From the NCBI GenBank assembly GCA_003142595.1, contig PLMU01000007.1, positions 67,166-131,165 on the forward strand: DNA of 64,000 nt. Reading direction: 5' to 3'. The notes beneath the pieces are model-generated. The model was not told the DNA's origin. It did not search any database and was given only the letters and a program-made list of their open reading frames with translations. This stretch comes from Phycisphaerales bacterium. Its GTDB lineage: Bacteria > Planctomycetota > Phycisphaerae > Sedimentisphaerales > UBA12454. The first letter of the stretch is position 1; each line of letters starts with the position of its first letter. This document shows positions 1-64,000 of the stretch, in pieces. The translations under genes were made by a program, and so were the position numbers.

Positions 1-294
1 CAAACAAAAAAAGGCTTTCCGGGTTTATGGGCGGGCGAAAGAAAAATTACATCAATCGGCGTGCAAATCAAAAAATGGATTACATTTCACGGCATGGCAA
101 TTAATATCAACAATGATTTAAGTATTTTCGATTTAATTGTCCCCTGCGGCCTTGATAATGTTAAAATAACAAACGCCCAAATAGAACTCGACAAAAAAAT
201 CAGTATGGAAGAAGTGAAAAACACTCTCAAAAAAATATTGTTGAATCATTTTATAAAAGAAAATGAACCAAAACATCAAAAGACGATTGCCTGA
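1..294 (+). CDS. lipB: Octanoyltransferase LipB, C-terminal part (5' end outside window)
   Basis: Only the last 97 codons are present; the frame is open from base 1. LipB moves octanoate from acyl carrier protein to lipoyl domains. The visible part carries both family active-site regions: the lysine in GERKITSIG and the cysteine in LIVPCG, with the typical KKWITFHG and NNDLSIFDL segments between. The stop lies 32 bases inside lipA, so the two steps of lipoate assembly are translationally linked. A lipoylated acceptor is encoded in the window (the E2 protein at 24014-25045). Confidence 0.9.
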   Translation, partial: QTKKGFPGLWAGERKITSIGVQIKKWITFHGMAININNDLSIFDLIVPCGLDNVKITNAQIELDKKISMEEVKNTLKKILLNHFIKENEPKHQKTIA

Positions 295-1117
295 GTGGCT
301 AAAAAGGCCCCTGCCTGCGGGCGACAGCTTCAATAATACCAGCTCAATTATCGAAAAGCTGGGATTAGAGACAATCTGCACCAACGCAAACTGCCCCAAC
401 AAAGGTCAATGCTGGTCTCGCGGCACCGCAACTGTACTAATCCTTGGAAATACCTGCACGCGAAACTGTAAATTCTGCTCGGTTGCCAAAGGCACTCCTC
501 TGCAGCCTGACAAACAGGAGCCGCAAAAAATTGCCGAACTTGCCAAACAACTCAAACTTAAATATCTTGTCATCACTTCCGTTACAAGAGATGATTTGCC
601 TGACGGCGGAGCGGAGCAATTTAGAGACGTAATCGATACTGTAAGAAAAGAAAACAAGGACATTAAAATTGAACTTTTGGTGCCGGACTTTAAACATTGT
701 CAGGATGAAGCCCTTGAAATACTCTCCGGTGCCCTGCCATTTGTGTTCGGCCATAATATTGAAACTGTGCCAAGACTTTATAAAACTGCAAGAAGCGGAG
801 CGGATTACCAAACATCGCTTAAATTACTTGAAAACGTAAAGAAACTTTGGCCCGACACACCCACCAAATCATCAATTATGCTCGGCCTTGGCGAAACAGA
901 TGATGAAATTAAACAAGTATTGACAGATTTGCGAAGTGTCGATTGCGACCGCGTAGCAATCGGCCAATATTTGAAACCTTCTAAAGATTCGCTTGAGGTT
1001 GTCGAATACATACATCCTGAAAAATTCGATTTTTGGGCCGATTTTGCAAAACAGCTCGGCTTTAAATGGGTAATGTCTTCGCCGTTTACGCGAAGCAGTT
1101 ATTACGCAGAGGATTAG
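263..1117 (+). CDS. lipA: Lipoyl synthase LipA
   Basis: Radical SAM enzyme that inserts two sulfurs into protein-bound octanoyl groups. At 284 residues it has normal family length. It shows the auxiliary-cluster cysteines in CTNANCPNKGQC, the radical SAM CxxxCxxC in CTRNCKFCSV, and the C-terminal RSSYYAED with the conserved RSSY. The ATG at 263 lies inside the end of lipB (32-base overlap, different frame), giving the usual lipB-lipA order. Homology begins at the first residues (RRLPEWLKRPLP), so the start is well supported. Function is close to certain. Confidence 0.96.
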   Translation: MNQNIKRRLPEWLKRPLPAGDSFNNTSSIIEKLGLETICTNANCPNKGQCWSRGTATVLILGNTCTRNCKFCSVAKGTPLQPDKQEPQKIAELAKQLKLKYLVITSVTRDDLPDGGAEQFRDVIDTVRKENKDIKIELLVPDFKHCQDEALEILSGALPFVFGHNIETVPRLYKTARSGADYQTSLKLLENVKKLWPDTPTKSSIMLGLGETDDEIKQVLTDLRSVDCDRVAIGQYLKPSKDSLEVVEYIHPEKFDFWADFAKQLGFKWVMSSPFTRSSYYAED

Positions 1118-1167
1118 GAAGCGTAATTCGAGGTATTTTTTGACTTTTAATTTTCAGTTTTTGCCCC

Positions 1168-1173
1168 TATAAT
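1168..1173 (+). promoter_or_regulatory. Perfect -10 box (TATAAT) just upstream of the ECF sigma gene
   Basis: TATAAT ends 12 bases before the ATG at 1186. A start of transcription about 7 bases downstream would leave only about 5 untranslated bases, and no Shine-Dalgarno sequence precedes the ATG. The only TTGAC-like sequence upstream (1140-1145) is 22 bases away, too far for a standard -35, so the -35 element is weak or absent. Confidence 0.45.
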
Positions 1174-1185
1174 ACCCGCCGAAAA

Positions 1186-1812
1186 ATGAAAACCAATATA
1201 AACCACAATAACCATAAAGCCCAAGCAGATGAACAGGACCTGTTGCATCGTTATGTTGCCGGCGACAAGGAGGCCTTTCAGGAACTCGTAAATCGATATA
1301 AAGACCAGCTTTATGCTTTTTTAAGAAGATTTCTCAATCAGCAGCAGCTTGTAGAAGAGGCCTTTCAGGAGACGTTTTTACAGCTCTACAGAAGCCGAAA
1401 AACCTTCGAAAAAGACAGGCCTCTGCGGCCATGGTTGTTCACAATAGCCGCTAATAAGGCCAGAGACGCCCTGCGAAAACAGCAAAGACAGGAGACAGTC
1501 TCAATCAGTGCTATGGCTGAACCGACAGATTTAAGCATAGACGATGTAATGAATTCTCTAAAGTCTTATGAAATAACGCCTTATGACGAGGCCGCAAAGG
1601 CAGAACAAGCTGAAAAAGTCCGCCAGATTATTGGTGATATGCCTGCAAATCTTCGCGAAATTCTTCTTTTAGCCTATTTTGAACAATTTTCTTACAAACA
1701 AATGGCTGACATGTTGAGTATACCTATAGGGACGGTGAAAAGCCGGCTTCATACAGCCATAGTGCATTTTACCAAAAGATGGAAATCAACGACTACAGAC
1801 GGAAATATTTGA
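1186..1812 (+). CDS. ECF-type RNA polymerase sigma factor
   Basis: 208 residues with the two-domain layout of extracytoplasmic-function sigma factors. Region 2 lies at roughly residues 25-95 (FQELVNRYKDQLYAFLRRFL, then EEAFQETFLQLYR and RPWLFTIAANKARD). Region 4 lies at roughly 140-200 (LREILLLAYFEQFSYKQMADML then IPIGTVKSRLHTA). It should redirect RNA polymerase to a dedicated promoter set. Its stop codon overlaps the start of the next gene (TGATG at 1810-1814), the usual arrangement of an ECF sigma factor with its membrane anti-sigma partner. Target genes are not evident from the window. Confidence 0.93.
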   Translation: MKTNINHNNHKAQADEQDLLHRYVAGDKEAFQELVNRYKDQLYAFLRRFLNQQQLVEEAFQETFLQLYRSRKTFEKDRPLRPWLFTIAANKARDALRKQQRQETVSISAMAEPTDLSIDDVMNSLKSYEITPYDEAAKAEQAEKVRQIIGDMPANLREILLLAYFEQFSYKQMADMLSIPIGTVKSRLHTAIVHFTKRWKSTTTDGNI

Positions 1813-2867
1813 TGGATACGCTTAGTAAAAGAGAGCAAGACATCCTATTAGATTATTATTTTGAGTGTGCCGACCAGCAGGAAGCTGAGACAGCCAGGCA
1901 ACTTCTTCAGACACATCAGGGCGCAATGGAATTTTATAATAGACTTAATCATTCACTTTCCGCCCTTGAACAACTCGACCATCAAGCGCACGCAAACTGT
2001 CCAGACCACCTTGTTGAAAATACCCTCGCCAAACTTTATGCTCACGAATCTTCATCAGGTCCAGAACGACTCGAACAATTACTGCAAGCAGAAAACGGGA
2101 AACTTGTAACTACCCGAACATCTTTTTGGCGAAGCCTGGCCGAGACCGTTGCTGTTGCCGCGGCAGTCGTAATTTTCTCCGGATTATTCGTCCCGGTAAC
2201 AAGGTCTATGCGGGCTCATGCCTGGCAGGCCGCCTGCGAATCAAATCTTTCAAAAATCGCTCAGGGTGTAACACAATACGCCGGCGACCATCAGGGTATG
2301 CTTCCCGCCGTCGCGACCAAGGCAGGCAATCCGTGGTGGAAAGTCGGCTCAACACAACCTGAAAACCAGTCTAATACCAGACACGTCTGGCTGCTCGTAA
2401 AACAAGGCTATGTCGGACCGGAAGTATTCGTATGCCCGGGCGGCAAAAGTGGTAAATTAATAAAACTCGACAATGCACAAATCGCAAACCTCGCTGATTT
2501 TCCAAACAGGCGATATATCACTTACAGCTTTAAACTAATCAGTGACCCTAATATGGCATTACTTTCGACAACCTCAACGGCGCTGATGTCAGATACAAAT
2601 CCAATTTTTGAAGCATCCCTTAAAACCCCCGATTGCCTATTGAAAAATGAACTCGACCCGATAACGCTAAACGCAGCTATGCTCAAAATGAACAGCAGCA
2701 GCCATCGCAGCAAAGGGCAAAACGTGATGTTCAGCGATGGTTCCGTAAAATTCCTGTCCGGCAGACTCGTTGACGAAAACGACGATATCTTCACCGCAAA
2801 AGGCCAGGATACATATACAGGCACAGAAACAGCAAGCAGCGAAAAAGATGTGTTCTTGGTGCCGTAA
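1812..2867 (+). CDS. Putative anti-sigma/membrane protein with pilin-like (DUF1559-type) C-terminal domain
   Basis: 351 residues if started at the ATG overlapping the sigma stop; an in-frame ATG at 1779 inside the sigma gene is less likely. Residues 1-100 are helical and acidic, resembling the cytoplasmic half of anti-sigma factors but without a zinc-binding HxxxCxxC. One membrane segment follows (TVAVAAAVVIFSGLFVPV). The exported part starts with AACESNLSKIAQGVTQYAGD and ends with GQNVMFSDGSVKFL, hallmarks of planctomycete prepilin-like DUF1559 proteins. It is translationally coupled to the sigma factor. A role as the sigma factor's membrane regulator is inferred from this arrangement, not from a recognised anti-sigma motif. 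Confidence 0.72.
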   Translation: MDTLSKREQDILLDYYFECADQQEAETARQLLQTHQGAMEFYNRLNHSLSALEQLDHQAHANCPDHLVENTLAKLYAHESSSGPERLEQLLQAENGKLVTTRTSFWRSLAETVAVAAAVVIFSGLFVPVTRSMRAHAWQAACESNLSKIAQGVTQYAGDHQGMLPAVATKAGNPWWKVGSTQPENQSNTRHVWLLVKQGYVGPEVFVCPGGKSGKLIKLDNAQIANLADFPNRRYITYSFKLISDPNMALLSTTSTALMSDTNPIFEASLKTPDCLLKNELDPITLNAAMLKMNSSSHRSKGQNVMFSDGSVKFLSGRLVDENDDIFTAKGQDTYTGTETASSEKDVFLVP

Positions 2868-2909
2868 TCACAAAGATAATTGGCGTGTTAATATAAATTA
2901 AGTCGGGGT

Positions 2910-4499
2910 TTATTTTTTCAGCGACTTTACAGTGTGTAATACCTGAAACTGTTTAATACCGAATTTTTTTACAAAATCATCGACAATTTTTTCAATCCGC
3001 ATCGTATCCTTTTCGTGCATCATCACATAAAGATTATACGGCCAATCGGGAAGAGTTTTTCGCTCGTAACAATGGCTTACCTGCGGCAAATCGCACAAAA
3101 ATTTTGCCGCCGATTCCAAAATGTCAGCCGGGGCATTGCAGCAGAACAAGGCGTTGTAATTATCCGGCGGACTGTGGCGTTTAATGGCCGATGAATCGAG
3201 CTTGCGATGGCGTGTTGTGGGGAGAGATAAAAATTCAGTTTTAAATTTTTTCGAAAGATCCCGGACTGTCCTGTCTATCCGACTCCAATCAGATGCTTTT
3301 AAAGTAAACCAAAGATTATAATGGTGCTTTCTCAAATAATTATGAGAGACATCGGCCAGAGAATTAATGGCGTGGGCCACTTCGGAAATTTTATCCTCTT
3401 CTATATGGGCGGCGACAAGCGTAGAAACCGGGTTGGTTTTCTCCATAGCTGCTACTTTTGGTAATGATACGGTGGCCAGGCCGGTGGGTAAATTTATGTA
3501 AGAGCATAAAGGGTCGGAAGCCAGATAATCGTTATTGCGGGCAGATGCTCTTGCCCGGCATCCGCCGCAGATTTCGATATGATTGCAATAGCCGCATTTA
3601 CCGGAGAATTTTTTCTGACGAATTGAATTTAAATAATCAGAGTTTTCCCAGATTTGGCCGAAACTGCCGCTTTGAAGAATATTTCCTGCTGAGACATTTA
3701 AAAAGCCGCAGGTCTGGACATCTCCTGCGTAGCTGATAAAAGCAAAATCGCCGGCGGCAAGGCAGCCGAAGGCTTTTTTCTTTGACGCAGGATATTTTTC
3801 TTTGAAAATTGGCGCGAATCGCGGTGCGCAGGTGAAACGCACATCGATTTTGCTTTTTTCTTTTAAGTCGGCAACGGTTTTTAAGGTCTTTTCATGTTCT
3901 CTTGCGGTCAGAGCGATATCGGAAAGCTGTTTTGCCCTGCCTGCAGGAACGAGCATAAAGGGGTTAAAGCAATATGCGCCGAGATTTTCTGCCAATTTTT
4001 CAAATTTGTCGAGTTTGTTGAAATTCAGTTTCGTAACGGTTGTGTTAATCTGAAATTTCAGGCCGGTGTTTTTGGCGATATCGATTGCATTAAGAGTTTT
4101 TTCAAACGCGCCGCCAGTTTGTCTGAAATTATCGTGCTGAGAGGCCTCGTCGGAATCGAGCGAAAAGGAAAGCGTAAGAACGCCCGCTTTTTTGAGTTTT
4201 TCGGCTTTAGACCGGTCGAAATTATAGCCGCAGGTGGCAAGCGAAATCATCAGGCCGCAGGAATTTGCGTAATCAATCAAATCAAATATGTCGGCTCTTT
4301 CGAATGGCTCGCCGCCGGTGAAAATCAGGACGCATCTGTTGTAATCTGCGATTGATTTTATGATTTTTTTGCACCTGGGCGTATCAAGTTCATCTTTAAA
4401 ATCCGCATCGGCAGAAGCTCTGCAATGAACGCAGTTCATTTGACATCTGCGAGTAACTTCAAAAGCAACAACACGAGGTTTTTTTATCGGCGAATCCAT
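2910..4499 (-). CDS. ahbD: Heme synthase AhbD fused to AhbA-like and AhbB-like siroheme decarboxylase domains
   Basis: 529 residues. Residues 1-340 are a radical SAM protein of the AhbD type (Fe-coproporphyrin III to heme b). The SAM-cluster cysteines are C19, C23 and C26 in CQMNCVHCRASA, followed by TGGEPFERADIFDL, and there is a C-terminal set of cysteines (C264, C302, C305, C311, C314, C332). Residues 357-435 match the ligand domain of AhbA (STLVAAHIEE, VSHNYLRKHHYNLWFTL with H386). Residues 447-527 match AhbB (VSHCYERKTLPDWPYNLYVM with H476). In known siroheme decarboxylases each half follows an AsnC-type helix-turn-helix; both are missing here. It is the last gene of the heme operon, overlapping hemB by 16 bases. 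One polypeptide would cover the first and last steps of the siroheme-to-heme branch. Confidence 0.88.
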   Translation of the reverse strand: MDSPIKKPRVVAFEVTRRCQMNCVHCRASADADFKDELDTPRCKKIIKSIADYNRCVLIFTGGEPFERADIFDLIDYANSCGLMISLATCGYNFDRSKAEKLKKAGVLTLSFSLDSDEASQHDNFRQTGGAFEKTLNAIDIAKNTGLKFQINTTVTKLNFNKLDKFEKLAENLGAYCFNPFMLVPAGRAKQLSDIALTAREHEKTLKTVADLKEKSKIDVRFTCAPRFAPIFKEKYPASKKKAFGCLAAGDFAFISYAGDVQTCGFLNVSAGNILQSGSFGQIWENSDYLNSIRQKKFSGKCGYCNHIEICGGCRARASARNNDYLASDPLCSYINLPTGLATVSLPKVAAMEKTNPVSTLVAAHIEEDKISEVAHAINSLADVSHNYLRKHHYNLWFTLKASDWSRIDRTVRDLSKKFKTEFLSLPTTRHRKLDSSAIKRHSPPDNYNALFCCNAPADILESAAKFLCDLPQVSHCYERKTLPDWPYNLYVMMHEKDTMRIEKIVDDFVKKFGIKQFQVLHTVKSLKK

Positions 4500-5458
4500 T
4501 TTGCAATTTCTTTGGCAAAGTAAGTTATAATTATATCGGCACCTGCCCTTTTGATTGCGGTGATAGTTTCTAAAATAACCGATTGTCTGTCGGCAATACC
4601 GTTCTGAGCGGCGGAATTTATCATCATATATTCGCCGCTAACCTGATAAGCTGCAACAGGAACATCAAAACGCTGTTTGGCCTGATAGATTATATCGAGG
4701 TATGGCAAGGCAGGCTTAATCATTACAATATCGGTGCCTTCGGAGATATCCAATTCGATTTCGCGCATTGCCTGTTTGGCTGAAGCTGCGGGGCCCATCT
4801 GATATGTTTTGCGGTCGCCAAAGGCAGGAGCTGAATCGGCGGCGTCGCGGAATGGGCCGTAAAACGCTGATGCGTATTTGGCAGAATATGACATTATCGC
4901 GGTATCAATAAAACCATTTTCATCGAGAGTTTTTCTTATTACACCAACTCTGCCGTCCATCATATCTGAAGGAGCGATTATATCGGCACCTGCTTTTGCG
5001 TGGGACAAAGCAACCTCTGCCAAAACTTCACAACTTGCGTCATTATCAACTTTTTCATCTTTTACTATACCGCAATGACCGGTGTCGGTATAGGCACATA
5101 GGCAGAGGTCGGTAATAACAAGCAAATCCGGCACGGCTTTTTTAATATTTCTGATTGCCTGCTGGACAGCGCCGCTGTCGCTGAAAGCATCTGAACCTTT
5201 TTCGTCCTTTTTTTCAGGCGAACCGAACAGCAAAACAGCAGGTATTCCAAGTTCGAAAACTTCTTTAGCCTCATCGACGACTTTATCCGGCGAGAAGTGG
5301 AAACAATCTGTCATCGATTCAATCGGTTTTTTTATGTTTTTGCCGGGGCAAACAAATAATGGATACACAAAATTATCAACAGAGAGATTAACGCCCCTGG
5401 CGAGCCTTCGCATTGAATCGCTTTTCCTAAGTCTTCGCATCCTGACAGGCATATTCAT
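4484..5458 (-). CDS. hemB: Delta-aminolevulinic acid dehydratase (porphobilinogen synthase) HemB
   Basis: 324 residues. It condenses two 5-aminolevulinate molecules into porphobilinogen. Both Schiff-base lysines are visible (SYSAKYASAFYGPFRDAA and VMIKPALPYLDII), as is a cysteine-rich metal site (DLCLCAYTDTGHCG) that implies the zinc-dependent class. I chose the ATG at 5458 because AGGA lies 7 bases upstream and the product then starts MNMPVRMRRLRKS, as usual for HemB. An upstream in-frame ATG at 5488 has a weaker ribosome site. With this start it overlaps the end of ahbC by 32 bases. Confidence 0.95.
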   Translation of the reverse strand: MNMPVRMRRLRKSDSMRRLARGVNLSVDNFVYPLFVCPGKNIKKPIESMTDCFHFSPDKVVDEAKEVFELGIPAVLLFGSPEKKDEKGSDAFSDSGAVQQAIRNIKKAVPDLLVITDLCLCAYTDTGHCGIVKDEKVDNDASCEVLAEVALSHAKAGADIIAPSDMMDGRVGVIRKTLDENGFIDTAIMSYSAKYASAFYGPFRDAADSAPAFGDRKTYQMGPAASAKQAMREIELDISEGTDIVMIKPALPYLDIIYQAKQRFDVPVAAYQVSGEYMMINSAAQNGIADRQSVILETITAIKRAGADIIITYFAKEIAKWIRR

Positions 5459-6593
5459 TTGATTTTCCTGAAATAAAAATTTCTTCATCTTTCAAATAAC
5501 ACCCCGGCTCGAGAATCCAGTTTGCGGATTGATAATTTTGGCCGGTAAACCGCATATTGGAGCCGCAGAGGGCAAACCAATGGCATTTTTTGCACCTATC
5601 TGGCGCAAAAGATATTTTATCTTTAAATAAATTAATAGAATTTTTAAAAATATCTTCAATATTCTGTTTTGTTGCATTTCCCAGAGAAAAATTCTGCCAG
5701 AACTGGTCGGGGTGAGCATTTCCGGCCGGGTCAATATCAAAAAGTTTAACGCCGATTTTATTTCCGCCGAATTTTTGAAGGAGATTTAGACTTTTTTCAT
5801 AAAGAGGCGAATTTTCCTGCTTTAAGCGATTTAAAACAAACGGTCCATCGGCGTGATTACCGACGGTGAGGACTTCGGTTATGCCGCGGGAGGCATATTC
5901 TTTTGCACAATCAAGAATATCATTCAGCGCCCGGCGAGTCTGGTCAATGGAGCATTTTAGATTATTTTTCGCCGCCTGGCCAACGGAGATGATATGATAA
6001 AAACAAATTCTGGGAATATTTAAACTCGCGGCGAGGGAAAATATATCGCGTATCTGAGTGTAATTGTGATTTGTGATTGTGAAACGCAGGCCGACTTTGA
6101 GGCCGGCGGCTTTACAAAATTTAATGCCGTCAATTGTTGAAACGAAACAGCCTTTATTCCCGCGAAATTTGTCGTGAGTTTCCTCCGTGCCGTCAATTGA
6201 AATGCCGGCATAACTTACGCCGAGGCCGACGAGTTTTTTCGCGACTGATTCGTCTATCAAACTGCCATTAGTCGAGATTACCGCTTGCAGGCCGATTTGA
6301 CGCGAGTAATCGAGAAGCTCAAATAAATCGTCTCTTTTAAGCGGTTCGCCGCCGCTGAAAAGAACGACGGCGCATTTATTATCGGCAAGCTGCTTTAAAA
6401 GGCCTTTTGCCCGGGCTGTGTCTAATTCATTATCGCTGATAAAACCTGTTTTGCTGTAGCAGTGAAGACAATTCTGATTACATTTATTAGTGCAGTTATA
6501 GACTATAATAGGTCCCGGCGGGCTGTCGGATTGATAACGGAATCTGTCCGATGAGCTTTCCAATCCGCAATAAAGTCTTGAAATATTAATCAT
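5427..6593 (-). CDS. ahbC: 12,18-didecarboxysiroheme deacetylase AhbC (radical SAM)
   Basis: 388 residues. AhbC removes two acetate side chains of didecarboxysiroheme to give Fe-coproporphyrin III. The radical SAM cluster is CNQNCLHCYSKTG, followed by LFSGGEPLKRDDLFELLDY. The segments SYAGISIDG, GLRFTITNHN, NHADGPFVL and HPDQFWQNFSLGN are characteristic of AhbC rather than of AhbD. The C-terminal CKKCHWFALCG suggests a second Fe-S cluster. The start overlaps the cobA/hemD stop by 4 bases (ATGA). Radical SAM family assignment is near certain; AhbC rather than NirJ is supported by neighbours that make heme b, with no heme d1-specific genes. Confidence 0.9.
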   Translation of the reverse strand: MINISRLYCGLESSSDRFRYQSDSPPGPIIVYNCTNKCNQNCLHCYSKTGFISDNELDTARAKGLLKQLADNKCAVVLFSGGEPLKRDDLFELLDYSRQIGLQAVISTNGSLIDESVAKKLVGLGVSYAGISIDGTEETHDKFRGNKGCFVSTIDGIKFCKAAGLKVGLRFTITNHNYTQIRDIFSLAASLNIPRICFYHIISVGQAAKNNLKCSIDQTRRALNDILDCAKEYASRGITEVLTVGNHADGPFVLNRLKQENSPLYEKSLNLLQKFGGNKIGVKLFDIDPAGNAHPDQFWQNFSLGNATKQNIEDIFKNSINLFKDKISFAPDRCKKCHWFALCGSNMRFTGQNYQSANWILEPGCYLKDEEIFISGKSNEYACQDAKT

Positions 6594-8080
6594 TTTGCAT
6601 TTTCCATCGCATCAATAAGACCGTCAATAGTATGCTCGGCAGGTTCAACTGTCGGAGTTATGCCGATTTTTTTCAGCGCCTCGGTAGTTGTCGGGCCGAT
6701 TGAGGCAATTTTTGTCTTTCCTATAATTTTCAAGTCAAAATCTTCAAAAAAACATTTAACAGCAAAACTGCTGGCAAAAGCAATCCAGTCAATCTCATCC
6801 GTCTTAAACTGACGAGCGAGCGATGATACATCGTTTTTAACTTTTTCGGCAGAGTAAGTTGAAACTCCCCTGACCTGAGCGCGGCAGGCCGATAATTTTT
6901 CAGCAAGCTGGGAATCGGCAAGAACAGAACGCAAAAGCAGGATTTTTTTGCCGGCAGGATTATGTTCTTTTATAAAACTTTTGGCAAATTCAATCGATGT
7001 AAAAATTTCCGGTGTAAAATCGGCCTTGATGCCGAAATTATCAAGCTCAGCAGCGGTCTGCGAACCAATACAGGCAATTTTAGCGGCGCCAAAAACACGG
7101 GCGTCTTTATTTAATTTATCCAAAGCGCCGAAAAACAATTTTACGCCTTTGGGACTTGTAAAAAAGACCCAATCGAAATTCGCTATCTCTTTAACTATTC
7201 CTTTAAATTCTTCAGAATTGGTTAAATCTTGTATTTTAAAGGCCGGATACTCAATTGCACGGGCGCCTCGGGCGGCAAGTTTGCAGGCGAGTTCGGCATT
7301 GCCCTGTGAATCGCGAGTCACCACAATATTTTTGCCGAATAAAGGAAGATTTTCAAACCAGCTAAAGCAATCTTTTCCAATTATTAAAACAGCCGGCGGC
7401 TCGATATTTTCGTCGGTGCATTTTCGGCAAATATCCAAGACAGTGCCTTTGACTATTCTCTGATTCGCCAGGCAGGCATTTGCAACAATAAAAGCATTTG
7501 TATCTGCTGACAGACCGGCGTTTATCAATCTTGGGCAGATTTTGTCCATATTTTTAACAGCCATATAAAAGACAATCGTGCCGCCCAGTTTAACAAGGCT
7601 TGCAAAATCAATATCGACTTCTTTGCCGTCAGCAGCCTGGCCTGTAATATAAGTTACAGACGAGGCGGTGTTTCTATCAGTGAGAACAACACCGCAGGAT
7701 GCCGCGGCGGCCGATGCGGCGGTAATGCCGGGAATAATTTCAAAATCTATATTGTTATCAGTGAGGCATTTTAATTCTTCGCTCGCCCTGCCGAAAATCA
7801 TCGGGTCGCCGCCTTTGAGCCTGACTATTTTTTTATAAATTTTAGCCTTTTTAATAATCAGCTTGTTTATTTCATCCTGGCTAATACTTTTTTCGCCGTG
7901 GTCTTTGCCGACATAAAAAAGTTCGGCTTTTTGTGGAATAAGATTGAGAAGTTCATTGCCTATAAGCCTGTCATAAATGACGCAATCGGCCTGCTGCAAA
8001 ATCTGCAAGCCTCTAACGCTGATAAAACCCGCGCTGCCGGGCCCTGCGCCAACTGTATATACTTTCGATTTTCTATTCAT
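6590..8080 (-). CDS. cobA-hemD: Fused uroporphyrinogen-III C-methyltransferase / uroporphyrinogen-III synthase
   Basis: 496 residues. Residues 1-245 are a SUMT methyltransferase (VGAGPGSAGFISVRGL, VIYDRL, RLKGGDPMIFGRASEE, PGITAASAAAASCGVVLTDR) that makes precorrin-2 from uroporphyrinogen III. Residues 255-496 are a uroporphyrinogen-III synthase (FFTSPKGVKLFF, ASIGPTTTEALKKIG). The fusion is common in anaerobes that make heme or corrinoids. It overlaps hemC by 8 bases and ahbC by 4. No precorrin-2 dehydrogenase/ferrochelatase is fused, so the enzyme that completes siroheme must be encoded elsewhere. Confidence 0.94.
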   Translation of the reverse strand: MNRKSKVYTVGAGPGSAGFISVRGLQILQQADCVIYDRLIGNELLNLIPQKAELFYVGKDHGEKSISQDEINKLIIKKAKIYKKIVRLKGGDPMIFGRASEELKCLTDNNIDFEIIPGITAASAAAASCGVVLTDRNTASSVTYITGQAADGKEVDIDFASLVKLGGTIVFYMAVKNMDKICPRLINAGLSADTNAFIVANACLANQRIVKGTVLDICRKCTDENIEPPAVLIIGKDCFSWFENLPLFGKNIVVTRDSQGNAELACKLAARGARAIEYPAFKIQDLTNSEEFKGIVKEIANFDWVFFTSPKGVKLFFGALDKLNKDARVFGAAKIACIGSQTAAELDNFGIKADFTPEIFTSIEFAKSFIKEHNPAGKKILLLRSVLADSQLAEKLSACRAQVRGVSTYSAEKVKNDVSSLARQFKTDEIDWIAFASSFAVKCFFEDFDLKIIGKTKIASIGPTTTEALKKIGITPTVEPAEHTIDGLIDAMENAK

Positions 8081-8990
8081 TCTTCAACAACTCCGCGGCT
8101 CCCGCTTCTAAAAGTTCATTTGCCAAATCCTGCGCAACTTTCCGGGCGGATTTAACCTGGCCTTTGGCCCGGCGATTAATCATTTTTCGTCCGTTCGGAT
8201 CTGACACAAAGGCATATACTGTAATATCATCGCTGTCAATTTGCGCAAACACACCTGCCGGCGCATGACAGCCTGCACCGATTATGTGCCAGACAAGCCT
8301 TTCTGTATCAGATGTAATCCGCGACGGCTTATCGTCAAATTCCGCCAGCAGTTTTAAAATCTTATTATCATCCGCTTTTACCTGCACGGCGATAGCGCCC
8401 TGCGCAGGAGCGGAAATAAATTCGGCCGGGTCAAACATCAGAGAAACCTTATCGGCCAGGCCGAGTCTTTCAACGCCTGCATAAGCCAGAACTGTCGCGT
8501 CAAACTGGCCTTTTTCGACCTGACTGATTCTTGTCGGCACATTGCCTCTTATCGGCTCACATTTCAAATCCGGCCTTTGGTGCAAAAGCTGAGCTTTTCT
8601 GCGAAGGCTCGATGTGCCGATTCTGGCGCCTTTGGGCAAATCCTTCATCATTTTTATTTTTTTACCGCAAATAAGGCAGTCCTGGCAATATTTTCTGTCC
8701 AAAACCGCAGCAACAGTCAGACCTTCGGTTTTTTCTATCGGCAAATCCTTGAAACTATGCACAGCGATATCAGCTTTATTTTCACGCAGAGCATTTTCTA
8801 TCGCGGTGGTAAAAAAACCTGTTTCCGACAATTCCCAGAGAGGCTTTTTTTTATCGATATCGCCCTTGCTTTTTATTTCAACTATTTCAAAATCAATATC
8901 TTCTTTTTGTTTTTTGACTGCCTCAACAAAAATTTGCGTTTGAATAAGAGCCAGGCTGCTTGAACGCGTTGCAATGCGGAGCTTGTTCAT
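8073..8990 (-). CDS. hemC: Porphobilinogen deaminase (hydroxymethylbilane synthase) HemC
   Basis: 305 residues from the ATG at 8990, whose first base is the last base of the hemA stop (TGATG). An upstream in-frame start at 9041 would put 17 non-homologous residues before the conserved MNKLRIATRSSSLALIQT. It polymerises four porphobilinogens. Diagnostic segments are VHSFKDLPI, GTSSLRRKAQL and RGNVPTRI, with the dipyrromethane cofactor cysteine in IGAGCHAPAG. It sits between hemA and cobA/hemD with overlaps on both sides, so is surely co-translated with them. Confidence 0.96.
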   Translation of the reverse strand: MNKLRIATRSSSLALIQTQIFVEAVKKQKEDIDFEIVEIKSKGDIDKKKPLWELSETGFFTTAIENALRENKADIAVHSFKDLPIEKTEGLTVAAVLDRKYCQDCLICGKKIKMMKDLPKGARIGTSSLRRKAQLLHQRPDLKCEPIRGNVPTRISQVEKGQFDATVLAYAGVERLGLADKVSLMFDPAEFISAPAQGAIAVQVKADDNKILKLLAEFDDKPSRITSDTERLVWHIIGAGCHAPAGVFAQIDSDDITVYAFVSDPNGRKMINRRAKGQVKSARKVAQDLANELLEAGAAELLKNE

Positions 8991-10006
8991 CAGCAGGCCT
9001 CTTCCATAACAGCCGGTTTCGTTCCCGAACCCTGAAACCATTTCGAAAACGCCTGCACATGCTTATCAATAATCGCCTGCACCTTTGGGACTTCGGCCAG
9101 ACGTTTAAGATTATTCCCGGAGATGATTTTATTTAAACTATCGATATTAAAAAGTTTAACCGTATCGAGTTTTTTCACGCAATAATCAATATTCGGCGGC
9201 ACAGACAGGTCGATAAGAACAAGCGGTTTAATACGCTTTTCAAGCTGGGTAGCTGTTATCAAAGTCTCCTGCGAGGCGGTAGCGGTAAAAATTACATCCG
9301 CATCCGATAGATTATTTGCCAGATTAGTTAAAGGCAGAAATTTACCTGTTGTTTTTACAATCAACTGTTCAGCAGCATCGGGATTCCTGGCAACAATAGT
9401 AATATCCTGAACTTTTTTCCTGATTAGATGCTTTACAACAAGCTCTGCATTTTTACCTGAACCGATTACAAAGACCTTTGCCTTATCAATTGCAATATTA
9501 TCGGCAGCAAGCTGCACAGCCGCCTGTGCAATAGACAATGCGCCGGTATTTATATTCGTATGAGTTCTAACCGCTTTGGCCGCGCGAAAAGCGCCATGCA
9601 GAAGATGGTGAAACATATAGTCAACGGAATCACACTTCAACGCGAAGATATACGCCGTTTTCAATTGAGAAAAAATTTCATTTTCACCGATAATCTGCGA
9701 TTCGAGGCCGCCTGCCACTTTGAAAAGATGCCCCGCAACGTCAAGGTCTTTCAAAACCTGTTTATGCTCATTCCAGCAGTTATGAGAAATAAAATTATCG
9801 ACAACAGGTGAAACATCGAAATGTTTTTTCGAGTAGAAATAAAATTCCAGCCTGTTGCAGGTGTTGAGTATCAGAGCATCGCTGATTTGAGGGAAGTTCC
9901 GGCAGTGACAAAGAAAATCCTCCTGCTGCCGAAGGTCAAGCACGAGTTTTTCTCTTGCAGCGGCAGGACAATTCCTGAAATCAACGCCCTGAAAAACTAT
10001 ATTCAT
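8990..10006 (-). CDS. hemA: Glutamyl-tRNA reductase HemA
   Basis: 338 residues, the first committed step of C5-pathway tetrapyrrole synthesis. The catalytic cysteine is C50 in LILNTCNRLEFYFY. Further hallmarks are AGGLESQIIGENEIFSQLK and the NADPH-binding VIGSGKNAELVVKHL. It is shorter than the usual 400-450 residues because the C-terminal dimerisation domain is reduced. ATG at 10006, with AGGGA 7 bases upstream, lies 14 bases after the ccsA stop. The partner glutamate-1-semialdehyde aminotransferase is not in this window. Confidence 0.94.
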   Translation of the reverse strand: MNIVFQGVDFRNCPAAAREKLVLDLRQQEDFLCHCRNFPQISDALILNTCNRLEFYFYSKKHFDVSPVVDNFISHNCWNEHKQVLKDLDVAGHLFKVAGGLESQIIGENEIFSQLKTAYIFALKCDSVDYMFHHLLHGAFRAAKAVRTHTNINTGALSIAQAAVQLAADNIAIDKAKVFVIGSGKNAELVVKHLIRKKVQDITIVARNPDAAEQLIVKTTGKFLPLTNLANNLSDADVIFTATASQETLITATQLEKRIKPLVLIDLSVPPNIDYCVKKLDTVKLFNIDSLNKIISGNNLKRLAEVPKVQAIIDKHVQAFSKWFQGSGTKPAVMEEAC

Positions 10007-10020
10007 AACAAATCCCTGCT

Positions 10021-10845
10021 TTAAACGGCATAACTATGAAGGCCTGCGAAAATTCTCGAGAAATTTACCCATAAAAGGCAAATTATAATCAATATAAACC
10101 CTATGATAATCCATAAGCTATTTAAACGCAAAAATCTTTGCTTATATAAGTATCTGAAAAGCAGAAAAGCCGCAAAAACAAGCCATACAGCGAGAGAAAA
10201 CATTTCTTTCGGGTCCCAGCCCCACCAGTTTCCCCAGGCGAAAGCCGCCCAGATACTGCCAAGGGCAAGGCCGGCGGTCATAAACGGAAATCCCATACAA
10301 ACAAAACGGTACGCGTCGATTTCAGCCTGCGGCGTAAGACCCGCAGCGAAAAAAACCGCCCTGGCTATAAAAACATACGAAAGCAGATAGGCAAAAACAT
10401 GGGGCACAAAAAAGAAACTGTTAAGCTGCGAATGGCCGGGCACAATGCGAAAGTAAAAAATAAACATTACCGCAACGAGCAATATAACTGCCGTTATAAT
10501 ATCCACAATGCCGGGCCGAACCCGAAATAGACCGAAAAGGCCAATACTGCCAATTACATAACCTGCAAAAAGAGTACAATTACAGTGAGTGAAACCTGCC
10601 GCCAGAACCAGTAAAGCTCCCAGACCAACCGCAAGCGGCCATATTGTCCTGCAAGTTTCCCTAAATTCACACAAACTCGCGATAATTAGCAGCCCGATGC
10701 AAATCCCAAGTCCCCTGCCGGCCGGAGAAGTAAAAAACCATTTTGACCATTCGGCACCCATAACAGCCCCGATGACACAGAACGCCGCCGAAAACATCAG
10801 CAATATCGTGCCGGTTAATAAACAAAGCTGTTTTAACCTGTTCAT
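10021..10845 (-). CDS. ccsA: Cytochrome c biogenesis protein CcsA/ResC-type heme handler
   Basis: 274 residues with about eight membrane segments. The heme-handling tryptophan-rich motif WGNWWGWDPKE followed by MFSLAVWLVFAAF identifies the CcsA/CcmC/CcmF superfamily; length and order fit CcsA. It would deliver heme across the membrane for attachment to apocytochromes c. The ATG at 10845 has AGGGA 6 bases upstream; a TTG two codons earlier is less likely. It is first in the heme operon, tying heme synthesis to cytochrome c maturation. The partner ResB/Ccs1 is not in this window. Confidence 0.88.
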   Translation of the reverse strand: MNRLKQLCLLTGTILLMFSAAFCVIGAVMGAEWSKWFFTSPAGRGLGICIGLLIIASLCEFRETCRTIWPLAVGLGALLVLAAGFTHCNCTLFAGYVIGSIGLFGLFRVRPGIVDIITAVILLVAVMFIFYFRIVPGHSQLNSFFFVPHVFAYLLSYVFIARAVFFAAGLTPQAEIDAYRFVCMGFPFMTAGLALGSIWAAFAWGNWWGWDPKEMFSLAVWLVFAAFLLFRYLYKQRFLRLNSLWIIIGFILIIICLLWVNFSRIFAGLHSYAV

Positions 10846-10945
10846 AAACAATCCCTTGAAACCGATAGCAGGATAGCAGATTTAAGGCTTTTTGGCATTA
10901 AATTTCGCCTATACAACCGGCAAAAGTCGGGGGCCTAAAATGCTA

Positions 10946-10973
10946 TTGCAAAACATTTAATTAACATTATAAT
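10946..10973 (+). promoter_or_regulatory. Sigma-70-type promoter for the TPR/alpha-CTD gene
   Basis: TTGCAA (10946-10951), a 16-base spacer, then a perfect TATAAT (10968-10973). Predicted transcription start is near 10980, giving a 5' leader of about 64 bases that ends with AGGAG 9 bases before the ATG at 11044. Confidence 0.7.
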
Positions 10974-11043
10974 GTTGTTCTTTCCAAAATCGATTAAAAG
11001 CAAAACCTTTAAATATCTATAGTTACATTAGGAGTAAAAGACA

Positions 11044-12363
11044 ATGGTAGCAATAAGCCAGCCGCGGATTGATTTATTCAGCGCTGAAACTATTACACTC
11101 GAAGACATCTTATCGATAGCCGAGTATGCAATTTCAAGCGAACGGAATAAAATAGCATTCGCAGAAAAAACCGAACAAGCCCTGTCGAAACCCGGCAAAA
11201 AAAATTATCTGGCTTTGGGAGCCGCTCTCGCAATGCTGGGCAGATACACACAGGCAATCGAAACACTCGAAAAAGCCGACGATAATAAAGAGAAGTTTCT
11301 CGAACTCGCTTTTTGCCTGCGGAAGTTAGACTTGTATGATAAGGCCATCGCGGCACTTGATAAAACGGCGAAAGCCGGAGCAGACGCGTTATTAGTCAAC
11401 TGCTCCAAGGCATCAATATACCGCCTTAAAGGCGATTTCAACAGTGCACAGGAGATGATAAAAGCCTGCAGCAATTACGCCAAGGCAAGCGCATTGTATC
11501 ATTATACAGTCGGCCGATGTTTAGACGCTCAGGGCAATTATGAGCAGGCAATTGAAAATTATAAGACAGCGGTTGAAATCGACCCTACGTTCAGAAAGGC
11601 GCTGTTTCACCTTGCCTATCTGCTCGACATAAGAGGCGATGAAGAGGCGGCGATTGACTATTACAAACAGATGATAAACAACTGCACGCCTTATGTAAGC
11701 GCACTGCTGAACCTGGCGGTCCTTTATGAAGATACCAACCAATACGACAAGGCGACAGCCTGCATCGACCAGGTGCTTAAATACCACCCGAACAATCAGC
11801 GGGCAATCATTTTCAAAAAAGACATCGAAAGCTCCAAAACGATGCTTTATGATGAAGAGATTGAAAAGAGCAAAGACCGTCAGAGCAAGGTGCTTGAGAC
11901 GCCGATTTCAGATTTTGAGCTTTCCGTCCGAAGCAGGAACTGCTTAAAGAAGATGAACATAAACTCTTTAGGCGACCTCTTGAAGACTACAGAAGCTGAA
12001 CTTCTGGCATATAAGAATTTCGGAGAAACAAGCCTTAGTGAAATAAAACATATGCTCGATTCAAAGGGATTAAGACTTGGAATGACGGCAGAAGGTAAAT
12101 TCCCCATTGAAATCCAACTGATGGGACCGCAGGAAGCTCAGGCAGATATAGACAAAGAGATTATCAATAAATCAATGGATGATTTTGATATGTCTATCAG
12201 GGCAAGAAACTGCCTGATGCAATTGAATATCAAGACTATCGGCGACCTTATTTCAAAAACCGAAGCTGAAATGCTCGGCGTCAAGAATTTCGGCGTTACA
12301 AGCCTGACGGAAATTAAGCAGGTTCTCGACAGTCTCGGACTTGGTTTTCGCAAGATTGATTAA
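11044..12363 (+). CDS. TPR protein with two tandem RNA polymerase alpha-CTD-like domains
   Basis: 439 residues, no signal peptide, cytoplasmic. Residues 50-260 are about six TPR-like helical repeats (for example GNYEQAIENYKTAVEIDPTF). Residues 287-347 and 377-437 are two copies of the RNA polymerase alpha-subunit C-terminal domain: ELSVRSRNCLKK, LGDLLKTTEAELL, KNFGETSLSEIK in the first, and MSIRARNCLMQ with KNFGVTSLTEIK in the second. Positions equivalent to E. coli R265, N268, G296 and S299, which contact UP-element DNA, are kept in both; K298 is Thr in both. It lacks the alpha N-terminal domain, so it is not RpoA. Proteins of this kind recur in planctomycetes. A role in DNA or polymerase contact is inference. 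Confidence 0.85.
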   Translation: MVAISQPRIDLFSAETITLEDILSIAEYAISSERNKIAFAEKTEQALSKPGKKNYLALGAALAMLGRYTQAIETLEKADDNKEKFLELAFCLRKLDLYDKAIAALDKTAKAGADALLVNCSKASIYRLKGDFNSAQEMIKACSNYAKASALYHYTVGRCLDAQGNYEQAIENYKTAVEIDPTFRKALFHLAYLLDIRGDEEAAIDYYKQMINNCTPYVSALLNLAVLYEDTNQYDKATACIDQVLKYHPNNQRAIIFKKDIESSKTMLYDEEIEKSKDRQSKVLETPISDFELSVRSRNCLKKMNINSLGDLLKTTEAELLAYKNFGETSLSEIKHMLDSKGLRLGMTAEGKFPIEIQLMGPQEAQADIDKEIINKSMDDFDMSIRARNCLMQLNIKTIGDLISKTEAEMLGVKNFGVTSLTEIKQVLDSLGLGFRKID

Positions 12364-12378
12364 TTTACTACTATTATT

Positions 12379-13623
12379 ATGTTGATAAAAACATCTCTTA
12401 TAACAGCCGTTTTTTCGGTTATTATGTTCGTTTGTGTGACCGGCTGTAATGCTGAATCGCAGAGCATTGAACCGTTCCTGATACCCTGCCCGCCCGAGTA
12501 CGGAATCAGGGTTCTGCTGGATGACACTGCAAAAAAAATTACCTTCGCGATTGACGATGAGTATCAAATCATAAACTTTGATACCACCAAGATTCTCAAT
12601 GCGGCCGGGACTACAGGTCCAATCGAAGTTACCATAGATAATAATTCCATAAAGGTCGGCCGGGAGCGTTTAAATACCAGACGCGCAATTATTCAACCGC
12701 AGAAATACCAATTCTTCAGGATAAATGACAATCTGGCATACCGAGGCAATCTTGAAATCATTATTAACGCCGACAATAAAACTATGATGGTCATTAATAA
12801 TGTTCAGCTGGAAACATACCTTGCCGGCGTAATAGCCGCCGAGATGCCAAGCTACTGGGAAATGGAAACATTAAAGGCACAGGCGATTGCCTCCAGAACA
12901 TACTGCCTGTATATGAAAACCAAATTTGGAAAAAATCGGCATTGGGACGTCAAGGCCACACAGGCAAATCAGGTTTACAAAGGTGTTCGCGTAGAAACGA
13001 TGCGAACGACAGAAGCGGTCCGCAGAACCGCAGGCGTTGTGTTATGCTGCGAGCAGGAACTCGGCTGTGAAGAGTTTCCATCCTATTACAGTTCGGCCTG
13101 TGGAGGGCATACCGAAAACAGCGAAAACGTGTTTGGCGACAGTTTCCAGCCCTTAAGAGGCGTTGACTGTCCATACTGCAAAAAAAGCACAAGATCGACT
13201 TTGTTTAACTGGCCCCAGGCGGTATTCGACTCAAATTTCGTGACTAAAAATATCCTCGATAAATATCCGGCTCTGATAGAATTAGGGCAAATAGTAAAGA
13301 TAGAGCCATCAAAGGAAAGTAAGTATGATAATAATTTCAGGAGAATCGTCAGTGTAAAACTGACAGGCTCTACCGGCAAAACGGCTTTCCTGCGGGCCGA
13401 AGACCTGCGTCTTGCAATTGACCCTTCCGGAGCGAAAATTCAAAGCACCTGCTGCACCATAGTAAGTCTCAAAGATGAATTTATTTTTATTGCCGGCAAA
13501 GGTTTCGGACACGGAGTCGGTCTTTGCCAGTATGGGTCGAGAGAAATGGCCAGGCAGGGAAAAACCACAGAGCAGATTCTAAGCTACTATTATCCCAACA
13601 GCCGGCTGAAATATTTATATTAA
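12379..13623 (+). CDS. SpoIID/LytB-domain lipoprotein (peptidoglycan lytic enzyme-like)
   Basis: 414 residues with a lipoprotein signal peptide (lipobox VTGC, C23). The SpoIID domain covers about 130-414: YLAGVIAAEMPSYWEMETLKAQAIASRTY, then YYSSACGGHTEN and the C-terminal GFGHGVGLCQYGS. SpoIID is a lytic transglycosylase acting on denuded glycan, and LytB is an amidase enhancer. The conserved glutamate in AAEMPS and the CGGHTE segment are present, so activity is plausible. It follows the TPR/alpha-CTD gene by 15 bases. There is no clear ribosome-binding site. This organism is not expected to sporulate, so a cell-wall remodelling role is likely. Confidence 0.87.
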   Translation: MLIKTSLITAVFSVIMFVCVTGCNAESQSIEPFLIPCPPEYGIRVLLDDTAKKITFAIDDEYQIINFDTTKILNAAGTTGPIEVTIDNNSIKVGRERLNTRRAIIQPQKYQFFRINDNLAYRGNLEIIINADNKTMMVINNVQLETYLAGVIAAEMPSYWEMETLKAQAIASRTYCLYMKTKFGKNRHWDVKATQANQVYKGVRVETMRTTEAVRRTAGVVLCCEQELGCEEFPSYYSSACGGHTENSENVFGDSFQPLRGVDCPYCKKSTRSTLFNWPQAVFDSNFVTKNILDKYPALIELGQIVKIEPSKESKYDNNFRRIVSVKLTGSTGKTAFLRAEDLRLAIDPSGAKIQSTCCTIVSLKDEFIFIAGKGFGHGVGLCQYGSREMARQGKTTEQILSYYYPNSRLKYLY

Positions 13624-13632
13624 ACCTGTCTA

Positions 13633-14769
13633 ATGAATGTATTCGAAATAAATACAAAAGCCCCCCGAACCTCGGCAAGAACCGGCACACTGCAAACCGC
13701 CCACGGTAAGATTCGCACGCCGGTATTTATGCCCGTCGGCACAAGAGCAACAGTCAAAGGCTTATTGCCTCAGCAAATCAGCGAAGCAGGCTCACAGATT
13801 GTCCTTGCCAATACTTTTCATCTAATGCTGCGGCCCGGAGCGGATGTAATTGAAAAGCTCGGCGGTCTTCATAATTTTATGGGCTGGGACAAACCGATAC
13901 TAACCGACAGCGGCGGATTTCAGGTCTTTTCGTTAAGCTCAATCAACAGTACCGACGATAACGGAACAGAATTTGCCAGTCCTTACGATGGTGCAAAAAT
14001 TTTTCTCGATGCGGCAGGAGCGACAAAAATCCAAAACAAACTCGGAGCCGATATAATAATGTGCTTCGACCAGTGCCCTGCTCACGACGCGGAAAAAAAG
14101 GAAATTGAAAAAGCAGTCGAACGCACTATCCGATGGGCAAAAATATGCAAAGATACGCACTGCAATAATCGCCAGTTGCTTTTTGGGATTGTGCAGGGCC
14201 AAACCGACAATCATTTGCGGCAAAGCTGCGCGGCAGAACTTATCCAAATGGATTTTCCCGGCTATGCAATCGGAGGTTTAAGCGTCGGCGAAGGCACAGA
14301 ACAGATGCTGCAAACAATGCGTTTTACCGCCCCTCTGCTGCCGGAAAATAAACCAAGATACCTTATGGGCGTTGGAACTCCGGCTGATATTATCCAGGCG
14401 GTAGAGGCCGGAATAGATATGTTTGACTGTGTAATGCCGACCCGAAATGGCCGAAATGCCCTGGCTTTTACATCACAAGGCCCTATTAGACTGAGAAATT
14501 CGGCATTTATCGACGATGCCGGCCCTATAGACCCTGCCTGCGGATGTTATTGCTGTAAGACCTTTACCCGCTCGGCAATAAGGCATTTTTTCAATGTCGG
14601 CGAAATGCTCGGCCCAATTCTTCTTTCATTGCATAATATCGTTTTTTATCATAATTTAATGGACAAAATACGAGAAAACATAGAAAATGGTGCGTTTATA
14701 GAATGGGCGGCGCAGGCACTTCAAAGTCCTGCTTTTGCTCGAAATAGTCAGGCTAATGCCGACATATAA
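13633..14769 (+). CDS. tgt: Queuine/preQ1 tRNA-ribosyltransferase Tgt
   Basis: 378 residues. It exchanges guanine 34 for preQ1 in tRNAs with GUN anticodons. It shows MPVGTRATVKGLLPQQ, the substrate-binding LTDSGGFQVFSL, the specificity segment GGLSVGEG, the nucleophile region FDCVMPTRNGRNA, and the zinc ligands CGCYCC plus a histidine in LLSLHN. Placement just before yajC-secDF is the classical bacterial order. The gene starts 9 bases after the SpoIID stop. Confidence 0.97.
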   Translation: MNVFEINTKAPRTSARTGTLQTAHGKIRTPVFMPVGTRATVKGLLPQQISEAGSQIVLANTFHLMLRPGADVIEKLGGLHNFMGWDKPILTDSGGFQVFSLSSINSTDDNGTEFASPYDGAKIFLDAAGATKIQNKLGADIIMCFDQCPAHDAEKKEIEKAVERTIRWAKICKDTHCNNRQLLFGIVQGQTDNHLRQSCAAELIQMDFPGYAIGGLSVGEGTEQMLQTMRFTAPLLPENKPRYLMGVGTPADIIQAVEAGIDMFDCVMPTRNGRNALAFTSQGPIRLRNSAFIDDAGPIDPACGCYCCKTFTRSAIRHFFNVGEMLGPILLSLHNIVFYHNLMDKIRENIENGAFIEWAAQALQSPAFARNSQANADI

Positions 14770-14802
14770 AATATTGAATAGAGAATAGAGAAAGGAAAAC
14801 TT

Positions 14803-15219
14803 ATGCAAAACGGATTGATTTTGGCGGCAGCCGACCAGAATACTCAGGTTATTAAAGCTGAAGATATTTCAAAAGGCGCTGCTCCTGAAGCGATTACGAA
14901 ACAGGCGGATTCGAACTCCGCAGCTCCGATTACAGCCAGGAAAAATCCCCAGGGCCAGTTCACACAGTTGATTTTCATTGTTCTTCTTTTCGCGGTAATG
15001 TATTTTATCCTGTTCCGCGGCCCCAAGAAACGCCAGCAGCAGCAGGACCAGTTGGTGAAAGCTTTGAAGAAAAACGACAGAGTACAAACCATCGGCGGAA
15101 TCCTTGGCACGGTGCTGGAAGTAACCGACACTGAAATAACTCTTAAGATTGACGAATCAAACAATACGAAAATAAGAGTGCTACCTTCTGCAATCAACAA
15201 AGTAATTGAACAGAAGTAA
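14803..15219 (+). CDS. yajC: Preprotein translocase subunit YajC
   Basis: 138 residues: an Ala/Gln-rich N-terminal stretch, one membrane helix (LIFIVLLFAVMYFILF) followed by RGPKKRQQQQDQLVKALKKNDRVQTIGGILGTV, the YajC core. It is an auxiliary part of the Sec holotranslocon with SecDF. A good ribosome site (AAAGGA) precedes the ATG. The N-terminal 45-residue extension is longer than in E. coli YajC. tgt lies upstream and secDF 46 bases downstream. Confidence 0.95.
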   Translation: MQNGLILAAADQNTQVIKAEDISKGAAPEAITKQADSNSAAPITARKNPQGQFTQLIFIVLLFAVMYFILFRGPKKRQQQQDQLVKALKKNDRVQTIGGILGTVLEVTDTEITLKIDESNNTKIRVLPSAINKVIEQK

Positions 15220-15265
15220 TATTTTAAATAATGACTAATACTAATTTTTTTTCAGGGAAATAGTA

Positions 15266-18200
15266 ATGGATAAAAATCTTGTACGATTCGGACTTGCTGG
15301 GACAATTTTACTGACAATTTTCGCAATAGCGGAGCTTTATCCGCCGAGCGAGACATTAAAACCAGGCATTGACCTGGCGGGCGGAACAAGTCTTATTTAT
15401 GACATCGATACGACCGGTCTGCGCAATAATGAAGTAGATAACCTTGCACAGAAGCTGGTGCCGATTCTCATGAAACGAATTGACCCGGGTAATATTCAGA
15501 ACATAGTTATGCGTCCGCTGGGCGATACCCGCATCGAAATTCAGGTTCCACTGGCAAGCGCCGAAGCGCACAGGAAACGTCAGGCTTATGACGACGCTTC
15601 AAAAGCCATAGATAAAGAGAATATCAACATTGCGCTGATTAAGAGAGCCCTTGTCCTGCCGGCAGACAAAAGAGCAGAGATTTTCTCGAAATATGCCGCT
15701 GACAGTAACGAAAGAAAAGAAATTCTCAATAGTCTTGCCGTGGCTTATGACGCCCGAAAGGCAGCCCAGGAAAAAAGAGATAAAGAGAAAGCCGAGTTAG
15801 ACGCAATAGCTGAAAATCTCGTAAAAGAGGGAGTAAACAAACAGAGGCTTTCTTCGCTCGCCCCTTCCTGGAGCACAATGGACCCCAACGAGCAAAAATC
15901 GACGATGGACAGACTGATAGCCGATGTTAACGATGCCAATGACAAACATACAGCCAAGTTAACTTCCGGACAAGCAAAGGAAAAACGCCAGCAGATTGAA
16001 CAATATTTCGCACTATTCAAGCCCTGGGCTGATACAGTTAATGAACTGACCAAACCCGAAACCGGGCTTAACGCTGTTTATAGTAATGCAGAAATACGGC
16101 TCAAGGACATTAATCTTAACGTCGATACGATGAAAGAAGTGCTTGAGATGCCGGCAAATTCTCAAAAGCGGGCCGTGATTATCTCGGAACTCAAAAGCAG
16201 ATTTCCTTCAAGAGCGGATAAAATCGACGCCCTTGTAAATACCTTCAAAGAATATCGCCCATTGAGAGGCCGAATCGACGGTCCGGATGATGTCAAAAGA
16301 ATGCTCAAGGGAACAGGCGTGCTCGAATTCCGCATTCTGCCAATGCTTAACGATGGCAGAACCAACAGGGATGAATTGGTTTCTTACGCCGAAGCTTTAA
16401 AAACTAAAGGCCCCAAACTCGCTTCCGATGACAAATATGTATGGCTTCAGGTAGAGGATGCTAAAAACGATACCTGGCAAACCACTGAAAACCACCAGAT
16501 TCTTGTAGGTACATTCGCGGACAAGGAATATGTCCTTGCGAGCAATCAAAAAGATGAGTGTATGCTGAAGAATACCGGTAAAAGGCCGTGGAAACTGACC
16601 AAGGCAGGCACAACCATCGATGATATGGGCAAAAGAGCGATTAGTTTTTCTTTTGACGAAGTCGCAGCTAATCTGTTTTACAATCTGACCAGAAACAATC
16701 TCAACAGACCTTTAGTTATAACCCTCGATGGTCTTGCGATATCGGCACCGAACATTCGCAGTGCGATTCGCGGCAGCGGCATAATCGAAGGCAACTTTTC
16801 TCTGACTGAACAAATGGATATGGTTGATAAGCTTAATGCCGGCTCGCTGCCTGCAAGGCTGATTGACCCGCCGGTATCGGAGAAATCCATCGGACCAAGC
16901 CTCGGTGCCGACAATCGAGACAAAGGAATCAAAGCCGGCTACATATCAATGATTATTGTTGTAGGCTTTATGATGGTTTACTACCGGATTTCCGGTTTCA
17001 TCGCGGCTATTGCGCTTAGTCTTAATATACTTTTCGTATTGGCAATTATGGCAATTACCCGTGCAACTTTTACTATGGCGGGCATTGCAGGCATTGTGCT
17101 TACTATAGGTATGAGCGTTGACGCCAACATTCTGATTTATGAACGGCTCAGGGAAGAACTCGAGGCTGGTGCCGGAATGCATACCGCTATTGTCAACGGC
17201 TACAAAAGAGCTTTTGTGACAATCTTCGACTCCAACCTGACTACGTTTATCCCGGCCCTTATTTTGTATATGATTGCTTCGGAAGAAATCAAGGGCTTCG
17301 CGATAACTCTTATGCTCGGTATTATTTCATCTATGTTTACCGCGATTTTTGTAACGCGTATTATTTTCCATATTCTGCTCAACAAGGGAATCATCGCAGA
17401 CAAACTTACGATGCTCAGAATAATAAAGTCTCCGAATATCAACTGGATGGGACTGAGACCTTATTTCCTGACCGGCTCGGCAATACTCCTTATCGCATCG
17501 ATATTCGTCTTCTTCCATAGAGATGAAACCGCTAACAGCAAATACGATATTGAATTCACCGGCGGCACCAGTCTTCAGATAAACCTAAAAACTGACAGTC
17601 CTCTGACAAGAGTCGAAGCTGAAAATATCATACACAAAGAAGGCGAAAAGCTCGGCAATAAACCTATCGCTGCTGCCAAAGTTTACAGCGTAGGCAACTC
17701 CGGATTGCAGTATGAAATCACGACAATAGAAACAAACAAGACTATTGCCCAAATAATTTTCGAGCCCAATCAAAACCAGACAGTTCAGAGCGTAACCGAT
17801 GCGATTAATAAAGAACAAAAGGTAAAATCAGGCCGGCTTACCAGTCTGACAGTTACACAAGACTCGGCCAATCCGCTCAAGTTTGTAATTACAACCACTC
17901 AAACAAATACTCCTCTTGTCAGCCGGATTCTGAATGACGCTTTCGACAAAAATGCCGCTGTAGGCAGTCCTGTTGTCGATGAAATAGTCAGCAGAGCTGT
18001 AAAAGAAGCGTTCGTCGGCAAATTGGAGATGCTTGAAAATCTCCAGCCAAAAATTATTTCGGCCAAGAAAATTGATAATGCGACAGTCGATACTTATCCG
18101 GAACTGGGTGATTATCTCGGCGGCATAAGGATTGAATTTTCAGTGGAAAAACCTATAACCATAGCCCAGATGAACCAGCGGCTGAACGACCTGCGTTTCA

Positions 18201-19012
18201 AACCGGATATGACAGGAGTTGCATGGTATCAATACCGGCTCACAGGTCCCAATCTGGAACCCGAGACGGATAAACCTCTTACTAAATTTGTTTTCTTCAG
18301 TATCGAACCCGAAGCCGGATTCAGACAATTCAGTGAAGAAGAATGGTCGCGATTCGAAAACAATGAAACTGGAAAACTGGTTGCCGCCGCTTCGCTGCAA
18401 AGCTCTCTGCCGCGAGTTACCCAGATTGCTCCGTCTATCGGCCAGGAATCTCAAACACGTGCTATCGTAGCTGTAGTATTGTCCCTGATAGCAACCTGTA
18501 TTTATGTCTGGTTCCGATTCGGAACTCTCCGCTACGGTATTGCGGCCATTGTCCCCCTTGCTCACGACGTAGGTATCACGTTCGGAGCTGTGCTAACCTG
18601 CACATATATCGCAAACACACCTATCGGTCAGAAGCTGCTTATTGGCGACTTTAAAATCGATCTCGGAATGATAGCGGCATTTTTGACAATTATTGGTTAT
18701 TCAATTAACGATACAATCGTCGTCTTTGACCGTATTCGTGAAAGAAGAGGCAAACTTACTACACTGACTCCTGAGCTTATCAACATAAGTATTAACCAGA
18801 CTCTCTCCAGAACCATACTTACATCGTTTACAGTCTTTCTGGCGGTACTTATTTTGTATCTATTGGGTGGTACGGGTATTCGCGGATTCTCTTTCGCAAT
18901 GCTCTTTGGCGTTGTGTTCGGAACATATTCGTCTGTAGCGATTGCGGCTCCTATACTTATCCTTGGTGGTAAAAAGTCCAGGACTGCTGCTGCCGACAAA
19001 AAAATAGCTTAA
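15266..19012 (+). CDS. secDF: Fused protein translocase SecDF
   Basis: 1248 residues, about twelve membrane segments. The SecD half is marked by GIDLAGGTSLIYDID, GTGVLEFRILP and the TM4 segment TIGMSVDANILIYERLREEL. The SecF half is marked by DIEFTGGTSLQINL, WFRFGTLRYGIAAIVPLAHDV and GYSINDTIVVFDRIRERR. The complex uses proton- or sodium-motive force to pull proteins through SecYEG from outside. About 230 residues (roughly 105-335) of charged helical, partly coiled-coil sequence are inserted in the first periplasmic domain, which E. coli SecD lacks; fused plus insertion accounts for the large size. The TAA overlaps the next ATG (TAATG). Confidence 0.95.
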   Translation: MDKNLVRFGLAGTILLTIFAIAELYPPSETLKPGIDLAGGTSLIYDIDTTGLRNNEVDNLAQKLVPILMKRIDPGNIQNIVMRPLGDTRIEIQVPLASAEAHRKRQAYDDASKAIDKENINIALIKRALVLPADKRAEIFSKYAADSNERKEILNSLAVAYDARKAAQEKRDKEKAELDAIAENLVKEGVNKQRLSSLAPSWSTMDPNEQKSTMDRLIADVNDANDKHTAKLTSGQAKEKRQQIEQYFALFKPWADTVNELTKPETGLNAVYSNAEIRLKDINLNVDTMKEVLEMPANSQKRAVIISELKSRFPSRADKIDALVNTFKEYRPLRGRIDGPDDVKRMLKGTGVLEFRILPMLNDGRTNRDELVSYAEALKTKGPKLASDDKYVWLQVEDAKNDTWQTTENHQILVGTFADKEYVLASNQKDECMLKNTGKRPWKLTKAGTTIDDMGKRAISFSFDEVAANLFYNLTRNNLNRPLVITLDGLAISAPNIRSAIRGSGIIEGNFSLTEQMDMVDKLNAGSLPARLIDPPVSEKSIGPSLGADNRDKGIKAGYISMIIVVGFMMVYYRISGFIAAIALSLNILFVLAIMAITRATFTMAGIAGIVLTIGMSVDANILIYERLREELEAGAGMHTAIVNGYKRAFVTIFDSNLTTFIPALILYMIASEEIKGFAITLMLGIISSMFTAIFVTRIIFHILLNKGIIADKLTMLRIIKSPNINWMGLRPYFLTGSAILLIASIFVFFHRDETANSKYDIEFTGGTSLQINLKTDSPLTRVEAENIIHKEGEKLGNKPIAAAKVYSVGNSGLQYEITTIETNKTIAQIIFEPNQNQTVQSVTDAINKEQKVKSGRLTSLTVTQDSANPLKFVITTTQTNTPLVSRILNDAFDKNAAVGSPVVDEIVSRAVKEAFVGKLEMLENLQPKIISAKKIDNATVDTYPELGDYLGGIRIEFSVEKPITIAQMNQRLNDLRFKPDMTGVAWYQYRLTGPNLEPETDKPLTKFVFFSIEPEAGFRQFSEEEWSRFENNETGKLVAAASLQSSLPRVTQIAPSIGQESQTRAIVAVVLSLIATCIYVWFRFGTLRYGIAAIVPLAHDVGITFGAVLTCTYIANTPIGQKLLIGDFKIDLGMIAAFLTIIGYSINDTIVVFDRIRERRGKLTTLTPELINISINQTLSRTILTSFTVFLAVLILYLLGGTGIRGFSFAMLFGVVFGTYSSVAIAAPILILGGKKSRTAAADKKIA

Positions 19013-19437
19013 TGCGAAAAGATGTCAAGATAGGAATGCTCATCGGCACAGGGTTGTGTCTGGCTGCCGCGGTGTGGTTCTGTGTGCATCAGCAGGTAGT
19101 AGAGCAGCCGCGGATAGAGGACCTGCTGTTGCAAAAAAAAGAAAATTTTGCAGCGGAAGAAGTGCCGCAAATAAAACTTGGCGCCGCTGAAGAGCAGATT
19201 TCTACAAATAAGAATCCCAACACTACCCAAATATCCGCAGCCGTCCCCTCCTCTGCCGGCCTTGAGAAATCGATAAGGATGCATACAGTTTTGCCCGGCC
19301 AGACTTTAACCGATATCTCGAAAATTTATTACGGCTCAAATGGCAGTTGGAAAAAAATTTATGAGGCAAATAAAGAATCGCTTCCCCGCGGTCCCGACAC
19401 TGTCAGGGCGGGAATGAAGCTTATCATACCGGAATAG
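19012..19437 (+). CDS. Membrane-anchored LysM-domain protein
   Basis: 141 residues: one N-terminal membrane helix (IGMLIGTGLCLAAAVWFCV), a linker of about 60 residues, then a LysM domain at about 90-141 (HTVLPGQTLTDISKIYYGSNGSWKKIYEANK, ending GMKLIIPE). LysM binds N-acetylglucosamine in peptidoglycan or related glycans. It starts on the last base of the secDF stop, so it is translated with secDF. This suggests a cell-envelope helper of export, but the specific role is unknown. Confidence 0.85.
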   Translation: MRKDVKIGMLIGTGLCLAAAVWFCVHQQVVEQPRIEDLLLQKKENFAAEEVPQIKLGAAEEQISTNKNPNTTQISAAVPSSAGLEKSIRMHTVLPGQTLTDISKIYYGSNGSWKKIYEANKESLPRGPDTVRAGMKLIIPE

Positions 19438-19451
19438 ATATAGATTTGTAA

Positions 19452-20207
19452 TTACAGATACTTGGCCGCTTGGCTGTCAATCAGCCAGACAACTTTATCG
19501 AGAATCGGCCATAGTGTATGAACAGGATATTTCACTTCATCCGGAGCGCTGATAAGAACATCGCGCATAATTTCGGCCTTTTCCGCTCCGTTGACCATAA
19601 TAATCAGCTTATGAGCAGCACACATTACCGGATGGGTAAGTGTAATTCTGTTAAGTCCCCCGCTCATCTGATAGACCACTGCTACAAGGTCTTCAGTATC
19701 AAATAATGCGTAGGAACTGGGCAAAAGCGAGCCGATATGACCGTCAGGTCCCATTCCGAGTATCATAAGGTCGAATTTCGGTAATTGGCCCGGTTTAAGG
19801 GCAAAAACTTTTTTCAGAACTTTATCGTACTCTTTGACGGCAACGCTGTAATCGTCCTTTTCGCCGCTAATCCTGTGGATATTCTGCTCCGGAATTGGAA
19901 CGGCCTTTAAAAAAGTGTCGGCAGCGAGTTTATAATTGCTGTCAGGCGAACTGGGGCTGACGCATCGTTCATCTACCCAGAACAAGTGTATTTTGTCCCA
20001 GGGCAGATTAATACTTTCTTTGTCCTGTCCGAGCAATTGGTAAAACTTCCGTGGCGTTTTCCCGCCCGATATAGCCAGATGAAAAACATTCTTTTTTGAT
20101 ATAGCTTTTCGCGCAGAGTCTATAAACAACTTAAGAGCTTTTTGTGCCAGCTGCCCGGAGTCCTGTACATCAATAACTTTAAGTTTGTTACTATTTAAGG
20201 CTTTCAT
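19452..20207 (-). CDS. pgl: 6-phosphogluconolactonase
   Basis: 251 residues of the DevB/Pgl family, hydrolysing 6-phosphogluconolactone in the oxidative pentose phosphate pathway. It shows LAISGGKTPRKFYQLLG, LFWVDERCVSPSSPDSNY and MILGMGPDGHIGSLLP, the phosphate-binding and catalytic regions that separate Pgl from glucosamine-6-phosphate deaminase. AAAGGAG lies 13 bases before the ATG. It is monocistronic and convergent with the LysM gene (14-base gap). Glucose-6-phosphate dehydrogenase is not nearby. Confidence 0.92.
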   Translation of the reverse strand: MKALNSNKLKVIDVQDSGQLAQKALKLFIDSARKAISKKNVFHLAISGGKTPRKFYQLLGQDKESINLPWDKIHLFWVDERCVSPSSPDSNYKLAADTFLKAVPIPEQNIHRISGEKDDYSVAVKEYDKVLKKVFALKPGQLPKFDLMILGMGPDGHIGSLLPSSYALFDTEDLVAVVYQMSGGLNRITLTHPVMCAAHKLIIMVNGAEKAEIMRDVLISAPDEVKYPVHTLWPILDKVVWLIDSQAAKYL

Positions 20208-20480
20208 TTTAATTTGTCATCTCCTTTTATATTATCGTTGGCACAGGACGATGAGGCTACTAAATTCTTAAAATAATGATAAAAAGTCAATATTGCTCCA
20301 CTTATAACTCCTTTTATTTAAACAAGTTATATATATATTTGCATTTAGGGATTTTTACTTAAATAAAAAACCGACTCCCCCGTCTGATTATCCGGCAGGA
20401 TTATTTGACGTGAACAAAACCCAAAAAACTCTCAGGTTCCGGATTCCGCAAAACATAGCATCGCTGCGGCCTAAAATATA
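20208..20480. other. Intergenic region between pgl and the response regulator
   Basis: 273 bases, AT-rich. It holds the leader of pgl (AAAGGAG ribosome site) and the downstream region of the receiver gene. A possible weak pgl promoter (TTGACT on the minus strand near 20287-20292) lacks a convincing -10. I see no hairpin terminator and no plausible short gene. Confidence 0.4.
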
Positions 20481-20933
20481 TTATACTGATTGTGTTTGCA
20501 CAGAAGCATGGCTATGTTCAACGTCCGGCAGTAGACTCAAAGTCCAGTACATATTAACGGTTCTCATCGCTTCGACAAATTGTTTATAGTCAACCGGTTT
20601 GACTATATATCCCGCAACGCCTAAATTGAAACTGTCAACGATGTTCTGGTCCACATCAGAAGTGGTTAAAACTATAACGGGAATCTTTTTCAGATTTTCA
20701 TCTGCCTTGGCAATTTTCAAAAATTCAAAACCGTTTATTCTCGGCATATTCAAATCCAGAAGAATAACGCATGGCCTTTGATTCTGTTCATCTTTTAAAT
20801 ACGTCAAAGCATCTTCGCCATCGACCTTGCGTATCAGCTCGTTGGTCACTTTAAGCTCATTAAGAGCTCTTTGTGTGATGATTGCGTCCACATCATCGTC
20901 ATCAACTAACAGTATTGGTTTGTAACTTCTCAT
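20481..20933 (-). CDS. Single-domain response regulator (CheY/Rcp1-like receiver)
   Basis: 150 residues from the ATG at 20933, which has GGAGG 6 bases upstream; a longer in-frame start at 21032 would add 33 unrelated residues. It is a receiver domain only: acidic pocket D11-D14, phospho-acceptor D60 in ILLDLNMP, LTTS at the conserved Thr/Ser, and the KP lysine in YIVKPVD. There is no output domain. It overlaps the histidine kinase stop by 32 bases, so the kinase is the expected phosphodonor. It probably acts by protein contact or as a phosphorelay intermediate. Confidence 0.92.
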   Translation of the reverse strand: MRSYKPILLVDDDDVDAIITQRALNELKVTNELIRKVDGEDALTYLKDEQNQRPCVILLDLNMPRINGFEFLKIAKADENLKKIPVIVLTTSDVDQNIVDSFNLGVAGYIVKPVDYKQFVEAMRTVNMYWTLSLLPDVEHSHASVQTQSV

Positions 20934-22785
20934 TTTTGACCTCCAATTCTTGTTTTGGTAAAGTAAAGTAAAACGTACTGCCTTTTTCTGGTTCCGATTC
21001 GACCCAGATTTTACCGTCATATTTTTCAACAATTCTTCTCACCACGGAAAGTCCTATTCCGGTGCTTTCCATTTCATCTCGCCTGGTGAGCGTCTGGAAA
21101 ACTTTGAAAATCTTTTTGAAATATCTCTGTTCAATTCCGCAGCCATTGTCAGCGACACTGAATTTCCAGAAATCGCCTTCTTCGATACAGCTTAATCTGA
21201 CACAACCTCGTGGTTTATCCATATATTTTATGGCATTACTTATCAGATTTTGGAACACCTGAAACATATGTATTCTGTTGCATAAAATAGTTGGAAAATT
21301 AGTATCCTTTATTATGTCGATATTTTCCGGCGACGCAGCTTCGGCTATGACTTCATCAATAATCTCATTGAGGTTTACCTGTTGTTTTTCGCTTTCGTAA
21401 CCTACTTCGGAATATCTTAGAAGTCCGCTTATAAGTTCGCTTATTCTTTCAGTTCTTCTGACAAGCATATCGAGATATCGCCTGCCCTGCTCGTCCAGCC
21501 TGTCTCGGTAATCTACCGATAATAGTCCTGCCAGACTTCCGATTGCCCTCAACGGTGCCTTAAGGTCATGTGCCGCAACGTGAGCAAACTCGGACAGTTC
21601 ACGGTTGGCAATTGTCAGCCTCTCAACGGCTGCTTTTAGTTCTTTGTTTGAGTCGTGTAAAGCATGCTCCGCTTTTTTGCGATCGACGATTTCCCTGTCA
21701 AGATTAACCATAGATGTAGTGGTTTTTTGCAGATTCTCCGCCATACTGTTAAAAGATTTAGCCAGAGTTCCGATTTCGTCTTTTGATTTGATATCAACCC
21801 TTTGTGAAAAATCTCCTTTGGCTACTAAGGCTGATTTTTCGACCAGTTCCAATATCGGTTGTGTCATATCGGTAGCCAGGAACAGTGATAAAGCAGTGCC
21901 CGCTATAAGAATAGTCAAGCCGACTAATATCATAGTATTTCTAAGGGCATATAATTTTGCAACAAACTGCTGATAAGGCATAACTGTCACTACGACCCAG
22001 TTTAATCCCGGAATAGGCGAATAAGCAATGTATCCGTCAACCCCGGAAATTACCGCACGGCCAAATCCGGGCTTCATAGTCTTCATTCCGGCAATGATAC
22101 TCTCAGAGCCCGCTCCTTTTATAACGACTTTTTTTAGTATTTTATCTCTATCCTGGCAGGCCAAAATGGTGCCGGCCGAATCAAGCAGAAGAGCGGTAGA
22201 TTGTGCAGAATTAAACGCCTGAATATTTCTCGTCAGTGCTATAATAGAAATTTTGCTTGAAATAAACCCTACAAATTCATCAAAAAAGTTTTTACTTAAA
22301 AAGCCGAATTCTATACTTGGCCCATTTATTTCAGGGCTAAAAGCAGAGTATGAACTGAAAACTTTATTGGGATTGGCGATTGCACTTGTAAAAATCGCGG
22401 TATTACTGATATTGGAAAGTTCTGTTGTTGTTCTGCCGTAAACTATCTTTAATTCTTCCATCCCTTTTTCATTCACATATGAAAGCACAGGAAATTCCCG
22501 AGTATATTTACTGAAATATTCTACCAGTTCAGGCTCCTGCTGTTTCCTGGGATAATTTACCACTGCTTCGGTATTGCTTATTTTCTCAAGCAGTTCCTTT
22601 TTATTCGTAATCTCCGCGCTGATTTCAACTCCGATATTCATCGCTAAATACTCAAGATTTTGCTGCTGACCGTCCCGCAGCGAGGAGAATGTTATCATAT
22701 ACGAAATAATTCCCAGACTGACCGCCACTGAAAGGACAAGTCCAATCTGCAGAACTATAATTCTTGTTTTTATCGACCTGAACAT
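20902..22785 (-). CDS. Membrane sensor histidine kinase with extracytoplasmic Cache-like domain
   Basis: 627 residues: TM1 about 9-31, extracytoplasmic sensor about 35-283 (two-lobed Cache-like, with SPIPGLNWVVVTVMPYQQF near its end), TM2 about 285-305, HAMP about 306-358 (ELVEKSALVAKGDFSQRV, DEIGTLAKSFNSMAE), and a coiled linker. HisKA has H406 in AHVAAHDLKAPLRAIGSL, and the ATPase domain has N517, DNGCGI and STGIGLSVVRRI. It has all residues for autophosphorylation. It lies 36 bases downstream of the PstS-like gene and overlaps the receiver gene. The ligand is unknown; the neighbouring binding protein may present it. Confidence 0.9.
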   Translation of the reverse strand: MFRSIKTRIIVLQIGLVLSVAVSLGIISYMITFSSLRDGQQQNLEYLAMNIGVEISAEITNKKELLEKISNTEAVVNYPRKQQEPELVEYFSKYTREFPVLSYVNEKGMEELKIVYGRTTTELSNISNTAIFTSAIANPNKVFSSYSAFSPEINGPSIEFGFLSKNFFDEFVGFISSKISIIALTRNIQAFNSAQSTALLLDSAGTILACQDRDKILKKVVIKGAGSESIIAGMKTMKPGFGRAVISGVDGYIAYSPIPGLNWVVVTVMPYQQFVAKLYALRNTMILVGLTILIAGTALSLFLATDMTQPILELVEKSALVAKGDFSQRVDIKSKDEIGTLAKSFNSMAENLQKTTTSMVNLDREIVDRKKAEHALHDSNKELKAAVERLTIANRELSEFAHVAAHDLKAPLRAIGSLAGLLSVDYRDRLDEQGRRYLDMLVRRTERISELISGLLRYSEVGYESEKQQVNLNEIIDEVIAEAASPENIDIIKDTNFPTILCNRIHMFQVFQNLISNAIKYMDKPRGCVRLSCIEEGDFWKFSVADNGCGIEQRYFKKIFKVFQTLTRRDEMESTGIGLSVVRRIVEKYDGKIWVESEPEKGSTFYFTLPKQELEVKNEKLQTNTVS

Positions 22786-22821
22786 TTTATTCCCTGCAAA
22801 GTTTCTTTAACCCGTTTTAAT

Positions 22822-23658
22822 TTATCTGGCAGGTATAGCGCCCATAGCAGTAATCATTTTCTGCCCATCTTTACTGTAAATAAAATCAATAAACTTTTGT
22901 GTTAGTTCTTTTGGCTTTTCTTTGTAAACAATGCCAAAAGGCACAAAGAGCTCATATTTCCCATCGTGAATATTTTCGACCGATGGATAAACGCCATTGA
23001 CCTTCAGTACTCTCAATTGTGCCCCGACTATCGCCGACAGGGGCACAAAACCAATCGTATTTTTATGCCCCTCCAAAGCTGCCACATTCGCTGGTGTCGT
23101 ATAAACTACCTTGGCAGCCGGATTGTTAATCTCCGCAAAGCCGGGCAGTTTTATATTCAGGACACTCAGGCTTGAATCTCCCGATTCTCTGGTTAATGGA
23201 TATATTTTGCCTGCCTTGGTCCCAAGCTGACTCCAGTCCGTAATTTTTCCGGAATAGATGCCAAGTATTTGCTCGGTTGTAATATTATTTATGTCCTCAA
23301 CACTGGGATGAACTGCGAAAACGATCGGAGATTTAGCGAAGAGCAGATACGTAAGACCAGATTTTTTTTCTTCTTCATTCAGCAGCCTGGCAACTCTTGC
23401 TAAATCAATTTGTCCGCTTGCAACTGCCTTTATTCCTTTGCTTGAACCAACGCTGTCGGGCACTTCTATTTTACAGCCGCCTTGTGTTTTCATAAAAGCC
23501 GCGGTAAGCGCTCTCAAAAGTTCCTGACTATCGCCTGTCCCGCCGATGACTATTTTCGCCGCAGATACTGCGTTGGGTTCATTCGCTTCTTTTGCCTTTG
23601 CGTCAGCAAGCGACATTAATAAAACCAGTGCAATTATTAGTGATAATATATTTTTCAT
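22822..23658 (-). CDS. PstS-like periplasmic substrate-binding protein
   Basis: 278 residues from the ATG at 23658, preceded by AAGGAA; this start gives a clean signal peptide (MKNILSLIIALVLLMSLADA). The domain is PBP-like-2 of the phosphate-binding class (IVIGGTGDSQELLRAL, VGSSKGIKAVASGQIDLARVAR, LTRESGDSS, IDFIYSKDGQKMI). The GTGDSQ and GSSKG segments stand where PstS binds phosphate. No pstC, pstA or pstB follows; the next gene is a membrane histidine kinase. A sensory role feeding the kinase is therefore plausible, though phosphate or another oxyanion as ligand is unproven. Confidence 0.8.
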   Translation of the reverse strand: MKNILSLIIALVLLMSLADAKAKEANEPNAVSAAKIVIGGTGDSQELLRALTAAFMKTQGGCKIEVPDSVGSSKGIKAVASGQIDLARVARLLNEEEKKSGLTYLLFAKSPIVFAVHPSVEDINNITTEQILGIYSGKITDWSQLGTKAGKIYPLTRESGDSSLSVLNIKLPGFAEINNPAAKVVYTTPANVAALEGHKNTIGFVPLSAIVGAQLRVLKVNGVYPSVENIHDGKYELFVPFGIVYKEKPKELTQKFIDFIYSKDGQKMITAMGAIPAR

Positions 23659-23709
23659 TTTAATTCCTTTTTTATTACTACTGAGTAATTCCATAACCAT
23701 TAGAATTTC

Positions 23710-23737
23710 ACTATAGTTATGTTTAATTTTTCGACAA
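23710..23737 (-). promoter_or_regulatory. Promoter of the PstS-like/kinase/receiver operon
   Basis: On the minus strand: TTGTCG (23737-23732), 16-base spacer, TATAGT (23715-23710). It lies about 50 bases upstream of the ATG at 23658. No Pho-box-like direct repeat is evident. Confidence 0.6.
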
Positions 23738-23892
23738 TATTATCACTCCCCTTTACTGTGGTATTTAATACTCCAGGTAATCATTAAAAAAGGCCGATTT
23801 GGAGCGATAACATTAAAAAGACACAAATATTATCGGACATTTGACGTACTTGATTTGCGTGAAATTATGCTCAAAGATTCGCTTTGAAAAAT

Positions 23893-23966
23893 TGTCCTCG
23901 TCGAGAGTCGAACTCGAAACCTCTGGCTTCGGAGGCCAGCGCTCTATCCAATTGAGCTACGGGGAC
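23893..23966 (-). tRNA. tRNA-Arg (anticodon CCG)
   Basis: A 74-nt cloverleaf on the minus strand: acceptor GTCCCCG with CGAGGAC, D arm GCTC/GAGC, anticodon stem CTGGC/GCCAG with loop CTCCGAA (anticodon CCG), T stem TCGAG/CTCGA with loop TTCGACT, discriminator A. CCA is not encoded. One mismatch (C5 with A68) is present in the acceptor stem. It should read CGG. Confidence 0.93.
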
Positions 23967-23978
23967 TTATATCGGCTA

Positions 23979-24007
23979 ATTATCTTCGCAGTCAAAAGAT
24001 TTGTCCA
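23979..24007 (-). promoter_or_regulatory. Promoter of tRNA-Arg(CCG)
   Basis: Minus strand TGGACA (24007-24002), 17-base spacer, GATAAT (23984-23979). Transcription would start about 5-7 bases before the mature tRNA 5' end. It sits immediately after the E2 gene stop. Confidence 0.55.
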
Positions 24008-24013
24008 GTTTTA

Positions 24014-25045
24014 TTACGCCAGTTTTTGCGGCTCCTGCAGCAGGTCAACAACATAACTCAAAAACTGCGCCGCTTCCGCGCCATTGGCGATTCTATGGTC
24101 AACTGCCAGCGACATCTTCATAAGTTTTCTAACCGAGATTTCGCCGCCCTTAGATACGCAGGTATCCGTTATCTTGCCGACTCCCAGAATACTGCTTTGG
24201 CCGGGCACAACAATGGGAATAAATGAATCTATGCCAAGCGAGCCAAGATTGTTTACGGTTATGCACCCATCTTTAAAATCGTCCGCCGACAGATTTGCTG
24301 TTTGCAGCCGTTCTAAAAGACCCTTGCTGTATTGGGCGATCTCTGAAAGGCTCTTTTTAGTAACATCTTTCACTATTGGCACAGCAATTCCGTCTTTTAC
24401 CGCTGTGGCAATTCCTATACCTGGCGAATCAGCAAGTCGTATGGAATCTCCTTCGAGTCGGCCAGTCATAATCGGCCACTTGACCATGCCAAGTCCTAGC
24501 GCCTTTATTATAAAGTCTGTTACGGAGACTTTCAGTTTTTCCTGCAACGCGGTAAGTTCTGTAACATCGACATTGACATTGAGATAAAAGCAGGGTTTTT
24601 GGCGTTTGGATTGAAGCGTCTTTTCTGCGATTATTCTGCCAAGTTTGTTCAGCGGTATTTTTTGCCCGAGTTTATAGACCTGCTGGTTTGAATTTATTGT
24701 TTCTTTCAAAGCCGCGACTATATCTGCATCTGTTGTTATTTTTGCGGGTTTATCAGCTATTTTTGGAGAAGTTTTTTTAACACTGGAATTCACACTGACT
24801 TTTTCATCTTCTTCGCCGAGGACCAGAAGAATTTCCCCGACCGACAAAGTCTGGCCAACTTGTGCGAGGATAGATTTGACGAAACCCTCAGATGGCGATT
24901 CCATTTCGAGTGTTGCTTTATCTGTCTCGATTTCGAAGAGGATATCGCCGGTATTGACTTTTTGGCCGATTTGAACAAGGCAGTTTACGATAGTGCCCTC
25001 TTCCATCGTTTGTCCAAACTGAGGCAACTTGATTTCTACAGCCAT
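24014..25045 (-). CDS. Lipoyl-dependent E2 acyltransferase of a 2-oxoacid dehydrogenase complex
   Basis: 343 residues. Lipoyl domain at 1-78 with the lipoylation lysine K43 in EIETDKATLEME. A short linker follows without an obvious E1/E3-binding domain. The catalytic acyltransferase domain is at about 125-343 (ending SLAVDHRIANGAEAAQFLSYVVDLL). The family motif is DHRxxDG; here the acidic residue is Asn (DHRIANG) while the catalytic His stays. It is much shorter than typical pyruvate dehydrogenase E2 (over 400). No E1 or E3 gene adjoins it. LipA/LipB at the start of the window could modify it. Substrate (pyruvate, acetoin, branched-chain) cannot be assigned. Confidence 0.82.
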   Translation of the reverse strand: MAVEIKLPQFGQTMEEGTIVNCLVQIGQKVNTGDILFEIETDKATLEMESPSEGFVKSILAQVGQTLSVGEILLVLGEEDEKVSVNSSVKKTSPKIADKPAKITTDADIVAALKETINSNQQVYKLGQKIPLNKLGRIIAEKTLQSKRQKPCFYLNVNVDVTELTALQEKLKVSVTDFIIKALGLGMVKWPIMTGRLEGDSIRLADSPGIGIATAVKDGIAVPIVKDVTKKSLSEIAQYSKGLLERLQTANLSADDFKDGCITVNNLGSLGIDSFIPIVVPGQSSILGVGKITDTCVSKGGEISVRKLMKMSLAVDHRIANGAEAAQFLSYVVDLLQEPQKLA

Positions 25046-25303
25046 TTTTATTTCCTGATTATTAATTTATATTGTTTTACCAACGGCCAATCAGACGACA
25101 ATAATATTATCAATATAGCGGAATAATGCCATTAAAAACAAATCCTTAAAATCCATATAATGATATCAAAACAAATCTTTAATATCCGTGATTAGAATTT
25201 GCCAATCGAAAAAAGCTTTAGTAAAATAGACCAAGCAAAAGTAAAGACCAGAATAAAAAAATAAAATCCGTCTGCTTGTAAGTTATTATATATAAAGATG
25301 TTA
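25046..25303. other. AT-rich intergenic region upstream of E2 and tRNA-Arg(CCT)
   Basis: 258 bases between divergent transcripts. It holds the E2 ribosome site (AGGAAATAAAA before the ATG) and an AT-rich block near 25282-25297 that could contain the tRNA -10 region, though no convincing -35 pairs with it. No open frame of interest. Confidence 0.4.
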
Positions 25304-25377
25304 GCGCTCGTAGCTCAGTAGGATAGAGCGTCAGTTTCCTAAACTGAAGGTCGCAGGTTCGAATCCCGCCGGGCGCA
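25304..25377 (+). tRNA. tRNA-Arg (anticodon CCT)
   Basis: A 74-nt cloverleaf: acceptor GCGCTCG/CGGGCGC, D arm GCTC/GAGC, anticodon stem TCAGT/ACTGA with loop TTCCTAA (anticodon CCT), T arm GCAGG/CCCGC with loop TTCGAAT, discriminator A, CCA not encoded. The T stem has an A51-C63 mismatch where bacteria usually have a pair. It should read AGG. Confidence 0.94.
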
Positions 25378-25413
25378 ATATTTAATGAAAAATCAAAATC
25401 CTACGAATAAAGA

Positions 25414-26994
25414 ATGACTGAGAAAATTAAAAATCCAATCCTGACAGGCTTCTACCCCGACCCATCTATCGTCCGAGTCAAAGACGATTACTACATCGCA
25501 AACTCAACCTTCGAATGGATGCCGGGCGTTATCTTTCATCATTCCAAAGACCTGGTCAACTGGGAACTTGCAGGATATGCCCTAACATCAGAAAAATATA
25601 TCAATATGCTGGGCAATCCAAGCTCAGGCGGAGTATGGGCGCCATGCCTGACTTACTGCGATGGATTATTCCATCTCATCTTTTCTAATCTCAGAACTAT
25701 CAGAGGCCCATACAAAGATGTTCATAATTATCTCACGACAGCGCCAGGTATTACAGGCCCATGGTCAGAGCCGGTTTATCTCAACAGCTCAGGTTTCGAC
25801 CCCTCAATGTTTCACGACGATGACGGCAAAAAATGGCTGGTCAATATGCTGTGGAACCACCGTTACCAGGACGAAAGACGATTCGGCGGAATTATTCTGC
25901 AGGAATACGACCCCAAGGCAAAAAAACTTGTCGGGCCAATCAAACATATTTTCAAAGGCAGTCTGATAGGCAAAACTGAAGGACCGCATATTTTCAAACG
26001 CAACGGCTTCTACTATCTTTTGGTTGCCGAAGGCGGCACAGGTTTCAGCCACGCTGTAACTCTGACAAGGTCAAAAAATCTCTTCGGCCCTTACGAAATC
26101 CAGCCTGATAATCCCGTAATCACATCCAAAGATAATCCTGAATTCGTCCTTCAAAGAGCCGGCCATGGCTGCCTTGTAGATACGCAAAACGGTCATTGGT
26201 ATATAACACATCTTTGCAGCAGGCCTGTAATGCCGCAAAAAAGGTCAGTCCTTGGCAGGGAAACCGCAATTCAAAAAGTAAAATGGTGTGACGACGGCTG
26301 GCTGCGGCTCGAAGCAGGCGGAAAAGACCCTCAATTAGAAGTCCCATCGCCGGGATTGCCGCCGCATCCATTCAAAGCACAACCGCCGCGAGACGACTTC
26401 GACGGCAAAACACTTAATCTGCATTTCAACAGTCTGCGGGTTATGCCGGATGAAAGCTGGCTGACGCTTAAAGAAAGGCCGGGCTGGCTGAGAATGTATG
26501 GCAGAGAATCGCTCGGCTCAAAATTCCGCCAAAGTCTGATTGCAAGAAGAATCACATCGCTCGACTGCGTCGCTCAAACCTGTGTTGAATTCGAGCCTGA
26601 AACTTATCAGCAGGCTGCGGGACTTATATGCTTCTATGACAACTTTAACTTTTATTATTTAAAAGTAACGCACGATGAAACGCTCGGAAAAATCATAACC
26701 GTCTGCTTCAATCAGAACAATAAATGCACTGAACTTTTCGAACAGCAGATATCCTTAAAACAAAAATATTGTCACCTGAAAACCGAAATCAAATACGACA
26801 AGATGTTTTTCTCGCATTCATTAGACGGCGAAAAATGGCAGCAAATCAATCAGGAATTCGACATAACGACATTAAGCGATGAATTCTGTCTTGACGGCTG
26901 TTTTACGGGTGCGATGGTCGGAATCTGTGCGCAGAACCTTACCGGCAGAGGTATAAAAGCCGATTTCGATTATTTTGAATACCGTGCGAAATAA
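25414..26994 (+). CDS. GH43 family glycoside hydrolase (beta-xylosidase/arabinofuranosidase-like)
   Basis: 526 residues without an obvious signal peptide, so probably cytoplasmic. Five-bladed propeller at about 1-310: catalytic base Asp in GFYPDPSIVRVKDDYY, pKa-modulating Asp in GFDPSMFHDDDGKKW, catalytic acid Glu in TEGPHIFKRNGFYYLL. Residues about 330-526 form the beta-sandwich often attached to GH43 xylosidases (PRDDFDGKTLNLHFNSLR, DNFNFYYLKV). This layout matches XynB-type exo-acting enzymes that trim imported xylo-oligosaccharides. The gene follows tRNA-Arg(CCT) by 36 bases. Substrate choice between xylose and arabinose side chains is not decidable here. Confidence 0.9.
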   Translation: MTEKIKNPILTGFYPDPSIVRVKDDYYIANSTFEWMPGVIFHHSKDLVNWELAGYALTSEKYINMLGNPSSGGVWAPCLTYCDGLFHLIFSNLRTIRGPYKDVHNYLTTAPGITGPWSEPVYLNSSGFDPSMFHDDDGKKWLVNMLWNHRYQDERRFGGIILQEYDPKAKKLVGPIKHIFKGSLIGKTEGPHIFKRNGFYYLLVAEGGTGFSHAVTLTRSKNLFGPYEIQPDNPVITSKDNPEFVLQRAGHGCLVDTQNGHWYITHLCSRPVMPQKRSVLGRETAIQKVKWCDDGWLRLEAGGKDPQLEVPSPGLPPHPFKAQPPRDDFDGKTLNLHFNSLRVMPDESWLTLKERPGWLRMYGRESLGSKFRQSLIARRITSLDCVAQTCVEFEPETYQQAAGLICFYDNFNFYYLKVTHDETLGKIITVCFNQNNKCTELFEQQISLKQKYCHLKTEIKYDKMFFSHSLDGEKWQQINQEFDITTLSDEFCLDGCFTGAMVGICAQNLTGRGIKADFDYFEYRAK

Positions 26995-27002
26995 TACGCA
27001 CG

Positions 27003-28013
27003 TTAATCTAATTTTATATCCAGGATTTTGCCTTTTTCAGCAGCGTCACGTGCAATAAGACAAATCTTAGTCAGCATAAAAGAAATTTCCTTGGCCTCTT
27101 CGTTGCTTTTGCCATCGCGAAGATTCAAAAGGAATCTGCGGAATATCTTATCTTTTCCTTCCGGCAGCGGCTGCTCGAAAGTGCCCTTTTCATTGCTGAT
27201 AACGACACAATTCTTTTTGGCCAGACTGGCTTCGAGAACGCCTTTAGTGCCGATGACTCTAATCCAGTCGTCGCCATGCGTCGGAGCCGATTCAGGCCGA
27301 CAGTAATCAACGCTCATCGTGGCGTGTCCGCCGTTGCTCAACTCGGCTATAAGGACGCAATTATCTTCACAGGCAGGTCTATCGCTATGAGCAAGATTGC
27401 CTTTCATCGCGGCAACTTTTGTAAAATTCAATCCTGTAACAGAATTGATAAAGTCAAAAGCGTGGATTCCGACCCATCCTATTGTGCCGCCGTATTTATC
27501 TTTATCGCCGAACCAATCGGGCCTTGTGCCCCACTTATAACTCTTCCGGGCGTTTGCCAAAATTGCCTGGCCTATCGCTCCGCTGTCATAGACCTGCTTT
27601 GCGGCAACAAACTGAGGGTCGCTTCGCATAGTCAGCATAGCCATAAGATTAATTTTGTTTTTCTCAACTGATTTGCGAACTTTTTTCAGAGTTCCCATAT
27701 CAAGAGCCAGAGGTTTTTCCGCGATTATATGGATGCCCATCTTAGCGACTTCCATAATCAGCTTTGGAATCAAATCGAGTCTTGTGCTGACTACCGCTGC
27801 ATCCGGCTTCAGCTCTTTGAGCATCTGCTTATAATCCTGACGATACACATTCTTATCTGCCGCCGGCGTAAGCTTTAGAAACTTGGAAATATCCTCGCCT
27901 TCGTAAGCCGGAGCCATTCCAACCAAATCGGCTTCCTCCATACCGGTCAAGTCGCGAAACACTGCATCAATATGGCCGAAACCGCCGATTGTAACTATTC
28001 GCACTTTATTCAT
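27003..28013 (-). CDS. Gfo/Idh/MocA family NAD(P)-dependent oxidoreductase
   Basis: 336 residues. N-terminal Rossmann domain (VRIVTIGGFGHIDAVFRDL), the EKPLALD motif with the conserved catalytic lysine, and the C-terminal alpha/beta domain (GGTIGWVGIHAFDFINSVTG, with the conserved His of the active site). Family members oxidise or reduce sugars and inositols. AAGGA precedes the ATG. It is convergent with the GH43 gene (8-base gap) and lies next to the pectin methylesterase, so a sugar or uronate substrate from plant polysaccharides is a reasonable guess. Planctomycetes carry many paralogues; specificity is unknown. Confidence 0.85.
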   Translation of the reverse strand: MNKVRIVTIGGFGHIDAVFRDLTGMEEADLVGMAPAYEGEDISKFLKLTPAADKNVYRQDYKQMLKELKPDAAVVSTRLDLIPKLIMEVAKMGIHIIAEKPLALDMGTLKKVRKSVEKNKINLMAMLTMRSDPQFVAAKQVYDSGAIGQAILANARKSYKWGTRPDWFGDKDKYGGTIGWVGIHAFDFINSVTGLNFTKVAAMKGNLAHSDRPACEDNCVLIAELSNGGHATMSVDYCRPESAPTHGDDWIRVIGTKGVLEASLAKKNCVVISNEKGTFEQPLPEGKDKIFRRFLLNLRDGKSNEEAKEISFMLTKICLIARDAAEKGKILDIKLD

Positions 28014-28096
28014 TTTTGTATCCTTACATAATGAGAAAATTTTGACTTATCATATCGTAATTTATAAATTTCTCCACAGATTTCCTGTGATAATTT

Positions 28097-29173
28097 TCAG
28101 CGATATGTTTTTCTGAAATTAATGATTTCCTGCAGCCACTTGTCGATAGTAACACCATCCACCTTCATAAAGTTTTCCGGCAGAAACTTCTGAGCCTGCT
28201 GGTCGGTCAATTGATGAGACCATTTAACACGTGCCGAAGGATTATTGCCGGGACCGGAGCATTTATATTCGGCATAAAAAGCAGTCTTTTCTCTGTTAGG
28301 GTCGCGCCAGTTGTCCCAGCCGGCCGGTTTTACGCCCTTATCAAGCCAGCAATTGTAATAAACCACTCTTGCGTAGGCTCGCCATGGCCTGCCAAGGTCT
28401 GTTGAAACACCATCTGCTGTCGTAACTCTGCAATTATAGAAAACATAGCCGGTCGGCAGATTAGGCTCTGTAGCAGCGTGAGCCGTTATATGGCTGCTTT
28501 CTATAGAGTGTATCAGGCAATTCTCAAAGACTGCCTGCGAATGGCCGTATATAAAATCAGTCCCGCCTTCGATATAGCAATTCAGATAATACTGCCGGCC
28601 TGAATGGGTGAACAGCGTATCCTGCCCGCCCAGGAAACGGCAATTTACCACAAGAGTGCGTTCGCTTGCCAATTTTACAGCCTGAGCTTGGAGATGCGGA
28701 CCGAAAGTATTTTCAATAGTGAGATTTTCCAAAATTAAATCACTTGCCCCTCTGACTACAAGCGTGGCACAATCAGCGCCATAGTTCCTTGAACCATCAG
28801 GCCTCATCATCTGCGCATTGAGGTTATAGCTTATAATAGTCTTATAGGGGTCGGTGCCGCGTAAAGTAATAAATGATTTGTCTTTTTGTATGATGACCCG
28901 CTGTTTATAAAAGCCCGGCTTAATGAGGACAACAACTCTTTCATTATTATCCTGGGGAATGGCATCAATTGCCTTTTGTATTGAATTGAAATCAGCAGGG
29001 CCGTTCTGGTCAACCACAATTTGACGTGTTTTGCCGGTTTCAAAAAGGCCGGCCAAACCAGCCAGTTTAGCGTCGAACTTCCATGGCGAATTATTACTAT
29101 CCTGAGCAGCGAAAAGCACACTGGTTGCAAATAAAAGGAAAATCAACGTAAAGTTATGAACCTTCCCTGTCAT
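28097..29173 (-). CDS. Secreted pectin methylesterase (CE8)
   Basis: 358 residues from the ATG at 29173 (AAGGGA 7 bases upstream); a GTG two codons earlier is possible. Signal peptide (NFTLIFLLFATSVLFAAQ). Right-handed beta-helix pectinesterase with all signature blocks: DFNSIQKAIDAIP, the oxyanion Gln region PHLQAQAVKL, GGQDTLFTHSGRQYY with the first Asp, GGTDFIYGHSQAVFENC with the nucleophile Asp, and LGRPWRAYARVVYYNC with the substrate-binding Arg and Trp. It demethylates homogalacturonan, preparing it for the GH28 enzymes encoded at 56-64 kb. Confidence 0.95.
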   Translation of the reverse strand: MTGKVHNFTLIFLLFATSVLFAAQDSNNSPWKFDAKLAGLAGLFETGKTRQIVVDQNGPADFNSIQKAIDAIPQDNNERVVVLIKPGFYKQRVIIQKDKSFITLRGTDPYKTIISYNLNAQMMRPDGSRNYGADCATLVVRGASDLILENLTIENTFGPHLQAQAVKLASERTLVVNCRFLGGQDTLFTHSGRQYYLNCYIEGGTDFIYGHSQAVFENCLIHSIESSHITAHAATEPNLPTGYVFYNCRVTTADGVSTDLGRPWRAYARVVYYNCWLDKGVKPAGWDNWRDPNREKTAFYAEYKCSGPGNNPSARVKWSHQLTDQQAQKFLPENFMKVDGVTIDKWLQEIINFRKTYR

Positions 29174-29265
29174 CAACACATCCCTTCAAAGTGACTAACC
29201 AACAATCTCATCTTGTGGAACTAATAATCTATATGTCGCCTTTAATCATACTACCGGCTAAAAAC

Positions 29266-29295
29266 AAAAAAGGCCGGCTAAAATAACCGGCCTTT
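29266..29295 (-). terminator. Rho-independent terminator of the pilin-like gene
   Basis: Stem AAAGGCCGG / CCGGCCTTT (29269-29277 with 29287-29295) around a 9-base loop. On the minus strand it is followed by a T run, 18 bases after the stop of the gene at 29313-30308. Confidence 0.85.
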
Positions 29296-29312
29296 GTCAG
29301 ATAAAATAAATA

Positions 29313-30308
29313 TTACGGTTGAACCAGGCCGAATATAGTGTAGTAAAAATATCGGTAGCTATCGCTGTCGACTGACCCACTGTCGCCCACCACGGCCCAA
29401 AGATTTTTCATAAAGCCATTCCACAAATCTTCATCAAAAACATCTGTGAAAACAGTCCGGCCCATAACAATTGTACTGGTTTTTGCTCTTTTACCCTTAA
29501 CGTAAACAACTTGTCCGCCTTTGAAAGTAGCGTTAAATGCGAGCAATTTCCCGTTATCATGACTTAAATTATACATACCAGAAATATAAAGACTAGTACC
29601 TGCTACAGGTGTGGTCGAATTCCAAATTCTATCTGCCAAGAATGGCTTTTGAGAATCCATTGATTCAAATTTTCGAGCAGTAACTATGGGTATACCGTAC
29701 ATATCCAACTGGGATGCGCCTTTGGCAGATACCGGATAATACGTTAATCCTGTTCGTACCCACGAATTGTCTGGCGTTGGACTTTTACTTGGGTCGTTAG
29801 TCATTTGCGGTAAAGTACCCCATTCTTTACTTTGATTCGGCAGTCGAGGATCAATATAATCATCATACCGATATTGTTTGTCTTTATTAGACGGACAATA
29901 AAATACTTTTCCTGTTTTTATAATACCCCTTCTATATAAGCATGCAAGCCTTATAGGAATAGGCGCACCACTTGCCACTCCGCCTTCCAGCCACTCAGTT
30001 TTGTCCGAGTCTCCTTTAAATGCAACGTATGGATGTCGTTCATCGTCTTCCGGGTCTTTGCCCGAATCAGGAGCATGTGGAGGCAGGAAAAGGGGGTCTT
30101 TTCCGCCATACCAAGGCAGCATACCATCATAATCATTGACGTACGTATTTAACCCCAACGCAACCTGTTTCTGTTGATTAGAACAAATTATTCGCTTGGC
30201 CGTTTCCTTAGCTCGATTCATTGCAGGAATCAGAACTGCAAGAAGAATTGCAATAATCGAAATGACCACTAATAATTCTACTAATGTAAAACCTTTTTTT
30301 GTTTTCAC
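29313..30308 (-). CDS. Prepilin-type N-methylation domain protein (DUF1559-like pseudopilin)
   Basis: 331 residues from a GTG start with AAAGG about 10 bases upstream. Type IV prepilin leader [20 protein letters not shown] with the cleavage-site Gly and Phe and the Glu at +5. It continues as the planctomycete pseudopilin domain ([26 protein letters not shown]). The C-terminal half is polar with tyrosine-rich loops. It would be processed by a prepilin peptidase and assembled or anchored in the membrane. Such proteins are highly multiplied in planctomycetes, with largely unknown roles. It stands alone between the esterase and the giant LamG gene, with its own terminator. Confidence 0.88.
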
Positions 30309-30619
30309 GACTTTATTCCTTTTACCCCAAAGTTTTTTAATATTTCTTCTTTACGCATATATTTACATCTCTAACAGCCATACAACTTTTCACTATAATA
30401 ATTTGTCATTGATATTATTTGTATATTTTATAAATAGGCTATTAGTCCAATTTCCGAATCAGTATAAATTATACCCTAAACCTGTAAATAGTAAATACTT
30501 TATTTAACTTTTTTAATCAACCTAAAAACCTCTGTCGTTGCGACCCCGATTAACGGGGTCGCAACAACAGAATTATATACATCATTTATCCATTATTCAC
30601 ATTTAACGACTTTTACCAT
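30309..30619. other. Intergenic region between the pilin-like and LamG genes
   Basis: 311 bases, strongly AT-rich. Apart from the hairpin at 30531-30571 and the ribosome site before the GTG at 30308 I see no gene or conserved signal. Confidence 0.4.
30531..30571 (-). terminator. Strong hairpin terminator after the LamG gene
   Basis: Long stem centred on GTTGCGACCCCG / CGGGGTCGCAAC (about 17 pairs with one mismatch, 5-base loop at 30549-30553). On the minus strand it is followed by GGTTTTT, 49 bases beyond the LamG stop. Confidence 0.8.
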
Positions 30620-33600
30620 CTAGTTTCTAGTGGGGTATCCACTACAGCCGCTATTTGTTCTTCCAATACAGTCTAACCATTCATTTGCAACTCTTCTTAA
30701 AGTAGTGTAACCCATCTCCGGAATGTGCCAATACTGATCTGGCGGACCAAACACTGGGTTCATCCAATCCTTCGCAAAAAACGCGAAGTCGGTTTCATCA
30801 AGAACACAATCGCCGTTGTGGTCCCACTCCGGTCCAGCTAAGCCCCAATTTGGATCAGACTCTGTTGGTAGCGCTGCAGTTCCAGTACGTTCTGCCATTT
30901 TAGGATGGTGAATACCATTAGTAATAGCAAGTGGACACTGCCAGGTAACAGTATGGAATGACCAAATAGGACCTAGAACAGCACCGTTATCAGATTTAAT
31001 TTGCCAGTAATAGGTAGTATTGGCAGCAACACTTACTGTAGCACTCTGGCCGTTCTTACTGCGAGCAGCAGTTATAGCAGAACCTTGTGCACTAAGACTG
31101 CCTGAATTTTGACCAAGATAAACTCTATCAGTTGAAGCGCCATAACCGGAATACCATTTCAGCGTGAAGCTTGTATTTGGATCAACAGTACCAATATAAG
31201 CCTTTTTGTCGCCATTGACAGGTGAAGGAGCTGAAGCCATTTTTGTTGAAGCCGTCGTAAAGAGTATAGTACCATCATGGCCGTTCTCAGCAAGATTGTC
31301 CGGAACATTAGGATTTAAAGGATCGCCGTAATAACCATGTGCGCCGCCATTAACGTCAATTGCTCCTTGAGTACTACCGGCAGAGACATAATTAATCGAT
31401 ACGCGACCACCGCCGCCGCCACCGCCGCCATTATTGGCCTGTGATGCATTGCTGCCTCTACCGCCATTGGCCGCGATATGACCTTTATTGGTAAATTTAC
31501 CGCCGGCAATAATCTTTACAGAACCGCCGGAACCGCCGCCAGTTCCATAAGCAAGTTCAGCAGTGAATGCCTGATTGCCGCCATTAGCCAGAATCTGTGA
31601 ATGGGAATCCAGGTTTACGTCACCTGTTGCGATAATTTCAATACCGCCGCCGCCAGGACAGCCTTGACCTGAACCGCTCCATCCACCGGCACTTCCACCC
31701 CAAGGCCACGGAAGTGGGCTATCGCCATAGGTGCGACCAAGAGAGCTCTCGTAGCCAAACCAATAGCCTCGACCGCAATTACCGCCTTGTCCACCATAAC
31801 TGCCGCCGGCACCGCCTTTATACGGTGGGTTCGCAGCTATGCCAGGACCAAATATTGATTTTGCCAGTGCCGTTGGCTCATAGGTATTCTTACCTGAAAG
31901 ACTATTTTGAGCGTTAACTCGTCCATGCACACCGCTGGCCCACGTGGGACAAGTAATGGCGGCCCAATAATTAGTAAGTGCAATGGAACCAACGCCAGTA
32001 GAGGAATGGTCATTAAAGACACTACTATCACCACAACCGCTCCTGGGACCAGGGAAACCGCCGGAACGTGCCGTTTCTTTTACACCAGTGGCGGCAAGAG
32101 TGCAATCGCCACCTGAAATATTTATCCTGCCGTCAAAATAGAAATTACCGTTTGTTCCTGTTCCTGTTACATGAATACCCAGAGGTCTTGGAGAATTAAC
32201 ATCATATCTGGGAACAAGATCATAATGAATATCATCAGCCATATATGTCGGTATTACGGTAATATCGTAATGCCGGTCATAATTGAAGCCTGAAGGGAAG
32301 TTAAATACGGCTATGTTGACATCAGGATCAACCGTACCAAACATACTTGGTACTTCTCGCCAGTTTGCGTCATTTATTACCAGGGCAAGGGCATTGACGT
32401 CATGGCCTCCATAGTGCACTTTCTTGCCGATAATGCCATCGGCTTTGCTCGTATTGAAAATAATCTCATACGGCTTGGTACGGAAAGTCCATATATCTCC
32501 CTCAACCATTTTACTCGGGTAATTACTATCTAGACGCCAATACATCTGCGTGCCTTTTGCTGTAATAATTGTAGTGTAATTATTAACATCTGCGCCGCCA
32601 GATTTGATTATCGCAGCGGGGTTCCCGTCATTTACATCCGCCCAGTTGCTGGACAGATAAATTGTGTAATTATTTGGATGCGTAGTAGACTCGGTCCAAG
32701 ATAATTTAAAACCGCCATTAACATCGCTGCCTACATCATTCTGACCATTTGTCGGCGAAGGATTATATGCCTTGCCGCTTTCGGTAGTGAACGACCAGAT
32801 TGGACCATCTACCACAGTAGTGAGGAAGGTCGAATCAACCTCCCAATAATAAGTGGTATTAAGAGCCAGCTTAGGGCCGCCAAGAAGGTCTGAATTGTAA
32901 AGAGTCTTAAGACTGGAGTCGCCCGTAGTCAATGGATCACCTAAATTACTCTTGTCACTTCCAAAATATACGGCCTGCGATATAACAGTTTTTGCCGGCA
33001 CCCAGTTCACATCAGTAGTGACTGGTATGTTAGTAGAACCTGGAATAGGCAGTAATGCCATAGGATGATTGGTATCATCGGTTTGTTTAAGAATGCTGAC
33101 TTCCAAAGGAGTTAAGGCTCTGTTATACATACGTATTTCGTCGAGCAAACCGTTAAATTTGCCGCTCGATTTATTACTGACACTGCCGGACCCAACCATT
33201 AGAGGGTTATAGAAAATATACCCGGGGAGATCTACATAATCATATTTAGCTAACGGAAGAGCTGTATTCGTTCGGTAATCAATGACAGTAACATCTCTTT
33301 GAAGGCCGTCTACAAATATCTTAGTGCCTGCCCGTGTATTTCTGTTTATGACAACGGCAATATGATGCCATTGATTGGGCGTCATGTTCATATCATCAAG
33401 TGTTTGCGTTGTTTGTACATTTAATAGAACCGCTTGCGCAGCCGAACCATTTTTTTGGGTAAATGAAACATTGCAGTTTTTTAACGTTATTTCCCAAGAG
33501 TAATTTGGGTCCCCACGCAAGATAGCAGCGCGTCTCTCAAGCCTTATGAATGTGCCATTAGGATATATATGAAAATAGTCACTGTCTTTGTGCATAGTCC

Positions 33601-34063
33601 AAAGCCAGCAAGCCCATGTACGTACGGAAAAATTAGGGTAATTCTCCCCGGCGGTAATATCAAACATCGGGTTTCCTGATATATTGCCAGCCGAATCATA
33701 AGGAATCCTAACCTTGATGTCATTCGGACCGGATTTTTGCCCTGGCGGCACTGGCGGGCCATCATGACAAGGCTGAAAATTCGCATCAGTACCTAATCCT
33801 GGCTTGGAAGTAATATCCAACTCATATATGTCATGATTTATCGAATTAGCTTCGTTACCAGATGAATATTTTCCAATAAGATACCCCCTTGCATCAATGG
33901 TCGTTGGTACAATAGCCTTGGTACAAGGGTCATTATTGGTTTCGAAATTCATGTTAAACTGCAGTTCAGGACCGTTTACATTAGTTACCGGACTGAACGC
34001 CCAGGCACTGGATGAAACCAATGCCACCACCATAATCATTATCCATATCACTCTGTTTTTCAT
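30620..34063 (-). CDS. Giant secreted LamG / glycine-rich / dockerin-like protein
   Basis: 1147 residues from the ATG at 34063, which has AAGGAGGA upstream; signal peptide IMIMVVALVSSSAWA. N-terminal third: LamG-type concanavalin-like domain (MTPNQWHHIAVVINRN, KIFVDGLQRDV, GLLDEIRMYNRALTPLEV). Then Fn3-like repeats (WSFTTESGKAYNPSPTNGQNDV and similar). Then a long Gly-, Asn- and Ser-rich region (GGAGGSYGGQGGN, NNGGGGGGGGRVS) of beta-helix or amyloid-like composition. The C-terminus carries a dockerin-like calcium repeat (WDHNGDCVLDETDFAFFAKDW). No enzyme motif was found. Probably a surface or extracellular adhesin or carbohydrate-binding scaffold. Confidence 0.82.
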   Translation of the reverse strand: MKNRVIWIMIMVVALVSSSAWAFSPVTNVNGPELQFNMNFETNNDPCTKAIVPTTIDARGYLIGKYSSGNEANSINHDIYELDITSKPGLGTDANFQPCHDGPPVPPGQKSGPNDIKVRIPYDSAGNISGNPMFDITAGENYPNFSVRTWACWLWTMHKDSDYFHIYPNGTFIRLERRAAILRGDPNYSWEITLKNCNVSFTQKNGSAAQAVLLNVQTTQTLDDMNMTPNQWHHIAVVINRNTRAGTKIFVDGLQRDVTVIDYRTNTALPLAKYDYVDLPGYIFYNPLMVGSGSVSNKSSGKFNGLLDEIRMYNRALTPLEVSILKQTDDTNHPMALLPIPGSTNIPVTTDVNWVPAKTVISQAVYFGSDKSNLGDPLTTGDSSLKTLYNSDLLGGPKLALNTTYYWEVDSTFLTTVVDGPIWSFTTESGKAYNPSPTNGQNDVGSDVNGGFKLSWTESTTHPNNYTIYLSSNWADVNDGNPAAIIKSGGADVNNYTTIITAKGTQMYWRLDSNYPSKMVEGDIWTFRTKPYEIIFNTSKADGIIGKKVHYGGHDVNALALVINDANWREVPSMFGTVDPDVNIAVFNFPSGFNYDRHYDITVIPTYMADDIHYDLVPRYDVNSPRPLGIHVTGTGTNGNFYFDGRINISGGDCTLAATGVKETARSGGFPGPRSGCGDSSVFNDHSSTGVGSIALTNYWAAITCPTWASGVHGRVNAQNSLSGKNTYEPTALAKSIFGPGIAANPPYKGGAGGSYGGQGGNCGRGYWFGYESSLGRTYGDSPLPWPWGGSAGGWSGSGQGCPGGGGIEIIATGDVNLDSHSQILANGGNQAFTAELAYGTGGGSGGSVKIIAGGKFTNKGHIAANGGRGSNASQANNGGGGGGGGRVSINYVSAGSTQGAIDVNGGAHGYYGDPLNPNVPDNLAENGHDGTILFTTASTKMASAPSPVNGDKKAYIGTVDPNTSFTLKWYSGYGASTDRVYLGQNSGSLSAQGSAITAARSKNGQSATVSVAANTTYYWQIKSDNGAVLGPIWSFHTVTWQCPLAITNGIHHPKMAERTGTAALPTESDPNWGLAGPEWDHNGDCVLDETDFAFFAKDWMNPVFGPPDQYWHIPEMGYTTLRRVANEWLDCIGRTNSGCSGYPTRN

Positions 34064-34314
34064 ACAATGTCCTCCTTTAGACAAATTGCCCCGACACATC
34101 GGGAAACCATAAAAAATTTATAACAAATACTATATATACGATACGATAATTGCATTTTAATTTATTATTCAGATTTCCCGAGTTATAACCTGCCGGCAAC
34201 TTTGACAAGGGCTAACATTGACTTCTAAAAGAGCACCGGCCCAAAGGCCGTAAAACTTACTCAGGGCCAATCCTTATATCGGATTGGCCCTGAGATTAAA
34301 ATTAAACTTTTTAC
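34064..34314. other. Intergenic region between the LamG and PEP-CTERM genes
   Basis: 251 bases. Besides the AAGGAGGA ribosome site at the LamG end and the 34260-34294 hairpin, there is a second GC-rich hairpin-like stretch near 34233-34250 (CGGCCCAAAGGCCG). No open frame of interest. Confidence 0.4.
34260..34294 (-). terminator. Hairpin terminator after the PEP-CTERM gene
   Basis: A perfect 14-pair stem CTCAGGGCCAATCC / GGATTGGCCCTGAG (34260-34273 with 34281-34294) around a 7-base loop, 20 bases past the stop. The trailing T run on the minus strand is short (GTAAGTTTTAC). Confidence 0.75.
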
Positions 34315-35310
34315 TTATTTCTTGCGTCTTATGGCAAGTAAACCAAGGCTAATTAAAGCAATTGTAGCTGGTTCTGGAACAACCAATGCAATGTCGTTAC
34401 CAATACCATCTTGCCCAGTGGCCGCATCATACACATTAGACAAATAGTAAGCATCGCTGCCAACCATAACCGTATTAGTCCAAGCTGCATTATCAAAAAT
34501 ACCAGTTACAGCACCGGCACCAGTATTGTTAACAAGCACAATATTGCCAGTTGCAGCTGCGCCAGTCAAATTAACCAGCAAGTTAGCAACAGCACCTGCA
34601 GCGCCCAGATTAAGGGTAACGCTGCTTGTGGTAATGGCACTTACGCCGCCATCAACGTTAAACTGAAGAGTACCTGTACCCTTCCAAGCACTAGTTGCAT
34701 CGCCTTCTCCAACAAAGAGTGGACCACCAACAGATATAGTACCACCAGTGCCACTTACAACCAATTTACCAATAGCGCCTGAACTGCCGCCAGTTCCTGT
34801 ACCAGCGAAAGCACCTACATAAATACCGCCGGAACCATCAATAGTACCGCCAGATATAGTGTATGTGCCATTTCCAACGCCAGCACTACCGCTCTTGTAA
34901 CCAATTTCGAGCTTGCCACTGGCAGCGTTCCCTGTGTTATTCAAAGTAAGCTGACCACCTGTCTGGTTAACTATACCAGTAGGAACGCCAGAGCCTGCAG
35001 TACCACAACCAACAGTGAATTCACCAGCAGTCATCATTTTTCCGCCAGTTACGATATTAAAGGTAAGACCACCATTTCCACTTATAGTTGTCTTTAAAGT
35101 GGTAAATGAACCTATATCGCTATCCAGTGTACAAGATGTGGCTGATGTTTTGATAATCTTGACTTCGCCATCGGCGTCAACCGGCACTGCACTGGTCTGC
35201 CATAAAGTAGCAGTACCCCACGAACCAGTTGGGCCAACCCAGCTTTTTGAGGCATACGCGCCTGCTGTAGCCATAAGACATACCATTAAAACAAAAATAC
35301 TTTTTTTCAT
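34315..35310 (-). CDS. PEP-CTERM-anchored secreted protein with beta-strand repeats
   Basis: 331 residues. Signal peptide (SIFVLMVCLMATAGAYA), then a Gly/Thr/Ala-rich body with repeating short strands (GGTIDGSGGIYVGAFAGTGTGG, GTLQFNVDGG) resembling autotransporter-associated beta-helix repeats. The C-terminus is a classic PEP-CTERM signal: VVPEPATIALISLGLLAIRRKK, i.e. PEP motif, membrane helix and basic end. It should be exported and processed by an exosortase, usually tied to exopolysaccharide production. No exosortase gene is in the window. AGGAGG lies 7 bases upstream of the ATG. Confidence 0.9.
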   Translation of the reverse strand: MKKSIFVLMVCLMATAGAYASKSWVGPTGSWGTATLWQTSAVPVDADGEVKIIKTSATSCTLDSDIGSFTTLKTTISGNGGLTFNIVTGGKMMTAGEFTVGCGTAGSGVPTGIVNQTGGQLTLNNTGNAASGKLEIGYKSGSAGVGNGTYTISGGTIDGSGGIYVGAFAGTGTGGSSGAIGKLVVSGTGGTISVGGPLFVGEGDATSAWKGTGTLQFNVDGGVSAITTSSVTLNLGAAGAVANLLVNLTGAAATGNIVLVNNTGAGAVTGIFDNAAWTNTVMVGSDAYYLSNVYDAATGQDGIGNDIALVVPEPATIALISLGLLAIRRKK

Positions 35311-35379
35311 CTTCTAACCTCCTAAAAAAACATATTCTAATTTAGTAACTTCTTCCAATCCACGAATATGCCGAACGAC

Positions 35380-35398
35380 ACTGGATAACACATCCAGT
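35380..35398. promoter_or_regulatory. Perfect 7-bp inverted repeat, possible operator of the PEP-CTERM gene
   Basis: ACTGGAT, 5-base spacer, ATCCAGT. It lies 70-88 bases upstream of the PEP-CTERM start codon, a position suitable for a regulator. Too short a loop-stem with no T run to be a terminator. Confidence 0.35.
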
Positions 35399-35952
35399 AT
35401 TACTTACACAGTCTCGGATTGCTTATATTGTCTTAAAACTGGGTAAGAAAAACAAGGCAATATTGCGCGGAAATAAAGTCTATTTTGCGCAAAGGCCTTT
35501 TTAGAGTAAAAAACAAGGCTTTACTTTTAATCAATTATCGCCCTATTTAAATTTAGATAAAACATTTTTAACATAAGCAACTTAAACAAGTTACATAAGA
35601 TTGACTATCGCAAAGCCCGAGCAGGCTCGATAAAATATTGATTTGGGCTGATAGTGGAACTTCCGATAGATTATTCAAAATAGTTAAATTTTTTCGCTAT
35701 AAATTAATATTTTTTGCCAAAAAAACAGAAAGTTAGACCACAAAAATTAGACCTAAAATAATACTCTGAAAAACCGCAGTTGGCCCTTTTCAGTATTACC
35801 AGCAGCGAAATTATAGGATGCTCGTAAATTATCTTACCTCAAAAGGCAAAAAAGATTGATTTCAAAGTTGAGACATTGCAATAGACAGGTGTGAAATTTC
35901 CGCCCTTGGTCCCTGGTGATTATTACACACCTGCCCTAACTGGTTTTGTTTC

Positions 35953-35981
35953 TTGACAACAAATGTTCGTGTAAATATATT
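35953..35981 (+). promoter_or_regulatory. Near-consensus promoter giving a probable leaderless mRNA
   Basis: TTGACA (35953-35958), exactly 17 bases, TATATT (35976-35981). The predicted transcription start (about 7 bases downstream) falls on or next to the ATG at 35989. There is no Shine-Dalgarno in the gap. Confidence 0.65.
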
Positions 35982-35988
35982 GCTGTCT

Positions 35989-37596
35989 ATGCCAGAACAG
36001 GTAAAAAAAACTCTTGTCCTTTCTATTTATTTCGCCTTAGCATTCAGTACTTTGCTGGTCTTCTGGCAGGTCAGGAATTTTGATTTTGTCAGTTATGACG
36101 ATGATGCGTACGTTACAGAAAATCAGCACGTTATAAGCGGTCTGACTTTCGACAATATCATTTGGGCTTTTACGGCCGATGTGTCCAATCATTGGCATCC
36201 ACTGACGTGGCTATCCCTAATGCTCGACTGCCAGTTGTTCGGCCCCAGTCCAGGCGGGATGCATCTTGTAAACCTCCTTCTGCACATTGTAAATACCCTG
36301 CTGCTCTTTGCGGTTCTTAAAAAAATGACAGGCACACTATGGCCGAGCGCCTTCGTGGCGGCTCTGTTTGCACTTCATCCGATGCATGTCGAATCCGTCG
36401 CCTGGATTGCTGAGCGAAAAGATGTATTAAGCACTTTATTTTGGCTGCTTGCGATGTTAGCGTATGCGCAATATGTCAAAAAGCCCGACGCCGCGCGTTA
36501 CCTGCTTGTCTTATTAATTTTCGCTTTGGGTCTTATGGCAAAACCCATGCTGGTTACTTTACCGTTTGTGCTGCTACTACTGGACTATTGGCCGCTTGAA
36601 CGGATAAAACATTTTGATCCGCAGGACACCTTACGGCGCAGGCAGGTTATTTATCGTTTGGTTTTAGAAAAGGTTCCTTTCTTTGCGATTTCGATTATCT
36701 CAAGCGTTATCACCTTTTTAGTTATGCGAAGCGGCGGGGGAGTAGCTATCGTTTCTTTGAATAAAAGAATTGCCAACGTCTTCTTATCGTATGCAAGATA
36801 TATTGGTGAAATGTTATGGCCGAGTAATCTTGTAGTATTGTATCCTTTTGATGTCGGTAGTATTTCATTCTGGCAGACCGCGATGTGTGTTTTGCTGCTG
36901 CTTGTTATATCCATTTTTGTAATTCGTTTTGGACGAAATCAAAAGTATTTGCCGATGGGCTGGTTTTGGTTTGTCGGAACACTTGTGCCGGTCATCGGCA
37001 TTGTTCGAGTCGGTTTGCAGGGCTATGCCGACCGTTACACTTATATCCCGTATATAGGCCTCTTTCTAATGCTTGCATGGGGTTTGCCGCAGCTTCTTTC
37101 AAAATGGATTTCGGCGTCGCCTCAACGAAAAATCATTCTCGGCATATCGATGGTGATTGTACTGACAACACTCGGAATATGTGCTCATCGACAGACAATC
37201 TATTGGAAAAACAGTATCACCCTTTTTTCGCACGCCATCGAGATAACGCAAAACAATTATCTTGCGTACTATAATCTTGGCGTTGCTTACGACGCTCTTG
37301 GCCGCGGCACCGAGGCGATAGATGCCTATAGGCAGGCAATAAGACTCAAGCCGAATTATATCAGGGCATGTAATAATCTCGGCGTTGCTTACGGCAATCT
37401 TGACCGCAGCGTCGAGGCGATAGAAGCCTTTAAGCAGGCCATCGAATTCAAGCCGGATTTAGCCGAGGCACACTATAATCTTGGCGTTGCTTACCTGGCG
37501 ATAGGTGATAAAAATTCTGCTATGGCAGAATATAATATTCTTAAGTCTTTGAACTCACAACTTACGGATAAACTCTTAAATCAGATTAACAAATGA
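35989..37596 (+). CDS. TMTC-like polytopic GT-C membrane protein with C-terminal TPRs (copy 1, plus strand)
   Basis: 535 residues from the ATG at 35989; a TTG 12 codons earlier overlaps the -35 box and is unlikely. About 11 membrane helices. The first outer loop carries the acidic pair in YDDDAYVTENQHV, then HWHPLTWLSLMLDCQLFG, LFALHPMHVESVAWIAERKDVLS and GLMAKPMLVTLPFVLLLLDYWPLER. Residues about 425-530 are three TPRs (NNLGVAYGNLDRSVEAIEAF). The architecture matches TMTC O-mannosyltransferases (CAZy GT105 by family knowledge), with TPRs outside the membrane. It is the only copy on the plus strand and has the shortest TPR tail. Donor and acceptor are unknown. Confidence 0.82.
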   Translation: MPEQVKKTLVLSIYFALAFSTLLVFWQVRNFDFVSYDDDAYVTENQHVISGLTFDNIIWAFTADVSNHWHPLTWLSLMLDCQLFGPSPGGMHLVNLLLHIVNTLLLFAVLKKMTGTLWPSAFVAALFALHPMHVESVAWIAERKDVLSTLFWLLAMLAYAQYVKKPDAARYLLVLLIFALGLMAKPMLVTLPFVLLLLDYWPLERIKHFDPQDTLRRRQVIYRLVLEKVPFFAISIISSVITFLVMRSGGGVAIVSLNKRIANVFLSYARYIGEMLWPSNLVVLYPFDVGSISFWQTAMCVLLLLVISIFVIRFGRNQKYLPMGWFWFVGTLVPVIGIVRVGLQGYADRYTYIPYIGLFLMLAWGLPQLLSKWISASPQRKIILGISMVIVLTTLGICAHRQTIYWKNSITLFSHAIEITQNNYLAYYNLGVAYDALGRGTEAIDAYRQAIRLKPNYIRACNNLGVAYGNLDRSVEAIEAFKQAIEFKPDLAEAHYNLGVAYLAIGDKNSAMAEYNILKSLNSQLTDKLLNQINK

Positions 37597-37634
37597 AAAT
37601 ATTTATCCCGCTGCTGCCTGTGTCGTGAGAATAG

Positions 37635-39695
37635 TTACTGCGATGTCTCAATATATGGTTTACTTTCTTTATATAAGACCAGCCGATTTTCAATTTCATT
37701 TTTAAGGCCACGCTGTTCGGCAAATTGACATAACTCTAAAGCTTTTTGCGATGTTTTGACAGCTTTATCAAAATCGCCAGTTGCAGCATAAGCTGCGGCC
37801 AAGGTGCTTAACAATTCAGGAATTTTATTACCGGTAAGTTCGCAGGCTCTCTGAGCAAGTTTCACCGCCCTGTCCGGATTGTGCGATGTCATTTTCGGAT
37901 CAACTGCCAAAATCCAGGCCAGAGTATTCATAGGCTCAACCCAGTCGGGCTTGAGTTGCAGAGCCTTTTCAAAGTATGTGACGGCTTCATTAATTTCGCC
38001 TCTCTGCACCAGAACTTGCCCGAGATGATAGTATGGCAAGGCATAGCCAGGGTCAAGCCGTATTGATTCGGTAAGATGCACAACAGCCTCATCATAGTTG
38101 CCCTGAAGAATCATTACATGGCCCATATTGTCATGTGTAATTGCAAAATCAGGTCTTATCTGAAGGGACAGGGTAAAGCATTTCACAGCTTCATCTAATT
38201 TGCCCTGTTGGCTGAGTGCAATGCCAAGAATATTCAACCCATCAGGTTCATCCGACTTTATCTGTAAGGCTTTTTGACATTCTATGACAGCCTGGTCAAT
38301 CTTGCCGTCTTTAAGCAAAGCATCGCCAAGTCCAATCCGTGCAAGGACATATTTAGGTGCAATTCTGATAGATTGCGAATAATTTTGAATTGCTTCATCC
38401 AGCCTACCCTGCAAGACCAGCGAGTTCGCTACGCCAGAGTATGCTACATAATTATTTTTAGTCACATCAAGGGCGTGTTGAAACAAAGTCCGACTGTTTT
38501 GCCAGTAATGAATCTGAAAACGGGTGCATATCGACATAGCTAAAATAATCAGCAGCGCCGATGAGGTAAGTGCGACTTTTCTATATCGCCATTTCGCCAA
38601 TAAGTCTGGAAATCCCCAGGCAATAATAATAAATAAACCTATCAGGGTAATATAAGTATAGCGGTCTGCCATCGCCTGGCCGCCAACCTTGACAATGCCG
38701 ATGACAGGCACAAGCGTGCCAAGATACCAAAACCAGCCAGTAAAAAGATATGGATACTTTTTAGCCAGCCGAAGCACAAAAATAGTTGCGGCTATCAACA
38801 GAACAGCCGAGGTCACTGTAAATAAAATAGATACATTTTCGACGGGATACGGATAAAAAAATGTCAGATGCCTCGGCCAAAACATTTTCCCAATATATTG
38901 CACATAAGAAATAAGAGCATTGCAAACCCGCGACTGTATTGAAATCTTGGCCAGCGACGATATCGCCCCGCCGCTCTGCTGAACTAAAAAGGTGATAATA
39001 CTTGAGATGACTGAAAGAGCGAAGAAAGGAACCTTTTCCAAAACCAAACGATAAAAAATTTGCCGACTAAAACGGCTTATCCGTTCGAGCGGCCAATAAT
39101 CGAACAGTAGCAGCACAAACGGTAAAGTAACCAGCATTGGTTTTGCCATAAGACCTAACGCAAAAACAAGCAGCGTAAATAAATAATTAGTGAGATTCGA
39201 CTTTTTGACATATCGGGTATAAGCCAACATTGCCAGAAGCCAGAAAAAGGCGCTTAACACATCCTTGCGTTCGGAAACCCAGGCAACAGATTCAACGTGC
39301 ATTGGGTGCAGAGCAAAAAGAGCGGCGACAAAGGCACTTTGCCAAACAGCATTTGTCATACGTTTTAGGACAAGGAAAAGAAGCAAAGTATTTATAATGT
39401 GAAAGAAAAGATTAGTCAGATGATGGCCTGCGGGGTTGGAACCGTAAAGCTGCCAGTCTAAAATATGTGAAAGCCATGTCAAGGGGTGCCAGTTACCTGC
39501 ATGGCCGCTGGTAAATGCCCATTTGACTGATTGCAGTGTAATACCCGTCTGAATATGCGGGTTTTGGGAAACATATGCAGGGTCGTCATAATCAACAAAA
39601 CCAAAGCTGTGCACCTGAAAATAAACAGCAAGAGTAACTAATGTTAACGTCAGACAGATTAAGAAAGACCAGTTCCTGTTTGAGTTTTTATCCAT
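37635..39695 (-). CDS. TMTC-like GT-C membrane protein with C-terminal TPRs (copy 2)
   Basis: 686 residues, end of a tight minus-strand array (13 bases after copy 3). Membrane domain 1-400: acidic pair D37-D38 in VDYDDPAYV, NWHPLTWLSHILDWQLYG, HPMHVESVAWVSERKDVLS, GLMAKPMLVTLPFVLLLFDYWPLER, GWFWYLGTLVPVIGIVKVG and AMADRYTYITLIGLF. TPR domain about 405-660 with seven repeats (for example GKLDEAVKCFTLSLQIRPDF). The last two repeats and the tail (LGLKN-like, ending PYIETSQ) differ from the other copies, so its 3' end is not part of the homogenised family. Predicted role: sugar transfer from a lipid donor to an exported protein or glycan. Confidence 0.82.
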   Translation of the reverse strand: MDKNSNRNWSFLICLTLTLVTLAVYFQVHSFGFVDYDDPAYVSQNPHIQTGITLQSVKWAFTSGHAGNWHPLTWLSHILDWQLYGSNPAGHHLTNLFFHIINTLLLFLVLKRMTNAVWQSAFVAALFALHPMHVESVAWVSERKDVLSAFFWLLAMLAYTRYVKKSNLTNYLFTLLVFALGLMAKPMLVTLPFVLLLFDYWPLERISRFSRQIFYRLVLEKVPFFALSVISSIITFLVQQSGGAISSLAKISIQSRVCNALISYVQYIGKMFWPRHLTFFYPYPVENVSILFTVTSAVLLIAATIFVLRLAKKYPYLFTGWFWYLGTLVPVIGIVKVGGQAMADRYTYITLIGLFIIIAWGFPDLLAKWRYRKVALTSSALLIILAMSICTRFQIHYWQNSRTLFQHALDVTKNNYVAYSGVANSLVLQGRLDEAIQNYSQSIRIAPKYVLARIGLGDALLKDGKIDQAVIECQKALQIKSDEPDGLNILGIALSQQGKLDEAVKCFTLSLQIRPDFAITHDNMGHVMILQGNYDEAVVHLTESIRLDPGYALPYYHLGQVLVQRGEINEAVTYFEKALQLKPDWVEPMNTLAWILAVDPKMTSHNPDRAVKLAQRACELTGNKIPELLSTLAAAYAATGDFDKAVKTSQKALELCQFAEQRGLKNEIENRLVLYKESKPYIETSQ

Positions 39696-39708
39696 CTAAA
39701 CTTACCAA

Positions 39709-41739
39709 TTATTTCTTTTTTGTGTTTTCCGTACTTTTAAGTTTATCATTCTCTGCCAAGGCGACACTGAGATTGTTTCTTGCATCAATATAATCAGGGT
39801 CAATTTGAAGCGACTGATTAAAATGCGCTATGGCCTGGTCAAATTTTTTCTGCTGGGAAAGTATTACACCAAGATCGTTGTGGGCCCGCGCATTTTTAGG
39901 CTGGATTTGCAGGATTTTTTCATACTCTTTAACCGCTTCGTCTAATCTGCCGCTGCTGACCAGAGCAGCTCCAAGATTAAGATGTGTATTTATAGAGTCA
40001 GGAGCAATTTGCAGAGCTTTGTTGCAGAGCGTAATCGCCTCGTCAAATTTGCCGGTGCGCGTCAATATGAAGCTGAGATCGCTAAGGATGTTAGGGTCGT
40101 CGGGCGTTACTGAAAGAATTTTGCGATATTCGCCGGCCGCTTCCTCGAACCTGCCAAGTTTCACCAGTATGGAGCCGAAGTTTCTGCGTATCTCGGGTAT
40201 GTCCTTATCCGCAAGCCCGATTTTGTAGTGCTCAGCAGCCTCGTCTAAATTACCTTTACTCTCCAGAGCAGCGGCAAGACTGAGATGCGTACTTGCAAGG
40301 CTGGGATCCGCTTTCAGTGCCCTGTTATAATAGCCTATAGCCTCATCAGTTTTTCCTTCTTTATAAAGGACGGCCCCTAAATCATTAAGAGCACCGGCAT
40401 AATCTGGTTCGATTCGTATCGCCTGCGAATAATGGTAAATCGCCTCGTCCAATCTGCCCTGCGCGATCAGCGGATCTGCTATGCAATAGTGCGCAACATA
40501 ATTATTATTAGTTACTTCAAGAGCATGTTGAAACAAAGTCAAACTGTTTCGCCAGTAACGAATCTGGAAATATGTGCACAACGACAAAGCCGAAACTACC
40601 AGAATCGCCGATGAAACAAACACGATTTTTTTATACCTCCACTTTGCCAGCAACTCAGACAATCCCCAGGCAATGATAATAAATAAACCTGTAAGTGTGA
40701 TATAGGTATAGCGGTCGGCCATCGACTGCCTGCCGACCTGGACCAAACCGATGACAGGTACGAGCGTGCCGAGATACCAGAACCAGCCGGTAAAGAGATA
40801 TCGATGGTTTTTAGCAAATCGAATTACCAGAATTGTTACAGTCAACAGCACAACTGCCGATACTACGGCATATAGAATCGATATGTCCCGGCCGGAATGC
40901 GGATAAAATACTGCCAAACGGCTCGGCCAAATCATTTTGATAATGTACTGCATATAAGAAATAGAGGCATTGGCCAATTGAAGAGGAAAACTTAAATCTT
41001 TCGTTAAACGCATCGCTCCGCTTTCTTTCTGAGTAATGAAAGTGGCTACGCATCCTGCAGCAGTCATCATAAACAATGGAATCTTCTCAATAAGAAGATA
41101 AACCAGCGAACGTTTCGAGCCGAGCCTGTTTAACGGCCAGTAATCTAAAATCAGAAACACAAAAGGCAAAGTAACAAGCATAGGCTTGGACATCAGACCA
41201 AGAGCAAAAAATACAACTATCCATAAATAACGAGCAACTTTCGGCTGCTCGACATAACGAACATAAGCCCACATTGCCAGCAGCCAGAAAAATGTGCTCA
41301 AGACATCTTTACGTTCAGCAATCCAGGCAACAGATTCAACGTGCAGCGGATGAAGTGCAAACAGAGCAGCCACAAACGCGCTTTGCCAAAGCACATTTGT
41401 CATTTTTTTAAAAACAATAAAAACAAGCAACGTATTTAAAATATGAAAGATAAGATTGATAATATGATGACCTTCAGCGTTAGCACCAAAAAGCTGCCAG
41501 TCCAGCATATGAGAAAGCCAGGTCAAGGGATGCCAGTTGTCGGCATAACCAGAGGTGAAAGCCCATTTGACTGCCTTGAATGTTATACCGGCCTGAATAC
41601 TGGGGTTTGCGTAGACGTAAGTGTTGTCATCGTAATTCACGAATTCAAAACTGTGCACCTGGTAATAAATGATAAATGCGATTATCGCCAAAACCAGGCA
41701 AATGATGAGGGACCAGTTTATGTTCGAGTTTTTATTCAT
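39709..41739 (-). CDS. TMTC-like GT-C membrane protein with C-terminal TPRs (copy 3)
   Basis: 676 residues. Membrane half as in the other copies (VNYDDNTYVYANPSIQ, NWHPLTWLSHMLDWQLFG, HPLHVESVAWIAERKDVLS, GLMSKPMLVTLPFVFLILDYWPLNR). About eight TPRs at 400-665 (YAGALNDLGAVLYKEGKTDEAIGYY and following). It ends with the family tail NNLSVALAENDKLKSTENTKKK. It is separated from copy 2 by 13 bases and from the upstream ArnT/TPR gene by 14, so one transcript is likely. The segment AEGHHIINLIFHILNTLL is closest to copies 4 and 5. Confidence 0.82.
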   Translation of the reverse strand: MNKNSNINWSLIICLVLAIIAFIIYYQVHSFEFVNYDDNTYVYANPSIQAGITFKAVKWAFTSGYADNWHPLTWLSHMLDWQLFGANAEGHHIINLIFHILNTLLVFIVFKKMTNVLWQSAFVAALFALHPLHVESVAWIAERKDVLSTFFWLLAMWAYVRYVEQPKVARYLWIVVFFALGLMSKPMLVTLPFVFLILDYWPLNRLGSKRSLVYLLIEKIPLFMMTAAGCVATFITQKESGAMRLTKDLSFPLQLANASISYMQYIIKMIWPSRLAVFYPHSGRDISILYAVVSAVVLLTVTILVIRFAKNHRYLFTGWFWYLGTLVPVIGLVQVGRQSMADRYTYITLTGLFIIIAWGLSELLAKWRYKKIVFVSSAILVVSALSLCTYFQIRYWRNSLTLFQHALEVTNNNYVAHYCIADPLIAQGRLDEAIYHYSQAIRIEPDYAGALNDLGAVLYKEGKTDEAIGYYNRALKADPSLASTHLSLAAALESKGNLDEAAEHYKIGLADKDIPEIRRNFGSILVKLGRFEEAAGEYRKILSVTPDDPNILSDLSFILTRTGKFDEAITLCNKALQIAPDSINTHLNLGAALVSSGRLDEAVKEYEKILQIQPKNARAHNDLGVILSQQKKFDQAIAHFNQSLQIDPDYIDARNNLSVALAENDKLKSTENTKKK

Positions 41740-41753
41740 CTTACTTTCCCAAA

Positions 41754-44372
41754 TTACTTCTCTATATTTTCCAGATTCCGGAGTTTCAGTTTTTCGGCCA
41801 AGGCGGCATTGAGACTGTTTTTCGCATCAGAGTATTGCGGGTTTATTCGAACAGCCTGCCTAAAATGTGTAATAGCCTCGTTGATTTCACCCTGCCGAAT
41901 AAGGACTACGCCCAGGTCGTTGTGCACAACAGCATTATCAGGCTGAATAAGCAGGAGTTTTTCATATTCTTTCGCAGCTTCTTTCAATTTGCCCCTGTCA
42001 GCCAAAATAAATCCAAGATTAAGATATGCGTCAACTAAATTAGGATCGATTTGTATTGCTGTATTGAAATATGAAACAGCCTGGTCAATCTTGCCCGTAT
42101 GATAGAGCGCTCCTCCGAGTCCATTGAGGGCATCGACATAATCAGGTTTGATTCGAACAGTCTGAGAATAATGTTCTATCGCCTTATCGTATTCGTGCTG
42201 CAAAGAATAAGCCTTTGCCAACTGGCAGTGGGCATACCAGTCTTCGGGGTTATTGTTCAGAAGCTGCGTATAATATGCGACGGCCTGGGCGAGCTGGCCC
42301 TGTTTGGCACGAACATCTAAATCTGAATAATACACTGCATTTACCTGTCCGGGGCTTACAAAAAAAGACAGCAGTATCGCCATAATCAATGTACCGAACC
42401 AGCCATAAAGAACCATTCGCAGAAGAGATAACTTTTTGTCCCTTAGCCGCTGGTCAAGCCAGCCGAATCCGAACGCAAAGATCAGACTTATCGGCAATAT
42501 AACACCGAGACCGAAGAAAGCCTTTGCCTGGCCGTAATATGGAACTTGAAGACTGATATAAATTATGCTGCAGGCCACAGTAAAAAGTGAACCCAGGATT
42601 AACAGCCAGATTTTGTCGGCCGTGCGTATTATATTACCAATTGCACAAATCGCGCCGATTATAACTATCAGGGCGGCAGGTATTGCGAGCAGATATACCG
42701 CAGACATATATTCGTAATTCCAGGGCGGACGGCCTGCATAGAATCCCGTGCCGCCAAGAAACGCATCGCCCCAGAACGTCGAATAAATAGAATCAAAAAA
42801 TGAATAAGTGCCGGCAAAGTAAGGCACGGTAAACACCCTGCCGAATTGGCAGAAGTATTTGTACGTGTGAAATCCCGGGTCCTGCCACCATGGCATTTCT
42901 AAGAAGCGGCCGAAGTTAGAAACAAGAATTTTACCAAAATGCATCCAGTTGCGTATATAAAACCAGCCAGCTACAACAACTATAACCAGGAACATCAAAC
43001 CTAAATTTCTGCCAAGTATGGTTATAGAACGCTTTTCTTCAGAAAACAATTTGTATAGCAACACCAGAAAGATGACCGGCAGTACGGCCAAAACCGTAAA
43101 TTTCGTCAGCAAGGCCAACCCAATAATAAAGCCTAAAATACAATAAAGTTTTGAAGAAGTGCGATTGCCATTAAGTATCATTATTACCACGAGTATTGTC
43201 AAACTCATCAGCAAGGCGCTGAGAGACTCGTTGGAAAAGTAGCTGGAGATGTAAATGTTCATAGGTATCAGGGCCGTTATGGCCACAGAAAGAGACTGCT
43301 TGGTTTGACTGTCGGGGAAAATTATACGAGCCGCAAAGTAAGCAAGGCAAATTTGACCGAGACCGCAGAGAAATGGAATTAATTTCAACAAGTACAGAGC
43401 TTGAGCTGCGGCAAGAAACTGCCTGCCTAATAAAAAAATCATAGTAGAAGCAACATAAAACAGAGGAGGCTGATGGGTTTCCCAGCCCTCGTTTGCCAAG
43501 GGAACAGATTTATGTTCGAGAAGGTATTGGATATACTCAAGATGAGCTTGAGTATCAAAACCTACTTCAGTAGGCGATATTTTAGCCGCGTTGTTTAAGA
43601 ATACTATTATCCAAACTATAATGCAAATAATCAAAATCCGCTTTGGCGTAAATATTGGAAATCGCTGACTTCGGCCGGTATTGAACTTTGTATTTCTTTG
43701 TCTGTAATTGTTCAGCCAGAAAGCTATGGAGGAAATCAAGAAAAACAAAATCAACATCGGTAATTTTTTATACAAGCCTTCTAATGGAGGCACACATTGC
43801 AAACTAATGGGATGCAGGAAACAATCATTTGCCAAACTTGCTATGACCGGCGGACTATCCGATATAGAAACTGTCCAGCTTGTATCGGTTTTAATTTCGT
43901 TCTCCATACCACAAGTATAAAGCCAAAGAGCGGGCGGACCATAGTCATTGGAAACTTCCGCTTTTATCGTATTTGTACCTTCTTTCAGGAATTTGGAAAT
44001 CTCGAATTTCCGCTCTCTCTTCCAGTTTGTCCTCTCTGCAACAGCCGAAAGCTGATTATCGTTAACCCATAAGCGATACTCTTTGAAACCCCTGATATAC
44101 AGGTAAACTTCCGTAGGTCTGGCGGTTAGTTCAAAATTTTTGGTAAACCCGGCAGTAAGATTAACATAGTTGTCACCTCTTAGCCTAAGTTGAGGTGTAA
44201 AAGGATACGATATCCAATTCGCTTTGACATCGGTCACTAAAAAGGGAATATTCGGATCATAGATTGCTTTTATAACTATAAACGAAAAAGACGCGACCAC
44301 AATAAGAACAATGAGAATCAACATCGCCTTTAATGGTGTTTTTTGATTGGTCAATTTTGATGTTTTCTGCAA
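41754..44372 (-). CDS. ArnT-like GT-C glycosyltransferase with N-terminal beta-sandwich and the array's TPR tail
   Basis: 872 residues from a TTG start supported by GGAAG 7 bases upstream; an ATG at 44324 is the alternative. TM1 about 17-37; residues about 50-190 form an exported beta-sandwich (EVYLYIRGFKEYRLWVNDNQL, FLKEGTNTIKAEVSNDYGPPALWLY), like sugar-binding domains. About ten further helices of the PMT/ArnT superfamily at 200-690 carry the acidic loop EVGFDTQAHLEYIQYLLEHK and THQPPLFYV. TPRs follow at about 700-860, ending KNSLNAALAEKLKLRNLENIEK, closely similar to the TMTC-like copies. The membrane domain is unrelated in motifs to its neighbours, so TPR exchange is likely. Confidence 0.8.
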   Translation of the reverse strand: MQKTSKLTNQKTPLKAMLILIVLIVVASFSFIVIKAIYDPNIPFLVTDVKANWISYPFTPQLRLRGDNYVNLTAGFTKNFELTARPTEVYLYIRGFKEYRLWVNDNQLSAVAERTNWKRERKFEISKFLKEGTNTIKAEVSNDYGPPALWLYTCGMENEIKTDTSWTVSISDSPPVIASLANDCFLHPISLQCVPPLEGLYKKLPMLILFFLISSIAFWLNNYRQRNTKFNTGRSQRFPIFTPKRILIICIIVWIIVFLNNAAKISPTEVGFDTQAHLEYIQYLLEHKSVPLANEGWETHQPPLFYVASTMIFLLGRQFLAAAQALYLLKLIPFLCGLGQICLAYFAARIIFPDSQTKQSLSVAITALIPMNIYISSYFSNESLSALLMSLTILVVIMILNGNRTSSKLYCILGFIIGLALLTKFTVLAVLPVIFLVLLYKLFSEEKRSITILGRNLGLMFLVIVVVAGWFYIRNWMHFGKILVSNFGRFLEMPWWQDPGFHTYKYFCQFGRVFTVPYFAGTYSFFDSIYSTFWGDAFLGGTGFYAGRPPWNYEYMSAVYLLAIPAALIVIIGAICAIGNIIRTADKIWLLILGSLFTVACSIIYISLQVPYYGQAKAFFGLGVILPISLIFAFGFGWLDQRLRDKKLSLLRMVLYGWFGTLIMAILLSFFVSPGQVNAVYYSDLDVRAKQGQLAQAVAYYTQLLNNNPEDWYAHCQLAKAYSLQHEYDKAIEHYSQTVRIKPDYVDALNGLGGALYHTGKIDQAVSYFNTAIQIDPNLVDAYLNLGFILADRGKLKEAAKEYEKLLLIQPDNAVVHNDLGVVLIRQGEINEAITHFRQAVRINPQYSDAKNSLNAALAEKLKLRNLENIEK

Positions 44373-44384
44373 ATTAATTCTTCC

Positions 44385-46190
44385 TTAATTGGGAGATTTC
44401 TGTTTTTCAGCCAAGGCGGCATTTAGACTATTTTTCGCATCTGTGAAGTCAGGATTTATCAGCAAAGCCTGTTTAAAATTCGTAATACCTTCATCGAGCC
44501 GACCTTTTTGCACTAATATACATCCAAGATGATAATGTGCAATCGCAGAACGAGGGTCAAGACGTAAAGCTTCAACAAAATGTTCAGCCGCCTGGTCATA
44601 TTTACCCTGTAAGGTCAGGGCGTAACCGAGATTAGTGTGCGCTTCGGCAAAATTCGGATTGAATTTCAGAGCCAGTGACAAATATTTAACCGCTAAATCA
44701 GTTTTACCCTTCATACCAAATACAACACCAATACCATTAAGAGCATTCGGCTCATCAGGTTTTATCTGAAGACATTTCCAACACTCTTCGGCGGCCTCGT
44801 CCATCCTGCCGGCAAGACGAAAGAGATAACTCATCTCAATATGAGCCCGCAGAAAATCGGGCTTTAGCTGAATAGCCCGGGAACAATGATAAATAGCTTC
44901 ATTCAGCTTATTGGCATTCCGTAAAGGGGCTGCCAGACAAAAGTGAGCCATATAATTTTTCTTTGTCACATCAAGAGCGTGTTGAAATAAACTCAGGTTG
45001 CTTTGCCAATAGCCGAGTTGGAAGAAAGTGCATATTGACATAACTAAAATCGCCAGAACTGCCGAGGAGATAAGCGTTATTTTTTTATATCTCCATTTCG
45101 CCAACAACTCAGGCAATCCCCAGGCGATGATAATAAACAGACCAGTCAAAGTGATATAACTGTAACGGTCTGCCATAGCCTGGTCGCCAACCTGCAGCAG
45201 ACCGATGACAGGAACAAGAGTTCCGATATACCAAAACCAGCCCGTGAACAGATATTTATGTCTGCCGGCAAATCTAAGAATGAGAATCGTAACAACCAAT
45301 AAGAAAATTGCTGATATTACGGCATATAAAACCGAAATATCCAGGCCGGGATGAGGATAAAAAATAGCCAGATGAACCGGCCAAATCATTTTGATGATAT
45401 ATTGCATATAAGAAATAAAAGCATTGGCTAAACGAATAGGAAAATTGTATTTATCCATATTCACCGCCCCGCCTTTTTTCTGAACCAGAAAAGTAATTAT
45501 AGACGAGGCCAGTATCATCACAAAAAGCGGGACTTTCTCAATTAAGAGATCTAATAGCGAACGTTTAGATACGAACCTGTTCAAAGGCCAATAGTCCAAC
45601 AGCAATAACACAAATGGTAAAGTAACCAGCATAGGTTTTGCCATTAAACCAAGCGTAAGAAACACAACAATTAATAAATAGTTTGCAGCCTTTGGTCGCC
45701 TGACATAATGAACATAAGCCCACATTGTAAGCATCCAAAAAAAAGTGCTTAGGATGTCTTTGCGGCTAGAAACCCATGCAACTGATTCGACGTGAAGCGG
45801 GTGAAGAGCAAACATAGCGGCCACAAAGGCACTGGGCCAGAGCGCCTGTGACATTTGTTTGAGAACCAGAAAGAGCAGCAGAGTATTTGCTATATGAAAA
45901 AACAGATTAATAATGTGATGACCAGCCGGATTAGGGCCAAAAAGCTGCCAGTCCAGCATATGCGAAAGCCAGGTCAGGGGATGCCAGTGATTTGACACAT
46001 TGGAGGTAAACGCCCATTTGACAGCATTTAACGATATACCAGCCTGGATGTTAGGGTTTTGGGAGACATAAACAGGGTCGTCAAGATTAATAAAAGGAAA
46101 TACTCGAACCTGATAAAAAACTATAAGGAGAGTCAGCGTCAGCAGAAGGCAAATTAGCAGAGACCAGTTTTTATCCGGGTTTTTAGTCAT
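44385..46190 (-). CDS. TMTC-like GT-C membrane protein with C-terminal TPRs (copy 4)
   Basis: 601 residues, with a shorter TPR domain (five to six repeats, about 405-595). It starts MTKNPDKNWSLLICLL, the same N-terminus as copy 5. Membrane motifs: INLDDPVYVSQNPNIQ, HWHPLTWLSHMLDWQLFG, HPLHVESVAWVSSRKDILS (the usual AERKDVLS varied) and GLMAKPMLVTLPFVLLLLDYWPLNR. Tail: KNSLNAALAEKQKSPN. It lies 12 bases before the ArnT/TPR gene and 6 bases after copy 5. The N-terminal acidic pair is LDD rather than YDD. Confidence 0.82.
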   Translation of the reverse strand: MTKNPDKNWSLLICLLLTLTLLIVFYQVRVFPFINLDDPVYVSQNPNIQAGISLNAVKWAFTSNVSNHWHPLTWLSHMLDWQLFGPNPAGHHIINLFFHIANTLLLFLVLKQMSQALWPSAFVAAMFALHPLHVESVAWVSSRKDILSTFFWMLTMWAYVHYVRRPKAANYLLIVVFLTLGLMAKPMLVTLPFVLLLLDYWPLNRFVSKRSLLDLLIEKVPLFVMILASSIITFLVQKKGGAVNMDKYNFPIRLANAFISYMQYIIKMIWPVHLAIFYPHPGLDISVLYAVISAIFLLVVTILILRFAGRHKYLFTGWFWYIGTLVPVIGLLQVGDQAMADRYSYITLTGLFIIIAWGLPELLAKWRYKKITLISSAVLAILVMSICTFFQLGYWQSNLSLFQHALDVTKKNYMAHFCLAAPLRNANKLNEAIYHCSRAIQLKPDFLRAHIEMSYLFRLAGRMDEAAEECWKCLQIKPDEPNALNGIGVVFGMKGKTDLAVKYLSLALKFNPNFAEAHTNLGYALTLQGKYDQAAEHFVEALRLDPRSAIAHYHLGCILVQKGRLDEGITNFKQALLINPDFTDAKNSLNAALAEKQKSPN

Positions 46191-46196
46191 TAGAAT

Positions 46197-48248
46197 TTAT
46201 TTTTTGTTACTTTCTGCAGCATTATTACTGGATTTTTGTTTTTCGGCCAAGACAGCGCTGAGATTATTTTTCGCATCTGCGTATTCAGGATTAATTTGAA
46301 CAGCCTGTCTAAACTGCGCGACAGCATCATCAAGCTTTCCCAGCCGGTAAAGCACTACACCAAAATCGTTGTGGGCAACGGCATTTTGAGGCTGGATGCT
46401 CAGAATTTTATCATATTCTTTTAAAACCTCCTCGAATTTGCCGCTGCTGGTCAAAGCTATTCCAAGATTCAGATGTATATTGATGTTGTCAGGGGAAATT
46501 CGCAATGCTTCGTTGTATCGCGTAATCGCCTCATCATATTTCCCACTGAGCGCCAATACATAACCAAGCTCGTTAATAACATTAGGGTCGTCGGGCGTTG
46601 TTAAAAGAACCTTATGATACTGGGCAACAGCTTCCTGGAATCTGCCAAGATTAACCAATGCGTGGGCATAATTGAAATGTACGCTGGGCGTGTCCATAGT
46701 TCTCATCGCGATTTCGTAATGCTCGATAGCTTCATTGAATTTGCCTTTACTTGCGAGAGCAACACCAAGATTGACATTGGCCATAAAGGTATGAGGATCA
46801 ATTTCAATCGCTTTTTTATAGTAAACGACAGCTTCGTCCACTCTTCCTGCCTCATAAAGAGCGGCTCCAAGTCCATTGAGGGCTTCTATATAATTAGGTT
46901 TAATTCGGATAGCCTCGGAATTATGCCAGATTGCTTCATCGATGCGGCCTTGCTCAAGAAGCTCTTTAGTCATACAAAAATGCGCATTGCAATTATCCTT
47001 AGTCACTGCCAGCGCACGCTGACAAACCGTTATGGTATCTTTCCAATATTGTGTCTGAAGATATGTACATACAGTCAAGGCGAATAAAACTATCAGCGAA
47101 GAAGTCCAGAGTATAAACTTTCGTTGAGGCGACGCCGAAAGCAATTTTTCCAGCAACTGGGGCAACCCCCAGGCGATTATAATAAATAAACCTGTGAGGG
47201 TGATATAGGTATAGCGGTCGGCCATAGCCTGTTCACCTATTTGAATGAAGCGAATGACAGGCACGAGCGTTCCGAGATACCAGAACCAGCCAGTGAACAG
47301 GTATCGATGATTTTTGGTAAAAAGAAGAACAAGAACAGTAGCAGCCAACAAAAGAACAGCCGAAATTAACGCATATAAAATCGATACCTTCAGGCCGGGA
47401 TGCGGATAAAAAAATGCCAGTCCGGCAGGCCAAATCATAATTCTTATATATTCGATGTAAGAAATAAAAGCACTGTAAATACGATACTTTATGGGAAGCC
47501 CGACAAAAGATACCACTGCCCCGCCGCTTTGCTGCGCTATAAATGTTAAAACAGCGGAGGCCGCTGAAAGAATGACAAAAGGAATTTTTTCCCAAATCAA
47601 TTGAGAGATGGTTTTCCAGTCAACCCTTTTTATACGGTCAAAAGGCCAATAATCCAGCAAAAGCAATACAAACGGTATAGTTACCAGCATGGATTTCGCC
47701 ATAAGGCCTAATGCGAAAACAAGCATCGTCAATAAATAACGGATAACACCGGGCTGTTTGACATAACGCAGGTATGCCCACATCGTCAGAATCCAAAAGA
47801 ACGTACTTAAAACATCTTTACGTTCAGCCACCCAGGCAACTGATTCGACGTGAAGCGGATGAAGAGCAAAAAGAGCCGCCACAAAGGCACTTTGCCAAAG
47901 CGCATTTGTCATTCGTTTGAGAACAAGAAAAAGAAGCAATGTATTTAAAATATGAAAGATAAGATTAGTAAGATGATGACCTGCAGGATTGGAACCATAG
48001 AGCTGCCAGTCCAGCATATGCGAAAGCCAGGTTAAGGGATGCCAATTTAAAGCATACCTGGCAGTTAATGCCCATTGAATTGATTTGAAAGTGATACTAT
48101 TTTGAATATTTGGATTTTTATACACATAATCAGAGTCATCAAAAGTCATGAACTTGAAATTATGCACCTGAAAATAAACAGCAAAGGTTGCTAAGGTTAA
48201 TATCAGGCAAATTAAAAGGGACCAGTTTTTGTCCGGGTTTTTAGTCAT
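46197..48248 (-). CDS. TMTC-like GT-C membrane protein with C-terminal TPRs (copy 5)
   Basis: 683 residues. Membrane motifs: MTFDDSDYVYKNPNIQ, NWHPLTWLSHMLDWQLYG, HPLHVESVAWVAERKDVLS and GLMAKSMLVTIPFVLLLLDYWPFDR. The TPR domain at about 405-665 is almost the same as that of copy 6 over its last 120 residues (KEYDKILSIQPQNAVAHNDF, RQAVQINPEYADAKNNLSAV), while the membrane halves differ more. Tail: SSNNAAESNKK. It is the first intact gene of the compact run 37635-48248; a truncated copy of its own 3' end lies just upstream at 48255-48340. Confidence 0.82.
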   Translation of the reverse strand: MTKNPDKNWSLLICLILTLATFAVYFQVHNFKFMTFDDSDYVYKNPNIQNSITFKSIQWALTARYALNWHPLTWLSHMLDWQLYGSNPAGHHLTNLIFHILNTLLLFLVLKRMTNALWQSAFVAALFALHPLHVESVAWVAERKDVLSTFFWILTMWAYLRYVKQPGVIRYLLTMLVFALGLMAKSMLVTIPFVLLLLDYWPFDRIKRVDWKTISQLIWEKIPFVILSAASAVLTFIAQQSGGAVVSFVGLPIKYRIYSAFISYIEYIRIMIWPAGLAFFYPHPGLKVSILYALISAVLLLAATVLVLLFTKNHRYLFTGWFWYLGTLVPVIRFIQIGEQAMADRYTYITLTGLFIIIAWGLPQLLEKLLSASPQRKFILWTSSLIVLFALTVCTYLQTQYWKDTITVCQRALAVTKDNCNAHFCMTKELLEQGRIDEAIWHNSEAIRIKPNYIEALNGLGAALYEAGRVDEAVVYYKKAIEIDPHTFMANVNLGVALASKGKFNEAIEHYEIAMRTMDTPSVHFNYAHALVNLGRFQEAVAQYHKVLLTTPDDPNVINELGYVLALSGKYDEAITRYNEALRISPDNINIHLNLGIALTSSGKFEEVLKEYDKILSIQPQNAVAHNDFGVVLYRLGKLDDAVAQFRQAVQINPEYADAKNNLSAVLAEKQKSSNNAAESNKK

Positions 48249-48254
48249 TAGAAT

Positions 48255-48389
48255 TTATTTTTTGTTACTTTCCACAGCATTATTACCGGATTTTTGTTTT
48301 TCGGCTAATACGGCATTGAGATTATTTTTCGCATCTGTTTTTGATTTTGACATAACTTTTAACGGTTCTTTAAAGGCCGTGTTTTTCAT
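48255..48389 (-). pseudogene. Remnant of a TPR-tail 3' end
   Basis: The minus-strand reading frame ends KTDAKNNLNAVLAEKQKSGN followed by NAVESNKK, nearly the same as the tail of copy 5 (DAKNNLSAVLAEKQKSSNNAAESNKK with small changes). At DNA level 48249-48336 matches 46191-46275 across stop codon and spacer. Upstream of that the sequence is unrelated (a 17-residue leader from an ATG at 48389). It is best read as the 3' end of a deleted TMTC-like gene; expression as a 44-residue peptide is possible but unlikely to matter. Confidence 0.7.
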
Positions 48390-48420
48390 ACAATTATCTG
48401 CCGGCCTTTTTCGGCCGTTT

Positions 48421-49644
48421 TTACAGTTTGCACTTCTCGCATAGTAAGTCAAAAACCTCGTCAACGCTGATTCGCTGCATACAAATATTATCGTCGCAGA
48501 CACTCCGGCGGTTATTGTATGCGCTTACACAGGGACTGCATGGAATATTCTTCCAGAGATTGCGGCAGCGCGGCGTATTTGCGCCGAAAAGCAGCGGCGT
48601 TTCAGGCCCGAACAATGTTACGACCTTAACATCCGTCAGGGTTGCGAAATGTGCCGGCCCGCTGTCGTTAGTTACGAGTGCATCGGCAAGGTTATACAGC
48701 ATCATCAATTGTCGAAGCGTTGTTTTGCCCGTCATCAGAAAGCACCTCTGTGAATCGACAGCTCGCACAAGTTTTTGAGAATTTTCAGTTTCGTCAGGTG
48801 CTCCCGTAAAGGCAATATGCACAGCAGGAGATTTTTCGAGCAGCTTCTGTGCAAGTTCCACATATCGCTCCAAAGGCCACCGCCGCAAAGGCAGCATATC
48901 TGATGCGTTTGCGTTAAGAAGTATGAGCGGCGAATAATTGCTCGTGCCTGCTTCCTTTTCCAGTATAGCCTTAAATTCTTTTAATTCCACTTCGCTTGCA
49001 GTAAATTTCGATTCCACTGCCCGCATTTTCGGCAGGTCCATATTCAGTCGCGGCATCTCTTTGGCAGGTAAATTAATCGCGTCAACCATTACCTCGAACA
49101 TCTGACTCGCGTGCAGATGCGGATTATAGTTCAGCCGATGTGTCATTAAATCGCCGCGATAGGGTGACTCGTCGAAAAAAGTATGAAACCCGACACGTAT
49201 GCCCGCTCCGCTCAGCCAAGTCAGGATTGCCGAACTTCGCGCGAAAAATTCAAAATCAACAGCCGCGTCAATTCGCAGTTTTCGGATGCGATGCAATACC
49301 CCGATTGTGCCGAAAAGTATCGAAATAAAATTATTGTCGGGAATTGTTAAAACATTCTCCTGCGGGATAATATTCATTACATCAAGGATAAAACGGTTTT
49401 GCCTGAAGACCAGAAAATACACATTCTCTTTTCCTACCATTTCTGCAGCGCGTCGGATTGATGCATCGGCCAAAACAGTTGCTCCCTGCTCGGCAAGTTT
49501 AACAAAGAGTATGCGTTTGACTTTTTGTGGAGAAGATTTCTGGGGGAAAGGCAGTAGATTGTAACTTTTGCGGATGACTGTTAGAACAAAACATATCGGC
49601 CTTCCGAGCCAGTGGTCGATCCATCGCATTGTCGATACTTTCAC
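48421..49644 (-). CDS. GT9 family glycosyltransferase (heptosyltransferase-like)
   Basis: 407 residues from a GTG start with AGGAG 6 bases upstream. GT-B fold: N-terminal KRILFVKLAEQGATVLADASIRRA, middle RVGFHTFFDESPYRGDLMTHRLNYN, and the nucleotide-sugar site TNDSGPAHFATLTDVKVVTLFGPETP. Cysteines near the C-terminus (CRNLWKNIPCSPCVSAYNNRRSVCDDNICM) recur in the planctomycete/delta-proteobacterial branch. It would add a sugar to a cytoplasmic-face glycolipid. It is embedded in the TMTC-like array with the same direction, so it belongs to the same glycan locus. Confidence 0.9.
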   Translation of the reverse strand: MKVSTMRWIDHWLGRPICFVLTVIRKSYNLLPFPQKSSPQKVKRILFVKLAEQGATVLADASIRRAAEMVGKENVYFLVFRQNRFILDVMNIIPQENVLTIPDNNFISILFGTIGVLHRIRKLRIDAAVDFEFFARSSAILTWLSGAGIRVGFHTFFDESPYRGDLMTHRLNYNPHLHASQMFEVMVDAINLPAKEMPRLNMDLPKMRAVESKFTASEVELKEFKAILEKEAGTSNYSPLILLNANASDMLPLRRWPLERYVELAQKLLEKSPAVHIAFTGAPDETENSQKLVRAVDSQRCFLMTGKTTLRQLMMLYNLADALVTNDSGPAHFATLTDVKVVTLFGPETPLLFGANTPRCRNLWKNIPCSPCVSAYNNRRSVCDDNICMQRISVDEVFDLLCEKCKL

Positions 49645-49706
49645 TGAAAACTCCTACAAACTCTCATAAAACAGAAGTATTACACTAATCCAATTTTATT
49701 TATTAT

Positions 49707-49754
49707 TTAGTGTGGTGTCAAGTTGTTTATTACTCAGTTAGTGCGGTGTCAAGT
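49707..49754. repeat. Direct repeat pair of 17 bp (TTAGTGyGGTGTCAAGT)
   Basis: Copies at 49707-49723 and 49738-49754 differ at one base, period 31, each preceded by TTTATTA. The second copy continues into a stretch (CAACAAGAGGATATTG) with a degenerate relative at 53716-53749. Located between the GT9 gene and copy 6. Confidence 0.7.
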
Positions 49755-49782
49755 CAACAAGAGGATATTGTTGTAACAGAAA

Positions 49783-51816
49783 TTATTTTTTTATATTTTC
49801 CGTACTCTGCGATTTTTGTTTTTCGGCCAAGACGGCATTAAGGTTATTTTTCGCATCAATATAGTCGGGATTGATTTGAACAGCCTGCCTGAACTGCGCG
49901 ATAGCATCATCGATCTTCCCCTGCCGGTAGAGCACTACGCCAAAATCGTTGTGGGCAACGGCATTTTGAGGCTGAATGCTCAGAATTTTATCATATTCTT
50001 TTACCGCATCTTCAAATTTGCCGCTGCTTGTCAAAGCTGTTCCAAGATTCAGATGTATATCAATACGGTCAGGAGAAATCCGCAATGCCTGATTATAGAG
50101 TGTAATCGCCTCATCAAATTTCTCGTTGCGCGCCAATACATAACCAAGTTCGTTGATAATATTAGGGTCGTTGGGCATTGTTAAAAGAGCCTTACGATAC
50201 TCTGTAATAGCCTGTTCAAATCTGCCAAGATTGAACAATGCCTGGGCATAATTGCGATGTACTCGGGGCGTATCCATAGTTTTCATCGCGATTTCGTAAT
50301 GCTCGATAGCTTCATTGAATTTGCCCTTGCTTGCGAGAACAAAGCCAAGGTTGGCATTGGCCTCAGGAGTATGAGGATCTATTGCAATCGCTTTTTTATA
50401 GTAAACGACAGCCTCGTCCACCCTGCCAGCCTCATGAAGAGCAACTCCCATACCGTTAAGGGCATCTATATAATCAGGTTTAATTCGAAGAGCCTGGGAA
50501 TTATGCCAGATTGCTTCATCGATGCGACCTTGCTCAAGAAGCGGCGATGTCATATAGCCGTGCGCTATGTAATTGTCAGGATTTACATCAAGTGCGTGTT
50601 GAAATATAGCAAGGCTGTTTCGCCAATGATAAGTTTGAAACCACGTACATATCGACATAGCTAAAATTGTCAGCAATGCCAACTGGGTAAGTACGATTTT
50701 TTTATACCGAAATTTTGCAAACAGTTCCCAGACGCCCCAGGCGATAATTATAAATAAGCCCGTAAGGGTGATATAGGTATAGCGGTCGGCCATGGCGTGT
50801 CTGCCAACCTGAATCAGACCGATTACAGGCAAAAGTGTTCCAAGATACCAGAACCAGCCGGTAACAAGATAACGATGGTTTTTGGCAAATCGAACTATAA
50901 GAATTGTTATAACTAATAATAAAAATGCTGACATTAGGGCATAAGAAATCGAAACATTGTAGCCGGGATGCGGATAAAAGATACTTAACCCGCTTGGCCA
51001 AATCATTTTTTCTATATATTTCACGTAAGAGATAAAAGCGTTATAGATACGAAACTTCAGGCCAAGCTCAGAAAACTGCGATACCGCCCCGCCGGTTTGC
51101 TGGACGAAAAAGGCGACTACACTGAAAACAGCCGCGAGAACAACAAAAGGAATTTTTTCCAAAATCAAACGAGAAGACACTTTCCAATTTAATTGCCTGA
51201 TTCGTTCTAAAGGCCAATAGTCCAGCAGCAAAAATACAAAGGGCAAAGTTACGAGCATAGGCTTTGCCATTAGGCCCAGAGCAAAAATCAGCATCGTCAA
51301 AAGATAGCGAAAAACATTCGGCTGTTTGACATATCGCAGATATGCCCACATTGCCAAAATCCAGAAAAAGGTACTCAATACTTCCTTGCGTTCAGCCACC
51401 CAGGCAACGGCTTCTATGTGTAATGGATGAAGCGCAAATAAAGCCGCTACAAACGCGCTTTGCCAAAGTGCATTTGTCATTTGTTTTAGAACTAAAAAGA
51501 GAAGCAGAGTATTTACAATATGAATGAGGAGATTAGTGAGATGAAAACCTGCGGGATTGGAACCAAACATCTGCCAGTCCAACATAAGCGAAAGCCAGGT
51601 CAAGGGGTGCCAGAAGTTAGCATAACCGGTAGTGAATGCCCACTTAACGGCGTTAAGTGTGAGACCGGCTTGAATATTCGGGTTTTCAGTAACGTAGACA
51701 GGGTCATCAAAGTTAATGAATTTAAAATTGCGCACCTGATAAAAGACCGCAACGGTTGCAAATGTCAAGGCCAGACAAATAAAGAAAGACCAGTTTTTAT
51801 TGGAGTTTTTGCCCAT
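49783..51816 (-). CDS. TMTC-like GT-C membrane protein with C-terminal TPRs (copy 6)
   Basis: 677 residues. Membrane motifs: INFDDPVYVTENPNIQ, FWHPLTWLSLMLDWQMFG, HPLHIEAVAWVAERKEVLS and GLMAKPMLVTLPFVFLLLDYWPLER. The TPR domain is at about 405-665, with the final four repeats almost the same as copy 5. Tail: NNLNAVLAEKQKSQSTENIKK. It is separated from the rest of the array by the GT9 gene and a 138-base spacer with direct repeats. A partial copy of its first 80 codons is found at 53393-53647. Confidence 0.82.
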   Translation of the reverse strand: MGKNSNKNWSFFICLALTFATVAVFYQVRNFKFINFDDPVYVTENPNIQAGLTLNAVKWAFTTGYANFWHPLTWLSLMLDWQMFGSNPAGFHLTNLLIHIVNTLLLFLVLKQMTNALWQSAFVAALFALHPLHIEAVAWVAERKEVLSTFFWILAMWAYLRYVKQPNVFRYLLTMLIFALGLMAKPMLVTLPFVFLLLDYWPLERIRQLNWKVSSRLILEKIPFVVLAAVFSVVAFFVQQTGGAVSQFSELGLKFRIYNAFISYVKYIEKMIWPSGLSIFYPHPGYNVSISYALMSAFLLLVITILIVRFAKNHRYLVTGWFWYLGTLLPVIGLIQVGRHAMADRYTYITLTGLFIIIAWGVWELFAKFRYKKIVLTQLALLTILAMSICTWFQTYHWRNSLAIFQHALDVNPDNYIAHGYMTSPLLEQGRIDEAIWHNSQALRIKPDYIDALNGMGVALHEAGRVDEAVVYYKKAIAIDPHTPEANANLGFVLASKGKFNEAIEHYEIAMKTMDTPRVHRNYAQALFNLGRFEQAITEYRKALLTMPNDPNIINELGYVLARNEKFDEAITLYNQALRISPDRIDIHLNLGTALTSSGKFEDAVKEYDKILSIQPQNAVAHNDFGVVLYRQGKIDDAIAQFRQAVQINPDYIDAKNNLNAVLAEKQKSQSTENIKK

Positions 51817-52094
51817 CTACCCGGAAAAAAACCTTGAATTTATAATATTCATCTTACTCGGTCGGCAAAATATATCTGCCACTGTAACCAGACCGTCCGT
51901 AAGTTTAAGATTATCTTTGTCGGATATCAAGTAAAAATGGGGTTGAAGTGAATCCCCAACCTAAAAATGCCAGAGATGTAATTGTTGATGTGGCAACGGT
52001 AATACCCGAGCAGATTTGTTTACTTTTATATTTCCAAATTGCCGTATATCCTTTAAAATAAGCTAAAATGAGAAAGAAATTCAGGACAGTAAGG
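51817..52094. other. Divergent intergenic region between copy 6 and the FAD oxidoreductase
   Basis: About 278 bases. A 40-base AT-rich stretch at 51904-51943 resembles 55078-55117. AGGA lies 8 bases before the ATG at 52095. No clear promoter pair or hairpin seen. Confidence 0.4.
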
Positions 52095-53387
52095 ATGAAA
52101 AAGCCAATTGTCATAATAGGAGCCGGTTTCACAGGACTGGCGGCGGCGTATGAGATTGCCCACCGCGGTATGCCGGTGGTTGTACTTGAGGAAACCGGCA
52201 GCATAGGCGGTCTTGCCGCCAGTTTCGAAATAAACGGTCAGAAAATTGAAAAATTTTATCATCACTTGTTTAACAGCGATCAGTATGTAATTGAATTAAT
52301 AAATGAGCTCGGATGCCGGGATAATCTGCTGTTTAGCCCCACAGCAACAGCAATTTATCTGAACAATAAATTTTTCAAATTGTCAACGCCTTTGGATCTG
52401 CTGCGATTTAGCGCACTGAATATTTTGGATCGCATCCGCCTTGGTTTGTTGGTTCTCAAAGCACGCCGTGTGAAAAACTGGCAGCCGTTAGATGCTCTGA
52501 CTGCGGAACAATGGCTAATCGAGCTTTGCGGCCGCAATGTTTATAAAACCGTATGGGAGCCGCTCCTGCGAGGCAAATTCGGTCCTTACGCCGGCCAAAT
52601 ATCCGCTGTCTGGATTTGGAACAAGCTTGTATTGCGGGGAGGGAGCCGAAATAAAGCCGGAGGTGAAACGCTTGCCTATTATCGAGGCGGTTTTGGAATG
52701 CTGGCGGAAACTATCGCGGAAAAAATCAAATCGGCCGGCGGTGTTATTCATACATCTTCGCCTGCCAGGGAAATCATAGTCGAAAACGGCTGTGTAAAAG
52801 CTGTTAAAACGCCTGACGCGGTCTTCGATGCCCAAGCGGTCATTGCTACGCCTGCTTTGCCGGTCATTGCTGATTTATTATCGCCGCATGTTTCCGGTGA
52901 ATACCTTAATAAACTCAGGGCGGTTAAATATCTGGCCAATGTGTGCCTGGTTTTGGAATTAAACAACAGGCTCTCGGATTTTTATTGGCTGAATGTAGCC
53001 GAACCGGATTTTCCATTTGTCGGCATCATCGAGCATACCAACTTTCAATCTCCACAAAACTATGGAAATCGGCATATTGTCTATCTGTCTAAATATCTGA
53101 AAAGTTCGGACGAAATGTATCGTATGAGCCCCGGGCAGGTTGCAGAACTTTCACTGCCGTATATCAAGCGAATGTTCCCGCATTTCGACGACTCCTGGAT
53201 ACATCGCTATTATGTTTGGAAAACCTTATATGCTCAGCCTGTTGTCAGTCGTTCATATAGTCAGATAATTCCGCCGAGTCAAACTCCGATAAAAGGCTTT
53301 CATATCGCAACTATGGCGCAGATTTACCCTGAAGACAGAGGTATTAATTATGCTGTTCGCCAGGGACGACAGATTGCCGGCATCTAA
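52095..53387 (+). CDS. FAD/NAD(P)-dependent amine-oxidase-like oxidoreductase
   Basis: 430 residues from the ATG at 52095 (AGGA 8 bases upstream); the in-frame ATG at 52068 would add nine basic residues before the conserved start. FAD-binding Rossmann motif VIIGAGFTGLAAAYEIAHRG, then VVLEETGSIGGLAASFEINGQKIEKFYHH, typical of protoporphyrinogen-oxidase/UDP-galactopyranose-mutase-like enzymes of glycan loci. The C-terminal FAD contact is EDRGINYAVRQGRQIAG. It is flanked by glycosyltransferase genes, so nucleotide-sugar or lipid-linked sugar chemistry is more likely than heme synthesis. Substrate unknown. Confidence 0.8.
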   Translation: MKKPIVIIGAGFTGLAAAYEIAHRGMPVVVLEETGSIGGLAASFEINGQKIEKFYHHLFNSDQYVIELINELGCRDNLLFSPTATAIYLNNKFFKLSTPLDLLRFSALNILDRIRLGLLVLKARRVKNWQPLDALTAEQWLIELCGRNVYKTVWEPLLRGKFGPYAGQISAVWIWNKLVLRGGSRNKAGGETLAYYRGGFGMLAETIAEKIKSAGGVIHTSSPAREIIVENGCVKAVKTPDAVFDAQAVIATPALPVIADLLSPHVSGEYLNKLRAVKYLANVCLVLELNNRLSDFYWLNVAEPDFPFVGIIEHTNFQSPQNYGNRHIVYLSKYLKSSDEMYRMSPGQVAELSLPYIKRMFPHFDDSWIHRYYVWKTLYAQPVVSRSYSQIIPPSQTPIKGFHIATMAQIYPEDRGINYAVRQGRQIAGI

Positions 53388-53392
53388 AATTT

Positions 53393-53647
53393 TCAGAATC
53401 TTGACAAATTCGGCATAAGTGAAAACCATGTAATAGGATGCCAGAAGTTAGCATAGCCGGTAGTGAATGCCCATTTGACGGCGTTAAGTGTTAGACCAGC
53501 CTGAATATTCGGGTTTTCTGTAACGTAGACATGGTCATCAAAGTTAATGAATTTGAAATTGCGCACCTGATTAAAAACAGCAAGGACAGCTATTATCAAC
53601 GTCAGGCAAATGAAGAGGGACCGGTTTTTATCTGAATTTTTGTCCAT
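53393..53647 (-). pseudogene. Truncated TMTC-like gene, N-terminal fragment
   Basis: 84 codons. Residues 1-77 closely match copy 6 (FKFINFDDHVYVTENPNIQA, LTLNAVKWAFTTGYANFWHP), including the start codon and first helix. Homology stops after SLM and a stop follows at 53393. The missing 590 residues leave one membrane helix, no second half of the active site and no TPRs, so it is not a working enzyme. The 3' junction sequence recurs at 55122-55154. Confidence 0.85.
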
Positions 53648-53835
53648 CTATTCAGGAAATTAATACCACAGGAAAATTATTTTCATCATCGTTATGAATT
53701 ACTTGTTATCCCTCATAGTGTCAAGATAACAAGAAGATATTACCGTAACGATTATGCTGCAAATTTATATTCTCAAGAGTTCCATTATATGATATAATCC
53801 TGCGAAAACAAACAACACAATGGAGAGTATGAAAC

Positions 53836-55053
53836 GTGAAGAAATGGTTAAGTAAGATATTCGGCATTTTATTGGTTTTGTATTGTGTCGGCGTCATAAT
53901 AGATATATCAAAACACAAGAATATTTATCAATGGGATTTTCTCAGCTGTTATTACAGCACCAAAGCCTACGAGGCAGGGTTAAATCCTTATGACGCAAAT
54001 ACAGTATCTGAAATATCCGGTAAAAAGTCGTTTGCCTATGATTATCCTCCCATTACTTTATATTTCTTCAAAATCTTTACAAAACTGGATTACAATTCTG
54101 CTTTCGATGCCTATCTCATTTTAAAATGCGTCCTGCTGGCAGGCTTAATTTTGCTATGGCGCAATGTATTCCTCAATAAACAGACAGATTTTATTTTTTA
54201 TCTGTTATGTTTACTCGCATTTGATACGACTATTTATATTGATTTGAGAGCGGGTAACCCTTGTACAATTGAGCAGTTTATGATTTGGCTTGCATTATTT
54301 TTTTATTTAAAACGCAAATATACCTTCTTCTGTATTGCTGCTATTGCCGCTGCGATTTTTAAAATTCAACCCATATTCTTTCTTTTTCTGTTATTGTTTA
54401 TCGAGGACAAAAACAAATATAAATATTTAATAGGTTCCTTTTGTGCTTTTGGCGCGATTTTCCTGGCGACATATTTATTTGAACCCAATTTATTTTCTAA
54501 TTTTATAACCGTTGCGGTCGGCACAACAGAAGAAAATGGCATATTTAATCCGTCAACTTTTTCGTTCGCACAGGACTTATTGCAGACTTTATCAAAAATC
54601 ACAGGCATCGTGATACTCAATAAAGCGTATTTAATTCTTTATCTCATAATAGTTACACCGGTACTCCTGGCAAGCAGGCTTGCTTACATTTCCATAAAAA
54701 ATCTTAAAATAAAAGATGAGGAGAAATGGAAATGGATTATATTTTTAATGTGTTTTGTTTATGCTCTGATTTGCCCCCGTTTTAAGAATTATTCTTATAT
54801 CATCATAATTGTTCCGGCTTATTTTGTAATAAAGAGAGCCAGTTGCATAAAACCTAATACTTTACTTTCTATTTTTACAACAATGTTCATTGTATATCTA
54901 ACTTTCCCCATATTTGTATCAATACCAGGCTCTAAGACTGTAGCTTACTTCTTCTGGAACTATTATCCCCTAACAGCTGCTTATTGTTTATGGGGATTAT
55001 TTCTCTGTGAAATATCATCCCATCATAAAGCCATTCAAACACCGGCATCTTGA
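53836..55053 (+). CDS. GT87-like (DUF2029) polytopic membrane glycosyltransferase
   Basis: 405 residues from a GTG with GGAGAG 8 bases upstream. About ten membrane helices. The first outer loop WDFLSCYYSTKAYEAGLNPYD contains the acidic residue expected at the active site of GT-C polyprenyl-phosphate mannosyltransferases such as PimE. The helices are Phe/Ile-rich (FFYLKRKYTFFCIAAIAAAIFKIQP). Very AT-rich codon use compared with the flanking genes hints at separate acquisition. Family assignment is moderate; sugar and acceptor unknown. Confidence 0.72.
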   Translation: MKKWLSKIFGILLVLYCVGVIIDISKHKNIYQWDFLSCYYSTKAYEAGLNPYDANTVSEISGKKSFAYDYPPITLYFFKIFTKLDYNSAFDAYLILKCVLLAGLILLWRNVFLNKQTDFIFYLLCLLAFDTTIYIDLRAGNPCTIEQFMIWLALFFYLKRKYTFFCIAAIAAAIFKIQPIFFLFLLLFIEDKNKYKYLIGSFCAFGAIFLATYLFEPNLFSNFITVAVGTTEENGIFNPSTFSFAQDLLQTLSKITGIVILNKAYLILYLIIVTPVLLASRLAYISIKNLKIKDEEKWKWIIFLMCFVYALICPRFKNYSYIIIIVPAYFVIKRASCIKPNTLLSIFTTMFIVYLTFPIFVSIPGSKTVAYFFWNYYPLTAAYCLWGLFLCEISSHHKAIQTPAS

Positions 55054-55132
55054 ATTTTCTTGTCAGACTGCCAGCCAATTAAAGATTATTTTTGTCTGAT
55101 ATAAGGAAAAATGCCCCCAAATTTACAGAAAC

Positions 55133-55160
55133 TTGACAAGTCCGGCATAAGTGATAGAAT
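55133..55160 (+). promoter_or_regulatory. Promoter of the XylR-type regulator
   Basis: TTGACA (55133-55138), 16-base spacer, TAGAAT (55155-55160). The start would be near 55167, giving a leader of about 73 bases. Most of this promoter lies inside a 31-base sequence that is repeated at 53392-53422. Confidence 0.6.
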
Positions 55161-55239
55161 CGCTGCACTTCAACAACTTCTATTATTTGTTTATTCTTCA
55201 GAAAGGTCAGTAGTCGTATAACCACACTGGTGAGCCGAG

Positions 55240-56433
55240 ATGAAAGAAAAAATAAAGATAGCATTTGCACACAATAATATTAATCACAATACCGAAGGAT
55301 TAATGGATGGAATATCAGAATTCATCCGCGATAAAGGAGACTGGCAGCTAATTATTTGGCCCGACAGTTCGCTGAAATCCTTGGCTTTTCTCAAAAAAAG
55401 AGGCTGCAAAGGCGCTTTTGTCAGCTCTCAAACTGCTACTAAAGCCAAAGAATTGCTTCAGATTGGCATACCAGTAGTCGCTGTATCCACATTGGAAACT
55501 ATGCTGAATCTGCCTTATGTGAGCGCTAATTCAAAACAGGTCGCAGAAATGGCCGCTGATTATCTTTTAAAAAAGAAATTCAAAAATTTCGCTTTCTTTG
55601 GACTGACTCAGGCGAAATGGTCCAGTGAAAGATTGAAACACTTTTCCGACCTTTTATCTAAAGCAGGGTTTAATGTCGATGTGTTCGAGGAAAAGCAAAT
55701 ACCGGTTATAAATGATTTTATGCCATTTACCCGGCAATGGATTACCATGACTCTGAGCACAGGACAATCAAAACTGATAAAATGGCTTGAAGAATTGCCC
55801 AAACCTGCGGCAATACTGGCCAGTTGCGATATATTCGCCTGTCATTTAATCAATGTAGCCCAGGAGGCAGGCATAAATATTCCGGATGAAATCGCTATCC
55901 TCGGCGTCAACAACGACCAGGCAATCTGCAATATCTGCGACCCCCCGCTATCGAGCATCGCGCTTAATTTCAAAAAAGCCGGCTACAACGCCGCCAAACT
56001 GCTCGACAAATTAATCTCCGGTCAGGAAACTATGCAGGGTCAGTGCATTGAAATTCCGCCGACCCATATCGAAACCCGCGGCTCGACAGATGTTTTTGCA
56101 ATCGATGACTCTGATATCGTACAAGCTATGAGATATATCAGGGAAAACAGCAACAAGCCTCTGCAGGTAAACGAAATCGCAACCAACGCCTGCATGAGCA
56201 AACGCTCCCTGCAGTTGAAATTCCATAAAGTAATCGGCAGGTCAATACACGAAGAAATCATACAGGCCCATTTCGATAACGCTAAAATTCTTCTCGTCGA
56301 TACTAATCTTCCAATCGACGAGGTGGCCGTCCGTTCAGGTTTTCATTACACATCCAATATGAGACGTGCATTTAAAGAAATTACCGGCCTGCTGCCGCAA
56401 AAATACCGCCAGCTGCATCAATCCCATTCTTAG
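55240..56433 (+). CDS. XylR-type transcriptional regulator (LacI-like sensor + AraC DNA-binding domain)
   Basis: 397 residues. Residues 1-275: periplasmic-binding-protein-like sugar sensor as in LacI/XylR (KIAFAHNNINHNTEGLMDGI, VSANSKQVAEMAADYLL, AILGVNNDQAICNICDPPLSSI). Residues 290-395: AraC-type double helix-turn-helix (LQVNEIATNACMSKRSLQLKF, then DEVAVRSGFHYTSNMRRAFKEITGLLPQKYR). This order is that of E. coli XylR. Direct position before four GH28 genes suggests it senses a pectin-derived sugar and activates them. Candidate sites are discussed with the palindromes at 56487 and 60172. Confidence 0.92.
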   Translation: MKEKIKIAFAHNNINHNTEGLMDGISEFIRDKGDWQLIIWPDSSLKSLAFLKKRGCKGAFVSSQTATKAKELLQIGIPVVAVSTLETMLNLPYVSANSKQVAEMAADYLLKKKFKNFAFFGLTQAKWSSERLKHFSDLLSKAGFNVDVFEEKQIPVINDFMPFTRQWITMTLSTGQSKLIKWLEELPKPAAILASCDIFACHLINVAQEAGINIPDEIAILGVNNDQAICNICDPPLSSIALNFKKAGYNAAKLLDKLISGQETMQGQCIEIPPTHIETRGSTDVFAIDDSDIVQAMRYIRENSNKPLQVNEIATNACMSKRSLQLKFHKVIGRSIHEEIIQAHFDNAKILLVDTNLPIDEVAVRSGFHYTSNMRRAFKEITGLLPQKYRQLHQSHS

Positions 56434-56486
56434 CCCATTTCCACTGTAAATTACGGCAGGTGAGAAAATCTTATTTACCGTGTCGA

Positions 56487-56504
56487 TTTTTGCCAACGCA
56501 AAAA
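56487..56504. promoter_or_regulatory. Inverted repeat TTTTTGC-CAAC-GCAAAAA upstream of GH28 gene 1
   Basis: Seven-base arms around a 4-base spacer, 18-35 bases upstream of the -35 box at 56522, a typical activator position. Its arms resemble the TTTGCGCAAA palindrome at 60174 but the two half-sites are further apart. Confidence 0.4.
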
Positions 56505-56521
56505 ATGCAGAAAATATAAAT

Positions 56522-56550
56522 TTGACATTTGCGGGATTTATCTGCATACT
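56522..56550 (+). promoter_or_regulatory. Promoter of the GH28 array
   Basis: TTGACA (56522-56527), 17-base spacer, CATACT (56545-56550); the weak -10 fits an activator-dependent promoter. The leader ends with GGAGG before the ATG at 56611. Confidence 0.5.
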
Positions 56551-56610
56551 TATCGGTCTTAGTATTGTAGATTTCAATTATTAAAAGAGCAATTTTTTAG
56601 GAGGTCTAAA

Positions 56611-58257
56611 ATGAAAAAACAAATTCTTTGTATTGTCGCATTATTAATATGGTTCAGTTCCGTCGCTTTCCCAAAGGCAGACCAGAATTCACCTTCATCT
56701 GAACCCAAAGCGTCAACAACAAACGCTGCAAAAGACTCATCCATTGCCCCGCCTGGGAAATTAATGGTTCCGCCTTTGGCTCTTGATGATACAAGCATTA
56801 CGGTGATTTGGGAAAAACCTGCCGACTATTCCAATGTTGTCAGCTATAAGGTCTATCAAAACGGCTCTTTGGCCGGAACTACAAAAAATCTATTTTACAC
56901 CATTGCAGGCCTGGAACCTAATTCTCCATATTCAATTACTGTAAAATCTGTTGACGCATCCGGAAACGAATCACAGCCCGGCAATAAAGTCGTACAATCA
57001 ACGGCACCTGCGATGAAGGTATTCGATGTTACGAAGTATGGCGCTATTGGCGACGGCAACACTTTAAATACCAAAGCGATTCAAAAGGCTATTGATGAAT
57101 GCACGGCAGGCGGAAAAGTTCTGGTTCCTGCCGGGACATTTTTAAGCGGTGCGCTGTTTTTGAAAAGCGATATGACGATTCAAATCGATGGAACTTTGAT
57201 GGGCAGCGACGACATCAATGAGTATCCGATGACAAATTTACGCTTCCCGTATTATTTGTCAGGCAAAGGTTATATGGGACTAATCAATGCATATACCGAG
57301 AAATACGGCAGTCTGACTAATATTAAAATATGCGGCAAGGGAAATATGTGCGGCGGAAAATGGGACGGCGGCAAAAATACCGTCCTCGGCATTAAGGAGG
57401 CAGCCGTAAGTAACAATGACAGCGGCCGCAGCGACCTGATTACCGCAAAAGGCATTAATAATCTTTATATCGGCGGACTTACCTTCACCAATCCGGCGAT
57501 GCATGTGATTATGATAACATACAGTAAAAATGTAACAGTAACCGGCATAACCGCCAACACCTTCGACATACACAACGCCGACGGCATTGACCTGGCTACA
57601 AGCGATACGGCTTATATTTTCAATTCAACTTTCGACACCGGCGACGATTGCATTAACTTTAACGCAGGTGTCGGCGCTGACGGCGTGAAGGAAAATTTCC
57701 CGGACCAGAACATCAGAGTCTTTAATTGTCTAACCAAACGCGGACACGGCGGCGTGGTTTTCGGAAGTTTTACGGCAGCCTGGATTCAGAATGTCCTTGT
57801 TGAAGATTGTATTTTTGACGGAACAGAGATCGGGTTGAGATTCAAAACAAATGAATCAAACGGCGGCGGAGCCAGAAATGTTCTTTGCAGGGATATCACC
57901 ATTAAGAATACCATAAAAGATTCAGCTATATTCTTCGACAGCGCTTATACACATACACCTTCCGGATATCCTTCTGGAGGACCGGGACAATTTAAGGATA
58001 TTACAATCAAGAATATTACCTGCGAAAATCTTAAAAAGTATGGTATCTGGATTAGCGGTCTGCCGAAGATGCCGCATACAAATATCAATATAAGCAATGT
58101 TACAATCAACGGCGGTAAGGCCGGCGGAGCTGCCATAAAATCCGCCACTAACTGTAAATTTGAAAATATCACTATTAAAAACAGCACGCCTGTCTGGATT
58201 ATCGACCCCAATTCTACATCAGGACTTGAGTTTAAAAACTGTGATCCAAAACCGTAA
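56611..58257 (+). CDS. Secreted GH28 polygalacturonase-like enzyme with Fn3 domain (copy 1)
   Basis: 548 residues. Signal peptide ILCIVALLIWFSSVAFPKA, a low-complexity linker, an Fn3 domain at about 48-135 (SITVIWEKPADYSNVVSYKVY), then a GH28 beta-helix. Catalytic blocks are complete: IHNADGIDLATSD, FDTGDDCINF, GHGGVVFGS and IGLRFKTNES (the N-x-D, D-D, G-H-G and R-x-K signatures). It hydrolyses galacturonan or rhamnogalacturonan, retained outside the cytoplasm. Unlike copies 2-4 it lacks the dockerin-like segment. A terminator follows at 58281. Confidence 0.93.
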   Translation: MKKQILCIVALLIWFSSVAFPKADQNSPSSEPKASTTNAAKDSSIAPPGKLMVPPLALDDTSITVIWEKPADYSNVVSYKVYQNGSLAGTTKNLFYTIAGLEPNSPYSITVKSVDASGNESQPGNKVVQSTAPAMKVFDVTKYGAIGDGNTLNTKAIQKAIDECTAGGKVLVPAGTFLSGALFLKSDMTIQIDGTLMGSDDINEYPMTNLRFPYYLSGKGYMGLINAYTEKYGSLTNIKICGKGNMCGGKWDGGKNTVLGIKEAAVSNNDSGRSDLITAKGINNLYIGGLTFTNPAMHVIMITYSKNVTVTGITANTFDIHNADGIDLATSDTAYIFNSTFDTGDDCINFNAGVGADGVKENFPDQNIRVFNCLTKRGHGGVVFGSFTAAWIQNVLVEDCIFDGTEIGLRFKTNESNGGGARNVLCRDITIKNTIKDSAIFFDSAYTHTPSGYPSGGPGQFKDITIKNITCENLKKYGIWISGLPKMPHTNINISNVTINGGKAGGAAIKSATNCKFENITIKNSTPVWIIDPNSTSGLEFKNCDPKP

Positions 58258-58280
58258 CCTTTTTTAAAATAACACGTTAT

Positions 58281-58309
58281 AAAAGGCTGCCTATAGGCAG
58301 CCTTTTTTT
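58281..58309 (+). terminator. Rho-independent terminator after GH28 copy 1
   Basis: Stem AAAAGGCTGCC / GGCAGCCTTTT (58281-58291 with 58296-58306), 4-base loop, T run. It lies 23 bases after the stop, so copy 1 is its own transcription unit. Confidence 0.92.
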
Positions 58310-58310
58310 A

Positions 58311-58338
58311 TTACATAATCAATATTTTATGGTATAAT
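58311..58338 (+). promoter_or_regulatory. Promoter of GH28 copy 2
   Basis: TTACAT (58311-58316), 16-base spacer, TATAAT (58333-58338), directly after the terminator. A start near 58345 excludes the in-frame ATG at 58337 and supports ATG 58370. Confidence 0.55.
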
Positions 58339-58369
58339 GTATTTTTCAATAATTAAGGATGCGGTTGGA

Positions 58370-60073
58370 ATGAGAAGTATAATTTTCATGGGGGGTATTT
58401 TGCTACTCTGTGTTGCCTCCAGCCTCTCTGCCGCAAATGGTTTCTACGGCGATTTCACAGATGATAATACAGTCAACATAAAGGACCTGTTCGAATTCAG
58501 CACACTATGGCTGGCGGAAGACTGCGACCCGAATGATGATTTGAATGGCGATTGCAGAATCAATTTCTATGAATTTTCAATGTTCGCAAACAACTGGCGA
58601 TTGACATATACACCCAACCCAGCGGCACCTCAAAATCTGATGGTTCCGCCCGAAGCCTTCGATGATTCAAGTATCACATTGATTTGGAGCAAACCTTCTG
58701 TCTATTCAAATATCGCCAGTTATAATATTTATAAAAATGGTTTATTACTCGGCAATACAACAAAACTTTTCTACAATGTTACAGGATTAACCGCCGCTAC
58801 TTCATATTCATTTACTGTAAAATCCGCAAACTCTTCCGGAACTGAATTGGCCGTCAGTAATACCATCGCTCAATCAACCGCATCTGCGATGCAAGTATTT
58901 AACGTTACCAGCTACGGTGCCCTCGGCGATAACTCAACATTAAATACCATAGCGATACAAAACACGATTAACGCCTGCACGCCTGGCGGAAAAGTTTTAA
59001 TTCCATCAGGAACATTTAAAAGCGGAGCAATTTTCTTAAAAAGCAATATGACGCTTCAAATCGATGGAACGTTAATGGGAAGTGCCAGCGCCGCCGATTA
59101 CCCGACAATGCCTATGCGTTTTGAAGGAGCGGAAACAACCTGCTACTCGGCGTTAATTAATGTCGGCAATACTCGATATCATACTTATGGCGGACAGATA
59201 AGCCATGTTTCCATACGCGGCTCGGGAACTGTAAACGGTAACGGCTCAGCTTTAGTTATAAGCGAAGGCGGCATAACTTCAATGCGAGGAAGATTAATTT
59301 ACATGGTTAATGCTTCTTATGTAAATCTGCAGGGTCTTACATTGACAAATCCGCCCTGCTGGACCATACATCCGGTTTACAGCACACAGATTACTATACA
59401 AGGCATAACCGCCAATACTGCCGGCACTGCCAACGGCGACGGTTGCGACCCCGATTCCTCAAGTTATCTTTATATTTTCAATAACACTTTTAATACCGGC
59501 GACGATTGCATCGCGATTAAGTCAGGAATAAATGATGAAGGTTATGACATCAATATGCCTTCGGCTTATATCCGGATTACGAATTGTATTTTTAATCTGG
59601 GCCACGGCGGTGTTACTATCGGCAGTGAATCTTCCGGCGGCGTGAACAATATTTTTGCTCAGGATTGCGTCTCAAACGGTACCGAAATCGGCCTGCGAAT
59701 GAAAACTCGTCCCGAACGCGGAGGTATTGTTGAAAACATTACAATAAAAGACTGGACCATAATTGGCGCTACAAAATTCGGAATCAATATTATAACTAAT
59801 TACAATAACACTCCCGGCGGCCCGGCAGCTCCAACATTGCCTATCTGTCGAAATATAACCGTTGAAAATGTTACTGTCGATTCTACTTCCGCAATCGGAT
59901 TTAGTATAGTAGGACGATCCAATATTCATGTTACGGATATGTTATTTAAAAACTGTGCTTTTAATAAGAATACATCGAATATACTTACTTATGTTGATAG
60001 AGCGACTTTTACCGGCTGCACAATTGTTGGCAGTATCACCCAAAGTAATTGCACAAATATCATTCGAGACTAA
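58370..60073 (+). CDS. Secreted dockerin-like/Fn3/GH28 enzyme (copy 2)
   Basis: 567 residues from ATG 58370, chosen because the promoter overlaps the upstream ATG. Signal peptide IIFMGGILLLCVASSLSAA. A dockerin-like pair of calcium loops follows immediately (YGDFTDDNTVNIKDLFEFS, DLNGDCRINFYEFSMFANNW), then Fn3 (SITLIWSKPSVYSNIASYNIY) and a GH28 beta-helix. Catalytic blocks: NGDGCDPDSS, FNTGDDCIAIKSG, GHGGVTIGSE and IGLRMKTRPERGG. The last two resemble classical exo-polygalacturonases more than the other copies do. It is likely a secreted galacturonan hydrolase. Confidence 0.93.
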   Translation: MRSIIFMGGILLLCVASSLSAANGFYGDFTDDNTVNIKDLFEFSTLWLAEDCDPNDDLNGDCRINFYEFSMFANNWRLTYTPNPAAPQNLMVPPEAFDDSSITLIWSKPSVYSNIASYNIYKNGLLLGNTTKLFYNVTGLTAATSYSFTVKSANSSGTELAVSNTIAQSTASAMQVFNVTSYGALGDNSTLNTIAIQNTINACTPGGKVLIPSGTFKSGAIFLKSNMTLQIDGTLMGSASAADYPTMPMRFEGAETTCYSALINVGNTRYHTYGGQISHVSIRGSGTVNGNGSALVISEGGITSMRGRLIYMVNASYVNLQGLTLTNPPCWTIHPVYSTQITIQGITANTAGTANGDGCDPDSSSYLYIFNNTFNTGDDCIAIKSGINDEGYDINMPSAYIRITNCIFNLGHGGVTIGSESSGGVNNIFAQDCVSNGTEIGLRMKTRPERGGIVENITIKDWTIIGATKFGINIITNYNNTPGGPAAPTLPICRNITVENVTVDSTSAIGFSIVGRSNIHVTDMLFKNCAFNKNTSNILTYVDRATFTGCTIVGSITQSNCTNIIRD

Positions 60074-60260
60074 CTATAGTTATTAAAAAAAATAAATATA
60101 GCCTTTCGTATTTTCCTGGGAAATCCTTTACTTACGCACAAAGGAAAGCCTTTTTGCGCATTTAAACCGCTAATTTGCGCAAATTTATGTTAATTTATTG
60201 TAATTTAGGTAAGCTTTCCGATATAATAATATTCGATTTGTTAAGATAAAAGGCATTATC
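60074..60260. other. Intergenic region with GCGC palindromes upstream of GH28 copy 3
   Basis: 187 bases. It contains the perfect 14-base palindrome AATTTGCGCAAATT (60172-60185), a half-site TTTTTGCGCA (60151-60160) and an imperfect inverted repeat around AAAGGAAAGCCTTT (60140-60153). The rest is AT-rich; AAAAGGC precedes the ATG at 60261. Confidence 0.5.
60172..60185. promoter_or_regulatory. Perfect palindrome AATTTGCGCAAATT, candidate regulator site
   Basis: 14-base dyad 76 bases upstream of the GH28 copy 3 start, with a half-site 12 bases to the left. The core TTTGCGCAAA recurs in the intergenic region at 35484-35493 (and once by chance inside hemC near 8239). Confidence 0.4.
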
Positions 60261-62090
60261 ATGATAAAAACACTCCTTGTGGTGGGGCTTTGCGTGATTT
60301 CGTTAATCTGTACTGCTCCGGTAATAGCATCTACCAATTTATACGGTGATTTCAACGGCGACAATGTCGTTGATATGAAAGACCTGGCCTACCTTTCCGG
60401 ACTCTGGCTGGCGACAGACTGCAACCTGAATGTTGATTTGCATGGCGATTGCAGAATCAATTTCTACGAATTGTCAGCTTTCGCAAACAACTGGCAATTG
60501 ACCTCTACACCTAACCCCGCAGCGCCTCAAAATTTAATGGTTCCGCCTATGGCCTATGACGATAATACGATTATATTAATCTGGAGCAAACCCGTTGATT
60601 ACTCTTCAGTAACTGATTACAGAGTTTATAAAGACGGTGTCGCGCTTGGACTTTCAGGCAGGTTCGATGCAAGCCGGGCAAAATTATATTATAATGTTAC
60701 AGGTTTAACAGCAAACACTACTTACAACTTTACAGTAAAATCTCTAAACTCATCCTTAACTGAAATAGGCACCAGCAACACTTTAACCCAAACAACAGCC
60801 GCCACACCTGCAATTTTCTATCCTGAAGATTATGGCGCCGCGGCAAACGGCACTACTAAAGATACCGCCGCAATTCAGGCAGCGATTACCGCATGCACCG
60901 CCGGTGGTAAAGTCCATCTTCGAGCCGGAAAAACTTTTTTAAGCGGTTCAATTTTCTTAAAGAGCAATATGACATTACAAATTGATGGAACAATACTCGG
61001 CAGCAGTGCTAAGGCAGATTATAAATATACCTGCTGGCGTTTTCCATATTATACTTCCGGAAAAAATTATATGGGATTAGTCAATGCTTACTATGACTAT
61101 AATAATCCTGCCACTTACGGCCAGCCGTATGGTTCTATTACTAATGTTCGTATTTGCGGCTCCGGTGTTATTAATGGATGCCAGGGTTATAGCGCATCTA
61201 ATCCTCATACTATTACCGGTCATAAAAATACTACCCTTGGTCAAGCCATAGGTGACACTAGCACCCGCTGCGACATGGTTACAATAAAAGGCATAAACAA
61301 CGTCTATTTAGGCGGACGGACCGGCGGCGGAACTTTAACTTTGGTCTATCCCGCTGAGCATACAATCTTCGCAAGCTACTGTAATGGCTTTACCTTGGCC
61401 GATGTTAATTGTGATACCTATGATATACATAATGCAGACGGTATTGATCTTTGTACAACCAACTCCGCATATATATTTAATTCAAAGTTTGATACCGGCG
61501 ATGACTGTATCAATACCAATGCCGGACAGGGACAAATGGGCGTAAACGAGAATGTGCCGGACCAGAATATCAGGGTCTTTGATTGCACTACTAACCGCGG
61601 TCACGGAGGATTTGTTATAGGGAGTTTCACAGCGGCCTGGGTCCAGGATTGCGTGGTAGAAGACCTGCTCATAAGTGGAACAGATATAGGGATACGGCAA
61701 AAAACCGGCGATAATAATGGCGGCGGCGGACGAAGAAATCTCTTTAGAGACATTAGAATTACTGGTGTTCCACAGGGAGTATTCCTGGATAGTACTTATA
61801 ATCAGAGCGGTTATGGCAATGCAGCTGCCGGACAGTTCAGCGGCAACACATATAAAAATATCACAGTTAGTTCAACCGGGGAAAGTATTTTTGTTAATGG
61901 ACTATCAGGCACACCCCATACCAATAATATTTTCGACCATATTACCGGCAATAATGTAGCATATCTTAATTACTGTACAAATAGTACATTTAACTATTGC
62001 ACTGTTGTAGGAAGCCCCGCCTGGGATTTTGATACTGGTAACAGCGGCTTAAGCGGAACTAATAATACCCCTCAACCTACATGGCCATAA
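60261..62090 (+). CDS. Secreted dockerin-like/Fn3/GH28 enzyme (copy 3)
   Basis: 609 residues. Signal peptide (LLVVGLCVISLICTAPVIAS), dockerin-like loops (YGDFNGDNVVDMKDLAYLSG, DLHGDCRINFYELSAFANNW), Fn3 (TIILIWSKPVDYSSVTDYRVY) and a GH28 beta-helix. Catalytic blocks: IHNADGIDLCTT, FDTGDDCINTNAG, GHGGFVIGS and IGIRQKTGDNNGG. It shares long nearly identical stretches with copy 4 (KVHLRAGKTFLSG, GSGVINGCQGYSAS), indicating recent duplication. Closest in active-site form to copy 1. Copy 4 follows after 31 bases, probably on the same transcript. Confidence 0.93.
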   Translation: MIKTLLVVGLCVISLICTAPVIASTNLYGDFNGDNVVDMKDLAYLSGLWLATDCNLNVDLHGDCRINFYELSAFANNWQLTSTPNPAAPQNLMVPPMAYDDNTIILIWSKPVDYSSVTDYRVYKDGVALGLSGRFDASRAKLYYNVTGLTANTTYNFTVKSLNSSLTEIGTSNTLTQTTAATPAIFYPEDYGAAANGTTKDTAAIQAAITACTAGGKVHLRAGKTFLSGSIFLKSNMTLQIDGTILGSSAKADYKYTCWRFPYYTSGKNYMGLVNAYYDYNNPATYGQPYGSITNVRICGSGVINGCQGYSASNPHTITGHKNTTLGQAIGDTSTRCDMVTIKGINNVYLGGRTGGGTLTLVYPAEHTIFASYCNGFTLADVNCDTYDIHNADGIDLCTTNSAYIFNSKFDTGDDCINTNAGQGQMGVNENVPDQNIRVFDCTTNRGHGGFVIGSFTAAWVQDCVVEDLLISGTDIGIRQKTGDNNGGGGRRNLFRDIRITGVPQGVFLDSTYNQSGYGNAAAGQFSGNTYKNITVSSTGESIFVNGLSGTPHTNNIFDHITGNNVAYLNYCTNSTFNYCTVVGSPAWDFDTGNSGLSGTNNTPQPTWP

Positions 62091-62121
62091 AATTACATAT
62101 ATCTTATAAAGAGCTATTTAT

Positions 62122-63878
62122 ATGAAAAAAATACTTTTCCTGGCGGGGTTTAGTGTCATTTTGTCATTTTTCCTCGCATCAGACCTTCTTGCCATAAATA
62201 ACCCTTACGGCGATCTTACGAATAACAATATTGTTGAAATGAATGATTTGCGCCTCTTTTCTGCTCTTTGGCTGGTGAATGATTGCAACCTGACGACTGA
62301 GGGAATTGACCTGAATGACGATTGCAGGGTCAATTTTTACGAATTTTCTAAGTTCGCAAAAAACTGGCACAACACATTATCGCCTCTAAATCTGATGGTT
62401 CCGCCAATGGCCTATGACGAAAATACGATTATATTAATCTGGAGCAAACCCGTTAATTACTCTCAAGTAACTGATTACAGGGTTTACAAAAATGGTGTCG
62501 CACTTGGCCCCTCAGGCAGATTCGATACAACCAGGGCAAAATTATATTATAATGTTACAGGTTTAACAGCAAACACTACTTATAACTTCACAGTAAAATC
62601 TCTAAACTTATCCGGAACTGAATTAGGCACCAGCAACGTTTGCACTAAAACAACAGCTGCCATGCCAGCAGTATTCTATCCGGAAACTTATGGTGCCGCG
62701 GCAAACGGCACAACTAAGGATACCACCGCAATTCAGGCCGCGATTAACGCGTGCACTGCCGGAGGCAAAGTCCATCTTCGAGCCGGTAAAACATTTTTAA
62801 GCGGAGCAATTTACTTAAAGAGTAATATGACATTACAAATCGATGGAACAATACTCGGCAGCAGTTCTCCGGCTGATTATACCTGTATTTCGAAATATAC
62901 GGGATTAGTCAATGCTTCTAATAGTTCTAACGTTCGCATTTGCGGTTCAGGCGTTATTAATGGATGCCAGGGTTATAGTGCATCCAGCCCTCATACTATT
63001 ACCACCTCCCCCTATCTTACTACGCTTGGTATCAATGAAGCTGCTGCACATGGAGACTCTTCCCGCGGCAATTTGGTTCCAATAAATCGCATAAACAATA
63101 TCTATGTAGGCGGACGGCCCGGCGGCGGCAGTTTAACTTTAGTCTATCCGGCCATGCATACAATAATTTTAGGTAACTGCAACGGTGTTACATAGCCGAT
63201 GTTAATTGCGATACTTATGATATAAGTAATGGGGATGGTATTGATCTGACCACCAGCGATACCGCTTATATATTTAATTCAGTTTTTGATACCGGCGATG
63301 ACTGCATCGCTACTGGTGCGGGAGTGGGACAAGCGGGTGTGGACGCAAATGTGCCGGACCAGAATATCAGGGTCTTTGATTGCACCACTCTCCGAGGTCA
63401 TGGAGGATTTGTTATAGGAAGTTACACAGCAGCCTGGGTTCAGGATTGCGTGGTGGAAGATTTGCTTATGAATGGAACAAATATAGGAATACGGCAAAAA
63501 ACCAGTCAAGGCGGCGGAGGCGGCGGCCGAAGAAATCTCTATAGAGATATTAGAATGACTAGTGTTGTAAGCCAGGGAATATTCTTAGATAGTACTTATG
63601 CACTGCCTAGCGGTGTTACTCCGGCCACTCCCGGACAGTTCAGCGGCAATACATACAAAAATATTTCAATTAACGCATCCGGGGATAGTATTTATATCAA
63701 TGCACCAAATCCGCCGGCTCATACCAATAATACTTTCATCAATATTACCGGAAACAAAAAAGCAACTCTCAAATACTGCACAAATAGTTCATTTACTAAT
63801 GTTACCGTAACCGGATGGACTATTGGCTCTGGTTGTTCAGGAAATACAAGCAGCGGCAGTCCCGGCTGTCCATTTTAA
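62122..63878 (+). pseudogene. GH28 copy 4, dockerin-like/Fn3/GH28, broken by a one-base frameshift
   Basis: Reading from 62122 stays open to a TAG at 63193-63195, then homology continues one frame over (ADVNCDTYDISNGDGIDLTT) to a TAA at 63878. Against copy 3 (GGCTTTACCTTGGCCGATG) this gene reads GGTGTTACATAGCCGATG, one base shorter. All domains are otherwise intact: signal peptide, dockerin-like loops, Fn3, and catalytic blocks NGDGIDLTTS, FDTGDDCIATGAG, GHGGFVIGS and IGIRQKTSQ. All four catalytic blocks lie downstream of the shift, so the truncated 357-residue product is inactive. It is either a very recent pseudogene or a sequencing error. Confidence 0.88.
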
Positions 63879-63898
63879 ACTTTAAAACAATACCATAT

Positions 63899-63931
63899 AA
63901 AGGGCTGTCTATGTAATGGCAGCCCTTTTTT
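63899..63931 (+). terminator. Rho-independent terminator at the end of the GH28 array
   Basis: Stem AAAGGGCTG / CAGCCCTTT (63899-63907 with 63920-63928), 12-base loop, then a T run. It lies 20 bases past the end of GH28 copy 4. Confidence 0.9.
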
Positions 63932-64000
63932 ATTAATTGCAAAATAATAAAGAAGTAAAATTTTGACAAAATAACCTTTTTAAAGTATAACAATTCACCA

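Follow-up and report, generated by a model that had tools for sequence, protein, structure and literature searches.

A near-universal planctomycete protein that joins a TPR region to two RNA polymerase alpha-CTDs

The locus and the architecture of its TPR protein

The window, a 64,000-nucleotide stretch of a Phycisphaerales bacterium genome, contains an ORF with an ATG start codon that encodes a protein with a tetratricopeptide repeat (TPR) region and two domains of the RNA polymerase alpha-CTD type (Table 1). We refer to this protein as TPR-2CTD. Its gene heads a spoIID-tgt-yajC-secDF series in the window and in most of the taxonomic order to which the window belongs. In most loci of the class, a SpoIID/LytB-domain protein is encoded directly 3′ of TPR-2CTD; the phylum is not generally regarded as spore-forming. 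The SecDF fusion, as a single ORF downstream of yajC, recurs in related loci. On the minus strand, positions 5427-10851 hold a block that by eye resembles haem/tetrapyrrole synthesis genes (HemA-like, HemC-like, a CobA-HemD-like fusion and a radical-SAM-like ORF), and this block adjoins a gene that Pfam assigns to cytochrome c assembly.

Table 1. Features of the TPR-2CTD locus, in window coordinates.
Feature	Position	Strand	Basis
Sigma-70-like promoter candidate, TTGCAA-16-TATAAT	10946..10973	+	consensus match only
AGGAG, likely ribosome-binding site	11030..11034	+	sequence
TPR-2x alpha-CTD protein (TPR-2CTD), 439 aa	11044..12363	+	ORF, Pfam, AlphaFold2
Six TPR helix pairs, residues 55-247	11206..11784	+	Pfam TPR matches, AlphaFold2 helices
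Long capping helix, residues 252-284, into CTD1	11797..11895	+	AlphaFold2
CTD1, residues 282-348; best-conserved section of the protein	11887..12087	+	PDB sequence search, ortholog alignments
Linker CTD1-CTD2, disordered, variable	12088..12156	+	pLDDT below 50 at 354-367
CTD2, residues 372-436; the more diverged copy; Lys/Arg in place of Asn268 in most orthologs	12157..12351	+	PDB sequence search, alignment
SpoIID/LytB-domain protein, recurrent downstream neighbour	12379..13623	+	family match
Tgt-like (tRNA-guanine transglycosylase)	13633..14769	+	name from sequence, not from family library
YajC	14803..15219	+	Pfam
SecD-SecF fusion-like ORF, 1248 aa	15266..19012	+	name from sequence and position

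Two stretches of the protein match the Pfam family RNA_pol_A_CTD (PF03118), with 142.5 bits together against a cut-off of 23.8, and Pfam TPR families match at about residues 34-254. Searched alone against the PDB, each CTD retrieved RpoA chains only, with best E values of 2.4e-16 for CTD1 and 3.8e-15 for CTD2; both domains are therefore alpha-CTDs proper and not generic helix-hairpin-helix folds. The alpha N-terminal domain (NTD) is absent: Pfam gave no NTD match, and the NCBIfam rpoA models covered only the CTD columns, below cut-off. An AlphaFold2 model (41 orthologs; mean pLDDT 87.5) shows an extra N-terminal helix pair before the six TPR pairs and a capping helix of 33 residues that continues into CTD1. 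Within this helix, D260 is present in 26 of 26 matched genomes and E271 in 24 of 26, and the linker between CTD1 and CTD2 is 15-29 residues long across the same 26. A fold search with the model aligned the TPR superhelix of OGT (Z 21.3, rmsd 4.7, 238 residues) and returned TPR superhelices only. The TPR region fills that list, which is uninformative on the CTDs, and their identity thus rests on sequence rather than on the fold search. An earlier sequence-only reading of the window had described six TPRs followed by two alpha-CTDs, with no alpha-NTD. The Pfam, PDB and NCBIfam searches and the AlphaFold2 model, with its six helix pairs, all bear this out. No hydrophobic stretch was seen at the N terminus of the protein sequence, so the protein is consistent with a cytoplasmic location.

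The organism has a normal RpoA besides, of 335 residues, encoded on another contig (L001:715-1722) between putative rpsD and rplQ. PF03118 matches in this genome only at RpoA and at the TPR-2CTD gene, and the same three-alpha-CTD pattern occurs in two other planctomycete genomes. Both CTDs of TPR-2CTD share the fold and sequence of the RpoA CTD, with R265, N294, G296, S299 and E302 conserved (E. coli alpha numbering, used for all CTD residues below unless noted). CTD1 is about 52% identical to the E. coli alpha-CTD and 49% identical to the CTD of the organism's own RpoA, a comparison that the sequence-only reading had proposed. Unlike RpoA, TPR-2CTD lacks the N-terminal dimerisation/assembly domain, carries two CTDs per chain, places a TPR scaffold ahead of them, and has E297, R267, K272 and M273 as residues specific to CTD1.

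TPR and alpha-CTD modules are already known, as are alpha-CTD-like stretches outside RpoA. The BREX PglW model (NF033442) aligned to such a stretch at residues 263-346 of the protein, but it describes a large defence kinase without the TPR-2CTD architecture, and a score of 29.9 bits against a cut-off of 990 rules out membership. PRK07758 (NF005841) is a small alpha-CTD-like protein that also has no NTD; its 95-residue model scored 43 bits and did not reach its cut-off of 115, and it differs in having one domain and no TPR. AfsR (PMC10936776) is a TPR-containing transcription regulator in which a TPR region is joined to a DNA-binding activator module; it has SARP and NOD domains, not alpha-CTDs. 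Our literature search found no paper describing a TPR-2CTD protein, a phylum-wide combination of TPRs with tandem alpha-CTDs of which one is more constrained than RpoA.

Distribution across Planctomycetota and ancestry of the CTDs

Matches, nearly all of them full length, occur in every one of the 59 relatives searched. Within the class, 144 of 150 genomes have a match at E<=1e-20. A profile across the phylum, also proposed by the sequence-only reading, recovered an ortholog at E<=1e-18 in 188 of 199 sampled genomes and in 112 of 114 among the good ones; at this threshold there is one match per genome, except for one genome with two. Among the apparent negatives, several carry pieces of an alpha-CTD in short open frames, which would fit gaps in the assembly. 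Four others with a completeness of at least 90% (G055, G065, G080 and G127) have no clear second locus, and these negatives may be assembly gaps or true losses. The best 80 matches in about 85,000 species genomes all belong to Planctomycetota (Sedimentisphaerales, Phycisphaerales, Gemmatales, Singulisphaera and others). These results indicate that TPR-2CTD is a core gene of Planctomycetota, near-universal and essentially single copy.

Orthologs throughout the phylum, complete chromosomes included, rule out a local oddity or an assembly artefact. A mobile or phage origin was likewise rejected: the viral contig scan gave no relative, and the plasmid matches listed are RpoA where annotated. The plasmid search also reported 21 Streptomyces plasmid records with an alpha-CTD-like match, outside the matches listed.

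In a maximum-likelihood tree of the trimmed CTDs, all CTD1s form one clade (UFBoot 93) and all CTD2s another (UFBoot 75), and the two together stand apart from all RpoA CTDs, including those of E. coli, B. subtilis and Neisseria (UFBoot 94). FastTree agrees on the CTD1 clade and leaves the deepest split without support. The domains are short, and the deep split between CTD1+CTD2 and RpoA is for that reason tentative. The simplest reading of the tree would be one duplication before the radiation of the phylum.

Constraint on CTD1, CTD2 and RpoA

We compared the CTDs in two sets: 71 orthologs, rich in close relatives, and the broader 26 matched genomes, from which both the TPR-2CTD gene and rpoA were extracted. 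Pairwise identity in the matched genomes averages 66% for CTD1, 60% for the RpoA NTD, 56% for the RpoA CTD and 46% for CTD2; the C-terminal TPR half stands at 36% and the N-terminal TPR part at 20%. On these 26 genomes, CTD1 is under stronger constraint than RpoA, and the excess is conservative because the genomes were drawn from the best RpoA matches, a choice that favours RpoA.

R265, N268, N294, G296, S299 and E302 lie on the face of E. coli alpha that contacts the minor groove of DNA, and positions 259 and 261 (the 261 determinant) lie on the face towards sigma region 4. In CTD1 the DNA-contact residues R265, N268, G296, S299 and E302 are near invariant. Among the 71 orthologs, R265, C269, N294, G296 and E302 are each present in 71, and N268, S299 and E261 in 70, while position 259 is Asp in 67 and Glu in 4. 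In the matched genomes, R265, N294, G296, S299 and E302 are all found in 26 of 26; N268 is kept in 21, with Thr, Ala or Lys in the other 5. CTD2 keeps R265 in 71 of 71 orthologs, and N294, G296, S299 and E302 as well, so that in most orthologs it retains every contact residue except N268, which is Lys or Arg in 57 of 71; strict conservation at 259 and 261 is lost. Since CTD2 tolerates Lys or Arg at 268 and Ala at 269, the fold itself does not demand the near-invariant N268 and C269 of CTD1. In E. coli alpha, R265 and N268 are known to contact DNA, and R265A/N268A are not viable as the sole alpha (PMC11434276).

The sequence-only reading had noted equivalents of R265, N268, G296 and S299 in both CTDs of the window protein, which the alignments confirm. 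It would have been refuted by a 265 determinant that varies across orthologs; the alignments do not refute it, and R265 is kept without exception in either CTD. Its remark on the replacement of K298 was correct in that both CTDs have Thr, but it is uninformative: Thr298 is the norm of the phylum and carries no message, because it is shared by the RpoA of this organism and by 29 of 30 planctomycete RpoAs. Its picture of two CTDs that could bind AT-rich promoter DNA is supported in part: the DNA face is kept in CTD1, but CTD2 is not equivalent; given the basic residue at 268 and the variable 261 face of CTD2, two equal UP-element readers is too simple a description.

CTD1 also departs from RpoA. 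Position 297 (residue E328 of the window protein, at about 12025-12027) is Glu in 68 and Asp in 3 of the 71 orthologs, whereas planctomycete RpoAs have Lys or Arg there in 28 of 30, so the charge is reversed next to the DNA face. CTD1 has the clade-specific invariant residues F260, R267, K272, M273 and K293, from which it may recognise something that RpoA does not. The acidic positions E286 and E288 are kept in CTD1. Net charge is about +1 for CTD1, CTD2 and the RpoA CTD alike and does not separate them.

Candidate roles and the evidence of the neighbourhood

The alpha-CTD is a main hub of bacterial promoter activation. We regard it as an even call that TPR-2CTD is an ancient, vertically inherited core protein whose tandem alpha-CTDs would act in trans at promoters while the TPR region holds a partner. 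CTD1 would occupy promoter DNA upstream, next to sigma region 4, at the place where an alpha-CTD of the polymerase would bind, and CTD2, on its flexible linker, would provide a second, diverged grip on DNA. The TPR groove would bind a regulator, a chaperone-like client or the polymerase itself, so that the partner is recruited to promoters or the polymerase's own CTDs are tuned or competed with. DNA binding, contact with sigma, capture of a partner and the direction of regulation are steps that we infer from sequence. In favour of action in trans are the architecture, the single copy throughout the phylum, the constraint on CTD1 at its DNA face and at D259/E261, and the presence of true alpha-CTDs in both copies alongside a normal RpoA. 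Against it are the charge reversal at position 297, the substitutions of N268 and the clade-specific residues of CTD1, and neighbours that belong to recombination, tRNA-queuosine and Sec functions, not to transcription.

Near-universality and the constraint on CTD1 suggest that a transcription (or DNA) factor common to the phylum has been overlooked. A stronger form of this proposal, which we consider conceivable but doubtful, is a phylum-specific general transcription factor: the TPR-tethered tandem alpha-CTD would supply part of promoter recognition, and all promoters or a large regulon would depend on a protein more constrained than polymerase alpha. As far as our literature search found, transcription initiation in Planctomycetota is little studied, and a near-universal stand-alone tandem alpha-CTD would make the textbook view of the alpha-CTD as only a polymerase tail incomplete in this phylum. 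The core-factor reading is directly testable in Planctopirus limnophila, for which a transposon library at saturation exists and gene essentiality has been called (PMC10632474); the main text of that paper mentions neither 'tetratricopeptide' nor 'TPR'.

An unlikely alternative is that TPR-2CTD is a competitor or decoy, whose alpha-CTD surfaces would titrate activators or sigma off the polymerase, and so regulate negatively, without binding DNA in the cell. The kept 261 positions and acidic E286/E288 of CTD1 suit such a role, as does E297, which disfavours tight DNA binding, and with no NTD the protein cannot assemble into the polymerase as one of its subunits. Yet the DNA-face residues rank among the best conserved, CTD2 has gained basic residues at 268, and titration alone does not need two different CTDs.

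Two further alternatives, both improbable, draw on the neighbourhood. Directly downstream of TPR-2CTD, on the same strand, lies ruvA in 13 of 20 loci spread over the phylum and in two others, and three loci (L171, L183 and L191) have the order TPR-2CTD, ruvA, ruvB, queH, spoIID, tgt, yajC. This linkage keeps open a role in recombination or repair, in which the helix-hairpin-helix CTD pair would bind minor-groove or branched DNA and work with RuvAB. However, the linkage may be positional only, ruvAB-que-tgt-yajC-secDF being an old and common bacterial neighbourhood; ruvA lies outside the cluster in the window's order, and the CTDs resemble RpoA, not RuvA. Replacement of RuvC, whose gene often lies just before ruvA, is ruled out, as RuvC is encoded in 54 of 59 genomes. 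The repeated association with tgt, yajC, secDF and spoIID, together with invariant residues that RpoA does not share (K272, M273 and E297), could instead reflect a scaffold that reuses alpha-CTD folds as protein- or RNA-binding modules outside transcription, but each CTD matches RpoA only and the conservation pattern fits the known DNA-contact set.

In four loci (L153, L174, L178 and L179, of which L174 and L178 are Singulisphaera), tgt-yajC-secDF follows TPR-2CTD directly. The simplest reading of these arrangements would be an ancestral operon that was broken up in different ways among the lineages. In L171, L183 and L191, QueH occupies the place where other bacteria often have queA.
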